64,000 nt of DNA, taken from the NCBI GenBank assembly GCA_035652535.1, contig DASRDP010000112.1, forward strand, positions 1 through 64,000. Direction: 5' to 3'. Source of the stretch: Chloroflexota bacterium. Lineage in GTDB: Bacteria; Chloroflexota; UBA6077; SHYK01. The notes under the pieces were generated by a model. That model saw only the letters and a program-made list of their open reading frames with translations. It had not been told where the DNA came from and did no database searches. The position numbers and the translations under genes are program-made. Below, in pieces: positions 1 to 64,000 of the stretch; within the stretch, counting starts at the first letter, position 1, and each line of letters opens with the position of its first letter.

Positions 1-57
1 CTGGGTCAGTCCGAATTCTTCTCGAAAGCTCGGCATCGCGTAGGCCCCGAACTTCAC
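1..57 (-). CDS. N-terminus of a luciferase-like flavin-dependent monooxygenase (partial)
   Basis: Only the first 19 codons lie in the window; the rest is beyond base 1. The start is GTG, preceded on the minus strand by a strong AAGGAGGTGC ribosome binding site at 58-70. The visible peptide MKFGAYAMPSFREEFGLTQ looks like the first beta strand of luciferase-like (LLM class) F420/FMN monooxygenases, which open with MKFG. It is divergent from the bicupin gene starting at 290. The assignment rests on very few residues. Confidence 0.5.
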   Translation of the reverse strand, partial: MKFGAYAMPSFREEFGLTQ

Positions 58-289
58 GCTGCACCTCCTTGGCAGGGCGCCGAGCGCTCTCTGCGAGCAC
101 ACGACGCCATCATAATGGGCGCGGAGGGAACCGGGAAGAAAGCTACCGTGATCCCGGTTGCGCGACGGACGACGCGCCCGCGCGTGGTACAACAGCAGCA
201 GCGCCGCGGTAGGCAGCCCTTGCCGCCCGCGAACGGCGGGCGCCACAGCCCGCGCAAACCGATGCGATTATTTGAAAGCTGGAGTGGCC

Positions 290-1408
290 ATGGCAGCGAC
301 AGAGGAGGGGCGGCGCGTGATCGCGCCGGACGAGCGGCTCACGCCCTACGAGAAGTGGATCAGGCGGCAGGGGATTCCCATCCACCGCGCCTTCTTCATC
401 GAGGACCTTCGGACGGTCGAGGTAGGGTGGTGGGAGTTTCGCCAGTGCCGCGCCGCGTTCCTGGTCCTGGCCGGGCAGGAGGACATCCAGGAGTCCCGCG
501 TCACGGCCATCCCGGGCGGCGAGACGCTGCCGCCGTGGAAGATCGCGCTCGAGGAGATGTGCTACTGCGTCCAGGGGCACGGGATGTGCACCGTCTGGGC
601 GGGCGACAAGCCCAAGCGGCAATTCGAGTTCCAGAAGAACAGCCTGTTCATGATTCCGCCGAACTACACGTATCAGCTCAGTAACGTTCGGGGGGGTGAG
701 GAAGTCCGCCTGCTGCAGTGCAACTACCTCCCCCTCGCGATGCTCATCATGCCCATTCCCGAATTCTTCTTCAGTAATGACTTCGTCGATCTCGACATCG
801 TTTACCGCGAGGCGAACGCGTTCTCCGAGGCGGTGTCCGTCGAGCGCGACGATCCGGGCGAGCGGGGCATCCGCGCGCTGTGGGTGGGAAATTTCTTCCC
901 AGATATGAAGAGCTGGGACAAGCTGGAAGCGCACCGACGTCGCGGCGCGGGCGGCAGCGTCGTCGACTTTCGGTCGCGCACCGGCCGGGGTGGCCACATG
1001 TCGGTGTTCCCGGTCGGGACGTACAAGATGGCGCACCGCCACGGCCCGGGGACCGTGATCGTCATTCCGGAGGGAGAGGGTTTCAGCGTGCTGTGGCCGC
1101 AGGGCGGTGAGAAGGAGAAGACGTACGTCCCGTGGGGCGAGGCGAGCGTGTTCGTGCCGCCGAACCAGTGGTACCACCAGCACTTCAACACGGGCACGAC
1201 ACCGGCTCGTTACCTCGCCATCGCTCGACCGGGGCGCGTGTTTGACACCGATGAGTCTCTCGACGCGCGGCAGATTCCGTATACGGAGGAGGACCCCGAG
1301 ATTCGGCGTCGGTTCGAGGCGGAGCTGGCGAAGCGCGGAATCGAGTCGCGGATGCCCCCGGAGGTCTACACGAACCCGACGTATCAGTGGAAGTACCGCG
1401 GAGATTAG
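290..1408 (+). CDS. Bicupin (double cupin) protein, possible dioxygenase
   Basis: A 372-residue protein with two beta-barrel cupin domains, roughly residues 75-190 and 235-340. The second has the better metal site: HRHG near residue 249 and WYHQHF near 302 supply histidines for a mononuclear metal. The first barrel keeps the fold (EEMCYCVQGHGMCTV) but lacks a clear HxH pair. Bicupins include gentisate-type ring-cleaving dioxygenases and isomerases; the substrate here is unknown. ATG at 290 is chosen because GGAG lies 5 bases upstream and the domain begins soon after. It is convergent with a binding lipoprotein and lies near two amidohydrolases, which suggests a catabolic island. A second bicupin of different sequence lies at 41779. 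Confidence 0.75.
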   Translation: MAATEEGRRVIAPDERLTPYEKWIRRQGIPIHRAFFIEDLRTVEVGWWEFRQCRAAFLVLAGQEDIQESRVTAIPGGETLPPWKIALEEMCYCVQGHGMCTVWAGDKPKRQFEFQKNSLFMIPPNYTYQLSNVRGGEEVRLLQCNYLPLAMLIMPIPEFFFSNDFVDLDIVYREANAFSEAVSVERDDPGERGIRALWVGNFFPDMKSWDKLEAHRRRGAGGSVVDFRSRTGRGGHMSVFPVGTYKMAHRHGPGTVIVIPEGEGFSVLWPQGGEKEKTYVPWGEASVFVPPNQWYHQHFNTGTTPARYLAIARPGRVFDTDESLDARQIPYTEEDPEIRRRFEAELAKRGIESRMPPEVYTNPTYQWKYRGD

Positions 1409-1428
1409 GCGCCGCGCCCCGGTGACAC

Positions 1429-1738
1429 CCCCCATCCCCGCCTTCCCCCGCAAGGGGGGAAGGGGTTGATTCTTGCTTCCCCCTGCACGACAACGGGGAG
1501 GGTTGCGTTGGGCGTGAGGCCCCCCATCCCCGCCTTCCCCCGCAAGGGGGGAAGGGGTTGATTCCTGCTTCCCCCGCAATGGGGGAAGGGGTTGATTCCT
1601 GCTTCCCCCGCAATGGGGGAAGGGGTTGATTCTTGCTTCCCCCGCAATGGGGGAAGGGGTTGATTCTTGCTCCCCCCGCTGGGGGGCGAGGCGAATTCGC
1701 AGCCCCCTCCCCGGCCGCGGCGGGGGAGGGTGGGGCCG
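1429..1738. repeat. Array of 34-bp palindromic units in a convergent gene gap
   Basis: This fills the gap between two convergent genes. Five head-to-tail units begin at 1533, 1567, 1601, 1635 and 1669, exactly 34 bases apart, the last one degenerate. Each has a hairpin CTTCCCCC-GCAA(T)-GGGGGAAG followed by GGGTTGATTC(C/T)TG. A further copy lies at 1441, and the block CCCCCCATCCCCGCCTTCC recurs at 1429 and 1521, a larger duplication of 92 bases. The stretch ends in a G/C-rich hairpin near 1701-1732. The hairpins could terminate transcription from both sides. There are no unique spacers, so this is not a CRISPR array. Confidence 0.85.
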
Positions 1739-1741
1739 ACG

Positions 1742-3439
1742 CTACTGCACGTCCCAGAGCTGCGCGTTCCACCACTGGTTGCCGCTGCCGTGCGGCTGCA
1801 CGCCGACCACGCGTTTGTTCACGAGCGTCGGCAGCATGCGCCAGTAGAGCGGCATCCATACGAGGTTGTCCGTCGTGTAGTGGATGATCTGACTCAAGAC
1901 CTGCATGCGATCCGCGAAGGGGATCGTGGTGAAGTAGCGATCCACGAGCGCGTCGATCTCCGGGTTCATGAAGCGAGTGTAGTTGCGCCCGCGGTAGTTG
2001 CGCTCGGGGAGGCGCGCCTCCCGGCTGAGCAGGGCGTTCACGCCATCGGCCCCGTTGACGATACCCGACTGTAGCGAGAAGCTTCGGAAGTTCGCCCGAT
2101 ACGCGAGGTCGCGCTGCCGTTGCGGCGTCACGACCTCCGCGTCCGGCGTCACGCCCAGCGCCTTCCACGAGTCGAGAACCGCGAGCTGCGGCTTCGCGTT
2201 GCTGTCGTCCTGAGTCGCCATGATCTGCACCGAGAGCGGCTTGCCCGCTGCGTCAACGAGCATGCCGTCGCCTCCCTTCCGGAACCCGAGGTCGTCGATG
2301 ATCCGAGCCGCTTGGTCGGGGTCGTACGGGTATCGAACGATGGACGAGGCGACGTACGGGTACTCGACCTCGGCAGAGTTGATCGTGCCGTCGGCGATCT
2401 CGGACAGGCCGAACATCAGCTCGTCCGAGAGCCGCTTCCGGTCGATGGCCATATACAACGCACGGCGGAACTGCGCGTCGAGGAGAACGGGCGGGTCCGG
2501 ATTGAGGAACTGGGGGTTGAGATTGATGACGCTCGAGACGCCGGAGCTCATCGTCCCCTCGGCCCAGCGGTCGCGCACTTGAATTCCCTCATCGAGGGAC
2601 ATCCCTGGTCCCAGGGTCAGGTCAATCGCGCCGGCCAGCAGGTTCGCCACGATGGCGTTATCGTCCGGGATGAAGCGGACTTCCAGCTCGTCCAGCTTGG
2701 GCCGCCCGAGGACGTACCGGTCGAACGCCGTGAGAACGACGTGGCTATCGCGCACGAAGTCGCGGACGCGGAACGGACCGGTTCCCACGAAGTCGGTCGT
2801 CCAGTAGGGAAGGGTCGCGACGTTGTCCTTATCCGCCCGATAGCGCTCCTCCAGGAGGTGGCTCGGGAAGGGCGGATTGAACGGCACCTGGTCCGCCCGG
2901 ATGAAAGGCTCCTTCCACCTCACGACGAGCGTCCGATCGTCGACGGCGCGGACAGAGTCCACGTATGGATAGATGGGGTCGATGGGCCAGGGCATTGCTC
3001 CGTCGTTGTTCATCTCCGCGGTGAACTCGATGTCGTGGGCCACGAAGGGCGCGCCGTCGTGCCAGAGCGCGCCGTGGCGGATCACCCAGGTCGTCTCCAT
3101 CGCGCCGTCGGGCAGGAGGGTCCAGAGTCCGTTTTCGAGACTCGGCAGCTGCTCCGCGAGCAGCGGGATCCACTCGCCCGAGGTGCTCTGGACGGCGAAC
3201 CCCGAGCTGGTCAGCCCGCTCAGCTCCTGTCCGCCGTCGATGCGACCGCCGCCGCCAGCGTTGAGCGCGTTGCTCACCGACACCGGGTTCCCGTGGATCG
3301 CGGCTACCAGGCGTTTCGGCCCGACGACCTGCGGATCCTGGCTTCGGCCGCGGTCGGCCCCCGGCGGCGGAGGACCGCAGTGTACGGTGAGAGCGCAGAG
3401 CGCCATCCAGACGAGCCCATACGTCGCTCTTGTGCCCAT
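1742..3439 (-). CDS. ABC transporter substrate-binding lipoprotein, family 5 (oligopeptide type)
   Basis: A 565-residue extracytoplasmic solute-binding protein of the SBP_bac_5 (DppA/OppA) family. It would bind peptides or other small organics for an ABC importer. The ATG at 3439 is chosen over upstream codons because it gives a short lipoprotein signal with Cys21 (LTVHC, an unusual His at -1). Family features are the early PDGAMETTWVIRHGALWHDG block near residue 115 and a C-terminal NQWWNAQLWDVQ. No permease or ATPase gene is nearby. Two related lipoproteins lie at 45281 and 47121 with similar C-termini. The real ligand cannot be read from sequence. Confidence 0.88.
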   Translation of the reverse strand: MGTRATYGLVWMALCALTVHCGPPPPGADRGRSQDPQVVGPKRLVAAIHGNPVSVSNALNAGGGGRIDGGQELSGLTSSGFAVQSTSGEWIPLLAEQLPSLENGLWTLLPDGAMETTWVIRHGALWHDGAPFVAHDIEFTAEMNNDGAMPWPIDPIYPYVDSVRAVDDRTLVVRWKEPFIRADQVPFNPPFPSHLLEERYRADKDNVATLPYWTTDFVGTGPFRVRDFVRDSHVVLTAFDRYVLGRPKLDELEVRFIPDDNAIVANLLAGAIDLTLGPGMSLDEGIQVRDRWAEGTMSSGVSSVINLNPQFLNPDPPVLLDAQFRRALYMAIDRKRLSDELMFGLSEIADGTINSAEVEYPYVASSIVRYPYDPDQAARIIDDLGFRKGGDGMLVDAAGKPLSVQIMATQDDSNAKPQLAVLDSWKALGVTPDAEVVTPQRQRDLAYRANFRSFSLQSGIVNGADGVNALLSREARLPERNYRGRNYTRFMNPEIDALVDRYFTTIPFADRMQVLSQIIHYTTDNLVWMPLYWRMLPTLVNKRVVGVQPHGSGNQWWNAQLWDVQ

Positions 3440-3643
3440 CGGTCCACTCCGTCGTCGAGTTCCCCGGCGAGCGTACCGCCACCCGCCGAGGCCGGCAAGC
3501 GGTGGCAGTGCAATCACGCGGCTCAATCATTCGTTGACGACGTCACCGCGGGTCGCTACCCTTTGGCTGTCGCGCTGACGGAGGGCGTCGGCCCGCGCGG
3601 GACGCCGCGACCAGCCGAGAGCCCAGGCAGGGGAGGAGCATCG

Positions 3644-4666
3644 ATGGTCAACCGCTACGTGGACGCTGACGGCCATGTGATGGAGAACATGGAGGAGATC
3701 AGCGACTTCCTCGAAGGGCCGTATCGCGATGGGCGGGGCGCGGTGCTTCCAAGCCTCGACCGATTCCACACGCCTACCGTGAGTCGCGGGCCGCGCCAGC
3801 CGGGCACTTTCGACCGGAGCATCAACGCCGCGCGGTGGGTCGAGTTTCTCGACAAGGCCAGCCTGGACGCAACCGTGCTCTATCCGACGACGGGTCTGGC
3901 CTTTGGGCAGATCGTTTACCCCGACTGGGCCGTGGCCTACGCGCGGGCCTACAACGACTGGCTCTCCGACCGGTATTTGCAGTTCAACCCGCGCTTAAAG
4001 GGCGCCGCGCTCATTCCCATGCAGGACGTGCCCTCGGCCATTCAGGAGCTGCGGCGCGCGGTGACGGAGCTGGGCATGGTGGCGGCGATGATTCCCTCGA
4101 ACGGGCTGACGCCGCACGTGAGTCACAAGGACTATTGGCCGATCTACGAGGAAGCGCAGAAGCTCGGATGCGCCCTCGCCGTACACGGAGGCTGCTATGG
4201 CGACCTCGGGTTCGACACCTACCGTGTGTTTCCCGCCACCCGCGCGCTCGGGATGCCCTTCCCGCTGGCCATCGCCATGACGGGGTTCATCGTTGACGGA
4301 GTGCTCGACGCGTTCCCCGACCTGCGAATCGGTTTTCTCGAGGGCGGCACGGCCTGGATCCCGCTCGTGATCGACCGCCTGGAGCGCGAGCGGCTCTACA
4401 GCGGCCTCGCCATCGACAAGCCCGTGGCCGAGTATTTTCGATCGCCGCGAATCTTCGTCGGGTGCGAGGGCAACGAGGAGGCCCTGGCCTACGCGGTGCA
4501 ACGGGTCGGTCCTCAGGCCTTCATGTTCGCGTCCGACTTCCCGCACGAGATCAGCATGGATAATTGCATGGAGGAGATCGACGAGATCCTGGAGCGCGGC
4601 GACCTGGGCGATGGCGACAAGGCGGCGATCCTCGGCGATAACGCCCGGGCCTTCTACCGGCTGTGA
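3644..4666 (+). CDS. Amidohydrolase family 2 (ACMSD-like) metal hydrolase/decarboxylase
   Basis: A 340-residue TIM-barrel protein of the amidohydrolase_2 family (PF04909), which includes ACMSD and gamma-resorcylate-type decarboxylases. Metal ligands are visible as DADGH near the N-terminus, a barrel histidine in AVHGG near residue 180 and the aspartate of FASDFPHE near 300. ATG at 3644 follows a GGGAGGAG ribosome binding site by 5 bases. Open frame continues far upstream without homology, so the short start is right. A second member follows 128 bases downstream in the same direction. The pair may share a substrate pathway with the neighbouring phthalate-type protein; the reaction is not determined. 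Confidence 0.82.
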   Translation: MVNRYVDADGHVMENMEEISDFLEGPYRDGRGAVLPSLDRFHTPTVSRGPRQPGTFDRSINAARWVEFLDKASLDATVLYPTTGLAFGQIVYPDWAVAYARAYNDWLSDRYLQFNPRLKGAALIPMQDVPSAIQELRRAVTELGMVAAMIPSNGLTPHVSHKDYWPIYEEAQKLGCALAVHGGCYGDLGFDTYRVFPATRALGMPFPLAIAMTGFIVDGVLDAFPDLRIGFLEGGTAWIPLVIDRLERERLYSGLAIDKPVAEYFRSPRIFVGCEGNEEALAYAVQRVGPQAFMFASDFPHEISMDNCMEEIDEILERGDLGDGDKAAILGDNARAFYRL

Positions 4667-4698
4667 TGGGATGCGGTCAACCGAACGTGCCGCGCCCG

Positions 4699-4763
4699 TC
4701 CTGAGCGCCCTTCGACAGGCCTGTCCTGAGCGAAGCCGAAGGGCTCAGGGCGAACGGGGCGGG
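4699..4763. repeat. Intergenic palindromic repeat of the CCTTCGACAGG type
   Basis: This lies between the two amidohydrolase genes. CCTGAGCGCCCTTCG at 4700-4714 pairs imperfectly with CGAAGGGCTCAGG at 4737-4749, enclosing CCTGTCCTGAGCGAAGC. The combination of CCCTTCGACAGG, CCTGAGCGAAG and CAGGGCGAACGG resembles a dispersed intergenic repeat known from many environmental Chloroflexota genomes (recalled, not searched). Confidence 0.6.
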
Positions 4764-4794
4764 GCCTAACGTTCCTGATGGAGGTCAAAGCCAG

Positions 4795-5838
4795 ATGGTG
4801 ATCGACGCGGATACCCACGTCGACGAATGCGAAGCGACGTGGGAGTACCTCGATGGGGACTGCCGCAAATTCGCACCCGTGACCGTCATGCCCACGGAGG
4901 CGGCGCCCGATGGCCCCAATGCGGGGCGCGGGCGGTGGTGGCTCGTGGGTGGGCAAATGGTCCCGAGGGCGATCCGCGACGATGCACACCATCCACCCCG
5001 GACGGCGCGGGAGATGCACGACGTTGCAGTGCGACTCCGCGACATGGATCGGCTCGGCGTCGACGTGCAGGTCATCTTTCCGACGTTCTTCATCCGATAC
5101 GGCGCCAGCGACCCGGTGGCTGAGGCCGCGCTGGCGTCGGCGTACAACCGGTGGCTGGCCGATCGGTGCGCGCCGTCCGGTGGTCGCCTTCGCTGGGTGG
5201 CGCAGGTCCCGATGCTGGACGCGAAGCGGTCGGTGGAGGAGCTGCGCTGGGCAAAGGACAACGGGGCGTGCGGCGTCTACAAGCGGGGCTATGACCTCGA
5301 GAAGCCGGTGACCGATCCCTGCTTCTTTCCCATCTATGAGGAAGCGAGCGCGCTCGATCTGCCCATCTGCATTCACACCGGGCACCCGCTGCCCGGACGC
5401 GAGTGGGATCGGGGCTTTCCGCTGATGGCCTCGTTCATCGGCCTGATCACGGCCGGGATACCGGACCTGTTTCCGCGGCTGCGGTTCGGGTTCATCGAGG
5501 CCGGCGCGTCGTGGATCCCCTACTGCCTCTCGCAGCTCGGGATGCAGCGGCGCTCACAGGCGCTCCACGAGCGGGCGCAGACCTTCGAGCTCAAGCAGGA
5601 CCTCTTCCGGGCGAATCGCCTGTTCGTGGCCATCGACCCCGTGGACGATATTGAGTACCTGGTTCGCCTCGACGCTGAGGACAACCTAATGATCGGTACC
5701 GACTACTGCCACGGCGACATCTCGGCGAACTTGCAGGCCCTCGGAGAGGTGCGGCGCTGGGTCGAGGACGGGCGGATCAGCGAGACGGTGGCGACAAAGC
5801 TCCTCGAGACGAACCCGCGCGCCTTCTACGGCTTCTAG
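4795..5838 (+). CDS. Amidohydrolase family 2 metal hydrolase/decarboxylase
   Basis: A 347-residue amidohydrolase_2 protein. It opens directly on the metal motif DADTHVDE and continues with CIHTGHP near residue 195 and IGTDYCHGD near 300, which provide the usual His and Asp ligands. ATG at 4795 follows GGAGGT at 4780. It is related to, but clearly diverged from, the gene at 3644: this copy has an N-terminal insertion (about residues 20-75) with EYLDGDCRKFAP and GGRWWLVGG-like elements. That insertion resembles amidohydrolases found in hydroxy-aromatic breakdown. Same-strand arrangement suggests co-expression, although the intervening repeat may weaken it. Confidence 0.82.
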   Translation: MVIDADTHVDECEATWEYLDGDCRKFAPVTVMPTEAAPDGPNAGRGRWWLVGGQMVPRAIRDDAHHPPRTAREMHDVAVRLRDMDRLGVDVQVIFPTFFIRYGASDPVAEAALASAYNRWLADRCAPSGGRLRWVAQVPMLDAKRSVEELRWAKDNGACGVYKRGYDLEKPVTDPCFFPIYEEASALDLPICIHTGHPLPGREWDRGFPLMASFIGLITAGIPDLFPRLRFGFIEAGASWIPYCLSQLGMQRRSQALHERAQTFELKQDLFRANRLFVAIDPVDDIEYLVRLDAEDNLMIGTDYCHGDISANLQALGEVRRWVEDGRISETVATKLLETNPRAFYGF

Positions 5839-5854
5839 AGGCGCGGCCAAGAAA

Positions 5855-5945
5855 TGGCACGTGATACTGAGCGAAGCGCAGGGTCTATTCAGTAACGGGC
5901 AATCCTGGATAGATCCTTCGCCTGCGGGCTCAGAATGACCGTCTC
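5855..5945. repeat. Second intergenic palindromic repeat (CTGAGCGAAG/CTTCGCCTG type)
   Basis: CTGAGCGAAGCGCAGGGTCT (from 5865) is matched further on by the imperfect inverted partner AGATCCTTCGCCTGCGGG with CTCAGAATGAC (5911-5939). It sits between convergent genes and may form a terminator-like hairpin. It shares the GAGCGAAG core with the repeat at 4699. Confidence 0.5.
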
Positions 5946-5956
5946 CATCGGGCCCT

Positions 5957-6904
5957 CTACGTCAAGGTCCGGGTGGCGGGGGCGAAGAGCACGTCCACGT
6001 CGGGCTTCCGCGCGATGATCTGCTGGTCGTAGCAGAACTGCACGATCATCTCGAGTGCCTTCCGATTGGCGTCGATTCCCACCGGGAGCGGATCGCTGCC
6101 CACGATTTCCATGAGGCGGCGGTCCGCCTCCTCGTCCCGGGTCTTCTCCCCAGGCTCGGACAGCCGTCGGAGGTAGTCGGCCTTCGCGTCCCTAAACGCG
6201 CCAAAGAGGGATTCGGCGAGGCCGGGGTCCGAGGTGAGCAGCTCGTTCTTGACGACGACGGTGTTGTTCATGGGGAAGACGCCGGTCTTGCGGAACCATT
6301 CGACCTGCGCCTGACGCGGATTGGGGATCAGAGGCTTGACCTCGGGGGAATCGACGCCCATCACACCGATGCCCGCCGCGATCTCGCCCGACGTCAGCAT
6401 TTCGGCGAGGTTCGCGCCCTTGACGAGCTGGACGTTGGCCGGGAGCTGGTAGGCCGCGATGTGCTCAAGGTCATTGATGATCCAGGTCACCTTCGCGGGA
6501 TCGACGCCGTACTCCGATTGGAGCAGGCCTCGGGCCCACACACCCGCGGTTCCAGCATAGGCGCGAACGCCGATCCGTTTCCCTTCGAGGTCCTTTGGCG
6601 ACTGGACCCCCGCGTTGACGTTGTAGAGGATCGTGCCGTGGGGGAAGGCGCGCAAGGGGAAGACCGGGATCGCCGTGAATGGCTCGCCAAATTCCCGGCC
6701 CTGGAGATACGTGACGATCGCCATCTCCGATGCGTCGAATTCGCGGTCCTTGATCATGCGGTCGAAGAGGCGGGGCATTGGAGCGACCTCGACGCACTCG
6801 AGCGTCGCCCCGCGCGGCTTGACCGATTCATTTTTCAGGGCTGCGTATTGAGATCGCGCGACGATCCCGAGCTTCAGCGCCTTCTCTCCGCTCGAAGCGG
6901 CCAT
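5957..6904 (-). CDS. 4,5-dihydroxyphthalate decarboxylase-like / NMT1-type binding-fold protein
   Basis: A 315-residue protein with the type-2 periplasmic-binding fold, without signal peptide or lipobox, so probably cytoplasmic. The layout matches proteins annotated as 4,5-dihydroxyphthalate decarboxylase (Pht5-like): KLGIVARSQY at the start, FDRMIKDREFDASEM near 53-67, then AIPVFPLRAFPHGTI and DLEGKRIGVRAYAGTAGVW. Such annotations often cover uncharacterised ABC-binding-like proteins, so decarboxylation is not proven. ATG at 6904 follows GGAGGAG at 6910-6916 (minus strand). It lies 64 bases downstream of the DUF427 gene and is probably in one operon with it. Confidence 0.7.
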   Translation of the reverse strand: MAASSGEKALKLGIVARSQYAALKNESVKPRGATLECVEVAPMPRLFDRMIKDREFDASEMAIVTYLQGREFGEPFTAIPVFPLRAFPHGTILYNVNAGVQSPKDLEGKRIGVRAYAGTAGVWARGLLQSEYGVDPAKVTWIINDLEHIAAYQLPANVQLVKGANLAEMLTSGEIAAGIGVMGVDSPEVKPLIPNPRQAQVEWFRKTGVFPMNNTVVVKNELLTSDPGLAESLFGAFRDAKADYLRRLSEPGEKTRDEEADRRLMEIVGSDPLPVGIDANRKALEMIVQFCYDQQIIARKPDVDVLFAPATRTLT

Positions 6905-6968
6905 GACATCTCCTCCAGAGTGCGTTTCCGTTCCACCGGCGCGTGCAGCGTTGGGCTCGCGAGACGGG

Positions 6969-7757
6969 CTACGACCATCCGGTGATGGGCCGCTTCTCCA
7001 GCTCGCCGTCCACCCAGACGTCCACCTTCTCGTTGAAGAAGGAGAGGTAGCCCTTGATTTTGGGGCATTCCGGGATTGGGTCCTCGTAGGACCAGACGAT
7101 GTCCGCCAGTTCCGTGTCGCCAACCCGCGCCGTCCAGTAGGACGCCTGACCCTTGTACGGGCAACGCGTGCGCGTCTCGGTCGGCGAGAGGAGGTCCATG
7201 CGCACGTCGTCGCGCGGCAGGTAGAAGCGCGTCGGGTGGCCGGTCTCGAAGAGCAGGCGCGGCCTGCGCGATTCCGCGACGGTTTCCCGATCGATCGCGA
7301 CGCGGACGTGTCGGGTGCTCTCGATGACGTCGACGCGATGGTAGGGGTCCCGGGGGTGGCCGAAGATCTGCTCGGCCTCCTCGTACCAGGCGTCCATCTG
7401 GTTCCAGTAGAAGGCGAGATGGCCCCGGATCTGGTCGTGTTCTGGATAGGGGTCCGGGTAGCTCCAGACCGCATTCTCGGCCACCCGGTCGCCGATAGCG
7501 ACCGTCCAGTAGGAGGCCTGCCCTTTATAGGGGCAGTGGGTGTGCCGGTCTGTCTGCTGCATGAGGTCGAGCCGGACGTCTTCCGGCGGGAAATAGTAGA
7601 CCGGGCGCTGCTGGGTCTCTCGAAGGAGCTTGGCGTGTTTGGTGTCGGCGATGATGAGGCCGTTCAGCTCCACGCGCACCCAGCGGGGGCTGTCCTCTAC
7701 TTCGACCTTGTGGTTCGGGTCGCGGGCTCGCAGGACCTCGGGCGCCGGCTGTGCCAT
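6969..7757 (-). CDS. Tandem DUF427 domain protein
   Basis: A 262-residue protein made of two DUF427 (PF04248) domains, about residues 15-125 and 135-255. Each repeat carries the hallmark CPYKGQASYW (near 74 and 200), preceded by VRV-type strands and a YYFPPEDVR or FYLPRDDVR segment, and followed by WSYPDPYPE or WSYEDPIPE. DUF427 is a small beta-rich domain of unknown activity found widely in bacteria and fungi. ATG at 7757 is preceded by GGAGG on the minus strand. It is followed by the phthalate-decarboxylase-like gene, suggesting a shared metabolic role, although none is established. Confidence 0.88.
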   Translation of the reverse strand: MAQPAPEVLRARDPNHKVEVEDSPRWVRVELNGLIIADTKHAKLLRETQQRPVYYFPPEDVRLDLMQQTDRHTHCPYKGQASYWTVAIGDRVAENAVWSYPDPYPEHDQIRGHLAFYWNQMDAWYEEAEQIFGHPRDPYHRVDVIESTRHVRVAIDRETVAESRRPRLLFETGHPTRFYLPRDDVRMDLLSPTETRTRCPYKGQASYWTARVGDTELADIVWSYEDPIPECPKIKGYLSFFNEKVDVWVDGELEKRPITGWS

Positions 7758-7979
7758 GGTGGGCCTCCATCCATGAGCGAATTGGTGACGGTCGGGCGCT
7801 CACCCCTCGGCTCCTGGGCGGATGGCTCGGCCGGGGGCTGCTGTGGCTATGGTACGGAGAACCGGGGCGCGACGCACGATGGGCCGCAGGTCACCGCTGG
7901 CCGAGCCTGTCTGTGAAAGTATCTGCAATGCGGAAGTCCGCCGATGCGCTCCGTCGATCCGCGGCGAACGGACTTCAGC
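7758..7979. other. Intergenic stretch upstream of the DUF427 gene
   Basis: These 222 bases separate the DUF427 gene from the end of the TIGR04255 module. I see no convincing gene, tRNA or strong hairpin. The promoter of the DUF427/decarboxylase-like pair is expected here, but no good -35/-10 pair was identified. Confidence 0.4.
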
Positions 7980-8393
7980 TTACGAGGTATAGCGGATAGC
8001 CTCGGCGCTCTCTGCCAACTTCATAGCTTTTTCCTTGTCCTGCGATCGAGCAAGCTCTGGGTGGGAACTGATCGTAGCCCAGCCGACAATCACCGCATGG
8101 CGCGGCGGGGGCTCGTCCGGATTCACGTCAAGGGCCGCTGCCCTGACGCTCCGAGCCTTGAACATCGCCGCGCCGCGTAGCGAGCGGCCTCCCGCGGCGA
8201 GCCGTCCAAGCTCCCAGAGCGTTTCCCCGGGCGCCTTTCCATGTCGGAACACGGACGTTTCCCCATGCCTCGGCATGAAGACCCCGTGCTTGACGATGTG
8301 GCCGCTGAGGTCCCTTCGGGAAAAGAGGAATCGGGCGAGGTCCTCCTCGTCGCGGACGGTGCTAGGAAGCCCGGAAGGGAGGCTTTCCGACAC
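7980..8393 (-). CDS. Small conserved protein of the TIGR04255 module (third gene)
   Basis: A 137-residue hypothetical protein. The GTG at 8393 is chosen because AGAAGGA lies 6-7 bases upstream and translation before it has no protein-like character. It overlaps the preceding gene by 32 bases in another frame, as in tightly coupled operons. Visible features are EEDLARFLFSRRDL near the N-terminus, VFMPRHGETSVFRHG near residue 43, a central ELGRLAAGG and PPRHAVIVGW near residue 102. There is no membrane segment. I recall similar proteins beside TIGR04255 genes in defence-type loci but cannot name a function. Confidence 0.7.
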   Translation of the reverse strand: MSESLPSGLPSTVRDEEDLARFLFSRRDLSGHIVKHGVFMPRHGETSVFRHGKAPGETLWELGRLAAGGRSLRGAAMFKARSVRAAALDVNPDEPPPRHAVIVGWATISSHPELARSQDKEKAMKLAESAEAIRYTS

Positions 8394-8901
8394 CAACAGT
8401 CCTTCTGATGCCGTCCAGGATCCTTGGCGGCACAGAGCTGCGGTCGAAGAATGCCACCGCGTGGCCCTGGTCGGCTCCGTCCAGCCACGCGTACGGCAGT
8501 CGCTGACGTGGTCCCACGCTGACCGAAAAAACCCGGCTCCGGCCCATGATCCAGTCCATAGAGACGTAACCTCCGGGCTCCCCGGCAAGCTCGGGTAGTG
8601 GAACATCGTCCGGTAGCGCCCGGATGAAGTCGGACGCAATATCGAGCGCGTGGTAGGAGATGGCGTCCGATTCGTCGGCGCCTTCTTCACGCGACTCGTC
8701 GAACACGGCCCACAGCTCGCGGAGCTCCTTGCTCTTACCGCCGAAGAGCGCAATAGAGCGCTCTCCGGACTCCATCACGGCGCTCGCGCGCTCCTGGACG
8801 AGGCGCGCCTCCTGAGAGATTGCGCTCCGCGCGTGGGTGGCTGGGAGCAACGAGGAGTAGCCAGCGGCCACTGTCGCGGCGCGCTCACTGAGAAGAGGCA
8901 T
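8362..8901 (-). CDS. Hypothetical protein of the TIGR04255 module (second gene)
   Basis: A 179-residue protein with no membrane segment or recognised enzyme motif. The first ~50 residues are helical and Ala/Glu/Arg-rich (RAATVAAGYSSLLPATHARS); the C-terminal part has alternating strand-like segments (GGYVSMDWIMGRSRVFSVSV). ATG at 8901 is preferred over a TTG one codon upstream because GGAG lies about 7 bases before it. The start lies inside the last codons of the TIGR04255 gene, and its end overlaps the next gene, so all three are translationally coupled. The function is unknown. Confidence 0.68.
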   Translation of the reverse strand: MPLLSERAATVAAGYSSLLPATHARSAISQEARLVQERASAVMESGERSIALFGGKSKELRELWAVFDESREEGADESDAISYHALDIASDFIRALPDDVPLPELAGEPGGYVSMDWIMGRSRVFSVSVGPRQRLPYAWLDGADQGHAVAFFDRSSVPPRILDGIRRTVGVGKPPFRAS

Positions 8902-9676
8902 CAAACAGCTCCAGGCATTTTGCCGTCAACGAATTGAAGAATACGCGATTTTTTAGGCGCCGCAACGATTCCACGATCTCGAGAATCGATGACCAGTCGT
9001 CTGGCTGCACGCTTACTGCTCGCGACGTCTCGATATCGAGGATGATCGGCACGCGCGCATCCTCCGTCGGCTGTCCGGCGGTCAATATGATGGTAACCGC
9101 ATTGCCCGTGGCGCGCTCTTGCGCAGAGTGCTGGTCGAGGAATCCTGTGAAGATGAGCGAATCGCTGTCCGGGAGGCGGGGACCAATGGCGAAGTAGTCG
9201 TCTAGGTTGACGAGATCACCCCGAGTCGGCAGGAGAATCCGATTGATGTAGCGCATACGGATCACGTGGATCTGCAGTGGCAATGTCATCGACACGAACG
9301 TCTTCCATGCCCGCTCGATCTCCGGAAGGTATTCCGCCAGCGTGGAGTACGGTTTCAGACGATTGAACGAGAAGCCTTGCGACCGGACCTGGAGGAGTTG
9401 CTTCTCATCCTGCTGCCATAGTTGAAATCCCTGGACGGAGGTCTGCTCCTCATGGACAGGATGTCCTCCGCTCCCCGGAGTGAAGAGATGCTGCTGCAGG
9501 AGGATTGGGCGGACTACAGGGTACCGATCGCTGTACGCCGAACGGACGTGCGGCTCGAGGGCAGCAACGTCGAAGTCGGGTGGCATGGAGCAGTCGATGT
9601 CGAGGACCGCCTCGATGATCGGGGGATTGACGAGAGATCTATCGGGCACATTCGAGGAATCGCCGGGTGGGTTCAT
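8885..9676 (-). CDS. TIGR04255 family protein
   Basis: A 263-residue protein matching the sporadically distributed TIGR04255 family. Recognisable parts are NPPIIEAVLDIDCSMP near the N-terminus, QGFSFNRLKPYSTLAEYLPE in the middle (about residues 102-121), IRMRYINRILLP near 145 and the C-terminal LRRLKNRVFFNSLTAKCLELF. The family has no settled biochemical role and often appears in mobile or defence regions. Its ATG overlaps the stop of the upstream pseudogene as ATGA (9673-9676), showing it was once co-translated with the restriction-modification gene. Confidence 0.8.
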   Translation of the reverse strand: MNPPGDSSNVPDRSLVNPPIIEAVLDIDCSMPPDFDVAALEPHVRSAYSDRYPVVRPILLQQHLFTPGSGGHPVHEEQTSVQGFQLWQQDEKQLLQVRSQGFSFNRLKPYSTLAEYLPEIERAWKTFVSMTLPLQIHVIRMRYINRILLPTRGDLVNLDDYFAIGPRLPDSDSLIFTGFLDQHSAQERATGNAVTIILTAGQPTEDARVPIILDIETSRAVSVQPDDWSSILEIVESLRRLKNRVFFNSLTAKCLELFDASSQ

Positions 9677-10319
9677 GAGACGCGGAAGACTTTCATGATC
9701 AAGTCGCCCAGGTGGTCTTTATCGACCGCCATGCGACGCCGCTTCGGCTTCTCAAAGGGCCGAGGGGTGTCGCTGCGCAGGGCAGCCCAGGCATCCTCGT
9801 TGATCTCAGCCTTGAGGGTCGTCTTGAGCGCGCTGTAAGAGTCATGGGCGCCGAGGAAGTAGGCGCGCCGAACGAAGAAGCTCTCCTCGTTATAGTCGGT
9901 GTCGATGAACCAGCAGGCGATCCCGTCGGGCCCGTCACTGCGTGCCTCGCCAGTCTTAGGATCAAAGACGTCGACGCCGTTGACCTTGACCCGGATGCGG
10001 CCATCGGGCTCGGGGAGGCGGCTGATGTCTTGCTCGCCGAAAATGACGAAAGCGTTGCGCTTGCCCGTGTTCTTGAGGTCGTCATTGATGAGCGAAATCG
10101 GGTCGCACTGCTGCCCCGCGGTGGAAAGGCCGGCTCCCTCGTGGAAAACCATCTTGGTCTGGACGGGGGGCCTTTCTGCTTTTTCGGCTTTGGGATCGGG
10201 GCGATGAGCGATGCCGGGCGGCGGTACTGAAAGATGCGCTGAGCAGGCTGCCCGTCGACGAGTTCCCACTGCCGCGATGGGTAGAGGTAGGGCGAGTTCA
10301 GGATTGGCTGCTCAAACAT
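9673..10319 (-). pseudogene. Remnant of a type III-like restriction-modification locus (Res start joined to a Mod- or Res-type C-terminus)
   Basis: Reading from 10319, MFEQPILNSPYLYPSRQWEL and then RRPASLIAPIPKPKKQKG resemble the N-terminus of a DEAD/DEAH Res subunit. At the homopolymer of six G at 10165-10170 the frame shifts by one base. The next frame continues with VFHEGAGLSTAGQQCDPISL, again Res-like. From about 10080 the sequence changes to IFGEQDISRLPEPDGRIRVK, CWFIDTDYNEESFFVRRAYF and a C-terminal KVFRV. I associate these with the C-terminal end of the adenine methyltransferase of such loci. The helicase and methylase cores (well over 1 kb each) are missing. It is therefore a deletion scar, not an active enzyme. 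The assignment of the C-terminal part to Mod rather than Res is uncertain. Confidence 0.65.
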
Positions 10320-10421
10320 GAGGTGGGTCGTGTCCAAAGGAATTCTCCACGACGCTTCGCCCGATGTGGGCCCAAGAGCGCTCGAAGGCGCCCTCATAGT
10401 AATCGCGGTACCACGATCCCA

Positions 10422-11723
10422 TCAATTCGCCTGGCTCGTGCTCGTAGCCGTCGCCGATGGATCCCACCGAAGCGCCGTCACCGTCTCGATGTGGTGGGTC
10501 TGCGGGAACATGTCGATGGGCTCCACCTGCTCGACCATGTAGCCGCCGTCGCAGAGGAGGCGAAGATCGCGGGCCAGCGTGGCCGGGTCGCAGGAGACGT
10601 AGACGATGCGCCGCGGGCGCAGCCCGAGGAGCGCGGCGACCGTGGCGGGGGCGCAGCCAACGCGCGATGGGTCCAGGATGACGGCGCTCGGGCGCTCGTC
10701 CGCCAGCGCGGCGAGCGCGTGCTCGGTCTTCGCCGTCACGAAGCGCACGTTGCCCAGGTCAGCCGTGTTGCGCTCGGCGTCGCGCACCGCCGCCGCTGAC
10801 TCCTCGATCCCGATCGCGAGCCGCACCCTGGGCGCCACGAGCGCGGCGAAGGTGCCGACCCCGCAGTAGGCGTCGACCACCACGTCGTCTGGCTGGGCAT
10901 CGAGGCGGGCGAGGACGCACGCCGCCAGCAGGTCCGCCATGGAGTAGTCACCGTCTCCTCCGTCGACCCGTCCCGCCCCCTGCAACGCCGACGGCATCGG
11001 CCGCCGCTCGCGCTTCGTGTTGACCTGGAAGAAGGCGGCGGACGAGATCACGAAGCGGCGCCCCAGCAGCTCCTCCGTCAGCGAGGTCTGGCCCGTTGCC
11101 AGCTCAGGTACAGCGGGAAGGGCCGGGTTGACCAGCAGGTCGCCCGTGTTGCAGCCGTAGCGCACCGTGATCTGGTGCGTCCGCAATCCCGCACAGCGGC
11201 GCTGGATCGTGCGCAGGACCTCGACGATCGCGGGATGCGTGATGTCGCACGCATCGACTCGCAGGATGCGGCGCGTGCCCCTGTACGTGAATCCGACGTC
11301 CCCGTACTTGCGACCGAGGCTGAACCGAACGTGGTTTCGGTATCCCCAGGGGTCGATCATGCCCACCGCGTCCCGGACGAGGTCCTCCGCCTCCGCGAAG
11401 CCGCCGATGCGACGTAGCTGGTCCACGACGACCGACCGTTTCATGGCGAGCTGCAGCGGATAGTCGGCGTGCTGCCATTGGCAGCCGCCACACACGCGGA
11501 AGACCGGGCAGCGGGGCGCGACGCGCGCCGGGTTGGCCTCCAGGATCTCGCGGACCTCCACCTGGAAGTAGTCGGCCTTGCGCTGCGTGATCGCGGCGCG
11601 CACGCGCTCCCTGGGCAGCGCGAAGGGAGCGAACACCACCTGCCCGTCAACGCGACCGATGGCGCTCCCGCCGAAGGCCGCGCTCGTCAGCTCGATCTCG
11701 ATCTCGTCTGTTACGGATTCCAC
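10422..11723 (-). CDS. rlmD: 23S rRNA (uracil-C5)-methyltransferase, RlmD/RumA family
   Basis: A 433-residue SAM-dependent enzyme that methylates a uridine of 23S rRNA at C5. An N-terminal TRAM domain (about residues 6-60) is followed by the iron-sulfur cysteines C72, C78, C81 and C159, spaced as in E. coli RumA. Next come a Rossmann methyltransferase domain with DAYCGVGTFAALVAP, the catalytic-cysteine loop VSCDPATLARD near residue 380 and the C-terminal QTHHIETV. An insertion RERRPMPSALQGAGRVDG sits where the family normally has a short loop. GTG at 11723 is chosen because the TRAM domain begins there; a TTG 12 codons upstream is possible. The exact target base could differ from U1939. Confidence 0.9.
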   Translation of the reverse strand: MESVTDEIEIELTSAAFGGSAIGRVDGQVVFAPFALPRERVRAAITQRKADYFQVEVREILEANPARVAPRCPVFRVCGGCQWQHADYPLQLAMKRSVVVDQLRRIGGFAEAEDLVRDAVGMIDPWGYRNHVRFSLGRKYGDVGFTYRGTRRILRVDACDITHPAIVEVLRTIQRRCAGLRTHQITVRYGCNTGDLLVNPALPAVPELATGQTSLTEELLGRRFVISSAAFFQVNTKRERRPMPSALQGAGRVDGGDGDYSMADLLAACVLARLDAQPDDVVVDAYCGVGTFAALVAPRVRLAIGIEESAAAVRDAERNTADLGNVRFVTAKTEHALAALADERPSAVILDPSRVGCAPATVAALLGLRPRRIVYVSCDPATLARDLRLLCDGGYMVEQVEPIDMFPQTHHIETVTALRWDPSATATSTSQAN

Positions 11724-11792
11724 GGAAGTCGTCCCGCCTGTCTTGTCCTGAAGACACAATTGCGATTGTTTCGAACGCGTTTCGGAATGGGC

Positions 11793-11798
11793 TATACT
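11793..11798 (+). promoter_or_regulatory. Probable -10 element for the VanW-family gene
   Basis: TATACT lies 30 bases before the GTG chosen for the VanW gene. No good -35 hexamer is at 16-18 bases; TTGTTT at 11766 is 21 bases away. The hexamer supports a start downstream of it rather than the ATG at 11787, which it would follow. Confidence 0.4.
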
Positions 11799-11828
11799 GC
11801 CGCGTTATCCACGCAGCCGGGAGTTGCC

Positions 11829-12680
11829 GTGCAGTCCTATGCCATTATGCGGTCGCAGGCCATCCCGATGGCCGTGTACCGCCGCCGTCTTCTCCTCAAT
11901 CAGGTGCGCCCGTATACCGCCGCGCTCTGCGCGATGATCGTCTTCTATCAGGCCTCGCTTCTGGTCTCGGGCGTCCGAGCGCCCCTGGAGACCGTGCTGC
12001 CCGCGCGTATCCTCTATCGTCCCGTCGCGCCCGAGTGTACGGGCGGCGATGCCGCGTGCGTCGACCGTCCGGACCTCCTCGCGCCCGAGGCCGTCCCCGT
12101 GCCAGCGCCGCCGCCGCCCGCCGGACAGGGGGCCGCCTCTCTCTCGGGCGTCGGGTACGTGGCGCTGACCAACATCAAGATCGCGGTGAATTTCCTGGAC
12201 GGAACGGTCATCCCTCCGGGCGAGCAGCTCTCATTCGACGATGTCGCCCATACCTGGGACTTCCAGGAAGACCCCATCTATCTGATGAGCGTCGCGACCT
12301 CCATTCACGGCCTTATTCCGATGCGGGGCGGCGGCGTCTGCTGGCTTTCGACCGCGCTCTGGAACGCCGCCCTGGAGGCCGGCCTCGAGACGGACTTTCG
12401 CGAGAACCACTATGGGCTGGTGCCGATCCTCGGTCCCGGTCTCGATGCCACGAACACGCTGGTGATCCGCAACGACTCGTCCACGCCCATCACGGTCCAT
12501 GCGTGGATCGACGCCGGCGGCGTCCACGCGGAGCTGGACCCCGAGCAGCCCCTCGACCGGACGGCCACGGTGGACGGACCCGTTCCTCTCGGCGGCGGGT
12601 CGTACGTCACCTATCAGACCATCTCCTGGGCCGACGGCACCGAGGACACCAACGAGTTCTACAGCCACTATTACTGGTAG
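11829..12680 (+). CDS. VanW family membrane-anchored protein
   Basis: A 283-residue protein. An N-terminal hydrophobic segment (about residues 22-42) should anchor or export it; a Pro-rich linker follows (VPVPAPPPPAG near 90). The VanW domain occupies residues 105 to the end: NIKIAVNFLDGTVIPPGEQL, GGVCWLSTALWNAALEAGLE and RENHYGLVPI. VanW domains occur in envelope proteins of Gram-positive and Chloroflexota bacteria, and their activity is unknown; association with vancomycin-resistance clusters is not implied here. GTG at 11829 has GGGAG 5 bases upstream and lies after a -10 hexamer. An ATG at 11787 and an ATG at 11847 are alternatives. It is convergent with the UbiD gene, 4 bases away. Confidence 0.8.
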   Translation: MQSYAIMRSQAIPMAVYRRRLLLNQVRPYTAALCAMIVFYQASLLVSGVRAPLETVLPARILYRPVAPECTGGDAACVDRPDLLAPEAVPVPAPPPPAGQGAASLSGVGYVALTNIKIAVNFLDGTVIPPGEQLSFDDVAHTWDFQEDPIYLMSVATSIHGLIPMRGGGVCWLSTALWNAALEAGLETDFRENHYGLVPILGPGLDATNTLVIRNDSSTPITVHAWIDAGGVHAELDPEQPLDRTATVDGPVPLGGGSYVTYQTISWADGTEDTNEFYSHYYW

Positions 12681-12684
12681 CGGC

Positions 12685-14316
12685 TCACATCCGAGGCGCC
12701 TCGCTGGGTGGCTCGTCACTCGTCGCGATTCGCGACGCCTGGTGCAGGTCGGTCAGCTCAGGGTTTGCCGGCGGTCGCATGTCCTCGAAAAAGATGGGAA
12801 GGCGTGGCGGCTCGCCCAACGAATCGAGCCCCAGCTCTGACCACCGGCCTTTCACGCGCTCGTACATCCCGCGCGTCAGGGCCGTGCGCTGGCTAAAAAT
12901 CGGTAGGTACTTGTGCTCGCGGCAGGCGTTGACCAACGCCTTTGAGCCCCACGGCCGCTCTTCGGGCGGATTCTTTGTCGGGTCCAGCCACGTGGACCAA
13001 GTCTGGCGGAGGACGTCGATGTCCTTCTCGGGATCGCATCGCGTCGTCATCGCCCAGAACACCTGGTCCCAGTCGCTCGGATCCACGTCGTCGTCCACGA
13101 CGATGATCCACTTGGTGTAGTAGGCGCCGCCCGGCACCTGCGCCGCCAGGGCCGCCACTTGCGCTGCGTGGCCGGCGTATCGCTGCTCGATCGAGACGAT
13201 CACGGCGCCGAACCCGCCGGCCGCGGCGGGGTGAATGTAGACTCCTTTGATGCCCGGCACGCCGAGCTTGTCCAGATCGTCCCAGATGCGCGCCGATCGG
13301 GCGATGGCGAAGAAGCCGTTCTGCTCGCATGAGGGCCAATCGGACATGAGCGCGTTCGTGAAAATCGGGTCGGGGCGCATGTGGAGCGCCGTGACGCGGA
13401 CGAGCGGGCAGGTGCCCTCGGGCCGCCCGTAATAGCCGGTGAACTCGCCGAACGGGCCCTCGCGGCGGGTTGCTTTGTACTCGATTCGGCCCTCCATCAC
13501 GATCTCGGCGCGGGCGGGGATCAGAAGGTCGGTGGTGACGCCGCGCGTCACTTCGACGGGTCGATTTCGGATGCCGCCGGCGAATTCGTACTCCGAGACG
13601 TTCTTGGGAAAGCCCATGGCGCCCACGATCATGAAGAGGGGGTCGATACCCCAGGCCGCGGCGACGTCGATGCCCTCGCCCCGCTCCCAGGCGCGCGTGA
13701 TGTCCAGGCGCGCGTGCTTGCCGGGCGAGAGGTAGAGCCCGACCTCGCGGGGCCCCTGCACCATCATGCGGTACGTGCCGACGTTGATGATGCCGGTATC
13801 CGGGTCGCGGGTCAGCACGGCGTCCGCGGTACCGATGTAGCGGCCGACGTCTTCCCCGGGCCTGCCGCCGCCATCCAGGGGCCAGTGCTTCGGGACCGGG
13901 AACTTCGTCAGGTCGATCTCGTCGCCCCGGAGGATGATCTCGTTCACCGGCGCCGTGGAAGGGTCGACCTCAACCGGCGGAAGGCGTCGGCTCAGTCGTT
14001 GGCGCGCTTCCTGGATCAGCTCCATCGGCGGGCGGTTGGGCTCCATCCCCAAGGTCAGAGCGATGCGGTTGTTGCTGGAGCCGAGGAGGTTGAAGAGCGA
14101 GCGCCAAGGGCCGGGATAGCCCTTGACGTTCTCGAAGAGCAGAGCCGGGCTCCCGATCCGCTTCCCGACCATATAGGTGATGGCGCTCATCTCCTCGATC
14201 GGGTCGACGGGTTCGGTTATGCGCCGGAGCTCGCCCATGGCTTCGACACGCGCGAGCCAGTCCCGCAGGTCGGCGATGTCCGATGCGGCCGTCGGGATGC
14301 GTGCCTCCGTGAGCAT
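12685..14316 (-). CDS. UbiD family prenylated-FMN decarboxylase
   Basis: A 543-residue member of the UbiD family, which (de)carboxylates aromatic or unsaturated acids using prenylated FMN. The N-terminal domain begins DLRDWLARVEAMGELRRI. The cofactor region has NVGTYRMMVQGPREVGLYL near 185-203. The catalytic Glu-Arg-Asp set fits RREGPFGEFTGYYG near residue 285 and VVDDDVDPSD near 410. At 543 residues it is slightly longer than E. coli UbiD (497). ATG at 14316 follows GGGAGGAG. No ubiX (prenyltransferase) gene is in the window. It follows the thiamine genes by 51 bases on the same strand, but a thiamine role is not implied; a catabolic aromatic acid is a better guess. Confidence 0.9.
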   Translation of the reverse strand: MLTEARIPTAASDIADLRDWLARVEAMGELRRITEPVDPIEEMSAITYMVGKRIGSPALLFENVKGYPGPWRSLFNLLGSSNNRIALTLGMEPNRPPMELIQEARQRLSRRLPPVEVDPSTAPVNEIILRGDEIDLTKFPVPKHWPLDGGGRPGEDVGRYIGTADAVLTRDPDTGIINVGTYRMMVQGPREVGLYLSPGKHARLDITRAWERGEGIDVAAAWGIDPLFMIVGAMGFPKNVSEYEFAGGIRNRPVEVTRGVTTDLLIPARAEIVMEGRIEYKATRREGPFGEFTGYYGRPEGTCPLVRVTALHMRPDPIFTNALMSDWPSCEQNGFFAIARSARIWDDLDKLGVPGIKGVYIHPAAAGGFGAVIVSIEQRYAGHAAQVAALAAQVPGGAYYTKWIIVVDDDVDPSDWDQVFWAMTTRCDPEKDIDVLRQTWSTWLDPTKNPPEERPWGSKALVNACREHKYLPIFSQRTALTRGMYERVKGRWSELGLDSLGEPPRLPIFFEDMRPPANPELTDLHQASRIATSDEPPSEAPRM

Positions 14317-14367
14317 GGGCTCCTCCCTGTTCGTTCTCGAGGTGAGGGAAATTGTAGCTGCTGGGCT

Positions 14368-14568
14368 TCAGCCGCCGCCGACGACGTGGATGATCTCCAG
14401 CGTGTCCCCTTCGCGAAGCGTGACCTCGCCGAATCGCTCGCGCCGGATGATCTCACCGTTGTGTTCGATGGCGACGATCAGTGGATTCACGCCGTTGGCT
14501 GCGAGGAACTGCAGGATCGTTTGCTCGCCGTCGATCTCCCGGGGCTTGCCGTTGACCGCGAGCCGCAC
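14368..14568 (-). CDS. thiS: Thiamine biosynthesis sulfur carrier protein ThiS
   Basis: A 66-residue ubiquitin-fold protein. Its C-terminal Gly-Gly (HVVGGG) becomes a thiocarboxylate that donates sulfur to the thiazole ring made by ThiG. It opens VRLAVNGKPREIDG and contains EGDTLEIIHVVGGG, typical of ThiS. The start is GTG at 14568, two bases after the thiE stop codon. It is last in the thiG-thiE-thiS operon. The adenylating partner ThiF and a glycine/tyrosine donor enzyme (ThiO or ThiH) are not in the window. Confidence 0.92.
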   Translation of the reverse strand: MRLAVNGKPREIDGEQTILQFLAANGVNPLIVAIEHNGEIIRRERFGEVTLREGDTLEIIHVVGGG

Positions 14569-14570
14569 CG

Positions 14571-15281
14571 CTAGGCCTCGCTGGTGACGGGGCGCCGCGC
14601 CCACGCTTCCGCCATGCGCTCGTGGATCCGTTGCGCGGCGTCGCGCGGGCGGGGGTCGGCGAGGATTGCCGAGATCACGGCGACGCCCGAGGCTCCGGCC
14701 CCGATCGCCTGGCCAGCCGAGTCAGCCCCAATACCGCCGATGGCGACGACTGGCGCGCGGCACACCCGCGCGTCCCGCACTGCGTCGAGGCCGATCCCCC
14801 CCGCCCCCGGGTGGGAGCGGCTGGGAAAGATCGTGCCGAGCAGCAGGTAGTCCAGTGGCTCGCGGCTGCGCTCCCGCGCCTCCGCGGCGCTGTGGACGGA
14901 TCGGCCGACCAGTCGGTCGGCGCCCACGATGTCGCGGGTCGCGTCCGTCGGGAGACCGTCGGCGGGGAGGTGCACGCCAAACGCGTCCACGGCCATCGCG
15001 ACGTCAGCCCGACCATTGATGACGAGCGCGGCTCGCGGCTGCACGGCGTCGCGCAGCCGATGGGCCAGGTCGATCAGGGAGCGGGTCGGCAAGTCTTTCT
15101 CACGAAGCTGGACCAGGGTGACACCCCCCTCGACCGCGTCCGCCACGACGGACTCCATAGACCGGCCCTCCAGGAGATGCCGATCGGTCACGAGGCAAAA
15201 GATCGGGAGTCGGAGGGCAACTGGGGTCGTCGCCGTCACAAAGGGATGGCTGCGCGCGTTCCGCCGCCGGTCATCGTGCAC
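14571..15281 (-). CDS. thiE: Thiamine-phosphate synthase ThiE
   Basis: A 236-residue TIM-barrel enzyme that joins hydroxymethylpyrimidine diphosphate with thiazole phosphate. Motifs include CLVTDRHLLEG, GVTLVQLREKDL near residue 54 (pyrophosphate and HMP contacts), LVINGRADVAMAVDAFGVHL near 87, LLLGTIFPSRSHPG and PVVAIGGIG. GTG at 15281 lies 3 bases after the thiG stop. The first ~20 residues are not conserved, so a later start is possible. The enzyme links the ThiGS thiazole branch with the ThiC pyrimidine branch, whose gene is 40 kb away in this window. Confidence 0.92.
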   Translation of the reverse strand: MHDDRRRNARSHPFVTATTPVALRLPIFCLVTDRHLLEGRSMESVVADAVEGGVTLVQLREKDLPTRSLIDLAHRLRDAVQPRAALVINGRADVAMAVDAFGVHLPADGLPTDATRDIVGADRLVGRSVHSAAEARERSREPLDYLLLGTIFPSRSHPGAGGIGLDAVRDARVCRAPVVAIGGIGADSAGQAIGAGASGVAVISAILADPRPRDAAQRIHERMAEAWARRPVTSEA

Positions 15282-15284
15282 GTC

Positions 15285-16076
15285 TCACCGCAGCACGCCT
15301 TCCAGCGGGCTGCTCGCTGAGGCGTACGCCTTCTTCGGGATGCGCCCGGCCAGGAAGGCGCTTCGGCCGGCCTGCACGCCCTGGGCGATGGCCTTCGCCA
15401 TGAGCCGCGGATTCTCCGCCAATGCAACGGCCGTGTTGACGAGGCAGGCATCGGCCCCGATCTCCATGGCAAGCGACGCGTCCGACGGGGCCCCAATGCC
15501 GGCGTCGACCACCACCGGCACGGCTGCCTGCTCGATGATGATCTTGATCTGCTCGAAGTTCACCATGCCCTGCCCGGAGCCGATGGGCGACGCGAGGGGC
15601 ATGACCGTCGCGCAGCCAACTTCTTGCAGCCGCTGGGCGAGGACGGGGTCGTCGTTGATGTAGGGCAGGACCGTGAACCCTTCCGCGACGAGCGCGCGGG
15701 CGGCGTCCAACGTCCCGATGGGATCCGGAAGGAGATACCGCTGGTCCGGGATGACTTCGAGCTTGATCCAATCGGAGAGGCCCATGGCGCGCGCCAGGTG
15801 GGCCACCCGAATCGCCTCGTCGGACGTCTGGCAGCCAGCGGTGTTGGGAAGGATGCGGTAGCGTTCCCAGTCGATGATGTCGAGTATGGTTTTCTTGGAG
15901 GGGTCGTCGAGGTCGAGGCGCCGCAGGGCCACCGTGATAACCTCCGCCTCCGCCGCCTCGATGGCCGCCACCATTTCTTCGTTGGTTCGGTACTTGCCGG
16001 TCCCAAGGATCAGGCGCGAGCGCAGCGGCTGGCCCGCGATCACGAGGGAATCTTCGACGACAGCCGTTTGTGCCAC
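15285..16076 (-). CDS. thiG: Thiazole synthase ThiG
   Basis: A 263-residue TIM-barrel enzyme that builds thiazole phosphate from deoxyxylulose phosphate, dehydroglycine and ThiS thiocarboxylate. Family motifs: SRLILGTGKYRTNEEM near residue 20, ILPNTAGCQTSDEA near 72, the Schiff-base lysine in DWIKLEVIPD near 105, and GIGAPSDASLAMEIGADACL near 195. GTG at 16076 is chosen because GAGGAG lies about 5 bases upstream and the conserved fold begins there. It is first in the operon thiG-thiE-thiS and has a near-consensus promoter 30 bases upstream. No TPP riboswitch is visible before it, unlike thiC. Confidence 0.93.
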   Translation of the reverse strand: MAQTAVVEDSLVIAGQPLRSRLILGTGKYRTNEEMVAAIEAAEAEVITVALRRLDLDDPSKKTILDIIDWERYRILPNTAGCQTSDEAIRVAHLARAMGLSDWIKLEVIPDQRYLLPDPIGTLDAARALVAEGFTVLPYINDDPVLAQRLQEVGCATVMPLASPIGSGQGMVNFEQIKIIIEQAAVPVVVDAGIGAPSDASLAMEIGADACLVNTAVALAENPRLMAKAIAQGVQAGRSAFLAGRIPKKAYASASSPLEGVLR

Positions 16077-16106
16077 AGCGCTCCTCGCAGGTGATGAATC
16101 TCCGAG

Positions 16107-16136
16107 ATTATCTGCCCGTGTCTGATCGAGTGTCAA
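16107..16136 (-). promoter_or_regulatory. Sigma-70-type promoter of thiGES
   Basis: Reading the minus strand, TTGACA (16136-16131) is followed after 18 bases by GATAAT (16112-16107). Transcription would start near 16100, giving a leader of about 24 bases before the thiG GTG, too short for a riboswitch. Confidence 0.7.
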
Positions 16137-16279
16137 CGCGGCGCTGTGCGGGGACCGACAGATCCTATACACCCCGGGCGGGTGCGAAGCCGGGGGGCGC
16201 TGGGGATCGAAACCCGTACAATCCCGCAGCACCTGCGTCTTATGACAAATATCTCGCTTGCGCACAAAGGATTCATTGC

Positions 16280-17413
16280 ATGGCACACAACGGAAAGACT
16301 CGGCGTGTGGAAGAGCGCAGCATCTCGAATCTTCCGGCGCTGGTGTCGGCTCTTTCCTCCGTCGATCGCGCCCGGTTCGACCGGTTGTTTCACGTGAGTC
16401 GGTCCGTCGGAGAGCTGGTCCCGCCTGAATCGATGCACGCGTGGATAACGGGCCACTTCGGATCGGTCACGGCTGTCGAGCGTCAGGTGATCGTCAAAAC
16501 GACGAACCGCGTGACGATGGAGGGAACCCTCTTCAATGCGCTGAGGGCTTCCCGGCCCTTCGAGTCCGAACACTCCAGCGACATCGACGCCCTCGTGAGC
16601 GAAGGCGTCGGGGACCCGTTCTGCACGCCGCTGACGGGCACGCCCGCCGACGTGTTCGGTCGGGTCGAGGGGAAGCGGGCGATTACCGCCGCGAACGTGG
16701 CCAAATATGATGCGTTCCACAGCGTCGTGGTGTTCGACGAGCACAATCCGCTGCACTTCGACGAGGCCTCGGTAAGCGACGCGATGGACGTCGGGCTCGA
16801 GTGGGCGCATCGGGTGCTCGACCTCGACCCGGAGGCGAAGTACTTCTTCTTCATGTGGAACTGTCTATGGAAGAGCGGCGCGTCGATCCTCCACGGCCAC
16901 GCCCAGGTTGCCGCGACCCACGACATGCACTACGCGAAGATCGAGGGGCTTCGCCGCCAAGCGCTGGAATACCGCGATCGCTCTGGCAGCGGCTACTTCG
17001 ACGACCTGGTCGCCGTGCATCGCTCCCTGGGCCTCGCCGTCGACGCGCCGGGCGCCACGATCATCAGCAGCCTCACCCCCATCAAAGAGAAGGAGACGCT
17101 GATCATCGGGGACCGTCTGGACGCGAACGTGGAGCGGGCCGCCGCGCGTGTGCTCGAGCAATTCGTGCACCATCTCGGCGTCACCAGCTTCAATCTCGTC
17201 GTCTACCTGCCGCCTCTCGCCGCGAGCGAGGAGGACTGGAGCGGCTTTCCGTGCATGGTGCGGATCGTCGATCGGGGCGTGCCAACGAACAAGACCGCCG
17301 ACATCGGGGCGATGGAGCTGTACGCCGCGAGCGTCGTTTCCAGCGACCCGTTCCGCGTGGCCGACGCGCTCAAAGGCCTTGCCCGGACGGGTGGAGTCCA
17401 GCGGCTACAATAG
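16280..17413 (+). CDS. GalT/HIT-superfamily nucleotidyltransferase-like protein
   Basis: A 377-residue protein resembling galactose-1-phosphate uridylyltransferase and related HIT-superfamily enzymes. The key signature is SILHGHAQV (about residues 204-212), where the second His would carry the nucleotidyl group. Preceding it is FFFMWNCLWKSGAS, and further on KEKETLIIGDRLD and NLVVYLPPL. Canonical GalT has HPHGQ, so the variant HGHAQ argues for a divergent substrate. ATG at 16280 is preceded by AAAGGA. It is divergent from thiG and is followed 6 bases later by a small gene, probably in one operon. Confidence 0.65.
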   Translation: MAHNGKTRRVEERSISNLPALVSALSSVDRARFDRLFHVSRSVGELVPPESMHAWITGHFGSVTAVERQVIVKTTNRVTMEGTLFNALRASRPFESEHSSDIDALVSEGVGDPFCTPLTGTPADVFGRVEGKRAITAANVAKYDAFHSVVVFDEHNPLHFDEASVSDAMDVGLEWAHRVLDLDPEAKYFFFMWNCLWKSGASILHGHAQVAATHDMHYAKIEGLRRQALEYRDRSGSGYFDDLVAVHRSLGLAVDAPGATIISSLTPIKEKETLIIGDRLDANVERAAARVLEQFVHHLGVTSFNLVVYLPPLAASEEDWSGFPCMVRIVDRGVPTNKTADIGAMELYAASVVSSDPFRVADALKGLARTGGVQRLQ

Positions 17414-17418
17414 GCCCC

Positions 17419-17754
17419 GTGATATTCGCAGAGTTCTACGGCTCACCGTCGCTCTTTGCCGACACGCTGGCGGTCCTCGAGAACCGAATCGCCGGCGTGC
17501 TGAACGCTCGTCCCGAGGACGTGGTGATCCGTCGAGTGGAAGCGGAGTCGGACTATCCCGGGACCGAGGTGTGGGTGGAGCTGAGCTCGGACGAGCAGCT
17601 CGCGCGGCACGGGAAAGACCTGGCCCAGCAGATCACCGCGGCCATTCGGAGCCACTCGGACGGGAACGTGTGGGTCCTCTTCCGTATCGTGCCGCTGGAT
17701 CGGGTATTCCTGAACGGCGAGCCGCGCCGGCGGGGCTTCTCCGGCCCCGACTGA
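17419..17754 (+). CDS. Small conserved protein, possible tautomerase-like (DUF1904-type) fold
   Basis: A 111-residue protein starting with GTG 6 bases after the previous stop. The pattern is strand-helix-strand: VIFAEFYGSP, ADTLAVLENRIAGVLN, VVIRRVEA and EVWVELSSDEQLARHGKDLA, then VWVLFRIVPLDRVFLNGEPR. It recalls DUF1904/4-oxalocrotonate tautomerase-like proteins, in which a chain of this size pairs two beta-alpha-beta units. The N-terminal catalytic proline of true tautomerases is absent. The similarity is by eye and weak. It is followed by a strong terminator. Confidence 0.55.
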   Translation: MIFAEFYGSPSLFADTLAVLENRIAGVLNARPEDVVIRRVEAESDYPGTEVWVELSSDEQLARHGKDLAQQITAAIRSHSDGNVWVLFRIVPLDRVFLNGEPRRRGFSGPD

Positions 17755-17775
17755 GATATGCGCGCGCACGACGAA

Positions 17776-17803
17776 GGGGCGGTCCGACGAATCGGACCGC
17801 CCC
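17776..17803. terminator. Bidirectional hairpin terminator between the GalT-like operon and groEL
   Basis: A perfect 12-base-pair stem, GGGGCGGTCCGA (17776-17787) and TCGGACCGCCCC (17792-17803), with a CGAA tetraloop. It lies 22 bases past the upstream stop and 25 bases past the groEL stop from the other side. There is no long T run on either side. Confidence 0.85.
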
Positions 17804-17828
17804 GTATTGCCGTTGAGCTGGGCCGCGA

Positions 17829-19457
<1,629 letters not shown>

Positions 19458-19526
19458 TGGATCTCCTTTCTGATCTCTCTTACGCGTTCTTGGCGCTCGG
19501 GTCTATCGCGTCTGAGTTGGCGAGTC

Positions 19527-19832
19527 TCACTCGGTCACGACGGCGAGGACGTCCGGTTCGCGAAGGATCAATAGCTCTTCGTCGTCGAGCTTGAACTCGG
19601 TGCCCGCGTACTTCGCGTACAAGACGGTCTGACCAACTTTGAGGCCCATCTCCACGCGCGTCCCGTTGTCGAGCACGCGGCCCGGCCCAACGGCGATGAC
19701 GTCGCCCTCCTGCGGCTTCTCCTTGGCGGTGTCGGGAAGCACGATCCCGCTCTTCGTCATCTCTTCCTTCTGCTTCGGACGCACGACGACTCGATCGCCC
19801 AAGGGGACAAGCTTGCTCGCGGTCTTGGTCAT
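19527..19832 (-). CDS. groES: Co-chaperonin GroES (10 kDa)
   Basis: A 101-residue co-chaperonin forming the heptameric lid over GroEL. Conserved parts: [20 protein letters not shown], the mobile-loop region [20 protein letters not shown], and [23 protein letters not shown] at 19832 has a GGAGGGAGAT site just upstream. Longer in-frame extension lacks family sequence and crosses the CIRCE operator, so it is excluded. First gene of the heat-shock operon. Confidence 0.96.
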
Positions 19833-19909
19833 AGATCTCCCTCCCTCCTCTTGAAGTCTGCGCCGGCCAGTCCTGCACACCGGCTCGTTGGGGTACCTGG
19901 GTTTCGGGG

Positions 19910-19936
19910 TTAGCACTCTCGTGAAGCGAGTGCTAA
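19910..19936. promoter_or_regulatory. CIRCE operator (HrcA binding site)
   Basis: Perfect match to the CIRCE inverted repeat: TTAGCACTC (19910-19918), nine spacer bases, GAGTGCTAA (19928-19936). It lies just downstream of the groES -10 element, over the expected transcription start, which fits repression by HrcA relieved on heat stress. No hrcA gene is in the window. Confidence 0.97.
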
Positions 19937-19945
19937 CATCGCCAT

Positions 19946-19974
19946 ATCTTAGCGCAAGGGCCGGGCACGTGCAA
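19946..19974 (-). promoter_or_regulatory. Sigma-70 promoter of groESL
   Basis: On the minus strand, TTGCAC (19974-19969) is followed after exactly 17 bases by TAAGAT (19951-19946). The start point would fall near 19939, immediately before CIRCE. Confidence 0.8.
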
Positions 19975-20063
19975 GCAAAAGCGGCGCGTCCGCGCGAAGG
20001 GAAGAGCAAGGCAATCGCGCGGTGTGAGGGACGCCCGTCGGACGAAGCGACGATGCGCGACCA

Positions 20064-21425
20064 GTGGTAGCCACGCGGACGCGGACCCCACTCCGAGGGG
20101 TGCTGGTCGCGTGCGGCCTCGCGCTCGTCGCCTGGGCGCTGGCGTTCCTGCACGTGGTGCCCGGCGCGGACCTTCAGCGGTACGTGGCCCTCACCATCGC
20201 CGCGTGGGTATGCTTCGTCGCCGCGGCGCGAACGGTGATCGCCCTCGACACGCGGCCGGGGCGATGGGACTTCGTACTGATCTTCGCCATCGCCATCTTG
20301 ATGCGTCTACCGCTGCTCTCCATCTCGCCCAGCCTTTCCGACGACGGGTATCGAGCCGTGTGGGATGCGCGGCTCATGCACGCCGGCCTCAATCCGTACG
20401 CCTCTGCGCCCAATGACCCCGCGCTCGCACCCTATCGAGACGCGGTGATCTGGCCCCGAGTGAATCATCCGGACCAGCGGACGCCGTACCCGCCGCTGGC
20501 CGAGCTTCTCAGCGCTGCCGCGTACGCCGTGCTGCCCGAGCGCCTGATCGCGATTCAGGGCCTCGCCGCTTGCGCGGACCTCGTGTCGGCCGCGCTGCTC
20601 GCGATCGTGCTGGCGCGATTCGGCATGGACCCGCGGCGGTGCGTCGTGATTGCCTGGAGCCCGATGGGCGCCGTGCACTTCGCCCATAGTGGCCACAACG
20701 ACGCGGTGATGATCGCCTTCGTCCTGGCCGCAACCCTGCTCCTGACCGGTCGGCGACGCGTGGCCGCGATGGGGGCGCTCGGCCTCGCGACGATGGTGAA
20801 AGCGACGCCGGCGTTTCTCGTGCCGGCCTTCGTTCGAAGCGCCGGCGGGCGGGCCACGCTGGCTTGGGCCGGCGTCTGTGCCTTGCTGACACTGCCGCTC
20901 ATCGGTGCGGGACCGGGCCTCGTGTTGGGCGTGCTGCGGGAAGCGGGGGACGAGCAGTTCAATGACAGCTTGCACCTGATCGTTCAGCGCATCGCGGCGA
21001 TGGTAGCGCCCAGCGGCGCGAGCGCCCTCGCGAGCGCGATCGGTCTCGTGGTCGTGGCCGGAGCCGCGGCGGCCGCGTGGTGGTGGGGCGACGGAAGCGC
21101 GCGAGGCGCCCTGACGGGCGGAAGCCGCGTGCTGGCGGCGTACGTGCTGGTCGCCCCGGTGGTGGAGCCCTGGTATTTCACCTGGCTCGCGCCGCTGGTG
21201 GCGCTCGAGCTGCGGCCGGCGACGGGTCGCGGCTGGCTCCAGATCAACGACGCGCTGGCGTGGCTGTGGCTGATGGGCGCCGGGACGCTGACCGAGGTGG
21301 CATATCTGCCCGGAGGAACGGGATGGTGGCCGGCCGTTCGCGCGGTGGAATACGTCCCGGCGCTCTTGTTCTTGTCCATTGGGGGCTGGCGCTGGTGGCG
21401 GCGGCGCCGGGCATCGCGGCCCTAG
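20064..21425 (+). CDS. GT87/DUF2029 family membrane glycosyltransferase
   Basis: A 453-residue integral membrane protein with about ten hydrophobic segments. It resembles GT-C fold polyprenol-phosphate-mannose or arabinose transferases (GT87, DUF2029). Near the N-terminus the loop [19 protein letters not shown] (about residues 89-108) carries the acidic pair expected of GT-C enzymes, followed by [12 protein letters not shown] and [15 protein letters not shown]. It ends with a basic tail [17 protein letters not shown] at 20064 is the first codon giving a proper N-terminal membrane segment; the ribosome binding site is weak. It likely adds sugars to lipid-linked envelope glycans outside the membrane. 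Confidence 0.8.
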
Positions 21426-21468
21426 CTGGCGCTCAGTGTCAGCACGTCATCACCGTCACATAATCGTG

Positions 21469-21545
21469 ATGGAACGCGCGGGAGCGCGGTGTTAATATGC
21501 CACATGTAGTGGCCGCTCCCCCAAAAGACCACAAGATATTGTGGT
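21469..21545 (+). promoter_or_regulatory. nrdJ promoter region with an NrdR-box-like palindrome
   Basis: TAATAT at 21493-21498 with TGGAAC 17 bases upstream could be the promoter. Downstream, ACCACAAGATATTGTGGT (21528-21545) is an almost perfect palindrome resembling NrdR boxes (consensus near acaCwATATaTwGtgt). A second, shorter palindrome, GCCACATGTAGTGGC, is at 21499-21513. NrdR sites normally occur as pairs, which supports but does not prove control by NrdR. No cobalamin riboswitch motif was found. Confidence 0.5.
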
Positions 21546-21571
21546 ACTACGAGGTCAGGACCGCAACCGCT

Positions 21572-21604
21572 GGAGAATTGAGCCGTTGCTGGGCTCTTTT
21601 CTCC
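21572..21604 (+). promoter_or_regulatory. Hairpin in the nrdJ leader
   Basis: GGAGAATTGAGCC (21572-21584) pairs with GGGCTCTTTTCTCC (21591-21604), leaving a short GTTGCT loop and an internal TT mismatch. It may be part of a structured leader. A following inverted repeat, TGAGAA / TTCTCA near 21617-21640, adds to the impression of leader RNA structure. There is no T run, so it is not an obvious terminator. Confidence 0.4.
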
Positions 21605-21685
21605 GCGACTGGACAAATGAGAACGGTTGTTCTATTCTCAAGGTATCACCACGCGTCGGCGTTGCCGCCAAAGGAGATGGGCTGA

Positions 21686-24202
21686 ATGGTTGACCAGGCC
21701 GAACGAACCGATCGTGACCTGCTGCGAGCTCCCAGCGATCTGCCGGAGCCGTCGCTCACGCCCAACTCGCGAACGGTCCTGGAGCGCCGATATCTCCACC
21801 GCAAGGATGGCGGTGCTCCGCTGGAGACGCCCAGCGGCGCCTTCTGGCGGGTCGCGCGCGAGGTGGCGCGCGGGAGCGAGCCGTGGGAAGGGCCCGAAGC
21901 CATCGAGCGCCGCGCCCGGCGCTACTACTCGGTCATGGCGCGGTTGGACTTCCTTCCGAACTCGCCGACCCTCATGAACGCGGGCAAGAACAACGGGCTG
22001 CAGTACTCCGCGTGCTACGTGCTGCCGGTCCCCGATTCTATGGAAGGGATCTTCGAGACCAACAAGCGCACGGCCCTTATTCACAAGAGCGGCGGGGGCA
22101 CCGGGTTCTCGTTCTCGCGCCTTCGGCCTGCGGGCGACATCGTCGGATCGACCGGTGGCGTCGCGAGCGGCCCGGTCAGCTTTCTCGAGGTCTACAACGC
22201 CTCAACGGAGTCGGTGAAGCAGGGTGGCACGCGCCGCGGCGCCAATATGGGTATTTTGCGCGTCGACCATCCCGACATCATGCACTTCATTCGCTGCAAG
22301 CGAGACCTGAACGAGCGCAACCAGTACGCTTTCGATTCCGTCGCGGCGGCACTCTCGGCGGACGAGCAAGCGTCTCTGAAGCGGGCGCTCCTCGAAGCGC
22401 AGATCAGCAACTTCAATATCTCCGTGGGCGTCACGGATGCGTTCATGCGCGCCTTGGAGGGTGACGGCGAATTCGACCTCATCCAGCCGCGCACCGGTGA
22501 GGTGGTGGGTCGGTTGCGCGCGCGCGATGTGTTCAAAGAGATGACGGAATGCGCGTGGGAGACCGGCGATCCGGGCGTGGTCTTCCTCGACCGAATCAAC
22601 GCTGGCCCGGCCAACCCCGTGCCGGAGATGGGCCCGATCGAGGCGACGAATCCCTGTGGCGAGCAGCCGCTCTACCCGAATGAGGCGTGCAACCTGGGGT
22701 CGCTCAATCTGGCGAGCTTCGTCAAACCCCGTGGAACGGGACAGAGCAATGGCCAAGGACATACCAACGGCCACGCCCGGGTGGCCGCGCGCGATCGGAT
22801 CGATTGGGGACGCATGGAGGAGACGGTTCGCGTCGCCGTTCAGTTCCTGGACGACGTGATCAGCGTCAACCCCTATCCCGATGACCTGATCGATCAGGCC
22901 GTGAAAGCCAACCGTCGCATCGGTCTCGGCGTCATGGGCTGGGCGGACCTGCTGGTGCTGCTGGAGGTTCCATACGACAGCCGCGAGGCGTTGGAGCTGG
23001 GCTCGGAGATGATGGCCTTCATCAATCGGGTCGGACACGAGGAGTCCGCGCGAATCGCCGAGGAGCGCGGGCCGTTCCCAAATTGGTCGAAGAGCATCTA
23101 CAAGGATGATCGGCCGCTGCGCAACGCGACGGTGACCACGATCGCGCCGACGGGCACGATCTCGATCATCGCGGGCTGCTCGTCGGGGATCGAGCCCCTC
23201 TTCGCGCTCGTCTTTGACCGGAAGGGGTCGCTCGATGGCCAGCTGAGCCTCGAGACGAACCCGATGTTCGAAGAGATCGCCCGCCGCGAGGGCTTCTGGA
23301 CAGAGGACTTGGCGCGGACCGTACGCGAGCGCGGAACGGTTCGCGGCGTGGGCGCCGTGCCGGACAAGTGGCAGGCGGTCTTTGCCACTGCCCATGACAT
23401 CGAGCCGAGGTGGCACGTGCAGATGCAGGCGGCCTGGCAAAAACATACGGACAACGCGGTGTCCAAGACGATCAATCTTCCGCACGACGCGTCCGTGGCG
23501 GACGTTGCCGCCGCGTATCGACTGGCGTATGAGTTGGGCTGCAACGGCATCACTGTGTTCCGGGACGGCTGCAAGGAGGGCGTGCTGCACGTCGGCGCGG
23601 GCACGCCGTCCGAGTCTGGCGCGCAGCTGCCAGCGCGCGAGAGCGTCATCGCGAGCGCGGCGCCCGCGGCGGCGAACGGTTCCGAGCTGGGTGAGCGGCC
23701 GCACGCGCTCAGAGGCGTGACGTATCAGATCGAGACCCCGCTCGGGACGGCCTACATCACCGTCAATCACGACGAGCGTGGGGAACCGCTCGAGGTCTTC
23801 GTGAACCAGGGGAAGGCGGGAAGTGACATCGCCCCGCTCTCGGAAGCCATTGGGAAGCTCAGCTCGCTGCTGCTCCGGATCCCCTCGGCGATGCCCCCGC
23901 GCAAGCGAATGGAGGAGATGATCAAGAAGCTGCGCGGCATTGGCGGCGCCAACAGCACCGGATTCGGTCCGGAACGAACGCGCTCCCTCCCTGACGCTCT
24001 GGCGCGGGTCCTGGAGGAGCACCTTGCGGCGCTGAGTGGCGACACGCCGCCAGTTGCCGTGGCCGATCCCGCTCCCACGCCCTCGCGCCTCAATGGGAAG
24101 GCGCTGAAGCTGTCGGGCGCGTTCTGCCCGGACTGCGGCATGGCCCTCGTCCACGAGGAGGGCTGCGACAAGTGCTTTACGTGCGGCTACTCGCGCTGCT
24201 AA
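21686..24202 (+). CDS. nrdJ: Adenosylcobalamin-dependent ribonucleoside-diphosphate reductase (class II)
   Basis: An 838-residue class II ribonucleotide reductase that makes deoxyribonucleotides with a cobalamin-generated radical, working with or without oxygen. Motifs: FLPNSPTLMNAG near 90, the redox cysteine in LQYSACYVLPVPDS, IHKSGGGTGFSFSRLRPAGD, the active-site loop TNPCGEQPLYPNEACNLGSL near 320 and PTGTISIIAGCSSGIEPLFA. Also visible are a central HTDNAVSKTINLPHDA, an interrupted linker, and a C-terminal zinc-ribbon-like tail CPDCGMALVHEEGCDKCFTC. ATG at 21686 follows AAGGAG by 10 bases. cobT, for the lower ligand of cobalamin, is at 57097. Confidence 0.96.
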   Translation: MVDQAERTDRDLLRAPSDLPEPSLTPNSRTVLERRYLHRKDGGAPLETPSGAFWRVAREVARGSEPWEGPEAIERRARRYYSVMARLDFLPNSPTLMNAGKNNGLQYSACYVLPVPDSMEGIFETNKRTALIHKSGGGTGFSFSRLRPAGDIVGSTGGVASGPVSFLEVYNASTESVKQGGTRRGANMGILRVDHPDIMHFIRCKRDLNERNQYAFDSVAAALSADEQASLKRALLEAQISNFNISVGVTDAFMRALEGDGEFDLIQPRTGEVVGRLRARDVFKEMTECAWETGDPGVVFLDRINAGPANPVPEMGPIEATNPCGEQPLYPNEACNLGSLNLASFVKPRGTGQSNGQGHTNGHARVAARDRIDWGRMEETVRVAVQFLDDVISVNPYPDDLIDQAVKANRRIGLGVMGWADLLVLLEVPYDSREALELGSEMMAFINRVGHEESARIAEERGPFPNWSKSIYKDDRPLRNATVTTIAPTGTISIIAGCSSGIEPLFALVFDRKGSLDGQLSLETNPMFEEIARREGFWTEDLARTVRERGTVRGVGAVPDKWQAVFATAHDIEPRWHVQMQAAWQKHTDNAVSKTINLPHDASVADVAAAYRLAYELGCNGITVFRDGCKEGVLHVGAGTPSESGAQLPARESVIASAAPAAANGSELGERPHALRGVTYQIETPLGTAYITVNHDERGEPLEVFVNQGKAGSDIAPLSEAIGKLSSLLLRIPSAMPPRKRMEEMIKKLRGIGGANSTGFGPERTRSLPDALARVLEEHLAALSGDTPPVAVADPAPTPSRLNGKALKLSGAFCPDCGMALVHEEGCDKCFTCGYSRC

Positions 24203-24218
24203 GCCGATCAACGGTTGC

Positions 24219-24248
24219 GAGACCCGTCTCCCGTTCGAGACGGGTCTC
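24219..24248 (+). terminator. Hairpin terminator after nrdJ
   Basis: A perfect 12-base-pair stem, GAGACCCGTCTC (24219-24230) and GAGACGGGTCTC (24237-24248), with a six-base loop CCGTTC, 17 bases past the nrdJ stop. It has no T run and is directly followed by TATAAT at 24250-24255, a consensus -10 that may serve the tRNA gene. No -35 was recognised. Confidence 0.75.
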
Positions 24249-24280
24249 GTATAATCAGGAGTCGCGGCACGACCTCTGAT

Positions 24281-24354
24281 GGCGGGGTAGCTCAGTCGGT
24301 CAGAGCGAGCGACTCATAACCGCTAGGTCGTGGGTTCGATCCCCACCCCCGCCA
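24281..24354 (+). tRNA. tRNA-Met (anticodon CAT)
   Basis: A 74-base cloverleaf: acceptor GGCGGGG / CCCCGCC, D arm GCTC...GAGC, anticodon loop CTCATAA with anticodon CAT, and T arm GTGGG-TTCGATC-CCCAC. The discriminator is A, and CCA is not encoded (CCG follows). The anticodon stem AGCGA/CCGCT has an A-C mismatch beside the loop. The body closely resembles bacterial elongator tRNA-Met; a lysidine-modified tRNA-Ile(CAU) is less likely. It is not an initiator type, because the acceptor begins with a G-C pair. Confidence 0.93.
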
Positions 24355-24665
24355 CCGGCCTTTCGTCGGCTTCGCTTCCACTCGCCACCAGCCTTGTGCG
24401 CGTTTCTTGCCCCAGCAGCCCCTCCTTTCGCACGTCGGAAGCGGCATCGGTGGAGCGTGGTGCGCGCGCGGAGGTGCCCGCGTGCCTCCAGCGCGCGGTC
24501 GTTTCAGGGGAGGTGGGGACTCGTGAACGTCAGGCTTTCTCACATCCGCCGGGAGATCACAGATTGCGATAACGCGAACCTTCGTGGCATGCTGAAGGTG
24601 CCAGTGACGATCACCGACAGAGATAGCGACGGATTGCTCTCTACGTTTTCGTGTGGGAGGTCACC
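24355..24665. other. Gap between tRNA-Met and the repeat-protein gene
   Basis: About 310 bases. No gene with protein-like composition, no second tRNA and no strong hairpin was seen. It ends with the GGGAGGT ribosome binding site of the next gene. The promoter for that gene is expected here, but none is clear. Confidence 0.4.
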
Positions 24666-26483
24666 ATGCGCATCATGAGCGTCCTGATCCTCGCAGGACT
24701 CCTGGCCCTGGCCGTAACGTCGCCCTGGGGCGAGCCAGCCACCGTCTCGGGGCAGCCAGCAACACCCACCGTCACACCTCCGCCGTCGGCAACGCCGGCG
24801 CCTACGGCGACGGTCCCGCCCGGCTCCACCGCCACCGCCACGCCCGCGGCGACTGGCACGGTGACGACCGGGTCGCCGCCGGTCGTGACGAGCATCGCCC
24901 CAACGTCCGTTGATTCGACCAATTCCAGCACCATCTCGGTTTCCGGGACGGGCTTCATGCCCGGCGCCGTGATCCAGATCGAGGGACGGTCGCTGCCGAC
25001 GACCGTTGTATCGCCGACGCTCCTCACAGGCGTGGTCCCCGCCGGCCTGCCGCCCGGGCCCTATGCCATCACGGTGGTCAACCCGGGCATGCCGCCGTCA
25101 CCGCCGCTCGCCGGTCAATTCAACGTCACCGCCCTCGCGTCCACGCTGTTCGTTCCGGTCGCCATCAAACGATCGAGCGACGACAGCACGGCCATGTTCA
25201 TCCAGAACATCTCGCCGGGACCGACGTCTGTGAACGTGCAGTTCTACGATCTCAACGGATTCTCTGATCCATCCTGGTCGAGGACGACGCAGCTGGGGGC
25301 CGGAGAATCCGCCGTATTCGACCTCTCCGTCATGCCCAACCTGCCGCCGGGGTTCGACGGATCGGCCGTGGTGCAGTCCGCGCAGCCGATCGCCGGCGTC
25401 GTGAACCGAACCATCTTCACCGGATCGACGGATCTTGGGTCGGGCGACGTTCAGGCGGCGCAGGCCGCACGCTCGTCGGCGGGCTCCTTCTCCCTCATGG
25501 CCGGGCCTGGCGCGCCTCAGGAGTCTGTGCCCGTTGCGTTCGGCGGCTATCACGGCTATTTCACGACCATCAGCGTTCAGAACACGGGTCATGCGCCCGG
25601 CAACTACACGATCACCCTATTCCCGACCGGCGTCACCACGCCCATCTCGACGATTCCGCGCGTGATCCCGCCGCTCGCCTCTGCCCGCATCCATCTCGGA
25701 CCTGAGGTGGGTGTGCCGCCGGACTTCGTGGGGACAGCCGTGGTGGCCGGCGCGGGCTCGCCAATGCAAGTCGCGGCGGAAACGATCCAGATGGATACGG
25801 GCGTGCTGCTGAGCTACGCGGGATTCGCCGGCGGCACCAACGTCATGAATGCCCCGCTCTTGTTCAAGAACTACAACGGATGGGTCAGCGGCGCCCAGGT
25901 GGTGAACGTCGCGTCGAGCCCGGTCACGGTGACGGCGTCCATCTTCCCACGCGACGCCAACGTCTCCTTCAACCTGGCGCCGCGCACGCTGGCTCCCAAC
26001 GAGAGCTTCACGTACTACCTCCCCGCCATTCAGGAGCTGCCGGATGGCTTCGTGGGGTCCGGCGTGTTCAACGCGAATGGTCCGATCTCGGTGGTCGTGC
26101 AGGAGTTGAACGCCGACCGCGGAACCGGAATGGCGTATTCCGGATTCAACACGGGGACTCCCCAGATCAGCATCCCCGTGGTGTTCAAGGGATCGAACGG
26201 CTGGGATTCCGGCGTCCAGGTCCAGAACCTGGGGGCGGCCGATGCGACTGTGAACATCACGTACTATCTGCCCGGTGGCCAGCACGCCGTGGACGCCGCG
26301 CTCATCGCCGCCGGCAGCTCGGACACGTTCTATCAGCCCGACAACCCGTCGATTCCACCCAACACCATCGGCTCGGCCATCGTAGCCAGCGTCACTGGGG
26401 CGCCGATTGTCGCGATCGTGAATGAGGTGAATTACACGCGTCCAGGCGACGCGTCCATGTCCTACGAAGGCGTCAACTTCTAG
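24666..26483 (+). CDS. Secreted surface protein with IPT/TIG domain and four beta-rich repeats
   Basis: A 605-residue exported protein. A signal peptide (about residues 1-28) is followed by a Pro/Thr/Ala-rich linker (29-70), typical of cell-surface stalks. An IPT/TIG immunoglobulin-like domain follows (72-154; motifs VTSIAPTSVDSTNSSTISVS and GPYAITVVNPG). Then come four related modules of about 100-110 residues starting near 160, 285, 395 and 500. Each opens with a (V/L)P(V/L)(V/A)FK-type strand, has GW.SG.QVQN and ends in (S/M)Y.GF. There is no sorting signal or transmembrane anchor at the C-terminus. ATG at 24666 follows GGAGGT. It probably acts in cell-surface contact; the function is unknown. 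Confidence 0.75.
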   Translation: MRIMSVLILAGLLALAVTSPWGEPATVSGQPATPTVTPPPSATPAPTATVPPGSTATATPAATGTVTTGSPPVVTSIAPTSVDSTNSSTISVSGTGFMPGAVIQIEGRSLPTTVVSPTLLTGVVPAGLPPGPYAITVVNPGMPPSPPLAGQFNVTALASTLFVPVAIKRSSDDSTAMFIQNISPGPTSVNVQFYDLNGFSDPSWSRTTQLGAGESAVFDLSVMPNLPPGFDGSAVVQSAQPIAGVVNRTIFTGSTDLGSGDVQAAQAARSSAGSFSLMAGPGAPQESVPVAFGGYHGYFTTISVQNTGHAPGNYTITLFPTGVTTPISTIPRVIPPLASARIHLGPEVGVPPDFVGTAVVAGAGSPMQVAAETIQMDTGVLLSYAGFAGGTNVMNAPLLFKNYNGWVSGAQVVNVASSPVTVTASIFPRDANVSFNLAPRTLAPNESFTYYLPAIQELPDGFVGSGVFNANGPISVVVQELNADRGTGMAYSGFNTGTPQISIPVVFKGSNGWDSGVQVQNLGAADATVNITYYLPGGQHAVDAALIAAGSSDTFYQPDNPSIPPNTIGSAIVASVTGAPIVAIVNEVNYTRPGDASMSYEGVNF

Positions 26484-26497
26484 CGTCGGCATCACGG

Positions 26498-26522
26498 GCG
26501 CGGCCGGTCCCTCCGGCCGCGC
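26498..26522. terminator. Hairpin after the repeat-protein gene
   Basis: A perfect 10-base-pair stem, GCGCGGCCGG (26498-26507) and CCGGCCGCGC (26513-26522), with loop TCCCT, 15 bases past the stop. No T run follows, so termination efficiency is uncertain. Confidence 0.6.
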
Positions 26523-26639
26523 TCCGTCGCCGCGTCCTCGCGTACCGCGCCTTCAACCTGGGCGCCTTCACGAGAAGCAGCCAGAGCGGCTGCGAGCGTT
26601 CGTGGCGCAGGTCGGTCGGCGCGATACCCTCGCGCAAAT

Positions 26640-26993
26640 ATGACCGACGACGACTTCATCCGCGTTGCCTCCGTTGCCGACGTCGCCCCCGGCGCAGCAG
26701 TGGACGTCGAGGTTGATGGCGAAGTGGTCGTGCTTGCCAACGTCGAGGGGGCCATCTACGCCGTCGGCGGATGGTGCCCGCACCTGGGTACCGCCCTTGC
26801 GCTGGGAAGCATGAGCGGCCATACCCTGACGTGCTTCGCGCACCTCTGGCGCTACGACGTTCGGAGCGGCGAGCCCATCTGGCCGCCCATGGCCCGAGTC
26901 GTTCGTGGGTACGCGCTCAAGGTGTTTCGTGTGCGGGTGGTTGGCGAGGACGTGTACGTCTGCCCGCGACCGATGGGCGGCGGGCTCGGCTGA
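26640..26993 (+). CDS. Rieske-type [2Fe-2S] ferredoxin
   Basis: A 117-residue soluble Rieske protein. The cluster ligands are C46-P-H48 and C65-x2-H68 (CPHLG and CFAHLW), spaced as in oxygenase ferredoxins such as T4moC and BphF types. There is no signal peptide or membrane anchor, so it is a cytoplasmic electron carrier. It could serve a ring-hydroxylating or other monooxygenase encoded elsewhere; no oxygenase is adjacent. ATG at 26640 is the only reasonable start; the upstream ribosome binding site is weak. Confidence 0.88.
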   Translation: MTDDDFIRVASVADVAPGAAVDVEVDGEVVVLANVEGAIYAVGGWCPHLGTALALGSMSGHTLTCFAHLWRYDVRSGEPIWPPMARVVRGYALKVFRVRVVGEDVYVCPRPMGGGLG

Positions 26994-27188
26994 CCTACAG
27001 CTCAGTCCATGCGCGCAGGTCGTGGCCCCGGCACGAGCGGGTCAGCTCTCTCGCTTGTGGCGGTAGGGTCCGGTCGGGCTGAGGCTTGTCCCCAGCCGCC
27101 CTGGTGCGGTGTTCGACGTCGCGGCGAAGAAACCCCCCGACCGGATTGCGTTACGCGCGCTGGGGTCATGCCCGTGAGAAGTGACTCA

Positions 27189-28025
27189 CTAGTTCATTCG
27201 GGCGGCCATCTCGCGCAGGTACCGGCGCCAGGCGCGGAATCGCTCGCTCCTGCGAAGAGACGGCTGAAGCCGCCGCACTTGCTCGATGTCGCGCAGGGCT
27301 CTCTGGTACTCGCCCAGCTGCTCCAGGACCGCCGCCCGGTCGCGGCGCGCGTGGTGGTCCTGCGGGTGCAGGAGGACGATTCGGTCCAAGGCCGCGAGCT
27401 GTCTGTGCGTGTCCGCGCGTTCCCGATAGATCTCTCTGAGGTTGCGCAACACCCGCACGAGGATCTGGCGGTTGCTGAGCGCGGTGAGCATGTTCCGCTC
27501 GAACTTGAGGCGGCCCCCGTGGATCGCCCGGACCCGCTCCGCACAGTCGGCCTCTTGCAGGTCGACCTGACCGGTGAAGGGATCGACGAAGGTGCCGGCG
27601 TCTGAAAGCCGCACGAGGAAATGACCGGGAAGACCGACACCGGAGACGGGCAGGCCCAGTCTTCGCGCGATCTCGATGTAGAGGATCGACAGGGTCACGG
27701 GGATCCCGCGCTTTCGGTCCATGACCTCGTTGAGAAAGCTGTTCCGGGGATCGTAATAGTCCTCTTCGTCACCGCGGAATCCCTCCTCATGATGGAGGAA
27801 GCGTGCCAGCGCCGTCCCCGCCGCGCGGGCATCCTCGGCGTTGTCCACGCGCTCGCGAATCCCGTCGGCCAGGGAATCGATACGGGAGAGATAGGAGCCG
27901 ACGTCGAGCTGTGGGTATTCCTCGGCAGCGATGAGCAGGCACGTTTCCGCGAGGGGGATTGAGGAGCTGGGGCGATTGACCATTGCCGCAAAGGTCGTGC
28001 GGACCCGCAAAATGGACTCGTCCAT
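27189..28025 (-). CDS. SirB1 family protein (transglutaminase-like fold plus TPR)
   Basis: A 278-residue cytoplasmic protein. The N-terminal ~160 residues form the SirB1/transglutaminase-like domain, with FRGDEEDYYDPRNSFLNEVM, RKRGIPVTLSILYIEIARRL and GVGLPGHFLVRL as the conserved blocks. A C-terminal TPR-like helical part (about 185-270) contains LRNLREIYRERADTHRQLAA and LEQLGEYQRALRDIEQVRRL. The catalytic Cys of true transglutaminases is not evident. Function is unknown in most bacteria. ATG at 28025 follows AGGGA; a GTG one codon upstream is possible. Confidence 0.85.
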   Translation of the reverse strand: MDESILRVRTTFAAMVNRPSSSIPLAETCLLIAAEEYPQLDVGSYLSRIDSLADGIRERVDNAEDARAAGTALARFLHHEEGFRGDEEDYYDPRNSFLNEVMDRKRGIPVTLSILYIEIARRLGLPVSGVGLPGHFLVRLSDAGTFVDPFTGQVDLQEADCAERVRAIHGGRLKFERNMLTALSNRQILVRVLRNLREIYRERADTHRQLAALDRIVLLHPQDHHARRDRAAVLEQLGEYQRALRDIEQVRRLQPSLRRSERFRAWRRYLREMAARMN

Positions 28026-28079
28026 CACGATCCCTCATGCCGCAGGGCGGGCATGAGGCATTATACGGCCTGGGTTTCG

Positions 28080-28568
28080 CTAGGACTGGAGCTCCGCGAG
28101 GGTCTCCCGAAGCTGGCGGAGGTGCTCCTCCGCGTGACCGGCGAGGAACAAATCCGCGATGCCGTCCATGTGCATCTCGCCGCGCGCCGCGTGAATGCCC
28201 GTGACTGTCTCCCACTCTGAGTCGCTATACGAGCTGAGGGCGCGTGCCGCCTCCTCGCTGCCCCGTTGGATAGCGCCGACAAGTTGGTCAAGCGGTTCGG
28301 ATCGATGCTCTTCGACGAACTTGATGCGCTCGGGGTCGGAAGCCGTGCGTCCGAAGGGCTGCCCGGCATGCTGGCGAAGCCACACGATCTGCTTGGCCCA
28401 ATAGGGGTAGATCTCCGCGGAGTGGGCGGCCAGCTCGAGGAGTGACCATTCGCCGGGCTTTGGAGGCCGGGCCAAGAGCTCCGGCGGGACGCGCTGGATC
28501 TGCTCCACGAAAGCCGCCACAGCAGCCCGAAGCCGCTCAGCCTGTCGCTGCCCGCGAGTTGTTTGCAT
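28080..28568 (-). CDS. DinB-like four-helix metal-binding protein
   Basis: A 162-residue protein of the DinB/YfiT superfamily, a four-helix bundle with a three-histidine metal site. Candidate ligands are the His in SLLELAAHSAEIY near 50 and the two in LAGHAEEHLRQL near the C-terminus. The PGEWSLLELAAH pattern is typical of this family, whose members include thiol-dependent S-transferases. ATG at 28568 follows AGGAGGT by 4 bases. It is divergent from the phosphofructokinase gene; TATACT at 28591-28596 reads as a -10 on both strands. Confidence 0.82.
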   Translation of the reverse strand: MQTTRGQRQAERLRAAVAAFVEQIQRVPPELLARPPKPGEWSLLELAAHSAEIYPYWAKQIVWLRQHAGQPFGRTASDPERIKFVEEHRSEPLDQLVGAIQRGSEEAARALSSYSDSEWETVTGIHAARGEMHMDGIADLFLAGHAEEHLRQLRETLAELQS

Positions 28569-28687
28569 CGGCACCTCCTGGGGCCGTCAGTATACTTTTT
28601 GGTGGGACACGATCCGCAATGGCGCGGCTCGGTTTTGGGAGCTGCGCAGCTCCCTCCTGGAATTCACGCCGATCAGGAGGTAGTGCG

Positions 28688-29719
28688 ATGCGAGTAGGTG
28701 TGTTAACTGGCGGGGGCGATGCCCCCGGCCTCAACGCGGCCATTCGCGCCGTCGCTCGGCGGTGCTTCGAACTCGGTGACGAGCCCATCGGGATTCGCAA
28801 TGGATGGGCTGGACTGATGGGAGCGGGAAACGTTCGCCCGCTTCAGCCGACCGACGTCTCGGGAATTCTGCACCTCGGCGGCACGATCCTGGGCACGTCC
28901 CGGACCAACCCCTTCAAAGAGGATCACGGTAGCCAGCAGGTTCTGGAGAACCTTCAGCGTGCCCAGATCGACGCGATCGTGGCGATCGGTGGCGATGATA
29001 CCCTCTCCGTCGCCTGCCGCCTGAGCGATCTGGGCGTGCGGGTGGTTGGGGTACCCAAGACCGTGGACAACGATCTCTCCGAGACCGACTACTGCATCGG
29101 GTACGACACGGCCGTGACCGCGGTCGTCGACGCGTTGGATCGTCTCCACGCGACCGCCAGCGCGCACCATCGCGTCTTGGTGACCGAGGTTATGGGTCGC
29201 GACGCCGGCTGGGTAGCCGTGGCGGGAGGATTGGCTGGCGGCGCGGACTTCATCGTGATTCCCGAGGTTCCCATCGATGTGGATCGCATTTGCGAGCATC
29301 TTCGTCGGCGATTCGCGATGGGGAAGGAGTTCTCTCTCATCGTGGTGGCTGAGGGCGTCACGATGCCGGAGGTGGTGTCGAAAGAGGCGATCCGCGAAGT
29401 CGACGCCTTCGGACACGTTCGGCTCGATCGACGCGGAGTCGGCGAAACGCTGTCGCGGGTCATAGAGCAGCGCACGGGACTGGAAACGCGGGTCATGGTC
29501 CTCGGTCACCTCCAGCGCGGCGGCAGCCCGTCCGCCATCGATCGCATCTGGGCGACGCGCTTTGGCGTCGAGGCGGTCGACGCGGTCCATGATGGCGCTT
29601 TTGGTGTGATGGTTTCGCTGAAGGACGGACGCCTCAGGCGCGTCTCCATTGCGTCCGCCGTCGGGCGGATGAAGACCGTCGACCTCGGCCTTTATCGGCT
29701 GGCAGAGATCTTTTATTGA
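28688..29719 (+). CDS. 6-phosphofructokinase, pyrophosphate-type signature
   Basis: A 343-residue phosphofructokinase (PfkA family) for the committing step of glycolysis. The N-terminal GVLTGGGDAPGLNAAIR binds the phosphoryl donor. Residues 101-104 are GGDD and residue 124 is Lys in VPKTVDND. In E. coli numbering, Gly104 and Gly124 mark the ATP enzyme, while Asp104 and Lys124 mark pyrophosphate users, so this is probably a PPi-dependent (or mixed group III) enzyme working in both directions. Catalytic TVDND and the substrate loop VMGRDAGWVA are intact. ATG at 28688 has AGGAGGT upstream. Confidence 0.9.
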   Translation: MRVGVLTGGGDAPGLNAAIRAVARRCFELGDEPIGIRNGWAGLMGAGNVRPLQPTDVSGILHLGGTILGTSRTNPFKEDHGSQQVLENLQRAQIDAIVAIGGDDTLSVACRLSDLGVRVVGVPKTVDNDLSETDYCIGYDTAVTAVVDALDRLHATASAHHRVLVTEVMGRDAGWVAVAGGLAGGADFIVIPEVPIDVDRICEHLRRRFAMGKEFSLIVVAEGVTMPEVVSKEAIREVDAFGHVRLDRRGVGETLSRVIEQRTGLETRVMVLGHLQRGGSPSAIDRIWATRFGVEAVDAVHDGAFGVMVSLKDGRLRRVSIASAVGRMKTVDLGLYRLAEIFY

Positions 29720-30147
29720 GTCTGGGCGGGCCGTCGTACGACACGGATGGCACGCGCGATGAAGGCGCCGCGCGGCCCGGCCCTTCCCAGCGCCAGAACG
29801 CTATCGCCGACCTGTATAGCGTCGAGCCCCGCCGGACGCTGGTTGATCCAGATTTTCGTGGCCGGGCGCACGATGGCGACGTGCCGGCCGGTGCGCGCGA
29901 CGATCGCGATCCGTTGGCCGCGAATCCCGCGCACGATGCCCAGGACCAGATGCTGCTGAGGCCGAACGGCGAGAGCCTGCTCCGAACCGTCGGAATCCCG
30001 TGCCGGGCCAGCGCCCGGGGCGCTCACCGTGACATTGGGGCCGGGCGCGGCAGTGGCGGCTCCGGCCGCAGTCCCGCCTACGAGGGCGCTGAGTCCGGCC
30101 AGGGCAACGGCGGCAATGGCGACGGCGCGACGGGCGCGCGCGCTCAT
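29713..30147 (-). CDS. Exported small beta-rich protein (OB-like, DUF5666-type)
   Basis: A 144-residue protein with an N-terminal signal peptide or anchor (ARRAVAIAAVALAGLSALVG), a low-complexity linker and a C-terminal strand-rich domain (about residues 63-135). That domain holds LVLGIVRGIRGQRIAIVA and VQVGDSVLALGR and resembles small DUF5666-like OB folds. ATG at 30147 overlaps the upstream stop as ATGA; an ATG two codons earlier is possible. It is the last gene of an ECF sigma factor operon and overlaps the phosphofructokinase 3' end by 7 bases. Confidence 0.65.
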   Translation of the reverse strand: MSARARRAVAIAAVALAGLSALVGGTAAGAATAAPGPNVTVSAPGAGPARDSDGSEQALAVRPQQHLVLGIVRGIRGQRIAIVARTGRHVAIVRPATKIWINQRPAGLDAIQVGDSVLALGRAGPRGAFIARAIRVVRRPAQTQ

Positions 30148-30566
30148 GGCCATCCCCCGTCCCGGTCGAGCGCGCGGAACCGAGCGTCAGGCTGAAGCAT
30201 CAACGATCCACCATAGGCCAACAGCAGGATGCCCAATGCGACCGCGCCGACGTGCGCCCAGGGGATCAGGTCGATGGTGGCGAGGGCGACGTCGACCGGG
30301 GCGGCGAGAACGAGGTCGAGGTCTGTCCGGACGGCGTCCGCCAGCACGAGCGCACCCGAGGCGCTCAACTGGCGTCCCGCGAGGAACGAGAACGTGGCGA
30401 TCAGGACGAGCGCGGGCGCCAGGATGATCCGTCCAATGCGACGGCGCGCCCGGGCGCGGGCGGCTATCGTCTCCAGGATACGAGCCTGGAGGTCCGGGGG
30501 CGGCTCCACGCGTTCGAGGCGCGCAAACAATCGGTCGACGTCGTCGGGCGCTGGCTCGATGCTCAT
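30144..30566 (-). CDS. Membrane protein in the sigma-factor operon, candidate anti-sigma factor
   Basis: A 140-residue protein with a soluble N-terminal part (DDVDRLFARLERVEPPPDLQ), an amphipathic Arg-rich stretch and two transmembrane segments: IILAPALVLIATFSFLAG near 46 and HVGAVALGILLLAYGGSLML near 105. There is no zinc-binding HxxxCxxC motif of classic ZAS anti-sigma factors. Its position 41 bases after an ECF sigma gene and its topology suggest it may restrain the sigma factor. ATG at 30566 follows GGAGG. Confidence 0.6.
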   Translation of the reverse strand: MSIEPAPDDVDRLFARLERVEPPPDLQARILETIAARARARRRIGRIILAPALVLIATFSFLAGRQLSASGALVLADAVRTDLDLVLAAPVDVALATIDLIPWAHVGAVALGILLLAYGGSLMLQPDARFRALDRDGGWP

Positions 30567-30607
30567 CAATCCTCCATCCTAGGGACGCGGCAGGTCCCCT
30601 TTCAGTT

Positions 30608-31174
30608 TCAGCGATAGCGACCAAGCTCGCGGCGGAGTTGAGATTTCGCCCGTTGGAAGAGGGTTTTTGCCGTGTTCTCCGGAATGCCGAGGCTTTCGGC
30701 GACCTCGGCGAACGTCAGCCCTCCGAGGTATCGCAAGAGAACGACCTCTCGATTCCGAAACGGTAACGCGTCGATGGCCGCCTGGATCGCCTGCTGGAGC
30801 TCGGCACGCTCGTAGATCTCCTCGGGCAGCGGGTCAGCGTCGGCCGGATCGAGATCGGCTGCTTCCTCTCCGCGAGTCAGCTCGGACATAGGGACTGCCC
30901 GGCGTCGGCGAAGGAGGTCGATGCACTTGTTCCGGGCGATTCTGAGAAGCCACGCACGGAACGGCGCGTCCTGCCGCCAGCCGCGAGCGGATGCGAAGAG
31001 CTGGATAAACGTCTGCTGGGTCGCATCGCTCGCATCCGCGGGATCACCCAGCAGATGCACGGCGAAGTTGAAGATGGTCGCGGTGTGCCGCTCGACGAGG
31101 GCCTCAAACGCGGTCGAGTCGCCGTCGCGGAACCTTCGCACCAGTTCCTGGTCTGGCAGCTGCCCTCGCTCCAA
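30608..31174 (-). CDS. ECF-type RNA polymerase sigma factor
   Basis: A 188-residue extracytoplasmic-function sigma factor. Region 2 spans about residues 20-85 (FNFAVHLLGDPADASDATQQ and FRAWLLRIARNKCIDLLRRR). Region 4 is the C-terminal helix-turn-helix (LPFRNREVVLLRYLGGLTFA, then ESLGIPENTAKTLFQRAKSQ). The linker is acidic. The start codon is TTG at 31174, supported by GGAGGT 5 bases upstream. First of a three-gene operon with a membrane protein and an exported protein; divergent from the DUF1800 gene, which it might regulate. Confidence 0.92.
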   Translation of the reverse strand: MERGQLPDQELVRRFRDGDSTAFEALVERHTATIFNFAVHLLGDPADASDATQQTFIQLFASARGWRQDAPFRAWLLRIARNKCIDLLRRRRAVPMSELTRGEEAADLDPADADPLPEEIYERAELQQAIQAAIDALPFRNREVVLLRYLGGLTFAEVAESLGIPENTAKTLFQRAKSQLRRELGRYR

Positions 31175-31328
31175 CGAGCACCTCCGACCTCGCGATTATC
31201 CGAGGGCGTGCCATCGCGGACAACTCGATGGGCCGTCTGAAACTTTTTGCCCCGCCGGTCCGTCATTCTTGTAATCGCGTCCCTGATGAACACCCACTCC
31301 AACGGGCGTCGCGCCACAGGAGGAGGAG

Positions 31329-32672
31329 ATGAGTATCGAGTCCAATCTGCGAAGAGTTGCGCACTTACTGCGTCGGGCGGGCTTTGGCGGAAGCCCAGAT
31401 GAGATTCGATCCTACGCTGGCATGGACTTTGACCAGGCCGTCGACCACCTGGTCGATTACGACGCGGTCGCAAACGACGCGCTCGAGGCGTCCGTGGCGG
31501 ATCTGGAGGAGACCCTGGGAACCGCGCGGCTGCCGGCGATCCAGCACATCTGGCTTCACCGAATGCTGAGCACAGCCCGTCCCCTCGAAGAGAAGATGAC
31601 CTTGTTCTGGCACGACCACTTCGCCACGGCGAACTACAAGGTGGGTCGTCCGCCCGCCATGTACGCACAGATTGGGCTCTTGCGGGCCAACGCGATGGCC
31701 GACTTTGGCACGCTCCTGCGCGCGGTCTCGCGCGACCCGGCCATGCTCCGCTGGCTCGACAACAACACAAACCGCAAGAGCAGCCCCAACGAAAACTACG
31801 CCCGGGAGCTGATGGAGCTTTTCACACTGGGGTCGGGGAATTACACCGAGCTGGACGTGCGCGAGGCGGCGCGCGCGTTCACCGGCTGGTTCTTCAATCG
31901 CGACGGCGAATTCGTCTTCAATCGAAACCAGCACGACTTCGGTGAAAAAACGTTCCTCGGTCAGACCGGCCCATGGGACGGCGATGACGTTCTGGACATC
32001 ATCCTCCAGCAGCCCGCTGCCGCGCCCTTCATCGCAGAGAAGCTGTACCGATTCTTCGTCCACGACCATCCCTCGTCGGACACCATCGCCCGGCTCGCAG
32101 ACCAGTTCCGCGCTTCGGGCTACAGCATTCGGGAGTTGGTTCGCGCCATTCTGCACTCACCGGACTTCCTGTCGGACGACGCGTATCACGGCGTCGTCAA
32201 GAGTCCGGCCGAGCTGTTCATCGGGATGATGAAGCAGTTTGGGGTTCGCGAGATCCCGAAGAGTGCGCCGGGCCTTCTTCGGCGAATGGGCATGGATCTC
32301 TTCAACCCGCCGAATGTTGCGGGATGGGACTGGGGAGCGGGGTGGATCAGCAGCGCGACGCTCTTGGAGCGCGCGAACGCGGCTGGCCTGCTGACGGCAC
32401 AGCGGGGAAACAACCAGAAGTTCGGGCCCAATCCCGCCGCGATCATTGATGCTCTCGGCATTCGGACGCCCGACCAATTGGTGGACGCGCTCGCTCAGTT
32501 GCTCGTCGATGGTGACGTATCTGCGGCGACCCGGGCCCACCTGCTGCAGTACGTCGCGCATGGGTACAGCGGCCCGACAGATGCGTTCTTCGCCGACCCG
32601 CAGCGGACTGACCGAGCGGTGCGTGGAGCGGCCCACTTGATCATGATCACGCCCGTGTACCAGATGGCGTGA
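31329..32672 (+). CDS. DUF1800 domain protein
   Basis: A 447-residue protein of the DUF1800 (PF08811) family. Conserved elements include HLLRRAGFGGSPDEI at the N-terminus, MTLFWHDHFAT near 90, LRRWLDN-type LRWLDNNTNRKSSPNENYAR near 138, GWDWGAGWISSATLLERANA near 333 and the closing HLIMITPVYQMA. No signal peptide is seen, unlike its partner. DUF1800 and DUF1501 genes form a conserved pair in many phyla; the role is unknown, perhaps in polymer or sulfate-ester metabolism. ATG at 31329 directly follows AGGAGGAG. Confidence 0.92.
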   Translation: MSIESNLRRVAHLLRRAGFGGSPDEIRSYAGMDFDQAVDHLVDYDAVANDALEASVADLEETLGTARLPAIQHIWLHRMLSTARPLEEKMTLFWHDHFATANYKVGRPPAMYAQIGLLRANAMADFGTLLRAVSRDPAMLRWLDNNTNRKSSPNENYARELMELFTLGSGNYTELDVREAARAFTGWFFNRDGEFVFNRNQHDFGEKTFLGQTGPWDGDDVLDIILQQPAAAPFIAEKLYRFFVHDHPSSDTIARLADQFRASGYSIRELVRAILHSPDFLSDDAYHGVVKSPAELFIGMMKQFGVREIPKSAPGLLRRMGMDLFNPPNVAGWDWGAGWISSATLLERANAAGLLTAQRGNNQKFGPNPAAIIDALGIRTPDQLVDALAQLLVDGDVSAATRAHLLQYVAHGYSGPTDAFFADPQRTDRAVRGAAHLIMITPVYQMA

Positions 32673-32717
32673 TGCAGTCGATGCACGAATACTCCTGCAC
32701 ATGCGGAGGTGATCCCC

Positions 32718-33956
32718 GTGTTAACGCGACGACGTTTTCTTCTCGGCGGTGGGATGGTGTTGGCGGCGGCCGGCGCCGTGCCCGCGTTTCTCTCTCGAAC
32801 AAGCCGCGTGGTGGCCAACTCTAGCGCGTCCAGCCCGTATGGCTCGGACACGATTCTGGTTGTGGTCCAGATGAGCGGCGGGAATGACGGCCTCAATATG
32901 GTGGTGCCCTTCGGCCTGGACGGGTACCACGAGGCGCGGCCGACGATCGGGATCGACGAAGACGCCGTCATCCCGCTCGAGGGTGCGATCGGGCTCCACC
33001 CCGAAATGGGAAAGCTCGCCGAGCTCTATCGCTCAGGGCATGTCGCCATCGTGCAAGGTGCTGGCTATCCGAACCCGATCTTGTCTCATTTCCAATCCAT
33101 GGACGTCTGGCACCGTGCGACGCCCGATGCCTCGATTCACGACGGGTGGCTCGCCGATTATCTTGCCGCGACGGCGGGTGAGGCGGCGAACCCGATGTAC
33201 GCCACAAGCGTGACCGACGTGCTGAGTCCGGCGCTTCGTGGGCAGGGCGTCACGGTGGCGTCGATTTCGAGCATCGAGAACTATCAGCTCCGCGGCGATC
33301 CGCGACACCCGGAAGACGATCAGGCGTTTCAGGATGCGGCAACGTGGATTTACGGACAGGACTACGGCTCACAGCCCCTGCAGTCCCTGGTCGCTCGGAC
33401 AGCGAGCTCGGCCCTGGCGTCCGTCGCCCAGGTTCAGGGGGCGGTCGCCGCCTACCGCGGCTCCATCGAGTACCCGAGCTTCGCCCTCGCAAACAGCTTG
33501 AAGACGGTCGCACAGCTCATGGCCGGCAATCTCGGAACGCGGATCTACTACGTCGCCTTCGGGGGCTTCGACACGCACTCGGCCCAAGCGGCTACTCACA
33601 GCAGGCTCCTTGGCGGCTTTTCGGACTCCATTGACGCGTTTCTGCGGGACGTCGCCGACCAGGGAAAAGCCGACCGCGTCCTCGTGATGACGTTCTCGGA
33701 GTTCGGGCGACGGGTCCACGAGAATGCCAGCCTGGGGACGGATCACGGGACCGCGGCGCCAATGCTCATCATCGGATCTCGCGTGAAGGGCGGCCTGTAC
33801 GGCGATCATCCGAGCCTGACTGATCTCGACGCGAACGGTAACCTCAAGTACGGCATTGACTTTCGATCGGTCTACGGCACCGTGCTGGAGGGGTGGCTCG
33901 GCGCCGACCAGCAAGCCACGCTGGGCGCCCGGTACGAGCGCCTGGGCTTCGTGTGA
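32718..33956 (+). CDS. DUF1501 domain protein, Tat-exported
   Basis: A 412-residue protein with a twin-arginine signal at the very start (LTRRRFLLGGG, then a hydrophobic run and an Ala-rich cleavage region). The DUF1501 body (PF07394, sulfatase-like alkaline-phosphatase fold) has VVVQMSGGNDGLNMVVP near residue 48, NPILSHFQSMDVWHRA, YYVAFGGFDTHSAQ near 277, TFSEFGRRVHENASLGTDHG near 325 and GGLYGDHPSL. GTG at 32718 gives the Tat signal at its correct distance and has GGAGGT 7 bases upstream; a GTG three codons earlier is possible. It follows the DUF1800 gene by 45 bases. Confidence 0.92.
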   Translation: MLTRRRFLLGGGMVLAAAGAVPAFLSRTSRVVANSSASSPYGSDTILVVVQMSGGNDGLNMVVPFGLDGYHEARPTIGIDEDAVIPLEGAIGLHPEMGKLAELYRSGHVAIVQGAGYPNPILSHFQSMDVWHRATPDASIHDGWLADYLAATAGEAANPMYATSVTDVLSPALRGQGVTVASISSIENYQLRGDPRHPEDDQAFQDAATWIYGQDYGSQPLQSLVARTASSALASVAQVQGAVAAYRGSIEYPSFALANSLKTVAQLMAGNLGTRIYYVAFGGFDTHSAQAATHSRLLGGFSDSIDAFLRDVADQGKADRVLVMTFSEFGRRVHENASLGTDHGTAAPMLIIGSRVKGGLYGDHPSLTDLDANGNLKYGIDFRSVYGTVLEGWLGADQQATLGARYERLGFV

Positions 33957-34077
33957 TCCCGCCGGGCGCGGGAGGAGCCACGCGCCTCGAGACACATCCC
34001 CGAACAACCCCGTTTTCGGCGTGCGCGCGGGCGGACGCCTCTGGTACGCTGGATATGGATCGCACGGACATCGTTTG

Positions 34078-34551
34078 ATGGCAGGTTGGATTCGGGCGAG
34101 ATCGCTGGTGAACGGGCGCGGCATCGTGGCGGTTTTCGCCGTGGGTGCGCTCGGCCTCGTGATCGCGGTTCAGGTCGGGATCCCGCGCGGAGCGCGCGCC
34201 GGCGCGCCGCCGGAGACGGGGCCGGATCAGGTCGTGGTGGGACCGGCAGAAGGCGAGGGCCCGGTTGGCACAGCGCCCGACGACGCGACGATTCACGCTG
34301 CGCGGGCGGACCTGGCAGCCAGACTCGGTGTGGACGTCGAATCGATCGCCGTGGTGTCCGCCGACGCGGTGACTTGGCCCGACGGCGCTCTCGGCTGCCC
34401 CCAGCCCGGTCGGGCCTATCCACAGATCGTGATGCCGGGTTATCGCGTGGTCTTCTCCGTCGACGACGTGACGTACGAATACCACGGTCAGCTCGGCGGC
34501 GATCCGTTCTTCTGCAAAGATCCTCGCCCGCCGATCGGTGGCCAGCAGTAG
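34078..34551 (+). CDS. Small exported conserved protein
   Basis: A 157-residue protein. A hydrophobic segment near residues 14-33 acts as signal or anchor, then an Ala/Gly/Pro-rich linker. The conserved C-terminal domain (about residues 75-150) contains ARADLAARLGVDVESIAVVS, WPDGALGCPQPGRAYPQIVM and VTYEYHGQLGGDPFFC. Its cysteines at CPQPG and near the C-terminus may form a disulfide. Similar domains occur in cyanobacteria and Chloroflexota as unnamed proteins. Possibly a protease-inhibitor-like fold, but this is a guess. Convergent with the oxidoreductase gene. Confidence 0.7.
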   Translation: MAGWIRARSLVNGRGIVAVFAVGALGLVIAVQVGIPRGARAGAPPETGPDQVVVGPAEGEGPVGTAPDDATIHAARADLAARLGVDVESIAVVSADAVTWPDGALGCPQPGRAYPQIVMPGYRVVFSVDDVTYEYHGQLGGDPFFCKDPRPPIGGQQ

Positions 34552-34573
34552 CCCCGCCGCCGAGGGATGGGAC

Positions 34574-35776
34574 TCATTCGCGCAGCGGCACCTGGTGGCG
34601 CAGCGTGATCGGCTCGCGTGTGCGTGCTGACTCGAGGATCGCCAGACAGATCTCGAGCGTTCCCTTTTCCCAGCGACCGTCGCGAAGGGGCGGCTCATCG
34701 CGATCGATGGCGTCGTAGAACTCCTCGATGACGCCGCCCCGGATGTTGGCGCTCTTCGGCACCGGAACCTCGCGCTTCCCATCGTCGCCGTAGACCAGGA
34801 TGCCGTCCAGCGATTGCCGCATGTCGCCGCGCTCGCAGCTCACGAGGGTGATGCCCCAGTGGATCTGGTGGGCCGACGGTGGTCCGCCGTCTGAGCCCTC
34901 GCGCCGGCGGGTGCCGCCGTAGCCGAACGACGCTTTGAGGGCGGCCTCGTCCTCCCCGGAGGCCAGCAGGGCCTGGAGCGACCGCCGGGTCGCGCCGTGG
35001 TGGTCCGGCTTCTTCGGCTGGCCGTAGGTCCCCACCCACCAGTGAAATTCGTCCGTATCGAAGTGGTCGTACCCGCTGTAGACGATGGTCGCGGCCACGT
35101 CGCCGGCCAGCTCGAGGTACGCCACAAAGGCGCCCTCGGAGCGCCTATCAGGGTCCCAGATGCCCGTCATGGCCTGAACTCGGGTTGCGACCCCGCCAGC
35201 CAGCACCCGGACGACATCGATCTGATGCGGCCCCTGGTTGAAGATGACGCCGCCGCCCAGCCGCGTGTCCAGCTCCTCGGGCGTGCGCGGACGGTAGAGG
35301 AAGTCGCCGAAATGCCAGGTGTTCACCATCCGCAGTGGACCGATGTCGCCCGCGCGGATGATCTCCCGCATGCGCAGGACGGGCGGATCGAACCCATGCG
35401 ATCCCCGCCCGACCAGGAGGTGAACGCCGCGGTTTTCGGCCGCCTGGATCATGGCATCGCAGTCCTCGAGCGTGAGGGCCATCGGCTTTTCGAGCAGAAC
35501 GTGCTTACCGTGCTCGATCGCGGCGATGGTATGGAGTGCGTGGAACTGATGCGGTGTCGCAACGTAGATGGCGTCGACGCCGGGGCTCGCGCACAAGTCC
35601 TCCACGCGCTCGTATGTTTCCCCGTCGAACTCCGCGGCGAAGCGTTCGCGCGCCTCGCGCCGAAGATCGGCCGCAGCCGTGAGCCGCACGTGGGGGTGCG
35701 CGACGATGTCCGGCAGCATGGACGCGGCAGCCTGCCCGAGGCCGGCGATGCCGAGGCGTAAGGTGGGCTGAATCAT
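34574..35776 (-). CDS. Gfo/Idh/MocA family NAD(P)-dependent oxidoreductase
   Basis: A 400-residue protein with an N-terminal Rossmann domain (LGIAGLGQAAASMLPDI) and the family signature EKPMAL near residue 112. The C-terminal alpha/beta domain has GGGVIFNQGPHQIDVVRVL near 190, with the catalytic-type His in GPHQID. Such enzymes oxidise sugars, inositols or phthalate-type diols; the dihydroxyphthalate dehydrogenase Pht4 is a family member. An insertion around residues 255-305 is unlike the short sugar dehydrogenases. ATG at 35776 overlaps the upstream GT9 stop codon as ATGA, so the two genes are translationally coupled. Confidence 0.88.
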   Translation of the reverse strand: MIQPTLRLGIAGLGQAAASMLPDIVAHPHVRLTAAADLRREARERFAAEFDGETYERVEDLCASPGVDAIYVATPHQFHALHTIAAIEHGKHVLLEKPMALTLEDCDAMIQAAENRGVHLLVGRGSHGFDPPVLRMREIIRAGDIGPLRMVNTWHFGDFLYRPRTPEELDTRLGGGVIFNQGPHQIDVVRVLAGGVATRVQAMTGIWDPDRRSEGAFVAYLELAGDVAATIVYSGYDHFDTDEFHWWVGTYGQPKKPDHHGATRRSLQALLASGEDEAALKASFGYGGTRRREGSDGGPPSAHQIHWGITLVSCERGDMRQSLDGILVYGDDGKREVPVPKSANIRGGVIEEFYDAIDRDEPPLRDGRWEKGTLEICLAILESARTREPITLRHQVPLRE

Positions 35777-36882
35777 GGCCGTGTGCAACCTCCGGCGAGC
35801 ACCGTTTGGATCTCTTGGATGACTCGCTCCGGCTCGATAGTTGTCATGCACTGGTGCACGGGAAGCAAGCAGTGAGTGTTACGAAAGCGATTCTCCTCGC
35901 ACAACCCGCATGGCAGTGTCGGCTCGACGATGTGGACGTTCTTGCCACGTGGCGCCCAGAGTCGTTGTGGGCTCGCCCCGAATAGGGCGACGCAGCGCGC
36001 ACCGGCCGCGCTGCCGAGGTGCATGAGGCCGTTGTCCACGGTGAGGAAGATGGCGGCGCGCGCCAGCGCGCCTGCGACCTGCGGGAGCGAGAGCGCGCCG
36101 CGAAGGTCACGGACGCCCGCACGGATCAGCGCGTCGTCCGTGTCCGCTACATGGTAGGTATCGTTGCCGGGCGGCGCGCCGAGAAGTCCGACAGCGCGTC
36201 CCGACTCCCTCAGCCACCGCGCCACGGCGAGCCAATGGGTTGCCGGCCACAGCTTTGCCACGCGATTGGCGCCCGTGGATAGAAGGACCTCTGGCGTGTC
36301 CACGGGTGCCTCGACTATTGGCGCTTCCGTCTTCGTGAAGTCCGTCTCTACACGAGCGAGGCGGCAGAAGATCTCCCCGATGAATTGGCTCGTCAGCTCG
36401 GGGAAATCCTGGAGCAACGTGGAACGATTCCACGCCATGTCCGTCCAGAGCCGGTCGACGTGGCGCCCGGCGTGAACGACTCTCGCTTCGCTCGACGAAT
36501 CCGCCGCGACGCGCCCGGCAACAAAGCGCGCGTCAATGAGCGAGCACGCCTCTGCCGCGCGCGTGTCCAACTCGAGATTGATGGCCAGATCGTAGCCGCC
36601 GGCCTCATCGCGACGCGCGCTCAAAAACCGCCGGAGCGCGGAAAGATCGGACTCACGGCCATACAGGGAGTACCGGGCATCGATCAGGTCGCTCGCGGCT
36701 TCCAGCTCTCGCGTGCGCTCACCGCCGAGGTAGTCCAGGACCAGCCGGGGGAACCGTTCGCGGAACCCCCGCATGAGGGGAGTGGCGACGAGAAAGTCGC
36801 CGATCTGATCGCGGAAGATCACGGCGACGTGCGGCCGGTCTCCCAGGTGCTGGCCATCGTACGGGCGCGGCAGGACGGTCAT
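35773..36882 (-). CDS. Glycosyltransferase family 9 (heptosyltransferase-like)
   Basis: A 369-residue GT-B fold protein of family GT9, whose known members transfer ADP-heptose to lipopolysaccharide. Family marks: VIFRDQIGDFLVATPLMRGF near the N-terminus, the donor-side VLLSTGANRVAKLWPATHWL near 200 and FLTVDNGLMHLGSAAGARCV near 285. A cysteine cluster (CGLCEENRF, then THC and HQC) near 326-345 recalls the Cys-rich end of some GT9 proteins. In a lineage expected to lack lipopolysaccharide it may act on another surface glycan. ATG at 36882 has a weak ribosome site. Confidence 0.82.
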   Translation of the reverse strand: MTVLPRPYDGQHLGDRPHVAVIFRDQIGDFLVATPLMRGFRERFPRLVLDYLGGERTRELEAASDLIDARYSLYGRESDLSALRRFLSARRDEAGGYDLAINLELDTRAAEACSLIDARFVAGRVAADSSSEARVVHAGRHVDRLWTDMAWNRSTLLQDFPELTSQFIGEIFCRLARVETDFTKTEAPIVEAPVDTPEVLLSTGANRVAKLWPATHWLAVARWLRESGRAVGLLGAPPGNDTYHVADTDDALIRAGVRDLRGALSLPQVAGALARAAIFLTVDNGLMHLGSAAGARCVALFGASPQRLWAPRGKNVHIVEPTLPCGLCEENRFRNTHCLLPVHQCMTTIEPERVIQEIQTVLAGGCTRP

Positions 36883-37079
36883 GGAGCCATTGTAGAACGC
36901 GGAGCGACCGGTCCGGCCAAGGCGGCGAACCCGAGTTGGCTTGCTTGTTCCAGAGCATGTCGCCTGCTACCATGCCATCGCGGCGCGGACGACGGCTGCC
37001 ACCCTCGTATTGCCCTCAGCGACATTCGGCCCCCGCGTTGCCGTCGCGTCCACGGAGCATATCGTATGAGGAGTCAGGA

Positions 37080-37733
37080 ATGAGCGACGCGATCATCGAG
37101 AAGTTTCGGGGGATGTCCACTGCGAACATCTCCGATGCCCTCGACCGTCTTCGCATGCCCGGTAGCGCCTTCGGCATCAGCCCCCTACAAAATGGGCAGC
37201 GCATGATTGGCCGCGCATACACGATTCAGTACGTGCCGGCCGGCTCGCCCCCGGGGACGGTCGGCGACTACATCGACGACGTGGAGCCCGGGCAGGTGGT
37301 CGTCCTCGACAACAGCGGCCGACGTGACTGCACGGTTTGGGGCGACATCCTGACAGCCGTGGCCCACGCGCGCGGCGTGGCTGGGACGGTGATCCACGGA
37401 GTGTGCCGCGACGTGTATCGCGCGCTCGACGTCCGCTATCCCATCTACAGCTGCGGGCGATTCATGCGCACCGGGAAAGACCGCGTCGAGGTGTCGGGCA
37501 TGAATGTGCCGGTCACCTTGGGCGACGTGCGCGTGCGGCCCGGAGACGTCGTGATCGGGGACGACGATGGCGTGCTGGTCGTGCAGCAGGAGCACGCGGA
37601 AAAAGTGCTCGAAGTCGCCTTGGAGATCGCCGAGCTGGAGGACCACATCGTCGAAGAGGCACTGTCGGGGACGTCGCTGCGCGAGGCGCGCGTGAAATAC
37701 GGATACCACCAGCTTCAACGGAGTGGACGTTAG
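37080..37733 (+). CDS. RraA-type aldolase (HMG/CHA aldolase-like)
   Basis: A 217-residue protein of the RraA/4-hydroxy-4-methyl-2-oxoglutarate aldolase fold. The class II aldolase features are GDILTAVAHARGVAGTVIHG and CRDV (the Arg-Asp pair, around residues 98-121), which catalytic members keep; RraA regulators of RNase E lack the aldolase function. ATG at 37080 has GAGGAG and AGGA upstream. A second paralogue lies 29 bases downstream and is joined to an MFS carrier, suggesting a catabolic operon for a 4-hydroxy-2-oxo acid. Confidence 0.82.
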   Translation: MSDAIIEKFRGMSTANISDALDRLRMPGSAFGISPLQNGQRMIGRAYTIQYVPAGSPPGTVGDYIDDVEPGQVVVLDNSGRRDCTVWGDILTAVAHARGVAGTVIHGVCRDVYRALDVRYPIYSCGRFMRTGKDRVEVSGMNVPVTLGDVRVRPGDVVIGDDDGVLVVQQEHAEKVLEVALEIAELEDHIVEEALSGTSLREARVKYGYHQLQRSGR

Positions 37734-37762
37734 CGCTCCTCCGTCGCTAAGGAGTTGTCAGC

Positions 37763-38422
37763 ATGGCATCGCACACAGAACTCCTCGCCCGCCTCGAGCG
37801 GGTTGACACGTGCGCCGTGTCGGACGCGCTGGACCACCTCGGGCTCCGAGGCGCCGTGATCGGCATTCGCCCCGTGTGGGCCTGTCCCAAAATCGTCGGC
37901 AGAGCGGTGACCGTCAAGATCGTGCCGGCCGGTTTGACCCGCCCGGAACATCACCTCGCCACGCCTGCCGTGGAGGCGGCCGAGCCGGGCGATGTGATCG
38001 TCGTCGACAACGCTGGCCGGACGGACGTATCGAGCTGGGGCGACATCCTTTCCAACGCCGCGCAGGTGAAGGGCGTCCGTGGTGTGATCATCGATGGCGC
38101 CTGCCGCGACGTTGATGGCAGTCGAGAGATTGGATTTCCGGTCTACGCGCGGGCCGGTGTACCAGTGACAGCGCGGGGGCGAATCATTCAGGAGGCGTTC
38201 AACACGCTGGTCCAGTGCGGCGGCGTCCAGGTCCGCCCGGGCGACCTCGTTATCGCGGACGGGAGCGGCGTGGTCTTCATCCCAGCCGAGCGCGCGGAAG
38301 AAGTGATCGAGGCGGCAGAGCGCATCGTCGAGCGCGAGGCCGCGATGGTTCAGGCCGTGCGCGACGGCCGCTCCGTCGTCGAGGTCATGGCGGAGTCTGC
38401 CTTCCAAGCTATTCACCAGTGA
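37763..38422 (+). CDS. RraA-type aldolase (second paralogue)
   Basis: A 219-residue RraA-family protein. The fold motifs are CAVSDALDHLGLRGAVIGIR, SWGDILSNAAQVKGVRGVII, DGACRDVDGSREIGFPVYAR and GGVQVRPGDLVIADGSGVVF. It keeps the Gly-Asp and Arg-Asp residues of pyruvate aldolases. It is diverged from its neighbour at 37080, which suggests distinct substrates or a hetero-oligomer. Its TGA stop overlaps the GTG start of the MFS gene as GTGA, so transport and cleavage are translationally coupled. Confidence 0.82.
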   Translation: MASHTELLARLERVDTCAVSDALDHLGLRGAVIGIRPVWACPKIVGRAVTVKIVPAGLTRPEHHLATPAVEAAEPGDVIVVDNAGRTDVSSWGDILSNAAQVKGVRGVIIDGACRDVDGSREIGFPVYARAGVPVTARGRIIQEAFNTLVQCGGVQVRPGDLVIADGSGVVFIPAERAEEVIEAAERIVEREAAMVQAVRDGRSVVEVMAESAFQAIHQ

Positions 38423-39720
38423 GAGCGAGTCCCTCGGCTTCTCTTCGCGCCCCACGGCTCCTCATTCCCTTCTACTATGGCTGGCTCGTCGCGGCGCTCG
38501 CATTCAGCGCGGCCTTCGTATCCGCGGGTATCCGCGCTGCGCCGTCCGTGTTCATCCACCCGTTCGAGGCCGAATTTGGGTGGAACCGCGCGGCCATCGC
38601 GGGCGCGATCTCCGTGAACCTGCTGCTCTACGGTCTCGGTGCACCGGTCTCTGGGCGCCTCATCGATCGCTTTGGTCCTCGGAAGGTGGTAACGGCGAAC
38701 CTTCTGGTGCTGGGCGCGGCCGTCGCAGCCACCATCGGCATGAATGCGCTCTGGCAGCTCACGGTACTGTGGGGGCTGGTCATCGGACTGGCGGCGGGCG
38801 GGAGCTCGGTCCTGGCCGCGACGGTTGCGAGCCGGTGGTTCGTGCGCCGACGTGGACTCGTGATCGGATTGCTCGGCACGGCGACGTCGACGGGCCAGGT
38901 CGTCTTCGTCCCGCTCCTCATGATGCTGGTCGTGGGCGTTGGCTGGCGCGGCGCGAGCATCACGCTAGCGCTTGCGGCGGCTCTGACGCTCGTTCCCGTG
39001 GCCCTCTTCATGCGGGACGAGCCGGCCGAAGTTGGCGTCCAGGCGTATGGCGCAGCGAATTCCACATCGTCAGGCGCTGGTCGTGAGCAGCAGGCAGCGG
39101 CGCCGGCTGTTCCGCTGTCGAAAGCGATCCAATCGGTCGATTTCTGGCTTCTCACCGGGAGCTTCTTCGTGTGCGGGGCGACGTCGAACGGACTCGTCGG
39201 AACGCACCTCATTCCGCACGCTATCGACCACGGGATTCCAGAAGTCACCGCGGCAGCGGCCGTGGGGCTCATGGGAGGGCTCAACTTCGTGGGCACCCTG
39301 GGCTCGGGCTGGCTCACCGACCGTGTGGATCCGCGGCGGCTTCTGGCCGCCTACTACGGATTTCGCGGTATCGCGCTCATGGTTCTCCCGTTTGTCACCT
39401 GGTTTCCCGGGCTCTTTATCTTTGCGATCCTGTTCGGGCTCGACTGGTACACGACAGTTCCGGCGACGACGATGCTGTCGTCGCAGTTGTTTGGCAAGCG
39501 GTCCATCGGAACCATCTATGGATGGATCTTCTTCTCCCATCAGGTTGGCGCCGCGACATCCGCACTTGCCGCGGGGGCCGTGCGCGTGTGGCTCGGCGAT
39601 TACCAGGTCGCATTCTTCGCCGGCGCGCTCGTCTGCGTCGTCGGCGCAAGTCTCGCCCTCCTCATTCGCGATCAGCGGGCGGTTCCCCAAGGGTTCGCGG
39701 CGAGCGGAGCGGCCGCGTAA
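38419..39720 (+). CDS. MFS transporter (organic acid type)
   Basis: A 433-residue carrier with 12 predicted transmembrane helices. Family signs are YYGWLVAALAFSAAF at the start, LIDRFGPRKVVTANLLVLGA (motif A type, about residues 78-97) and a long central loop with low-complexity sequence (about 215-235). The layout resembles the oxalate/formate and monocarboxylate branch. GTG at 38419 overlaps the stop of the RraA gene. The coupling suggests it imports the acid that the aldolases cleave; the substrate is unknown. Confidence 0.85.
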   Translation: MRASPSASLRAPRLLIPFYYGWLVAALAFSAAFVSAGIRAAPSVFIHPFEAEFGWNRAAIAGAISVNLLLYGLGAPVSGRLIDRFGPRKVVTANLLVLGAAVAATIGMNALWQLTVLWGLVIGLAAGGSSVLAATVASRWFVRRRGLVIGLLGTATSTGQVVFVPLLMMLVVGVGWRGASITLALAAALTLVPVALFMRDEPAEVGVQAYGAANSTSSGAGREQQAAAPAVPLSKAIQSVDFWLLTGSFFVCGATSNGLVGTHLIPHAIDHGIPEVTAAAAVGLMGGLNFVGTLGSGWLTDRVDPRRLLAAYYGFRGIALMVLPFVTWFPGLFIFAILFGLDWYTTVPATTMLSSQLFGKRSIGTIYGWIFFSHQVGAATSALAAGAVRVWLGDYQVAFFAGALVCVVGASLALLIRDQRAVPQGFAASGAAA

Positions 39721-39733
39721 GCGTGTCGTCTCT

Positions 39734-39777
39734 GTAATGGCGTTGTTCGTTACATAATCATTACCGACTGTTAAGAT
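39734..39777 (+). promoter_or_regulatory. AT-rich promoter with an inverted repeat before the pilin gene
   Basis: TTACAT (39750-39755), 16 bases, TAAGAT (39772-39777) reads as a promoter. GTAATG (39734-39739) and CATTAC (39759-39764) form an inverted repeat that overlaps the -35 region, a possible operator. The stretch is strikingly AT-rich for this genome. Confidence 0.45.
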
Positions 39778-39833
39778 TTCAGCGCCGATAGGCAGTCGGG
39801 GCAGAGGATGCCCGCGGAATTTGGCGCGGAGTG

Positions 39834-40025
39834 ATGAAGACGGGGCTCATTGAGCGTTTTGCGCCGCGCCGCCAGCGAGCCCTTCGCGCGCGGAAACCGG
39901 GGCAGGGGATGATGGAGTACGCCCTCGTCCTCGCCGGCGTCGCCACTATCGTCATCATGGCCATCGACCGGTTCGATGCAGCCATCGGCGCGCTCCTGAG
40001 CCGAATCGCGGCGAGCCTCTCGTAG
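39834..40025 (+). CDS. Flp/Fap-type pilin (class IVb prepilin)
   Basis: A 63-residue protein: a basic leader (MMKTGLIERFAPRRQRALRA), then GQGMMEYALVLAGVATIVIM, matching the Flp pilin pattern of a Gly processing site and Glu+5-Tyr+6 pair followed by a hydrophobic helix. Prepilin peptidase would cleave after the Gly. No tad/flp assembly genes are nearby. The start may be the GTG one codon earlier. Its AT-rich promoter differs from the surroundings. Confidence 0.78.
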   Translation: MKTGLIERFAPRRQRALRARKPGQGMMEYALVLAGVATIVIMAIDRFDAAIGALLSRIAASLS

Positions 40026-40029
40026 GGGC

Positions 40030-41394
40030 TTAGCGGACTCCCGAGCCGGTACGTTCGACGCGCACTGCTCGGTCAGGCGCGGGGGTCGCGTCCGCACGAT
40101 GGACGGCCCCGATTTCAAAGCGACGGACCGATACGGTCCCGGTCGCCAGCCCCACGGCGAGGGCGCCCACGAAGAGGCCTCCCGCCAGGGTCGCCCCCTC
40201 CGCGCCCACGACGGATGCCAGCGTCCCCGCCTCGAATTGTCCAAGCTGCGGGCCGGTGTTGGTGAACATGCTGTTCACGCTGGTGACACGCCCGCGCAGC
40301 TCGTCCGGTGTGATGAGCTGGTTGATGGTCCCCCGGAGTACGTTGCTCAACGAGTTGGACGCCCCTGCCCCGGCGAGCATGAGGAACGAGAGCCAGAACG
40401 TGTGCGAAATGGCGAAGAGCGCCATGAAAACGCCGTAGACGGCGACGCTGGCAAGGACGCACATCCCCGCCCGGCGCACCTGCGGCCGAACACTGATAAA
40501 CGCCGCCATCCCGAGCGCACCGAACGAGGTCGCCGTGTAGAGGAGCCCGAGCCCTTGCGGACCGACTTCCAGGATGTCGCGCGCGTAAATGGGCAGGAGC
40601 GCCCGGGAGTTGCCGAAGAAGTTCTGCCCGAAATCGAGCGCCATGAGCGAGAGGATCACGGGGTGAGCCCACACAAAGGCGAGACCCTGGCGCAACGACT
40701 GGAGCGATACCGCGCGCCGTCCCGCAGCGATCTGGGCCGTCGGCCGCATGATGAGGAGCGCAGCCAGCATGGCGAGCCACGAGCTTGCATCGACCGCGTA
40801 ACACAGGACCGGGCCGGCGGCTGCCAGGACCAGGCCGGCGAGCGACGGACCGACGATGGTCGCCACCTGGCGCTGGGAGCTGTTCAGCGCCAGGGCATTC
40901 GTCAGCTCGTGACGGGGCACGAGATTCGGGACCATCGCCTGCCGAGCCGGGTTCTCGAATGATCCGAACAGCGCGAGCAGCACGCTTGCCCCGTACAGCA
41001 CGGGGGGCGAGATCACGCCGGCAAAGGTGCAGAGGACGAGGCTGGCGGAAACGCACATCTGACCGATTTGGGTCAGCATCATCAGCTTGCGGCGGTTGAT
41101 GGCGTCGGCCAGCAGTCCGCCGAAGAGCAGCAGCACCAGCGTCGGTCCACCTCGGGCGAGACCGATAAGCCCGAGCTGAAGGGGCGAGTTCGTAATCTCG
41201 TAGATCTGCCAGGCGATGGCGACCGAGGTGAACTGACTTCCGATACTCGAGATGACGGATCCGGTCCAGTACGTGCGAAAGTCCCGGTGGCGCAAAGCGG
41301 CAACCGGTGTGCGACCCGGTGGCGCATCACCCGGAGACGCCGGGGCCGGATTCCGCGATTCGATGCTCACCGCCCGCGCGCTCCGGCTACGCAC
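40030..41394 (-). CDS. MFS exporter (EntS/transmembrane secretion effector type)
   Basis: A 454-residue major facilitator with about 12 hydrophobic helices. The N-terminal FRTYWTGSVISSIGSQFTSV and the loop ADAINRRKLMMLTQIGQM, then SFENPARQAMVPNLVPRHEL, identify the MFS_3/EntS-like branch of exporters. The C-terminal half includes GTINQLITPDELRGRVTSVN. The start codon GTG at 41394 has no clear ribosome site; a GTG at 41370 is an alternative. It is related to the MFS gene at 43789, which shares the same motifs. Substrate unknown. Confidence 0.85.
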   Translation of the reverse strand: MRSRSARAVSIESRNPAPASPGDAPPGRTPVAALRHRDFRTYWTGSVISSIGSQFTSVAIAWQIYEITNSPLQLGLIGLARGGPTLVLLLFGGLLADAINRRKLMMLTQIGQMCVSASLVLCTFAGVISPPVLYGASVLLALFGSFENPARQAMVPNLVPRHELTNALALNSSQRQVATIVGPSLAGLVLAAAGPVLCYAVDASSWLAMLAALLIMRPTAQIAAGRRAVSLQSLRQGLAFVWAHPVILSLMALDFGQNFFGNSRALLPIYARDILEVGPQGLGLLYTATSFGALGMAAFISVRPQVRRAGMCVLASVAVYGVFMALFAISHTFWLSFLMLAGAGASNSLSNVLRGTINQLITPDELRGRVTSVNSMFTNTGPQLGQFEAGTLASVVGAEGATLAGGLFVGALAVGLATGTVSVRRFEIGAVHRADATPAPDRAVRVERTGSGVR

Positions 41395-41778
41395 ATGGCG
41401 CGGACGGCCAAGGATCCGTGGTCGGGGAGCCGAAGTGCGGGAGCGCGGCTACAGCCCATACTGGCTGGCGCACTCGATGCGGCGGCGTTCGGTCCTGCTT
41501 CAGCACGACCCGCGAGTTGCGATGGAATGGGTCGAGCGGCGTCGGCGGGGGTCACGAATGTCGTCCTTGGTCTGCGCGCGCCGCTCAGCTTCGTGCATGC
41601 CGCAAGCATAGTTCAGCGGCGACGGACCGGTCAATGGCTTCTTGTGCGGGGACGCAGGGCGCGCTCCGGAGTTTCCGAGTGCGCACTGCGCCGCTGTCGA
41701 GGGATGAGATAGACTTGGAAGCGAGCATGAGTGGGCGCGGCGCGGCGCCTTGAGATTTCTGTGCGGAGGCAGCGATCG
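41395..41778. other. Gap of 384 bases before the second bicupin gene
   Basis: A stretch between the divergent MFS and bicupin genes. Open frames exist on both strands but are Arg/Ala-rich like high-GC noise, and I recognise no protein or RNA in them. The promoters for the two flanking genes are expected here; none is clear. The ribosome site GGAGG for the bicupin is at 41765. Confidence 0.4.
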
Positions 41779-42825
41779 GTGCGAGAGCGAGCGCGGGAGG
41801 TTCAAACTCACTACGACATCCAGATGGAGCGGCGCGCGGCCGACGTCGACGATTGGGAGCGAAATCGCAAGGTCATGGCGTACGCAAGGAATCTGCGCAT
41901 GTCGTACTCCCCGCTGCGCAATGCCTCGTACGGCACCCTCATCGGGCCGGGCGGCCAGTGCCCGTCCCGCGTGATCGATACGCGAATGATCGAGATCGAG
42001 CCGGGCGCTCGCACGAGCACCCATCGGCACACGCACAGCGCCGAGTTGTTCTGTCTCGAAGGCGAAGGGTACACGGTCGTGAATGATCGGCGCGCAACGT
42101 GGGGTAAGTGGGACGCGGTGTACATTCCAACCAACACCTGGCACTACACGGTCAACACTGGGAACACGCCGGCGCGCTTCGTCAGCATCAGCGACGCCCC
42201 GCTCTTCGATCTGTTCCACCTTGACAGCATGGATGACATCGGCCAGGCCGAGCCCCGCGGTCCCTTCTTCCCGGACACCGAGCTGCAGCGGATTGCGCGA
42301 GCCGTAGAGGGAAAATCGGGGGAATACGAAGCCGCCATCCTCGCCGCCGCCGAGAACGAGCGCCGTTTGGCTACGGGGACGCTCGTGACTCACTTCAAGG
42401 AGCAGACGCTGCTTCTCAACAAGAAGGGGACGAGGAGCACGTTTCTCGTCGACATCAGCCAGGGTTTCCATGGCACCGGGCTGAGCATGGTGATGTTCCA
42501 GATAGCGCCAGGTGGCTGGCAATCGAAGCACCGCCACGGGGGTGAGGCGGTGCTGTTTTGCGTCGACGGCAAGGGCTACAGCGTCATCGACGGCGAGCGC
42601 CACGAGTGGGCCGCGGGCGATGCCACCCTGGTATCGAAATGGTCGTGGCACCAGCACTTCAACGCCGATCCAGACAACATTGCGGTGATCATCCGGATGC
42701 ACATGTGGGAGAGCCAGTACAAGCTGATGAGCTTCTGTCTGTATCCGCTTCCCATGTACGAGGAGCCGGCGCGCCTCGATGGCAGCGATCCATCGCTCTG
42801 GGAACGACATTCGGTGGAAGCCTGA
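41779..42825 (+). CDS. Bicupin protein with intact His motifs in both domains
   Basis: A 348-residue protein with two cupin barrels. Domain 1 (about residues 60-140) has THRHTHSAELFCLEGEGYTV and a downstream WHYTV; domain 2 (about 220-310) has SKHRHGGEAVLFCVDGKGYS and WHQHF. Both provide the HxH...E...H set for a mononuclear metal. It is of another subfamily than the bicupin at 290. GTG at 41779 is chosen for the GGAGG 9 bases upstream; GTG at 41761 or 41731 are alternatives. It is followed 17 bases later by a His-rich AAA+ ATPase, a very suggestive neighbour for metal loading. Confidence 0.8.
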   Translation: MRERAREVQTHYDIQMERRAADVDDWERNRKVMAYARNLRMSYSPLRNASYGTLIGPGGQCPSRVIDTRMIEIEPGARTSTHRHTHSAELFCLEGEGYTVVNDRRATWGKWDAVYIPTNTWHYTVNTGNTPARFVSISDAPLFDLFHLDSMDDIGQAEPRGPFFPDTELQRIARAVEGKSGEYEAAILAAAENERRLATGTLVTHFKEQTLLLNKKGTRSTFLVDISQGFHGTGLSMVMFQIAPGGWQSKHRHGGEAVLFCVDGKGYSVIDGERHEWAAGDATLVSKWSWHQHFNADPDNIAVIIRMHMWESQYKLMSFCLYPLPMYEEPARLDGSDPSLWERHSVEA

Positions 42826-42842
42826 GGGGGGACGGACGGACA

Positions 42843-43826
42843 ATGCGAGACTCGGACGTCAATCTCTATCGGCCTTCCAGGCTGTTCCAGGAGTTCGGTC
42901 CGTTCCTCGGCGAGCCCGGCGCCGATGGAACCGCCGTTAGCGCGAACGACATCGTCGGCGCCCCATACCGACGCGTGTTGGCGGAGACGACGGCGATCGT
43001 CGCTCACCAGTGGCGGAATGACATCACGCGCAGCGCGCTCAAAGGATTTCTCTTCTACGGCGGCGTCGGCATCGGCAAGACGACCATGGGGCGCCGCCTC
43101 ACGTATGAGCTGGCACGGATTTTCGGCGGAGACTTGTTCGCCGGCGAGATCGCCCAGGTATCCGAAACGCATGGCCACGAGCACGCGGACGGCATCGGCC
43201 ACCATCACGTGCACGAGGAGCCCCACATCCACGGCCACGATCCGTTCTCGCCCGAGTTGGCCGGCGACGACGTCGTGCTGGTGATCGTGGACGGCGCTGA
43301 TATCGCCCGCGGACGTTACGGAGACAGCGAAGAGCAGCTTCGGAAGCTCTTCCAGTACGCGCGCGAGGGCGAGTTCCACGGCCACCGGCACGAGGAGGAC
43401 CCGACACGCCGGACCGTGCTCCTGTTCGACGATGTGGAGAGCCTGTTCCTCGCACGCAGCTCGGGCGGCGCTAAAGAATGGCACTTCAGCCAGAACAGCG
43501 TGTTCTTCCACGCGATCGACGAGCTGGATACGTCGCGCACGGCCGTAGTCCTGACCACGAATCGGATTGACCTGGTTGACGAGGCGATCGTCGACCGCTT
43601 CCTCCCGTACGAGTTCGGCACGCCGCCGAAGGACGTGCTGGAGGAGGTCGCGCGCCACCGAGCCGCGCTCCAGAAGCTTGATGACGCGCAGCTCGCGCCG
43701 GTCCTCGCGGCGATCGCGAAGGGCGATGACGCGGTGAAAAGCATTCGTGATGTGGAGCGGATGGTGACGCGCGCCTACATCGCCGGGATCATTGCGGCGC
43801 CCGTCCCAGTGGGGCGCCTTCCGTAG
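42843..43826 (+). CDS. AAA+ ATPase with a histidine-rich insertion
   Basis: A 327-residue AAA+ ATPase. Walker A is GGVGIGKTT (about residues 73-81); Walker B is TVLLFDDVESL near 191, followed by VVLTTNRIDLVDEAIVDRFL (sensor and Arg-finger region). Between the Walker motifs, residues 107-133 hold ten His in about 27 residues (THGHEH, GHHHVH, HIHGHD), and EFHGHRHEE near 180 adds three more. Such clusters bind Zn or Ni in HypB- and CobW-type chaperones. The AAA core resembles rubisco-activase/CbbX-like or other remodelling ATPases. It lies 17 bases after the bicupin gene, and its last 38 bases overlap the convergent MFS gene. I infer a role in metal insertion into or reactivation of the bicupin. 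Confidence 0.75.
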   Translation: MRDSDVNLYRPSRLFQEFGPFLGEPGADGTAVSANDIVGAPYRRVLAETTAIVAHQWRNDITRSALKGFLFYGGVGIGKTTMGRRLTYELARIFGGDLFAGEIAQVSETHGHEHADGIGHHHVHEEPHIHGHDPFSPELAGDDVVLVIVDGADIARGRYGDSEEQLRKLFQYAREGEFHGHRHEEDPTRRTVLLFDDVESLFLARSSGGAKEWHFSQNSVFFHAIDELDTSRTAVVLTTNRIDLVDEAIVDRFLPYEFGTPPKDVLEEVARHRAALQKLDDAQLAPVLAAIAKGDDAVKSIRDVERMVTRAYIAGIIAAPVPVGRLP

Positions 43827-45132
43827 ATCGGACTTCCTGACGCAGGCCCCGGACGTCGGGAAGCGCAGCCGCAATAAATAGCGCGAGCCCGACGACGAGC
43901 GCGCCGCCGAGCGCGATGGCTATCTGGGGGCTGGAGACTTCCGCGATGCCCCCGGCGATGGTGCCGCCGAAGGGCATGAGGCTCCACGTGAGGCCCCAGA
44001 CGCCCATCACCCGCCCCCGAAAATCCTCGGGCAGGTTGAGCTGCAGGCTCGTGTTGATGGTCGTCATGTACATCTGATTCGCCGCGCCCCCCAGAAAGAG
44101 GAAAGCGAGCGAGAGGGCGTACGAGGGTGAGAGCGCGAATCCGATGAGGAGCGCGCCGAAGACGGCAGAGCCCGCCAGGGCCTGGATGCCGCTTCGCCCC
44201 CACCGGGCCAGGTAAAGCACGCCGATCGTCCCAAGGAGCGAACCCAGGCCGGCCGCGGACTCGAGCAAGCCGAAGCCCTGCGATCCGACGTTGAGGATGT
44301 CGCGGGCAAAGATCGGCAGCAGCAGAACGTACGACATCCCGAACACGCTGTTGAAGAAGGTGAGGCCGATGAGCGCATAGAAGATCTGGTTGGTCCGAAT
44401 AAAATTCATGCCATCCAGCATGTTGCGGATGAGTCCGCGGTCGGTCATTTGTGCAGGCGGCTGCTCCACGCGTATGCGGCTGAAAAGGCCGAGCGCAAGG
44501 ACGAACCCCATACACGCCACCAGAAACGTGTGACCGACGCCGATGAGGTAGATCAGCATGCCTGCGAACGCCGGGCCTACGAGTCTTGTCCCCTGCCACA
44601 CGGTATTGCCAAGCGGCACCGCGCTCGGGATCTCTTCGCGCGGGATGACGAGGGGGATCAATGCCTGGCGGCTCGGTTGATCGAAGGATCGAACGCACCC
44701 CAGAAGGAACGCGCACAGCATGACCTCCCAGACCTGCACGCGCTCGGTGAGGGTGAGCACGGACAGGGCGAGAAACAGGAGCGCGGTGGTCGCCTGGGTG
44801 GTCATGAGGAGGCGGAGCCGGTCCATGCGGTCTGCCACGGCCCCTCCCACGAACGACAGCGCGATTTGGGGAGCCGATTGCATGAGGCCCGTGACACCGA
44901 GGAGCAGGGGAGAGTTGGTGAGTTGGAGGACCAGCCATGCCAGAGCCACCTGCTGCATGTTCTGGGCGAGAACCGATGGAAACTGCGCGAGCCAGTAGAA
45001 GCGATAATTGCGGTGCCGCAGCGGCCGAAGGAGCGATGGGGACTCAGGCAGCGAACCGGCCGGTTCGAGCCTCTGGTTGGCGCGGGCAGCGGGTGCGGCC
45101 ACGGCGGCGTCCTGGACGGCGGGAGTGTTCAC
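43789..45132 (-). CDS. MFS transporter (EntS/MFS_3 type)
   Basis: A 447-residue exporter-type carrier with about 12 helices. Motifs parallel the gene at 40030: NYRFYWLAQFPSVLAQNMQQ, GAVADRMDRLRLLMTTQATT, SFDQPSRQALIPLVIPREEI and TTINTSLQLNLPEDFRGRVM. The GTG at 45132 is taken as start; an in-frame TTG extends it to 45183 without homology. It is convergent with the AAA+ gene, overlapping it by 38 bases. Confidence 0.82.
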   Translation of the reverse strand: MNTPAVQDAAVAAPAARANQRLEPAGSLPESPSLLRPLRHRNYRFYWLAQFPSVLAQNMQQVALAWLVLQLTNSPLLLGVTGLMQSAPQIALSFVGGAVADRMDRLRLLMTTQATTALLFLALSVLTLTERVQVWEVMLCAFLLGCVRSFDQPSRQALIPLVIPREEIPSAVPLGNTVWQGTRLVGPAFAGMLIYLIGVGHTFLVACMGFVLALGLFSRIRVEQPPAQMTDRGLIRNMLDGMNFIRTNQIFYALIGLTFFNSVFGMSYVLLLPIFARDILNVGSQGFGLLESAAGLGSLLGTIGVLYLARWGRSGIQALAGSAVFGALLIGFALSPSYALSLAFLFLGGAANQMYMTTINTSLQLNLPEDFRGRVMGVWGLTWSLMPFGGTIAGGIAEVSSPQIAIALGGALVVGLALFIAAALPDVRGLRQEVRSTEGAPLGRAPQ

Positions 45133-45280
45133 CGGGTCCAGGGCTCTCGGGTGAACGCGCTGGTCGCTACGCTCATCGCACAATCGCCCCTTGTCACTAC
45201 GATTCGCTCCGCGCTACGCTGCTTGGAACCGTTCTGCGATTGTACCGCGCTACCCGGCGGGGGAAGGGAAGGTTATCGGC

Positions 45281-47089
45281 ATGCAACCTCAGGGCGCCAT
45301 CGCGACAGCGCATTCGGAGGGCGCGACTCCGCGGCTGGCAGCGCGGATCGGGAGGGCGACGGACTTGACCGGCCTGGCGCATCGACTCCTGGCGTGCGCC
45401 GTGGTCATGGCTGTGCTGGTGGCATGTGCGCCCTCCACGGCCCCGGGCACCTCCGGCTCGGGCGCGAGCCAGCCTCCCGCGGCGCCATCGGGGCGAACGC
45501 TCGTGGTGGCGATTCGGGTCGAGCCGCCGACGATCACGACGCGGCCGCTGCAGACGGCCGGGATCGGACTCTACCTCCCCAGCCGCATGTTCAACGCGAG
45601 CATTGGTCTGCTTGATGGTGACGGCAAGGTCCGTCCATATCTCGTCGATGCTCTTCCTCAGCTCAATTCGGATAACTGGCAGCTCAGTCCCGACGGCACG
45701 ATGACCACGACCTATCGGTTCAAACCAAACGTCGTCTGGCAGGATGGTGCGGCCTTGGATGCCGACGACTTCGTCTTCGCGTGGAACGTGTACTCGACGA
45801 AAGAGTTCGGTCAATCGGGCGCTTCCCCGTTCCGATCGATCCGAGACGTCGTCGCGCAAGACTCGCGCACGCTCGTGATCCACTGGAAAGAGCCGTACCC
45901 CGATGTGTCGTTTACGGACGGGCTCAACACGGAGTTTCCGCCCCTTCCCCGCCACATTCTCGAAGATTCGTTCCGAAGCGGGGCGATGGATGCCTTCGTC
46001 GCCGATCCGTTCTGGACGCGGGAATACGTGGGGCTGGGTCCCTATCGCCTGACGCAATGGGAGCCTGGCGCCTACATCGAGGCCGAGGCGTTCGACAGGC
46101 ACATCCTGGGGAAACCGAAAATCGGAAAAATCCGCCTGGACTTTAGCAGCGATGAGCGCGCGGTCCTGTCGCGGATCCTCGCGGGCGAAGTGCTCATGAC
46201 CGACGGAACGTCCATGGGGCTGCCGGAAGTCCAGGTGCTGAAGCAGGACTGGATCCCGCAAGGGAAGGGGAACGTCGTCATTCATCCGAACCAGTGGCGC
46301 GCCGTGCACTTCCAGAATCGGGCCGACATCGCGCAGCCGCAAGCGCTCCTCAACCGAACGGTTCGGAAGGCGTTGGCCCATACGGTCGACAAGAACGCGC
46401 TCAACGATGCTCTGTACTACGGCCTCGCCACTCCCACGGACAGCCTCGTCGCGCCGCAGTCGATCTGGGGACCTGCCGCCGAAAAGGGAGCGGTGAAGTA
46501 CCCGTACGACCTGAAGCAGACGGACCAGCTCATGCAGCAAGCGGGGTTTCGAAAAGGTCCCGATGGCGTCTACGCGAGCCCAACGGACGGTCGCTTGAGC
46601 TGGCTCACCGAAACGAACGCGGGGAGCGACAACGAGTCGGAGATGTCGATCCTAGCCGCTGGATGGAGACAAGCCGGTTTCGACGTGCAGGAGAACGTGC
46701 TGTCCGCGTCTGAAGCGCGCAATCCCGAAAAGCGAGCCACCTTCCCGGCGACGTTCAGCAACAGCCAGAACTGTTGTGGCAGCGCCCTGCTGGGGTTTAC
46801 CAGCGCCAATATCGGCACCCAGGATACGCGATGGGCGGGCGCGAACCGGTCAGGCTGGTCGAACGCCGATTTCGATCGGCTAGCGTCGGCGTTCGCGCAG
46901 ACGCTGGACTTTCAAGAGCGCGAGGCCCAGGTGACGTCTATGGTCCACGTCATGACGGATGACATGCAATCCATCTCGCTCCTGATCCGCGGCCAGCCAT
47001 GGGTGTACGTTTCGGAGCTCAAGGGGATTGCCATTGCTCCGCCGGAGGGGAACATCAGTTGGAACATCCACGAGTGGGAGCTTCGCTGA
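45281..47089 (+). CDS. ABC transporter substrate-binding lipoprotein, family 5
   Basis: A 602-residue SBP_bac_5 protein. The lipobox MAVLVAC places the lipidated Cys at 49 if translation starts at the ATG at 45281. A TTG at 45365 with GGGAGGG about 8 bases upstream would give a tidy short signal and is a real alternative. The body shows FKPNVVWQDGAALDADDFVF, VGLGPYRLTQWEPGAYIEAE and the C-terminal NISWNIHEWELR. It is a paralogue of the convergent gene at 47121 and of the gene at 1742. No permease or ATPase genes are nearby. Confidence 0.86.
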   Translation: MQPQGAIATAHSEGATPRLAARIGRATDLTGLAHRLLACAVVMAVLVACAPSTAPGTSGSGASQPPAAPSGRTLVVAIRVEPPTITTRPLQTAGIGLYLPSRMFNASIGLLDGDGKVRPYLVDALPQLNSDNWQLSPDGTMTTTYRFKPNVVWQDGAALDADDFVFAWNVYSTKEFGQSGASPFRSIRDVVAQDSRTLVIHWKEPYPDVSFTDGLNTEFPPLPRHILEDSFRSGAMDAFVADPFWTREYVGLGPYRLTQWEPGAYIEAEAFDRHILGKPKIGKIRLDFSSDERAVLSRILAGEVLMTDGTSMGLPEVQVLKQDWIPQGKGNVVIHPNQWRAVHFQNRADIAQPQALLNRTVRKALAHTVDKNALNDALYYGLATPTDSLVAPQSIWGPAAEKGAVKYPYDLKQTDQLMQQAGFRKGPDGVYASPTDGRLSWLTETNAGSDNESEMSILAAGWRQAGFDVQENVLSASEARNPEKRATFPATFSNSQNCCGSALLGFTSANIGTQDTRWAGANRSGWSNADFDRLASAFAQTLDFQEREAQVTSMVHVMTDDMQSISLLIRGQPWVYVSELKGIAIAPPEGNISWNIHEWELR

Positions 47090-47120
47090 ACCTCACGGTG
47101 GCACGCAATTGGCTCGAGGG

Positions 47121-48857
47121 CTACCGCAGCTCCCATTGATACATGTTCCAGCTCGCACCGCCGGTTGCCAGGAGCGCCGTCTGAACGGGGCCTTCGAGGT
47201 CGGAGACGAAGACTTCGGGATTGAGATTCCAGAACATCATGATCTCGGGAACTTCCTCGCTGACGAGCTTGGCGATCTGGACACGGATCTGGTTCCCCCG
47301 ATTCCGGTCGAGGGTCGTATCGAGCTGTTGCGCAAGATCGTCGAACTGGGCGTTGGACCAGCCTTGCCGGTTGCGGCCGGTCCAGCGGTTTGCCGGCCCG
47401 GCAACCTGATCCGTGGAGAGACTCGCGACTTGGTTGCTCTCCCCGGCGCCGGTGGACTGACCGTACATACCCGGGAACGTGCCGCGCGCCTCGCCGTCGC
47501 GCGACTGCGCCTGTGATTGAGGAGTTTCTGTGACGTCGAAGCCGGCTTGACGCAGCGTGTTGCCGATAATCGCGCGCTCGGCGTCGCCTTCGGCGCCAAT
47601 CCCCGAGCGATAGTCGGCGACGAATCGTCCGTCAGGCCCGGAATATGTGCCATCGGTTCCTTTGCGGAACCCTGCGTCGTTCATCAGCCGCTCGCTTGAA
47701 CGCAAGTCCAGAGGATACTTGGTAATGACGGCGTCAATCTGAGGGTAGAAATCGGCCCGGTTGTCGAAGATCGAGTCGATCGTCTGGCCTTCACCGCCGA
47801 AAAGCGCTTCATTGATGGCCTGTTTGTCCACGGCGTACGCAATTGCCTTACGAACTCTCACGTCGAGGAGTGATTTTGGATTCACGTATTCGGGTCGGAA
47901 CTGGAACACGATAGACCGGAGCGATCGGGCCGTGTATTGGAAGACGCCCCGATGGGTTGGCCCCCAATCCTTCTTGAGCTCGAGAGCCTGGGGAAAGTCG
48001 ATGGCGCTATCGGTGGCGAAGAGGATGGTTCCCGCGCGCAGATACGAGAGCGCCACGTTCGGATCTTCCACAAAGAGGATCTTGAGATGGTCAATCTTCG
48101 GGCGGCCAAAGACGTAGCCATCAAATGCCGACGCGTCGATAAAGGATCCGAATTCCCAACGGTCGAGCTTGTACGGACCCGTCCCGATGAAAGCGGTGTT
48201 CCAGTATGGATGGGCGCCGAATGCATCCGGACTGCCGTCGCGGTACACGCCCTCGAGGATGTGGCGCGGGAGCGCCGGCAGGCCGAGGATCGATCCTCCC
48301 TGCTGAAGGACGTCCGCACCCGGAAACGGGCTCGTCCAGTGAATGACGATGGTTCGTTCGTCCGGCGCCTGCACGTCGTCGATATGGTTGAGCGGGGCCG
48401 ATTTTCCGTTGATGAATCCGAGGCCGGGCGTCATCAGGACGTGATATGAAAAGACAAAGTCGTCGGCTGTCAGCTTGGCGCCGTCGTGCCACGTGAGGTT
48501 CGGCTTCAAGCGGTACGTCGTCAGCATCGTGCCATCCGGGAAGACCTGCCAGGTATCGGTGTTCAGTACTGGCAGCGCCTCCGCTAGCGCGGGGTGCGCG
48601 ATCCCGCGGTCATCTACGATCTCCAGCAGTTCGTTAAACGGTCGATACGAGAAGCTCGAGCCGAAGCCCCCCGCGATGGGGGCGACGGCACCGACGCTCG
48701 GCGGCTCATTCGCAATGCCGACCGTGAGGACCCGGGAGCCTGGCGACGCGCCGCTTGCCTGCGTGGCCGATCGCTGCGCCGGCGAAAGTGCCCCGTTTTG
48801 CGTGCATCCAACCAACGTGGCGGTGGCGATGAGCGCAGAGTACATCCACCGCTTCAT
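47121..48857 (-). CDS. ABC transporter substrate-binding lipoprotein, family 5
   Basis: A 578-residue SBP_bac_5 lipoprotein with signal MKRWMYSALIATATLVGC, lipidated Cys18. Conserved parts: LKPNLTWHDGAKLTADDFVF, FIGTGPYKLDRWEFGSFIDA, VRKAIAYAVDKQAINEALFG and the final ASWNMYQWELR. ATG at 48857 has GAGGT about 6 bases upstream and the right signal length. It is convergent with the paralogue at 45281, the two stops being 31 bases apart, which looks like an inverted duplication that has since diverged. Confidence 0.88.
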   Translation of the reverse strand: MKRWMYSALIATATLVGCTQNGALSPAQRSATQASGASPGSRVLTVGIANEPPSVGAVAPIAGGFGSSFSYRPFNELLEIVDDRGIAHPALAEALPVLNTDTWQVFPDGTMLTTYRLKPNLTWHDGAKLTADDFVFSYHVLMTPGLGFINGKSAPLNHIDDVQAPDERTIVIHWTSPFPGADVLQQGGSILGLPALPRHILEGVYRDGSPDAFGAHPYWNTAFIGTGPYKLDRWEFGSFIDASAFDGYVFGRPKIDHLKILFVEDPNVALSYLRAGTILFATDSAIDFPQALELKKDWGPTHRGVFQYTARSLRSIVFQFRPEYVNPKSLLDVRVRKAIAYAVDKQAINEALFGGEGQTIDSIFDNRADFYPQIDAVITKYPLDLRSSERLMNDAGFRKGTDGTYSGPDGRFVADYRSGIGAEGDAERAIIGNTLRQAGFDVTETPQSQAQSRDGEARGTFPGMYGQSTGAGESNQVASLSTDQVAGPANRWTGRNRQGWSNAQFDDLAQQLDTTLDRNRGNQIRVQIAKLVSEEVPEIMMFWNLNPEVFVSDLEGPVQTALLATGGASWNMYQWELR

Positions 48858-48950
48858 TCCCAACCTCAGTGCATGCATGCTACGGAACGCGGAGCGTATT
48901 CGCGCCAATCTCGCGTTATCGCATCCGATTTTACCGTTTGCCCGGGTGTC

Positions 48951-50093
48951 TCAAGACCCCGCGCGTCGCGACGGGGGGCTGATTGCGGTGGCTCGAACGC
49001 GCTGATACTCGGCTTCGAGGGCTGAGGCGAGCCCGGGATCGTCGACGACCAGAAGGTTCTCGTCGTTCGCCCGATTAGCGCTCGCCGAGAAGTTGAACGA
49101 CCCGAAGAGGCTCACATGTTCGTCGATGATGATTACCTTGTGGTGCATCCTCCACGGGTTGCCATCCTGCAGCACGTCGAGTCCGGCCTCCTTCATGCGC
49201 GGAAACTCGGACGCCCGGGTTTCTGAGTCCTCCGCTTCGAACACGCCGCCGACGGACACGCCCGCGCGGGCCCGCTCGAGCATGGCATCGCCGATGCCGT
49301 CGTGGGTGAAGGAGAACGCCATGAAATGGATCTGTTGCCGTGCGCTCCCTATCCAGCGAATCACGTGGGTCGCGGGCTTGTCCTCCGGAGAGAAATAGTT
49401 CTCGACGTGGGCGCCCGCGATCGAGAGCGATGGGTGCGGGACGCCGGCGGACTTGGCTGTTCCGAACTTCCGCTGGTCGAACATCTTCGCGAACTCCGCT
49501 TCGAAGTTGGCAGCCAGGTCGCGTGAGTGCACGAAGATGGCGTCGTTGTTGTTTCTGAAGGTGTCGCTCATCGTGTAGTTCCACGAGCCAGTCTCCACCC
49601 ATTCGCCGTCGGCGATGGTGAACTTGTTGTGCATGATTGGCCGACGGTTGTCGTCGACGATGGGAACGCCAGCCGATTGCAGTGTCTCGATGGCCTTCTG
49701 GGTAGCAGCGTGACCCGTGTCTTTGAGCGTGTCGCTGTCGGTAACCATGCGAACCTGGACCCCTCGGCGGGCGGACCGGGCCATTGCGTCGGCCACCGAT
49801 GGTAGGTCGAATTCGTAGACGGCGACATCGAGGGTTCGCTCTGCCTGGTCCATCATGGCGACGAGCCGCTTTTCGATGGAGTTGTGCCGCGCTGCCGGCC
49901 CCTCTGCGAAGCTCGGCGACGTGAAGAGCAGCTCATACCAGGCGCCCGTCGCGGCTCCGATGGACGCCTCGTCGCGCGCCGCCGGTGGCAGCTCGCGAAC
50001 GATCGTCTGGCCTCGTCGAGTCGAATCGAGAAGCCCCCAGGCGGCCGCTCCAGCGATGGCCAAAATGGCCACGGCAAGGAGGGCGCGCCTCAC
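48951..50093 (-). CDS. Phospholipase D-like protein with two HKD motifs, membrane-anchored
   Basis: A 380-residue protein. One N-terminal transmembrane segment (ALLAVAILAIAGAAAWGLL) suggests an extracytoplasmic location. Two PLD motifs are complete: HNKFTIADGEWVETGSWN near residue 152 and HHKVIIIDEHVSLFGSFNFS near 315. PLD-family members act on phospholipids or as nucleases; the substrate is open. GTG at 50093 overlaps the stop of the upstream fusion gene as GTGA, so it is the last gene of the mod operon. A GTG at 50117 is an alternative. Confidence 0.85.
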   Translation of the reverse strand: MRRALLAVAILAIAGAAAWGLLDSTRRGQTIVRELPPAARDEASIGAATGAWYELLFTSPSFAEGPAARHNSIEKRLVAMMDQAERTLDVAVYEFDLPSVADAMARSARRGVQVRMVTDSDTLKDTGHAATQKAIETLQSAGVPIVDDNRRPIMHNKFTIADGEWVETGSWNYTMSDTFRNNNDAIFVHSRDLAANFEAEFAKMFDQRKFGTAKSAGVPHPSLSIAGAHVENYFSPEDKPATHVIRWIGSARQQIHFMAFSFTHDGIGDAMLERARAGVSVGGVFEAEDSETRASEFPRMKEAGLDVLQDGNPWRMHHKVIIIDEHVSLFGSFNFSASANRANDENLLVVDDPGLASALEAEYQRVRATAISPPSRRAGS

Positions 50094-52033
50094 GCGAGGT
50101 CCGCTGCTCCGACCCACAGGAGCCGCTCACCCATCTCGAGCGCGCCCGTCGGCCAGAAGACCTCCGGGCGCGGTCGCCTCACGCCCGGCGCGCCAGCGAC
50201 GGGCCGACACGTCAGCACCAGACCTCGCCAGCGGGCGGGGAGCGACTCGCGACCGTGTACGGCGCCCAGGAGCGCGCCCGCCACCGCCGCGTGCGCGCTG
50301 GCCGGGCCCGGCAGCCGGACGACCGATTCGATCCCCTCCTGAGCGCCCGGTGCGTGAAGGAGCTGATGGAAGGCGATTTGCAGGGCTGTTAGGGCGCTCG
50401 CTCGAGTGATCGCGCGGCCAGATGGCTGCTCGACCTCCGCGTTCCGGAGGGCGCCGCGAACCTCGGCCGTTTGGCACCCGCTTTCCGCCCAGTCTAGCGC
50501 GAAACGGTAGACGTCGCGTGCTGCCGCGCCGGTCGAAATCGCGTGAGCGATGGCAACAACGTACACCGCGCATGCGTCCTGACAAATAGGGTTTGGGTGG
50601 GTGAGGGCGCTATCCGCCCGCGCGATCGACGCGAGGTCGTCCGGCTCCATGGCGTGGCCGAAGATCCCCAGAGGGCTCGCGCGGGTCAGCGATCCGAACC
50701 CGGTGCTGGCCGCGTCGGCAGCCGCGCGGGCGGACGCCGCGACGCTCTCGACGCTGCCATCTCGATGAGCCGCGGCGATGCGGTAGCCGCCGTCCGCCGA
50801 CCGCACGAGGAGTGGCAGGCTGATGTTCGGCGCTGCACGAAGCGCCGTCGCGGTGGCTCCTTCAATCCGAAATGGTTGCGACCGGAGCCAGTACGCGTAC
50901 GCTCGCGCGGCCAGCTCGTCGTCGTACCGGCGGGCGCGATCGATGGTGTGAGCGAGGGTCAGCGCAAGCTCGGAGACGTCCGTCGGTTGCCCAGCCAGGG
51001 TTTGGAGCGGCCCGCCATCTCCCATCTCGACCGGACTCTCGGGGGGCCTGGCTGGCGCGGTTGACCCCGATGGGGATTCAACCAGACTTCCCAGCGCGTC
51101 CCCGATGAAGTGTCCGAGGAGACATCCCTGGGCGCGTCGCAGGGAGGCGGCGTCGCGCACGTGACGTCCGGGCGGAAGCGTGGGGAAAGGCGGCATCAGG
51201 CCGGTCGGGTCGTGGCGGTGACGGCGCGGCAGCATCTCGCGCCAGGGACGCGACAGGAGCTGCCGGATCGGGCCCTGCGCGCCACCGAAGCAGCCGCGAC
51301 AATGGCTTTCGCCCTCCGCCGTGTAGACCGCCGGAACACCGTGCTGATCGAACATGTCGGCGCCGTTTCCACGAAGAAGCGCCTGGCCGCCCGCGTAGTC
51401 CCAGTCGCCAGCGCCCTTCAGTCCTGTCCCGATCGCGGCGTCGCCGACCGCCGCGAGAGCGAGCCGATAGGCGATGCTGGGCATGATCCGATAGCGCCCC
51501 GGAGCAAGAATCCGGCTGTTTACCAGCGCGTCGTTGTCGGCGTCGACCGAAACCAGGACGCAGTCGCCGTCGCGAATTCGCTCGTGCCATGCGGGCGGGG
51601 CGACGGGGGCGCCGTTTCGGGTGACGGGGCCGCACCCTTCGGCCCAGGCAATCAAGTCACCATCGTCATCAGGCGCGCACGGCGCAAAGACGACGCCGAG
51701 GACTGGCTCTCGGTCGCGCAGGAGGGCGATGGAGACCGCGTTCCCTCGGTAGCCTTCGAGGTACGACCGTGTGCCGTCGTTGGGGTCAACGAGCCAGATG
51801 AAGCGTGGCGGTGGGTCAAGGTTGGCGCTCCCGGTCTCTTCGCCGCGATAGCCCCACTCCGGAAAGGCTGTGAGCAGTTTCCCCCGGATCAAGACTTCCG
51901 CTTCTTCGTCGACCTCAGCGTGATCGTCGTGTCCGCGCGCGCCCCCGGGCCGGTGAAAGTCCTCTCGGATCAAGGACCCCGCGGCGACCGCGGCCTCGGT
52001 GGCCACGGCCAGCGCTCGGGCTATCTCATCCAT
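50090..52033 (-). CDS. Fusion of inositol monophosphatase-like and ADP-ribosylglycohydrolase-like domains
   Basis: A 647-residue two-domain protein. The N-terminal part (1-260) is inositol-monophosphatase-like: GEET at 64-67, DPNDGT at 83-88 (DPIDGT in the family) and WDYAGG near 213 supply the Mg ligands and look intact. The C-terminal part (about 302-647) is ADP-ribosylglycohydrolase-like, starting GCLLGHFIGDALGSLVE, with SALTHPNPICQDACAVYVVA in the middle. Its metal-binding motifs are altered: TDVSE where the family has TDDT, and GPASAHAAVAGALLGAVHG where DTD normally stands. So the second domain may be a non-catalytic binding module. ATG at 52033 overlaps the modC stop by 8 bases. Confidence 0.85.
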   Translation of the reverse strand: MDEIARALAVATEAAVAAGSLIREDFHRPGGARGHDDHAEVDEEAEVLIRGKLLTAFPEWGYRGEETGSANLDPPPRFIWLVDPNDGTRSYLEGYRGNAVSIALLRDREPVLGVVFAPCAPDDDGDLIAWAEGCGPVTRNGAPVAPPAWHERIRDGDCVLVSVDADNDALVNSRILAPGRYRIMPSIAYRLALAAVGDAAIGTGLKGAGDWDYAGGQALLRGNGADMFDQHGVPAVYTAEGESHCRGCFGGAQGPIRQLLSRPWREMLPRRHRHDPTGLMPPFPTLPPGRHVRDAASLRRAQGCLLGHFIGDALGSLVESPSGSTAPARPPESPVEMGDGGPLQTLAGQPTDVSELALTLAHTIDRARRYDDELAARAYAYWLRSQPFRIEGATATALRAAPNISLPLLVRSADGGYRIAAAHRDGSVESVAASARAAADAASTGFGSLTRASPLGIFGHAMEPDDLASIARADSALTHPNPICQDACAVYVVAIAHAISTGAAARDVYRFALDWAESGCQTAEVRGALRNAEVEQPSGRAITRASALTALQIAFHQLLHAPGAQEGIESVVRLPGPASAHAAVAGALLGAVHGRESLPARWRGLVLTCRPVAGAPGVRRPRPEVFWPTGALEMGERLLWVGAADLA

Positions 52034-53174
52034 TCGATTCGTCGTCCGGAAGGACGAAAAGGTCCGCCGGTGGGAGGTGCAAGACGCATTCGGCTCCGTT
52101 CGCGAGCTTCAGAATGCGGAAGCGTTCCGCCGGGATCACCGCCTCAAATTCGATTCGCCCTTGGCCCGCGAGCGATGCCGATGCCTCGCAGAAGAGCGTG
52201 ACGCTCGTTGCCCCCGGCACATGATCGAGCACGCGCGCGCGAATGCGATTCGGACGATCCGCGGTAGATAGGTCCTCAACGACGATCGCCTCCGGCCGAA
52301 TGCAGATGGACACGCTGGCCTGGAGCAGGCCGCCGGGGTCTTCCGCCGCCAGGATGCTGTCCGTTCCGGCGAGCTGCACGCGAAGACCGTGCCCGCGCTC
52401 GGGCTCATCGCAGGCTACTCCGCGCCCGTGCGGCTCGGCTCGCGCGACGAGGCGTGCTGGGAAGACGTTGGACGCGCCGGTCAGCCGAGCCACGCGGCCG
52501 GAGGCCGGGCGGCGGAAGATGTCATCGCGGCTCCCCACCTGGAGGACGGAGCCGCGATCATAGACGGCGATCTTGTCGGCCAGGGTGTACGCCTCGCCGA
52601 GATCGTGGCTGATAAAGATCGTCGTAACCGGAAACTGTCGGTGGATCGTTAGCAGGTCCCTGCGGAGCCGTGCCCGGAGCATCGAATCAAGGGCGGAAAA
52701 GGGCTCGTCGAGGAGCAGGACGCGCGGCTCGGTGATCAGTGCGCGCGCCAGGGCTACGCGCTGCTGCTGTCCCCCGGAGAGCTCGCGCGGGCGCCGACGC
52801 TCGTACCCGGCGAGATCGAGGCGCCCGAGCATGTCGCTGACGCGCGCCCGAGCACGGTCTGCCGGGATCCCTGCGAGCCCATATGCGACGTTCTCCCCGA
52901 CGCTCAAGTGTGGGAAGAGCCCGTAGTGTTGTGGGACATAGCCAACGTGCCGCTTTTGAATCGGGACGTCTATTCCGCGCGAGGCGTCGAAGACGGGCCG
53001 ACCGTCGATCTTGATCGAGCCGGCATCCGGGGTAATGATGCCGGCGATCGATCTCACGGTGACGGACTTACCAGCGCCTGATGGGCCGAAGAGGACGATA
53101 AGCTCGTCGTCCGCCGAAAAGGCGGTCCGTAGCTCGAAGTCGCGGAGGCGCTTTTCAATTGCCACCTCTAACAC
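52026..53174 (-). CDS. modC: Molybdate ABC transporter ATP-binding protein ModC
   Basis: A 382-residue ATPase that powers molybdate (or tungstate) import. Walker A GPSGAGKS, the Q-loop VGYVPQHYGLFPHLSVGENV, signature LSGGQQQRVALARAL and Walker B LLLDEPFSALD are all present. The C-terminal TOBE/MOP-type domain (about residues 270-370) would sense bound oxyanion. GTG at 53174 gives the best family alignment; GTG at 53165 is possible. It follows modB by 22 bases and its stop overlaps the start of the IMPase/ARH fusion gene. Confidence 0.9.
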   Translation of the reverse strand: MLEVAIEKRLRDFELRTAFSADDELIVLFGPSGAGKSVTVRSIAGIITPDAGSIKIDGRPVFDASRGIDVPIQKRHVGYVPQHYGLFPHLSVGENVAYGLAGIPADRARARVSDMLGRLDLAGYERRRPRELSGGQQQRVALARALITEPRVLLLDEPFSALDSMLRARLRRDLLTIHRQFPVTTIFISHDLGEAYTLADKIAVYDRGSVLQVGSRDDIFRRPASGRVARLTGASNVFPARLVARAEPHGRGVACDEPERGHGLRVQLAGTDSILAAEDPGGLLQASVSICIRPEAIVVEDLSTADRPNRIRARVLDHVPGATSVTLFCEASASLAGQGRIEFEAVIPAERFRILKLANGAECVLHLPPADLFVLPDDESNG

Positions 53175-53196
53175 GGCGCGCGCGCTCCGGTCGTGG

Positions 53197-54051
53197 TCAT
53201 GGAACGGCCGACACGCGCGCGCGAGCGAGCGTCTTGAATCCCAGCAGGACGACGAAGGAGGCGACGATGAGGATGCTGGCGAGGACCAGCGCGGCGGGCA
53301 GGTCGCGCTCCATGGCGACGTAGATGGCCAGGGGCATGGTCTGGGTGGTGCCGGGGAAATTGCCCGCGAACATGATGGTCGCGCCAAACTCGCCGAGGGC
53401 GCGCGCCCACGTCATGACCGCGCCGCCGAGCAGCGCTGGCATGGCGAGGGGCACGGTGACCCGGAGAAACGTCCGCAGGGAAGACGCGCCGAGGCTGCCC
53501 GACACGTACTCCAGCTCCCGATCGACACCCTCGAAGCCAGTCTTGGCGGCGCGCACGTAAAAGGGAGCCGCCACGAATACCTCGGCCAGAACGACCGCGG
53601 CGGTGGTGAAGCCGACTTCGATGCCGAGTGCTCCGAGCCACCCGCCAAGCAGACCGCGCCGGCCGAAGGTCAGGAGCAGCGCCACGCCAGCCACGGCCGG
53701 CGGAAGCACCATGGGGAGGTCGACGAGTGTGTCGATCACGCCTCGCCCTGGGAATCGCCCGCGGGCGAGGAGGTACGCGAGCGGGGTTCCAAAAACGACC
53801 GAGGATGTGAGGGCAATGGTCGTGGTGAGGATGCTCAAGCGAAGGGCGCTCACCACGACGTCGTTCGCCAGATAGGGGCCCAGTTGGCCACTGGAGGCCG
53901 TGCGCCAGAGCACCACCAGGAGTGGAACGATCAGGAAGAGCATCAGGATCGCGCTGTAGAGCAGGACGAGGAGGGTTCCGCGCTGCGCCCAGAGTCTGCG
54001 CGCGGCCATCGCTTCCACGCGAGGGGACGCGGGAACGGTGACCGCCGTCAC
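53197..54051 (-). CDS. modB: Molybdate ABC transporter permease ModB
   Basis: A 284-residue inner-membrane permease with about six transmembrane helices. The ABC permease EAA loop is at EYVSGSLGASSLRTFLRVTV (about residue 185), followed by ALGEFGATIMFAGNFPGTTQ typical of ModB/CysTW permeases. GTG at 54051 starts 9 bases after the modA stop. Second gene of the mod operon. Confidence 0.92.
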   Translation of the reverse strand: MTAVTVPASPRVEAMAARRLWAQRGTLLVLLYSAILMLFLIVPLLVVLWRTASSGQLGPYLANDVVVSALRLSILTTTIALTSSVVFGTPLAYLLARGRFPGRGVIDTLVDLPMVLPPAVAGVALLLTFGRRGLLGGWLGALGIEVGFTTAAVVLAEVFVAAPFYVRAAKTGFEGVDRELEYVSGSLGASSLRTFLRVTVPLAMPALLGGAVMTWARALGEFGATIMFAGNFPGTTQTMPLAIYVAMERDLPAALVLASILIVASFVVLLGFKTLARARVSAVP

Positions 54052-54060
54052 GCGCTCGCC

Positions 54061-54960
54061 CTACTGGACCGGCTGCAGACCCCAGCGAGCCAGCGTCTTC
54101 TGTCCGTCGTCCGAGAGCACGGATTCGACGAAGCGCTGCGCAACGTCCGGCCGGTGAGATCCCTGGACCACCGCGATGGGATAGGTGGCCGTGACGTTGT
54201 CGGCAGGGGGGATCGCAATGACCTTCACCTGGGACGCAACCTGGGGCGTGATATCGGAAGTGTATACAACCCCGGCATCCGCCTCGCCCAGCGTCACCTT
54301 CGCCAGAAGCGAGCGCACGTCCTCTTCGTGGGAACGGATGTTAGCGACGGCGTTTTTCGAGAACTCGGGGCCGTAAGTCGGATCTCTGCTGAGCTTGTCG
54401 AGCACCTGGAGGGTGTACGCGCCCACCGGTACCTGCGGGTTGGTCGCGACGAGGCGCACCCCGGGGCGTCCAAGATCATGGAGCGAGTCGATCTTCCCGG
54501 GATTGTCGGCGGGCAGGACGACGGCGAGCGAGTTGCGGGCAAAGGGCTGAGGCTCGCCCGCCACGATGCCCGACTTCACGGCGCTCGCCATCTGGACGTC
54601 GTCCGCGGAGGCGAATACGTCCGCGGCGGCGCCGTTTTCGATCTGGGTGCGTAGGCCGGACGAGGGACCGAAGTTGAATACCACATGGGCGCCCGGGTTC
54701 TGCGCTTCGAAGTCGCGACCGATTTCTGTGAAGGCGTCGGTCAGCGACGCGGCGGCATATACGCGGAGCTCACCTTCGACGCCCGGGGACGCGTTGGCGG
54801 TCGCGGCGTTGCTCTTCGTGATCGGGGCCGCGGAGAGATTTGCTCGGTCGGCCTCGCAAGCCAACAAGAGGAGCCACGACAGAACGAGGGCACTGAACGG
54901 CACCGCGCGGCGAAGCGGGGCGCGCGGACATCTGGAGCCGACCAAGTCTGCATTTCCCAT
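54061..54960 (-). CDS. modA: Molybdate-binding lipoprotein ModA
   Basis: A 299-residue substrate-binding lipoprotein. The signal peptide ends at LLLLAC (Cys35). The family motif VYAAASLTDAFTEIGRDFEA begins near residue 67. FNFGPSSGLRTQIENGAAAD and DVFASADDVQMASAV follow, and QPFARNSLAVVLP near 138 supports ModA over phosphate-binding homologues. ATG at 54960; a weak ribosome site precedes it. First gene of the operon modA-modB-modC-fusion-PLD, divergent from thiC. Confidence 0.92.
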   Translation of the reverse strand: MGNADLVGSRCPRAPLRRAVPFSALVLSWLLLLACEADRANLSAAPITKSNAATANASPGVEGELRVYAAASLTDAFTEIGRDFEAQNPGAHVVFNFGPSSGLRTQIENGAAADVFASADDVQMASAVKSGIVAGEPQPFARNSLAVVLPADNPGKIDSLHDLGRPGVRLVATNPQVPVGAYTLQVLDKLSRDPTYGPEFSKNAVANIRSHEEDVRSLLAKVTLGEADAGVVYTSDITPQVASQVKVIAIPPADNVTATYPIAVVQGSHRPDVAQRFVESVLSDDGQKTLARWGLQPVQ

Positions 54961-55128
54961 TGTGCGCTGGCCAGATGGTATGCGCCCTCTTGGCGCGCTG
55001 TCAACTATCCTCGCGTCGGTGTTATGTATCCGAGATCAACGGGGCGACTGGGACGAGCGGGGCCGCGAAGCGGGTGCGCGCGTCGGCCAGATGCTATAGT
55101 TCGCGTAACGCAGGCACAACCACATATT

Positions 55129-58160
<3,032 letters not shown>

Positions 58161-58164
<4 letters not shown>

Positions 58165-59288
58165 GCCAGCACGCTCCGGATGAGCGAATCCAGCTGGGCT
58201 TCCTCGTCGACGTCACCAGCCACGCACCGCGGCTCGACATCGGCGCTCGGGGCGGGCCTCGGCGCCTCCATCGCGTCAGGCTCGGGATCCGACTGAGTAC
58301 GGGCGAAGCCTGACGCGCTCTCCCAGGTGATCTGAGCATCGGGTGAGAGAAGATAGTCCAGATACACTCGCACAGCCTCGGGATGGGGGGCGTGCGTCAG
58401 CACGGACACAGCGCTCGGTCCAGCGGTTACGTAGCTATTCTCATCGAATGCATCGGGCGGGAGAACATCGATCTGTCCGCCCTTGGCTCGCGCATCGGCG
58501 ACCAGCTGATCGTCGACGCCAATCGCCACGGCGAGCGCGCCCTGTTCCAGCTCCTGCATCGCCTCGGACGGACTCATGACAAGGGAAGCGCCCGTGGCAA
58601 ACAGCTCGCGCAAGAAATCTGGGCCAAGCCCACCGGTGCGAGCCAGGAACGCCGCGGTCAAGCGCGCCTCTTCGTTGCGTCGAGGGTCCACGAATCCGAC
58701 CAGCCCTCTCCACCGCGCATCCAGAAGCTGACGCCACGAGTGGATTTCTCCCGGGGGCGCCAGGGCCGGATTGTAGGCGATCGGCGCCTTCGCCGCCGAC
58801 GCGAACACGAGGCACCCCGTGTCGACGTTTTCATCCGAAGCCTCATCGCGGCTACTGGCGTTGGGCCCCGTGAGATACGGACCGATGGGATCGGCGGCGC
58901 GGGCTGCGAGCAGCGCGCGCACGATGGCGCCCGGTGGCGCGACGACGAGATCTCCCCGCGGCTCTGAGGACTGTGCCCATCGACGGAGGTCCGCTGGGTC
59001 GACCGGACGATAATCGAGAGCGATCTCTGGGTATCGGCGGTGAAACCCATCGCTGAGCGCGGACCGGAGGGTGGCGCTTCGCGGACCAAGAATCATGATT
59101 TTGCCCTCTTGCTTCGCCGACGCGACGGTCTGGTCCCAGGTGCCGAGTTCGGCCCCGGCGTCGCGCGCGCCCAACGCCCCCGATGATGGATATGCCGGAT
59201 AGGAAGGGCCCGAGCAAGCGGCCCCGATCGCCAGGCATGCGAGCGACGAGAGGAGCGCTGCCACCGAACGTGCCCGCGGCGGCCACAA
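58161..59288 (-). CDS. Family 1 extracellular solute-binding lipoprotein (iron/AfuA-like)
   Basis: A 375-residue substrate-binding protein. The signal peptide ends IGAAC (Cys25). The order WDQTVASAKQEGKIMILGP, PRGDLVVAPPGAIVRALLAA, then DARWRGLVGFVDPRRNEEAR and APHPEAVRVYLDYLLSPDAQ follows Fe3+-type (AfuA/SBP_bac_6, 8) binding proteins. The start codon appears to be TTG at 59288; GTG at 59264 is possible, and neither has a clear ribosome site. Coupled by ATGA overlap to cobT. No permease gene adjoins, so the ligand is unknown; a cobalamin precursor or iron are guesses. Confidence 0.78.
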
Positions 59289-59364
59289 CCCAGGGTGCAG
59301 CGAGGAAATGCCCGAACCAATGAGGCGAGGGGCGCCTTGTGAGTCGGGGCCCTGGGCAACCCGG

Positions 59365-60504
59365 TCAGCGGCTCTGGACAGTGATGGTCCCCTTCATTCC
59401 GAGATCCTCGTGGAGCAGACAGCTGTAGCTGAAGGTGCCTGGCGTGTTGAACGTGAGCGCCCAGACCTTGTCGAGGGGCACCGTGATCCGTGGGTGCTCT
59501 CCGATGATGCCGGAGCTGTACAGGCTGCGACCATCGTAGATCGGATTGGTCGTTCTCTCCGCGCCCGGACCAAACACGACTCGGGGCGCCGAGTCCGGAT
59601 CGTGCATCGCCGCGAGCACCTCCGGTGGCAGTGGCTGTCCCGGAGCGGGGGGCGAGAGCACGGTCCCATCCGGAAACTGGAGGACGAACAGATCGACGGA
59701 TGAGCCGTCCGTCGGCCGGAACGTCACCGTATGCGGCTGTAGGTGATCGACGTACCAGACGACGGTGTCCCCTTGCGAGATGGTGAGATCGCCCGGGAGA
59801 AACGCCTGGATGTCGAGGTTGCCGTTGCGTGTATCCGTCCCAGCGCGGACGAACCACAGGTCGGTTCCTCGGCCACCCTCGATTCGCGTCGCGCTTCCGC
59901 GCTCCGCCAGAATCTCCGCCGCCTGGGTCTGGCGAATCGCGTCGATGGCAGTCGCCTGCGCATCGAGAGCCGCCTGAGTGGTGATCCCCGCCGATCCGGG
60001 CGGAACGACTTGGACTCGTCCCTTCATGTTTACGTGGAAGAGGCAGAGGAAATCATAGGTGCCCGGTCGCGCGAATGTGACCGCGAGCTGGGGCCCGTCC
60101 GTGGGCAGCTCGACATGGATGAAGGACCTCCCGTCCCACGGCCCATCGGGGACGGTGGGGAACACGATCTGCGGGTTGAACATGCCGGGCAAGCTGGGAT
60201 CCTCTTGGGGAATAAATACGTCTGGGATCGGACCATCGCCCGGGAAGGTAACCGTGTGGATCTCGTCAGACATGACCTTCCAGATCACGGTCGATCCGGT
60301 CGTGACCCGCACGGTATTGCCGCCAAGGGCGGGGTCGCCGATGAAGTCCTCTTCCGCGATCGGGCCCTGACCCTGGCCGGTGACGATCGTCAGGGGCTGC
60401 CCAGCCTGAGCCAGGGTCGTCGACTCCGTTGCTGTTGCGATCCCCGCGAGCGCCAGGCCGACCGCGGCCAGCGGGATCCCGAGAAACACAGCGATTCTGT
60501 GCAC
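59365..60504 (-). CDS. Exported protein with two type 1 copper (cupredoxin) domains
   Basis: A 379-residue exported protein. The signal peptide spans about residues 1-28. Domain 1 (30-145) has EIHTVTFPG and FLCLFHVNMKG, a C-x2-H-x2-M site as in amicyanin. Domain 2 (about 220-379) has HLQPHTVTFRP and YSCLLHEDLGMKG, a C-x2-H-x4-M site as in plastocyanin. Each has an upstream His, so both type 1 sites look complete. GTG at 60504 follows AGGAGGG. Likely an extracytoplasmic electron carrier or copper-binding protein; no oxidase is adjacent. Confidence 0.82.
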   Translation of the reverse strand: MHRIAVFLGIPLAAVGLALAGIATATESTTLAQAGQPLTIVTGQGQGPIAEEDFIGDPALGGNTVRVTTGSTVIWKVMSDEIHTVTFPGDGPIPDVFIPQEDPSLPGMFNPQIVFPTVPDGPWDGRSFIHVELPTDGPQLAVTFARPGTYDFLCLFHVNMKGRVQVVPPGSAGITTQAALDAQATAIDAIRQTQAAEILAERGSATRIEGGRGTDLWFVRAGTDTRNGNLDIQAFLPGDLTISQGDTVVWYVDHLQPHTVTFRPTDGSSVDLFVLQFPDGTVLSPPAPGQPLPPEVLAAMHDPDSAPRVVFGPGAERTTNPIYDGRSLYSSGIIGEHPRITVPLDKVWALTFNTPGTFSYSCLLHEDLGMKGTITVQSR

Positions 60505-60587
60505 TCGACCCTCCTGAAACGGTAGTGCGCGGGCCGCAGTATACCAATCGACACGTGAGGCCATCTGTGCAGGCCTCCTGGCGCTCG

Positions 60588-62246
60588 TTACCGGCCACGC
60601 AGGAGCCGGGCCACCATGCGGGCGTCCCGGACCCCCAGAAGGTGAGCGACGGCCACGTAGGTAACGCCCGATGCGCCGGTGACGCCGACGACGAGGGCCA
60701 GCTGACCAATCCATTGATAGGCGCCGCCCGCCTGTCCCGCGATTCCCTGGAGCAACATCGCCGTGACGCCCATCGCGATCGCGGACAGCCCAATGCGCCA
60801 CCCGAAATCGAGCAGCTCCACGGGATAGACCCAGCCCAGGGTCCTTTGAAGGAGGAGGGTGAGCGTCGTCGCCTCGGCGAGCGCGGCGATGGAATTCGCC
60901 AGCGCGAGCCCGCCGAACGAGAGGCCGGTCCGCATCAGCACAAGGCTCAGTGCGACATTCAGCAGCACGGCCCCAGCCGCCACGCGCACCGGCGTGGCGG
61001 TATTGCGCTCGGCGTAGAAGACGCGATCGACGATCTCGATCATCGAGTGCCCTGGCAGTCCGATGGCGTACCAGCCGAGCGCCATCGCGGTGGCGGCTGC
61101 GTCCGCGCCGGTGAAGGCGCCGCGCTGGAGGAGCAGGCTCACGATCGGGCGGCCGAGGACGATGAGCCCGATGGCGGCGGGTATGGTGGTGTAGAGAATG
61201 AGTCGGAGCCCAAAGAGGAAGGTCGCGCGCTCCTCGTCCGCGCGCGCCTCGGCGCTCTGCCGCGCCAGGGTCGGAAAGAGGGCCGTCGAAAGACCCATCG
61301 CAAAGATGCCCAGCGGCACCATCAGGATCAGCCAGGCGTAATTGAGGTAGGCGATGCTTCCGACGACCAGAAAGGAGGCCAGCGCGACGTTGATGAGCTG
61401 GTTCACTTGGCTCACGCCGAGCCCAATGACCCTGGGGAGCATCAGGCGAATCACGTCCCGCGTCCCCTGGAGGTCGAGTCCGAGCGTCAGCGAGTAGCGC
61501 ATGCCGACCCGGAGGGCACCCGGGACCTGCACGCCCAGGTGGAGAAACGCGCCGACGACCGCGCCGAGCGCGAGCGCTTCGGCGCCGAGGGAGCGGAACA
61601 GGAGCGCGCTGCAGATGAGCGAAAGGTTGTAGGCCAGGGGCGCCGCCGCGGCCAGCGCAAAGCGGTGCACGGCATTCAGCGCGCTGGTGAGGAGCGCGCT
61701 GGCGGCGAAGACGGCAGGGGTCACGAGCATGATGCGGGTGAGCGTCGCCGCGCGCGCCTGGTTCTCGGGTGGCCAGCCGGCCACGAGAATGCCCATGATG
61801 GCCGGGGCGGCTAGGGCGAGCAGCGCGGAGACGCACCCCAGCGTGATCAAAGCGACGTTGACCAGGGCGCTTGCGAGGCGCCACGCCCGCTCACGATCGC
61901 TCTGGGATAGATACGTGGCAAATACGGGTATGAACGCGGCGCTCACCGCGCCGCCGGCGAGCACCTGGAACACCGTGTCGGGAACGCTGATCGCGGCGAG
62001 AAACATCTCGTAGTCGCGCGAGGCGCCGTACTGGTGGCTGATGACGATGTTTCGCACGAGGCCGAGGAGCTTGCTCGCCACGAAGCCGCTCATCACGATC
62101 ACCGCCGCGCCCATCAAGCGCTGCAACGACCCGTCGGCCGCGCGACGTTCGCCGGGCAGCGAGCCAGTCCTGTCCTCTACACGCCGACCTGCCCTCGGCG
62201 TTGCCTCTAACTGCCCTGGCGCAGGTGGCGTGTCGCCCGTGGTCAT
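60588..62246 (-). CDS. murJ: Lipid II flippase MurJ
   Basis: A 552-residue integral membrane protein of the MviN/MATE-like family with about 14 helices, moving lipid II to the outer face of the membrane. Signature segments are GFVASKLLGLVRNIVISHQY and GGAVSAAFIPVFATYLSQSD near residue 100, and PLGIFAMGLSTALFPTLARQ near 310. The first ~45 residues are a hydrophilic extension. ATG at 62246 overlaps the stop of gatD as ATGA, placing it in the murT-gatD-murJ operon. Confidence 0.93.
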   Translation of the reverse strand: MTTGDTPPAPGQLEATPRAGRRVEDRTGSLPGERRAADGSLQRLMGAAVIVMSGFVASKLLGLVRNIVISHQYGASRDYEMFLAAISVPDTVFQVLAGGAVSAAFIPVFATYLSQSDRERAWRLASALVNVALITLGCVSALLALAAPAIMGILVAGWPPENQARAATLTRIMLVTPAVFAASALLTSALNAVHRFALAAAAPLAYNLSLICSALLFRSLGAEALALGAVVGAFLHLGVQVPGALRVGMRYSLTLGLDLQGTRDVIRLMLPRVIGLGVSQVNQLINVALASFLVVGSIAYLNYAWLILMVPLGIFAMGLSTALFPTLARQSAEARADEERATFLFGLRLILYTTIPAAIGLIVLGRPIVSLLLQRGAFTGADAAATAMALGWYAIGLPGHSMIEIVDRVFYAERNTATPVRVAAGAVLLNVALSLVLMRTGLSFGGLALANSIAALAEATTLTLLLQRTLGWVYPVELLDFGWRIGLSAIAMGVTAMLLQGIAGQAGGAYQWIGQLALVVGVTGASGVTYVAVAHLLGVRDARMVARLLRGR

Positions 62247-63046
62247 CGAATGCTGGTGCGCGTATGGCGCCGTCGTCGTGCGCGTTCGGTGAAAGCGTCC
62301 CTCGCGGCCGATTCGAGCTGGTCGTCCAGCGGGGCCAGTGTCGCCTCGGGCCCGATCAGCCTGCGGAGGCCGGTCAGGATGAGCCAGTCGGCAAGCCATG
62401 GGTTCTTGGGCAGGATGGGACCATGCAGATAGGTGCCGATCGCTCCCAGGTATCGCGCCCCTTCGGTCGCGTCCTCGCCGTTGTTCCCGCTTCCCACGAT
62501 GACGCGCGCGAGGGGAACGGTCCGGCGAGGGCCCGCCTGATCCGTCGCTGGTGCGGTCGATCCACCGGGCATCAGGTACGTCTTCCCGCTGTGGTTCTCG
62601 AAACCAACGAGCGGAAAACGGTCGCCGTCGAGCGTTGCCTCGGCCACGACGTCTCCCACGCATCGCCGCGATCCGGCGATCGTATACGCGTCGAAGAGGC
62701 CGGTGCCGGGAATCTCCACCCCCTCAGCCGTTCGGAAGGACCGTCCCAGCAGCTGGTATCCGCCACAGACGGCGAGGAGCGCCGCGCCATCCTGAATCGC
62801 TTCCTCGACGGCCTCGCCCGTGCGGACGGCGAGGTCGCGGCTGATCGCGGCCTGTTCGGCGTCCTGACCGCCGCCGAAGAAGAGGAGCTGAGTGGCTGCC
62901 GGGTCGAAGCGGTCACCGATCGTCACGTTCTCGACCTGCAGGCGGATCCCTCGCCATGCGCACCGCTGCTGCAGGGCGAGGATGTTCCCGCGGTCGCCAT
63001 ACAGGTTCATGAGGTCCCCGTACAGGTAGACGAGGCGGAGGTCCAC
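62243..63046 (-). CDS. gatD: Lipid II isoglutaminyl synthase glutaminase subunit GatD
   Basis: A 267-residue class I glutamine amidotransferase (CobQ-like). It feeds ammonia to MurT for amidation of the D-Glu residue of lipid II. The nucleophile is Cys94 in LAVCGGYQLLG; the catalytic His is in GTYLHGPILPKNP near residue 209. It opens with LVYLYGDLMNLYGDRGNILA, the family hallmark. The start is GTG at 63046, overlapping the last base of the murT stop codon (TAGTG). Confidence 0.94.
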   Translation of the reverse strand: MDLRLVYLYGDLMNLYGDRGNILALQQRCAWRGIRLQVENVTIGDRFDPAATQLLFFGGGQDAEQAAISRDLAVRTGEAVEEAIQDGAALLAVCGGYQLLGRSFRTAEGVEIPGTGLFDAYTIAGSRRCVGDVVAEATLDGDRFPLVGFENHSGKTYLMPGGSTAPATDQAGPRRTVPLARVIVGSGNNGEDATEGARYLGAIGTYLHGPILPKNPWLADWLILTGLRRLIGPEATLAPLDDQLESAARDAFTERARRRRHTRTSIR

Positions 63047-64000
63047 TAGTCTTCCCAGAAGGGAGCGACGTGGCCGAGCCGCTCAAGCTCGCGCCGAACC
63101 TCGAGCATGGCCGTATACGTGGCGAAGAGCAGCACCCGATCACCCATCGTAGCTTCCGCCACGGCGGCAGCCACGGCTGACGCGAGCCGGGGCTCGACCG
63201 CGACGTCACCCAGCGCCGCGTACTTCAGGCGCAGGGCGAGATCGTGGGCTCGGGTCCCGGTGCAAAGAACACGCCCCGCGTGTCCGCCGAGCACTTCGAA
63301 GTCGACGTCCCAAAGCCAGCTTACGTCCGTGCCGTCGGCGAAGAGATCATTAATCGCGATCACCGTGAGGTTATGCGGGAAAGGAGTGGACGAGGGGGCG
63401 GCGCTCTCCTCGCCGTCGCTGGGCGATGCCTGGCCGGGGACGAAGGCGCGCAGAGCCTGATTGAACCCGACAGGGTTTTTGACCAGCGTCAGGATCACGG
63501 CGCCGGGGCCGATCCCGACGCGCTCGCTGCGCCCGAAGACCGATTCGGCCCGCTCCATCGATTCAACGATCGCGTTCGTACTGAGATCCACCGCCGTGCT
63601 CGCGGCGACGGCTGCGAGCGCATTGTATGCGCTGTAGAGCCCTGGGAGCGCCAGGCGAAACGTCATCACCTGGCGCGGCGTGCGGATCGCCAGCACGCTT
63701 GCGGGAGCCTCTGGTCCGGCATGGAACTCGCCGCGCACGAGGGACACGTCCGGTTCGGGCCTGTGCCATCCACAGGAAGCGCACGCGTAGTGGCCAAGAT
63801 GCGCGTACAGCGACCAGGTGTATCGGAGGCGAGCGGAGCAGCTGGGGCAGAGGCGTCGATCCGCGTCGTGGGACGGCTCGCGTTCTCCCAGACTCGCGTC
63901 CTCCACTCCATAGCCCACGACTCTGCAGCCGCAGACTGAGGCGAGCTGAGCGACGATCGGGTCATCGACATTCAGAACGACCGTGGCGTGAGGGTCGAGG
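63046..64000 (-). CDS. murT: Lipid II isoglutaminyl synthase subunit MurT (partial at 5' end)
   Basis: The last ~318 residues of MurT, a Mur ligase-like amidotransferase partner of GatD; the ATP-binding N-terminus lies past base 64000. Visible are VVLNVDDPIVAQLAS just inside the edge, a zinc ribbon CPSCSARLRYTWSLYAHLGH then CASCGWHRP, and the Mur ligase C-terminal domain with DVSWLWDVDFEVLGG near the end. Translation is open to the window boundary. The C-terminal overlap with gatD supports co-translation of the heterodimer. Confidence 0.93.
   Translation of the reverse strand, partial: LDPHATVVLNVDDPIVAQLASVCGCRVVGYGVEDASLGEREPSHDADRRLCPSCSARLRYTWSLYAHLGHYACASCGWHRPEPDVSLVRGEFHAGPEAPASVLAIRTPRQVMTFRLALPGLYSAYNALAAVAASTAVDLSTNAIVESMERAESVFGRSERVGIGPGAVILTLVKNPVGFNQALRAFVPGQASPSDGEESAAPSSTPFPHNLTVIAINDLFADGTDVSWLWDVDFEVLGGHAGRVLCTGTRAHDLALRLKYAALGDVAVEPRLASAVAAAVAEATMGDRVLLFATYTAMLEVRRELERLGHVAPFWED

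Follow-up and report, generated by a model that had tools for sequence, protein, structure and literature searches.

Organization of the locus

The window, the whole 64,000-nucleotide stretch of DNA analyzed here, is part of contig C112 of the Chloroflexota draft genome G000. The following features make up the locus of interest:

36936..38422, plus strand: two RraA-like genes, a catabolic context
38215..39720, plus strand: MFS transporter gene upstream of the pair
40030-41394, minus strand: MFS_3 carrier gene flanking the pair
41779..42825, plus strand: bicupin gene, gentisate/aminosalicylate-dioxygenase-like, with two Cupin_2 stretches and His triads
41779..41823, plus strand: N-terminal tail of the bicupin, of the MREREREVQTHYDIQ type, a putative ATPase handle in the window's protein
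42826..42842, plus strand: intergenic gap of 17 bp with a G-rich, ribosome-binding-like sequence
42843..43826, plus strand: gene of a classical AAA+ ATPase (type A), with a Pfam AAA domain and Walker motifs
43158..43238, plus strand: His-rich loop of the ATPase (residues 106-132, 10 His), a lineage-specific insertion in a stretch of variable length
43789-45183, minus strand: MFS_3 carrier gene flanking the pair, with a 38-bp overlap onto the 3' end of the ATPase gene
45191..47089, plus strand: SBP_bac_5 solute-binding protein gene downstream of the pair

The bicupin reading frame opens with a GTG codon at 41779, preceded by GGAGG, and ends with a stop at 42825; the bicupin of the related locus L008 starts at the equivalent position (MREREREV). 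Pfam recognizes two Cupin_2 stretches (E=7e-31); the motifs are THRHTHSAE in domain 1 and KHRHGGEA...WHQHFN in domain 2. The protein comprises two cupin barrels, each with metal-binding histidines, and these residues (HRH and the distal H) are invariant in both barrels in an alignment of bicupins paired with ATPases of types A and B (see below) and unpaired bicupins of family f41. Inspection of the alignment by eye indicates that domain 1 of the type-A bicupins retains the Glu of a 3-His-1-Glu site (HRHxHxAE), and that domain 2 is of the 3-His type (HRHGGEA...WHQHFN).

The best curated families for the bicupin are gentisate 1,2-dioxygenase (E=7e-20) and 5-aminosalicylate 1,2-dioxygenase (E=2e-22), with which it shares the two-cupin architecture and the His sites. 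It scores well under the curated cut-offs of both, reaching 71 of 442 bits for the gentisate 1,2-dioxygenase equivalog and 80 of 650 bits for 5-aminosalicylate 1,2-dioxygenase. The protein probably acts as a metal-dependent dioxygenase of the gentisate/salicylate type, ring-cleaving or related. To our knowledge, no AAA+ partner has been described for gentisate or 5-aminosalicylate 1,2-dioxygenase bicupins. A further cupin-like open reading frame lies at positions 158-1408 of the window on the plus strand; it shows weak similarity to the bicupin (E=1.5e-7) and no Pfam match at E<=1e-8.

The ATPase gene begins with an ATG at 42843, 17 bp past the bicupin stop, and ends at 43826. Its product matches PF00004 (AAA) at E=4e-14 and, with 53.8 bits against a gathering cut-off of 21.2, is a member of that family. 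It carries a canonical Walker A motif (GGVGIGKTT, residues 73-81) and a Walker B motif (VLLFDDVE, residues 192-199) with Asp-Asp in place of the usual Asp-Glu, as well as a pore-loop-like GRYGDSEE and a sensor-2-like SIRDVER. With its intact Walker A motif and sensor-like features, the protein is of the protein-remodelling AAA class. Ten of its 17 histidines fall within 27 residues (106-132) between Walker A and Walker B, and three more are located at positions 179, 181, and 183. When the protein was shuffled 20,000 times, 10 His in 27 residues never arose. Both the intact bicupin gene with an AAA+ ATPase 17 bp behind it and the clustering of histidines between the Walker motifs are therefore as the original prediction described them.

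Conservation of the gene pair

In-depth searching covered draft genomes of Chloroflexota and plasmids, and neighbouring genes outside the profile searches were identified by eye. ATPases of the window's kind, here called type A, were searched in 61 genomes and then in 400 genomes of the phylum. The order yielded five genomes with such ATPases, and another family yielded three with more distant ones. A contig scan with one query sequence recovered only two relatives of the same family (Chloroflexi MAGs), and searches of plasmid and viral collections returned no relatives of the window ATPase. In three genera of the window's family (G000, G001, and G002) bicupin and ATPase genes are adjacent, with a spacing of 17 bp in G000 and 1 bp in G001 and G002 (loci L008 and L009), and the bicupins of the latter two are 79-82% identical to that of the window.

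Elsewhere the association of type A with a bicupin is looser. The two genes share a contig in G008, separated by about 10 kb that include chemotaxis genes, and in family f32 type A is found near a bicupin but outside an operon with it. Bicupin-like genes occur up to about 6 kb from type A, outside its operon, in G207, G221, and G319. In G013, type A sits after a CoxL-like molybdenum hydroxylase gene with no bicupin directly upstream; at a distance of about 5 kb upstream there are two genes for single cupins. G221 also contains a short cupin open reading frame convergent to type A (L025:7482-7994), for which its sister G319 has a full bicupin (L024:9832-11259); decay or a frameshift in G221 is a possible explanation.

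A search from the bicupin side yielded matches in 17 genomes at E<=1e-30. Nine of these 17 matches are 35-39% identical to the window's bicupin and come from other families (f31, f32, and f41), and all nine have an AAA+ gene directly downstream. Left unscored were two bicupins truncated by contig ends and two remote relatives (28%) in G221 and G319. Searches for the second kind of ATPase, here called type B, covered 400 genomes of the phylum as well as 177 genomes from the class to which G344 belongs. Outside CBASS loci, type B was found 15 times, 14 of them in the 177 genomes of this other class and one in G061, and all 15 have a bicupin immediately upstream on the same strand.

The ATPase thus lies mostly 1-17 bp downstream of the bicupin, and order and spacing are kept in 17 genomes other than the window's (G001, G002, and the 15 type-B genomes). 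The draft, metagenome-assembled nature of the genomes and the small number of window-type members might suggest that the adjacency arose by chance or as an assembly artefact, but the conservation of order and spacing in 17 other genomes refutes this reading, which we regard as highly improbable. The original prediction had named a lack of conservation of the pair in other genomes as its refutation. Since conservation extends over several Chloroflexota families, and over two different ATPase types, a dedicated bicupin-AAA+ pair is well supported.

Two types of partner ATPase

The type-B ATPases match TRIP13 in PADLOC (E=2e-89), and their best PDB match is PCH2/TRIP13 (E=4e-38). In one tree they form a clade with Cap6 (support 97/89), in which the bicupin-linked proteins occupy their own branch beside Cap6; a second tree is less resolved. 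By sequence, type B belongs to the TRIP13/Pch2 (CBASS Cap6) clade. Type-B proteins are also about 40-45% identical to plasmid proteins. In the annotated records these are CBASS ATPases, encoded beside a CBASS cyclase gene and a pair of small genes; in two records, one member of that pair carries a HORMA annotation. A more distant match, from an archaeon, has unnamed neighbours. Gene sets of type III CBASS are present at L069-L073 and L106-L108. Among the Chloroflexota, G059 and G246 carry such loci, identified by eye. The CBASS-like loci L072:6933-9738 and L073:450-3217, also from Chloroflexota, have TRIP13, HORMA-like, and CD-NTase genes by the same kind of inspection, and their ATPases are relatives of the bicupin-linked ones.

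We considered whether the bicupin pairs are themselves CBASS systems and rejected this, as inspection by eye of the neighbouring open reading frames of the pairs examined revealed no adjacent HORMA or CD-NTase genes. Known clients of TRIP13/Pch2 are HORMA proteins. The original prediction had raised the prospect that the ATPase belongs to a family with a known, unrelated client; this applies to type B insofar as it comprises TRIP13/Pch2 relatives, but no HORMA gene was seen beside the pairs examined.

Type A is harder to place. Its best single-sequence matches are generic (Sec18/CDC48 and pup_AAA), and in PADLOC TRIP13 ranks first with a weak score (E=1.5e-8). Profile-profile comparison by hhalign aligns types A and B over 223 columns with a probability of 98.1% and E=8.5e-14. 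In the trees, type A stands alone on a long branch, its placement being unsettled by long branches, and monophyly of A plus B is not rejected (p=0.13). Structure predictions of the ATPase were poor (pLDDT 35 from the single sequence and 45 from three sequences), and a fold search with the pLDDT 45 model returned AAA proteins generally (TM of about 0.3-0.4), from which a family could not be placed. These comparisons suggest that the window's type-A ATPase is a divergent relative of type B, with membership of the TRIP13 family itself unproven. MoxR and NorQ profiles were absent among its Pfam and NCBIfam matches. Pfam reports AAA and a sub-threshold DnaA match alone, with no G3E GTPase domain, which sets it apart from HypB and CobW.

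The His-rich loop

Within the window's family, the densest 27 residues of the ATPases hold 10 (window), 7 (L008), and 4 (L009) histidines. Outside this family, the loop of the type-A orthologues in G008 and G013 is reduced to a few residues and is not His-rich, and both length and sequence of the loop vary among type-A ATPases. The His-rich stretch is absent from every type-B ATPase examined. The loop is therefore not a core part of the pair.

Histidine tracts are also found on other proteins. CDC48-like AAA+ proteins of the window's genome and of G002 carry them; in L083:388-2625 and L076:2751-5114 they form His-rich linkers preceding the first ATPase domain. An HxHxDGxxHxH-like pattern recurs in the C-terminal tail of a EutA-like protein (identified by eye) of the window's genome, encoded at L118:1-1563 on contig C66, whose His-rich tail reads HEHDHEYMHAHGIAHEHDDGNGHVH. 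EutA itself reactivates a cobalamin enzyme in an ATP-dependent manner, and by analogy the L118 protein may be a second His-tagged reactivase of this genome. As the loop is unconserved and unrelated proteins of this genome bear such tracts too, it is a lineage feature and cannot be the principle on which the pair commonly works.

These observations bear on the possibility that the ATPase is a metallochaperone, whose loop would bind Fe, Mn, Zn, or Ni and pass it to the cupin sites in an ATP-driven manner. Ten histidines in 27 residues exceed what composition would give, and the loops of L008 and L009 are His-enriched as well. Against this, the loop is short and poor in histidine in G008 and G013 and missing from the type-B ATPases examined, and comparable tracts decorate unrelated proteins, so that we consider such a role quite unlikely and reject metal chaperoning as the core function. 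At most, the loop would be an accessory feature of the window's family, for example in metal buffering. Of the maturation or reactivation pair originally proposed, the dedicated and conserved pairing stands, while metal loading by the histidine cluster is unsupported, given its absence from G008, G013, and type B and the tracts on CDC48-like and EutA-like proteins.

Genomic neighbourhood

The pair appears to sit in catabolic gene clusters. At the related locus L009, an RraA-like gene and an MFS gene likewise precede the pair, and an open reading frame similar to the SBP_bac_5 gene follows it. The type-B operons encode an SsuA-like solute-binding protein, an alpha/beta hydrolase, a dihydroorotase/allantoinase-like amidohydrolase, an LLM oxidoreductase, an MFS carrier, and an ArgE/DapE-type (M20-type) hydrolase. 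No gene for a VWA-domain partner is evident near the window's pair, where the neighbours are MFS, RraA, and SBP genes.

Such surroundings could also mean that the ATPase serves another product of the cluster, such as a molybdenum hydroxylase, a Rieske oxygenase, or a mixed complex, with the bicupin adjacent merely by virtue of a shared operon. The position of type A after a CoxL-like gene in G013 and the other redox enzymes close by in L009, L025, and L026 are in line with this. However, the bicupin is the sole constant neighbour found across types A and B, upstream and mostly at 1-17 bp, and the flanking enzymes differ between the two (RraA, MFS, and SBP versus LLM oxidoreductase, amidohydrolase, and M20-type hydrolase). 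We therefore judge a different client to be unlikely.

The N-terminal tail and bicupins without an ATPase

In the type-B pairs, the N-terminal tail of the bicupin is conserved to the same degree as the body. A close type-B bicupin in G503 lacks an ATPase gene in an otherwise matching operon; an MFS gene follows 7 bp after the bicupin, resembling the MFS gene that lies beyond the ATPase in G242. The body of the G503 bicupin shares a mean identity of 78.5% with the paired bicupins, which share 80.6% among themselves, whereas its tail is only 29.5% identical to theirs, compared with 79.6% among the paired proteins. Across the entire G503 protein, the five 12-residue segments that have diverged most are all located in the tail. 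Conservation of the tail is thus lost in the one close relative without an ATPase.

Three f41 genomes contain a more divergent bicupin (45-46% identity to the window's) with no ATPase beside it, and the tails of these proteins differ as well. Neither a type-A nor a type-B ATPase was detected at the thresholds used in G503 or the three f41 genomes. Residues unique to ATPase-less bicupins occupy just two columns of the alignment, of which one falls in the tail, and these are too few to carry weight. As G503 and the f41 genomes have bicupins without an ATPase, the ATPase is not universally needed.

Since the G503 bicupin, lacking its ATPase, combines a diverged tail with a normally conserved body, we infer from this one clean case that the N-terminal tail is the handle by which the ATPase engages the bicupin. 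TRIP13 cannot bind Mad2 without the N-terminal region of the latter, although it is disputed whether this region enters the pore (PMC5717197), and the divergence of the G503 tail fits a similar requirement for the bicupin N-terminus.

Proposed function and relation to known systems

On balance, we favour the reading that the ATPase is a dedicated AAA+ remodelase or activase of the gentisate-dioxygenase-like bicupin, engaging it likely by the N-terminal tail and probably reshaping it or switching it on. The ATPase would assemble, probably as a hexamer, and make physical contact with the bicupin, most likely at the tail. ATP use would then locally unfold or rearrange the bicupin from its N-terminal end, whereupon the bicupin could take up or exchange metal, leave a dead-end complex, or change its assembly state. 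The most likely direction would be activation, reactivation, or assembly of the bicupin.

Several known systems offer parallels. Like TRIP13/Pch2 and Cap6 of type III CBASS, the pair combines a small, single AAA+ gene with an adjacent client gene. TRIP13 remodels its client via local unfolding (PMC5717197). The partner gene here encodes a bicupin rather than a HORMA protein, with no CD-NTase gene adjacent, and the window's type A is far more divergent than type B. The NorQ/CbbQ/CoxD systems are similar in that an AAA+ gene serves the metalloenzyme that it matures; they differ in that the ATPase of the window belongs to the classical AAA family PF00004 rather than to MoxR, with no VWA partner evident. 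Rubisco activase is an AAA+ protein that reactivates a metabolic enzyme through remodelling. Its client is different, and it is absent among the best 60 of 67 PDB matches of type A. Nitric oxide reductase receives its metal by NorQD-driven insertion (PMC13036017), and mitochondrial ClpX, an AAA+ unfoldase, activates ALA synthase by partial unfolding (PMC7077987). Metal insertion by NorQD and partial unfolding by ClpX are parallels for the proposed activation of the bicupin, with ClpX and ALA synthase representing another AAA+ family and another client.

The opposite outcome, in which the ATPase would disassemble or inactivate the bicupin, can be drawn by analogy with CBASS TRIP13, since bacterial members of this group are known to take apart active HORMA-cyclase complexes (PMC10419184). 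Such negative regulation appears rather unlikely: no gene for an inhibitor or second partner was seen, and a metabolic enzyme of the same operon would be an unusual target of constitutive disassembly.

The favoured role as a remodelase or activase allows a more tentative evolutionary scenario. It is possible, though we would not press the point, that TRIP13/Pch2-like ATPases so far known to remodel HORMA proteins, were recruited in the Chloroflexota as dedicated, ATP-driven switches that act on a ring-cleaving bicupin via the tail, and that the ATPase of the window later gained its His-rich, potentially metal-binding loop.

If a remodelling role is correct, a cupin enzyme would possess an AAA+ activase of its own, and the clients of the TRIP13/Pch2 clade would extend beyond HORMA proteins, immunity, and meiosis. 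Literature, mostly open-access, and profile libraries yielded no bicupin partnered by an AAA+ protein, whether TRIP13-like or other. In these sources the pair is undescribed as such, and it is known in kind as an AAA+ remodelase dedicated to a metabolic enzyme as its client. Each pair is a compact unit of two genes suited to co-expression, which makes the question open to direct testing, and the two ATPase types together with the natural ATPase-less relatives (G503 and f41) provide built-in comparisons.

A different arrangement was observed in G095, where another bicupin gene is followed by a EutA-like gene (L049:1261-3892) a few kb from a bicupin-TRIP13-like pair.
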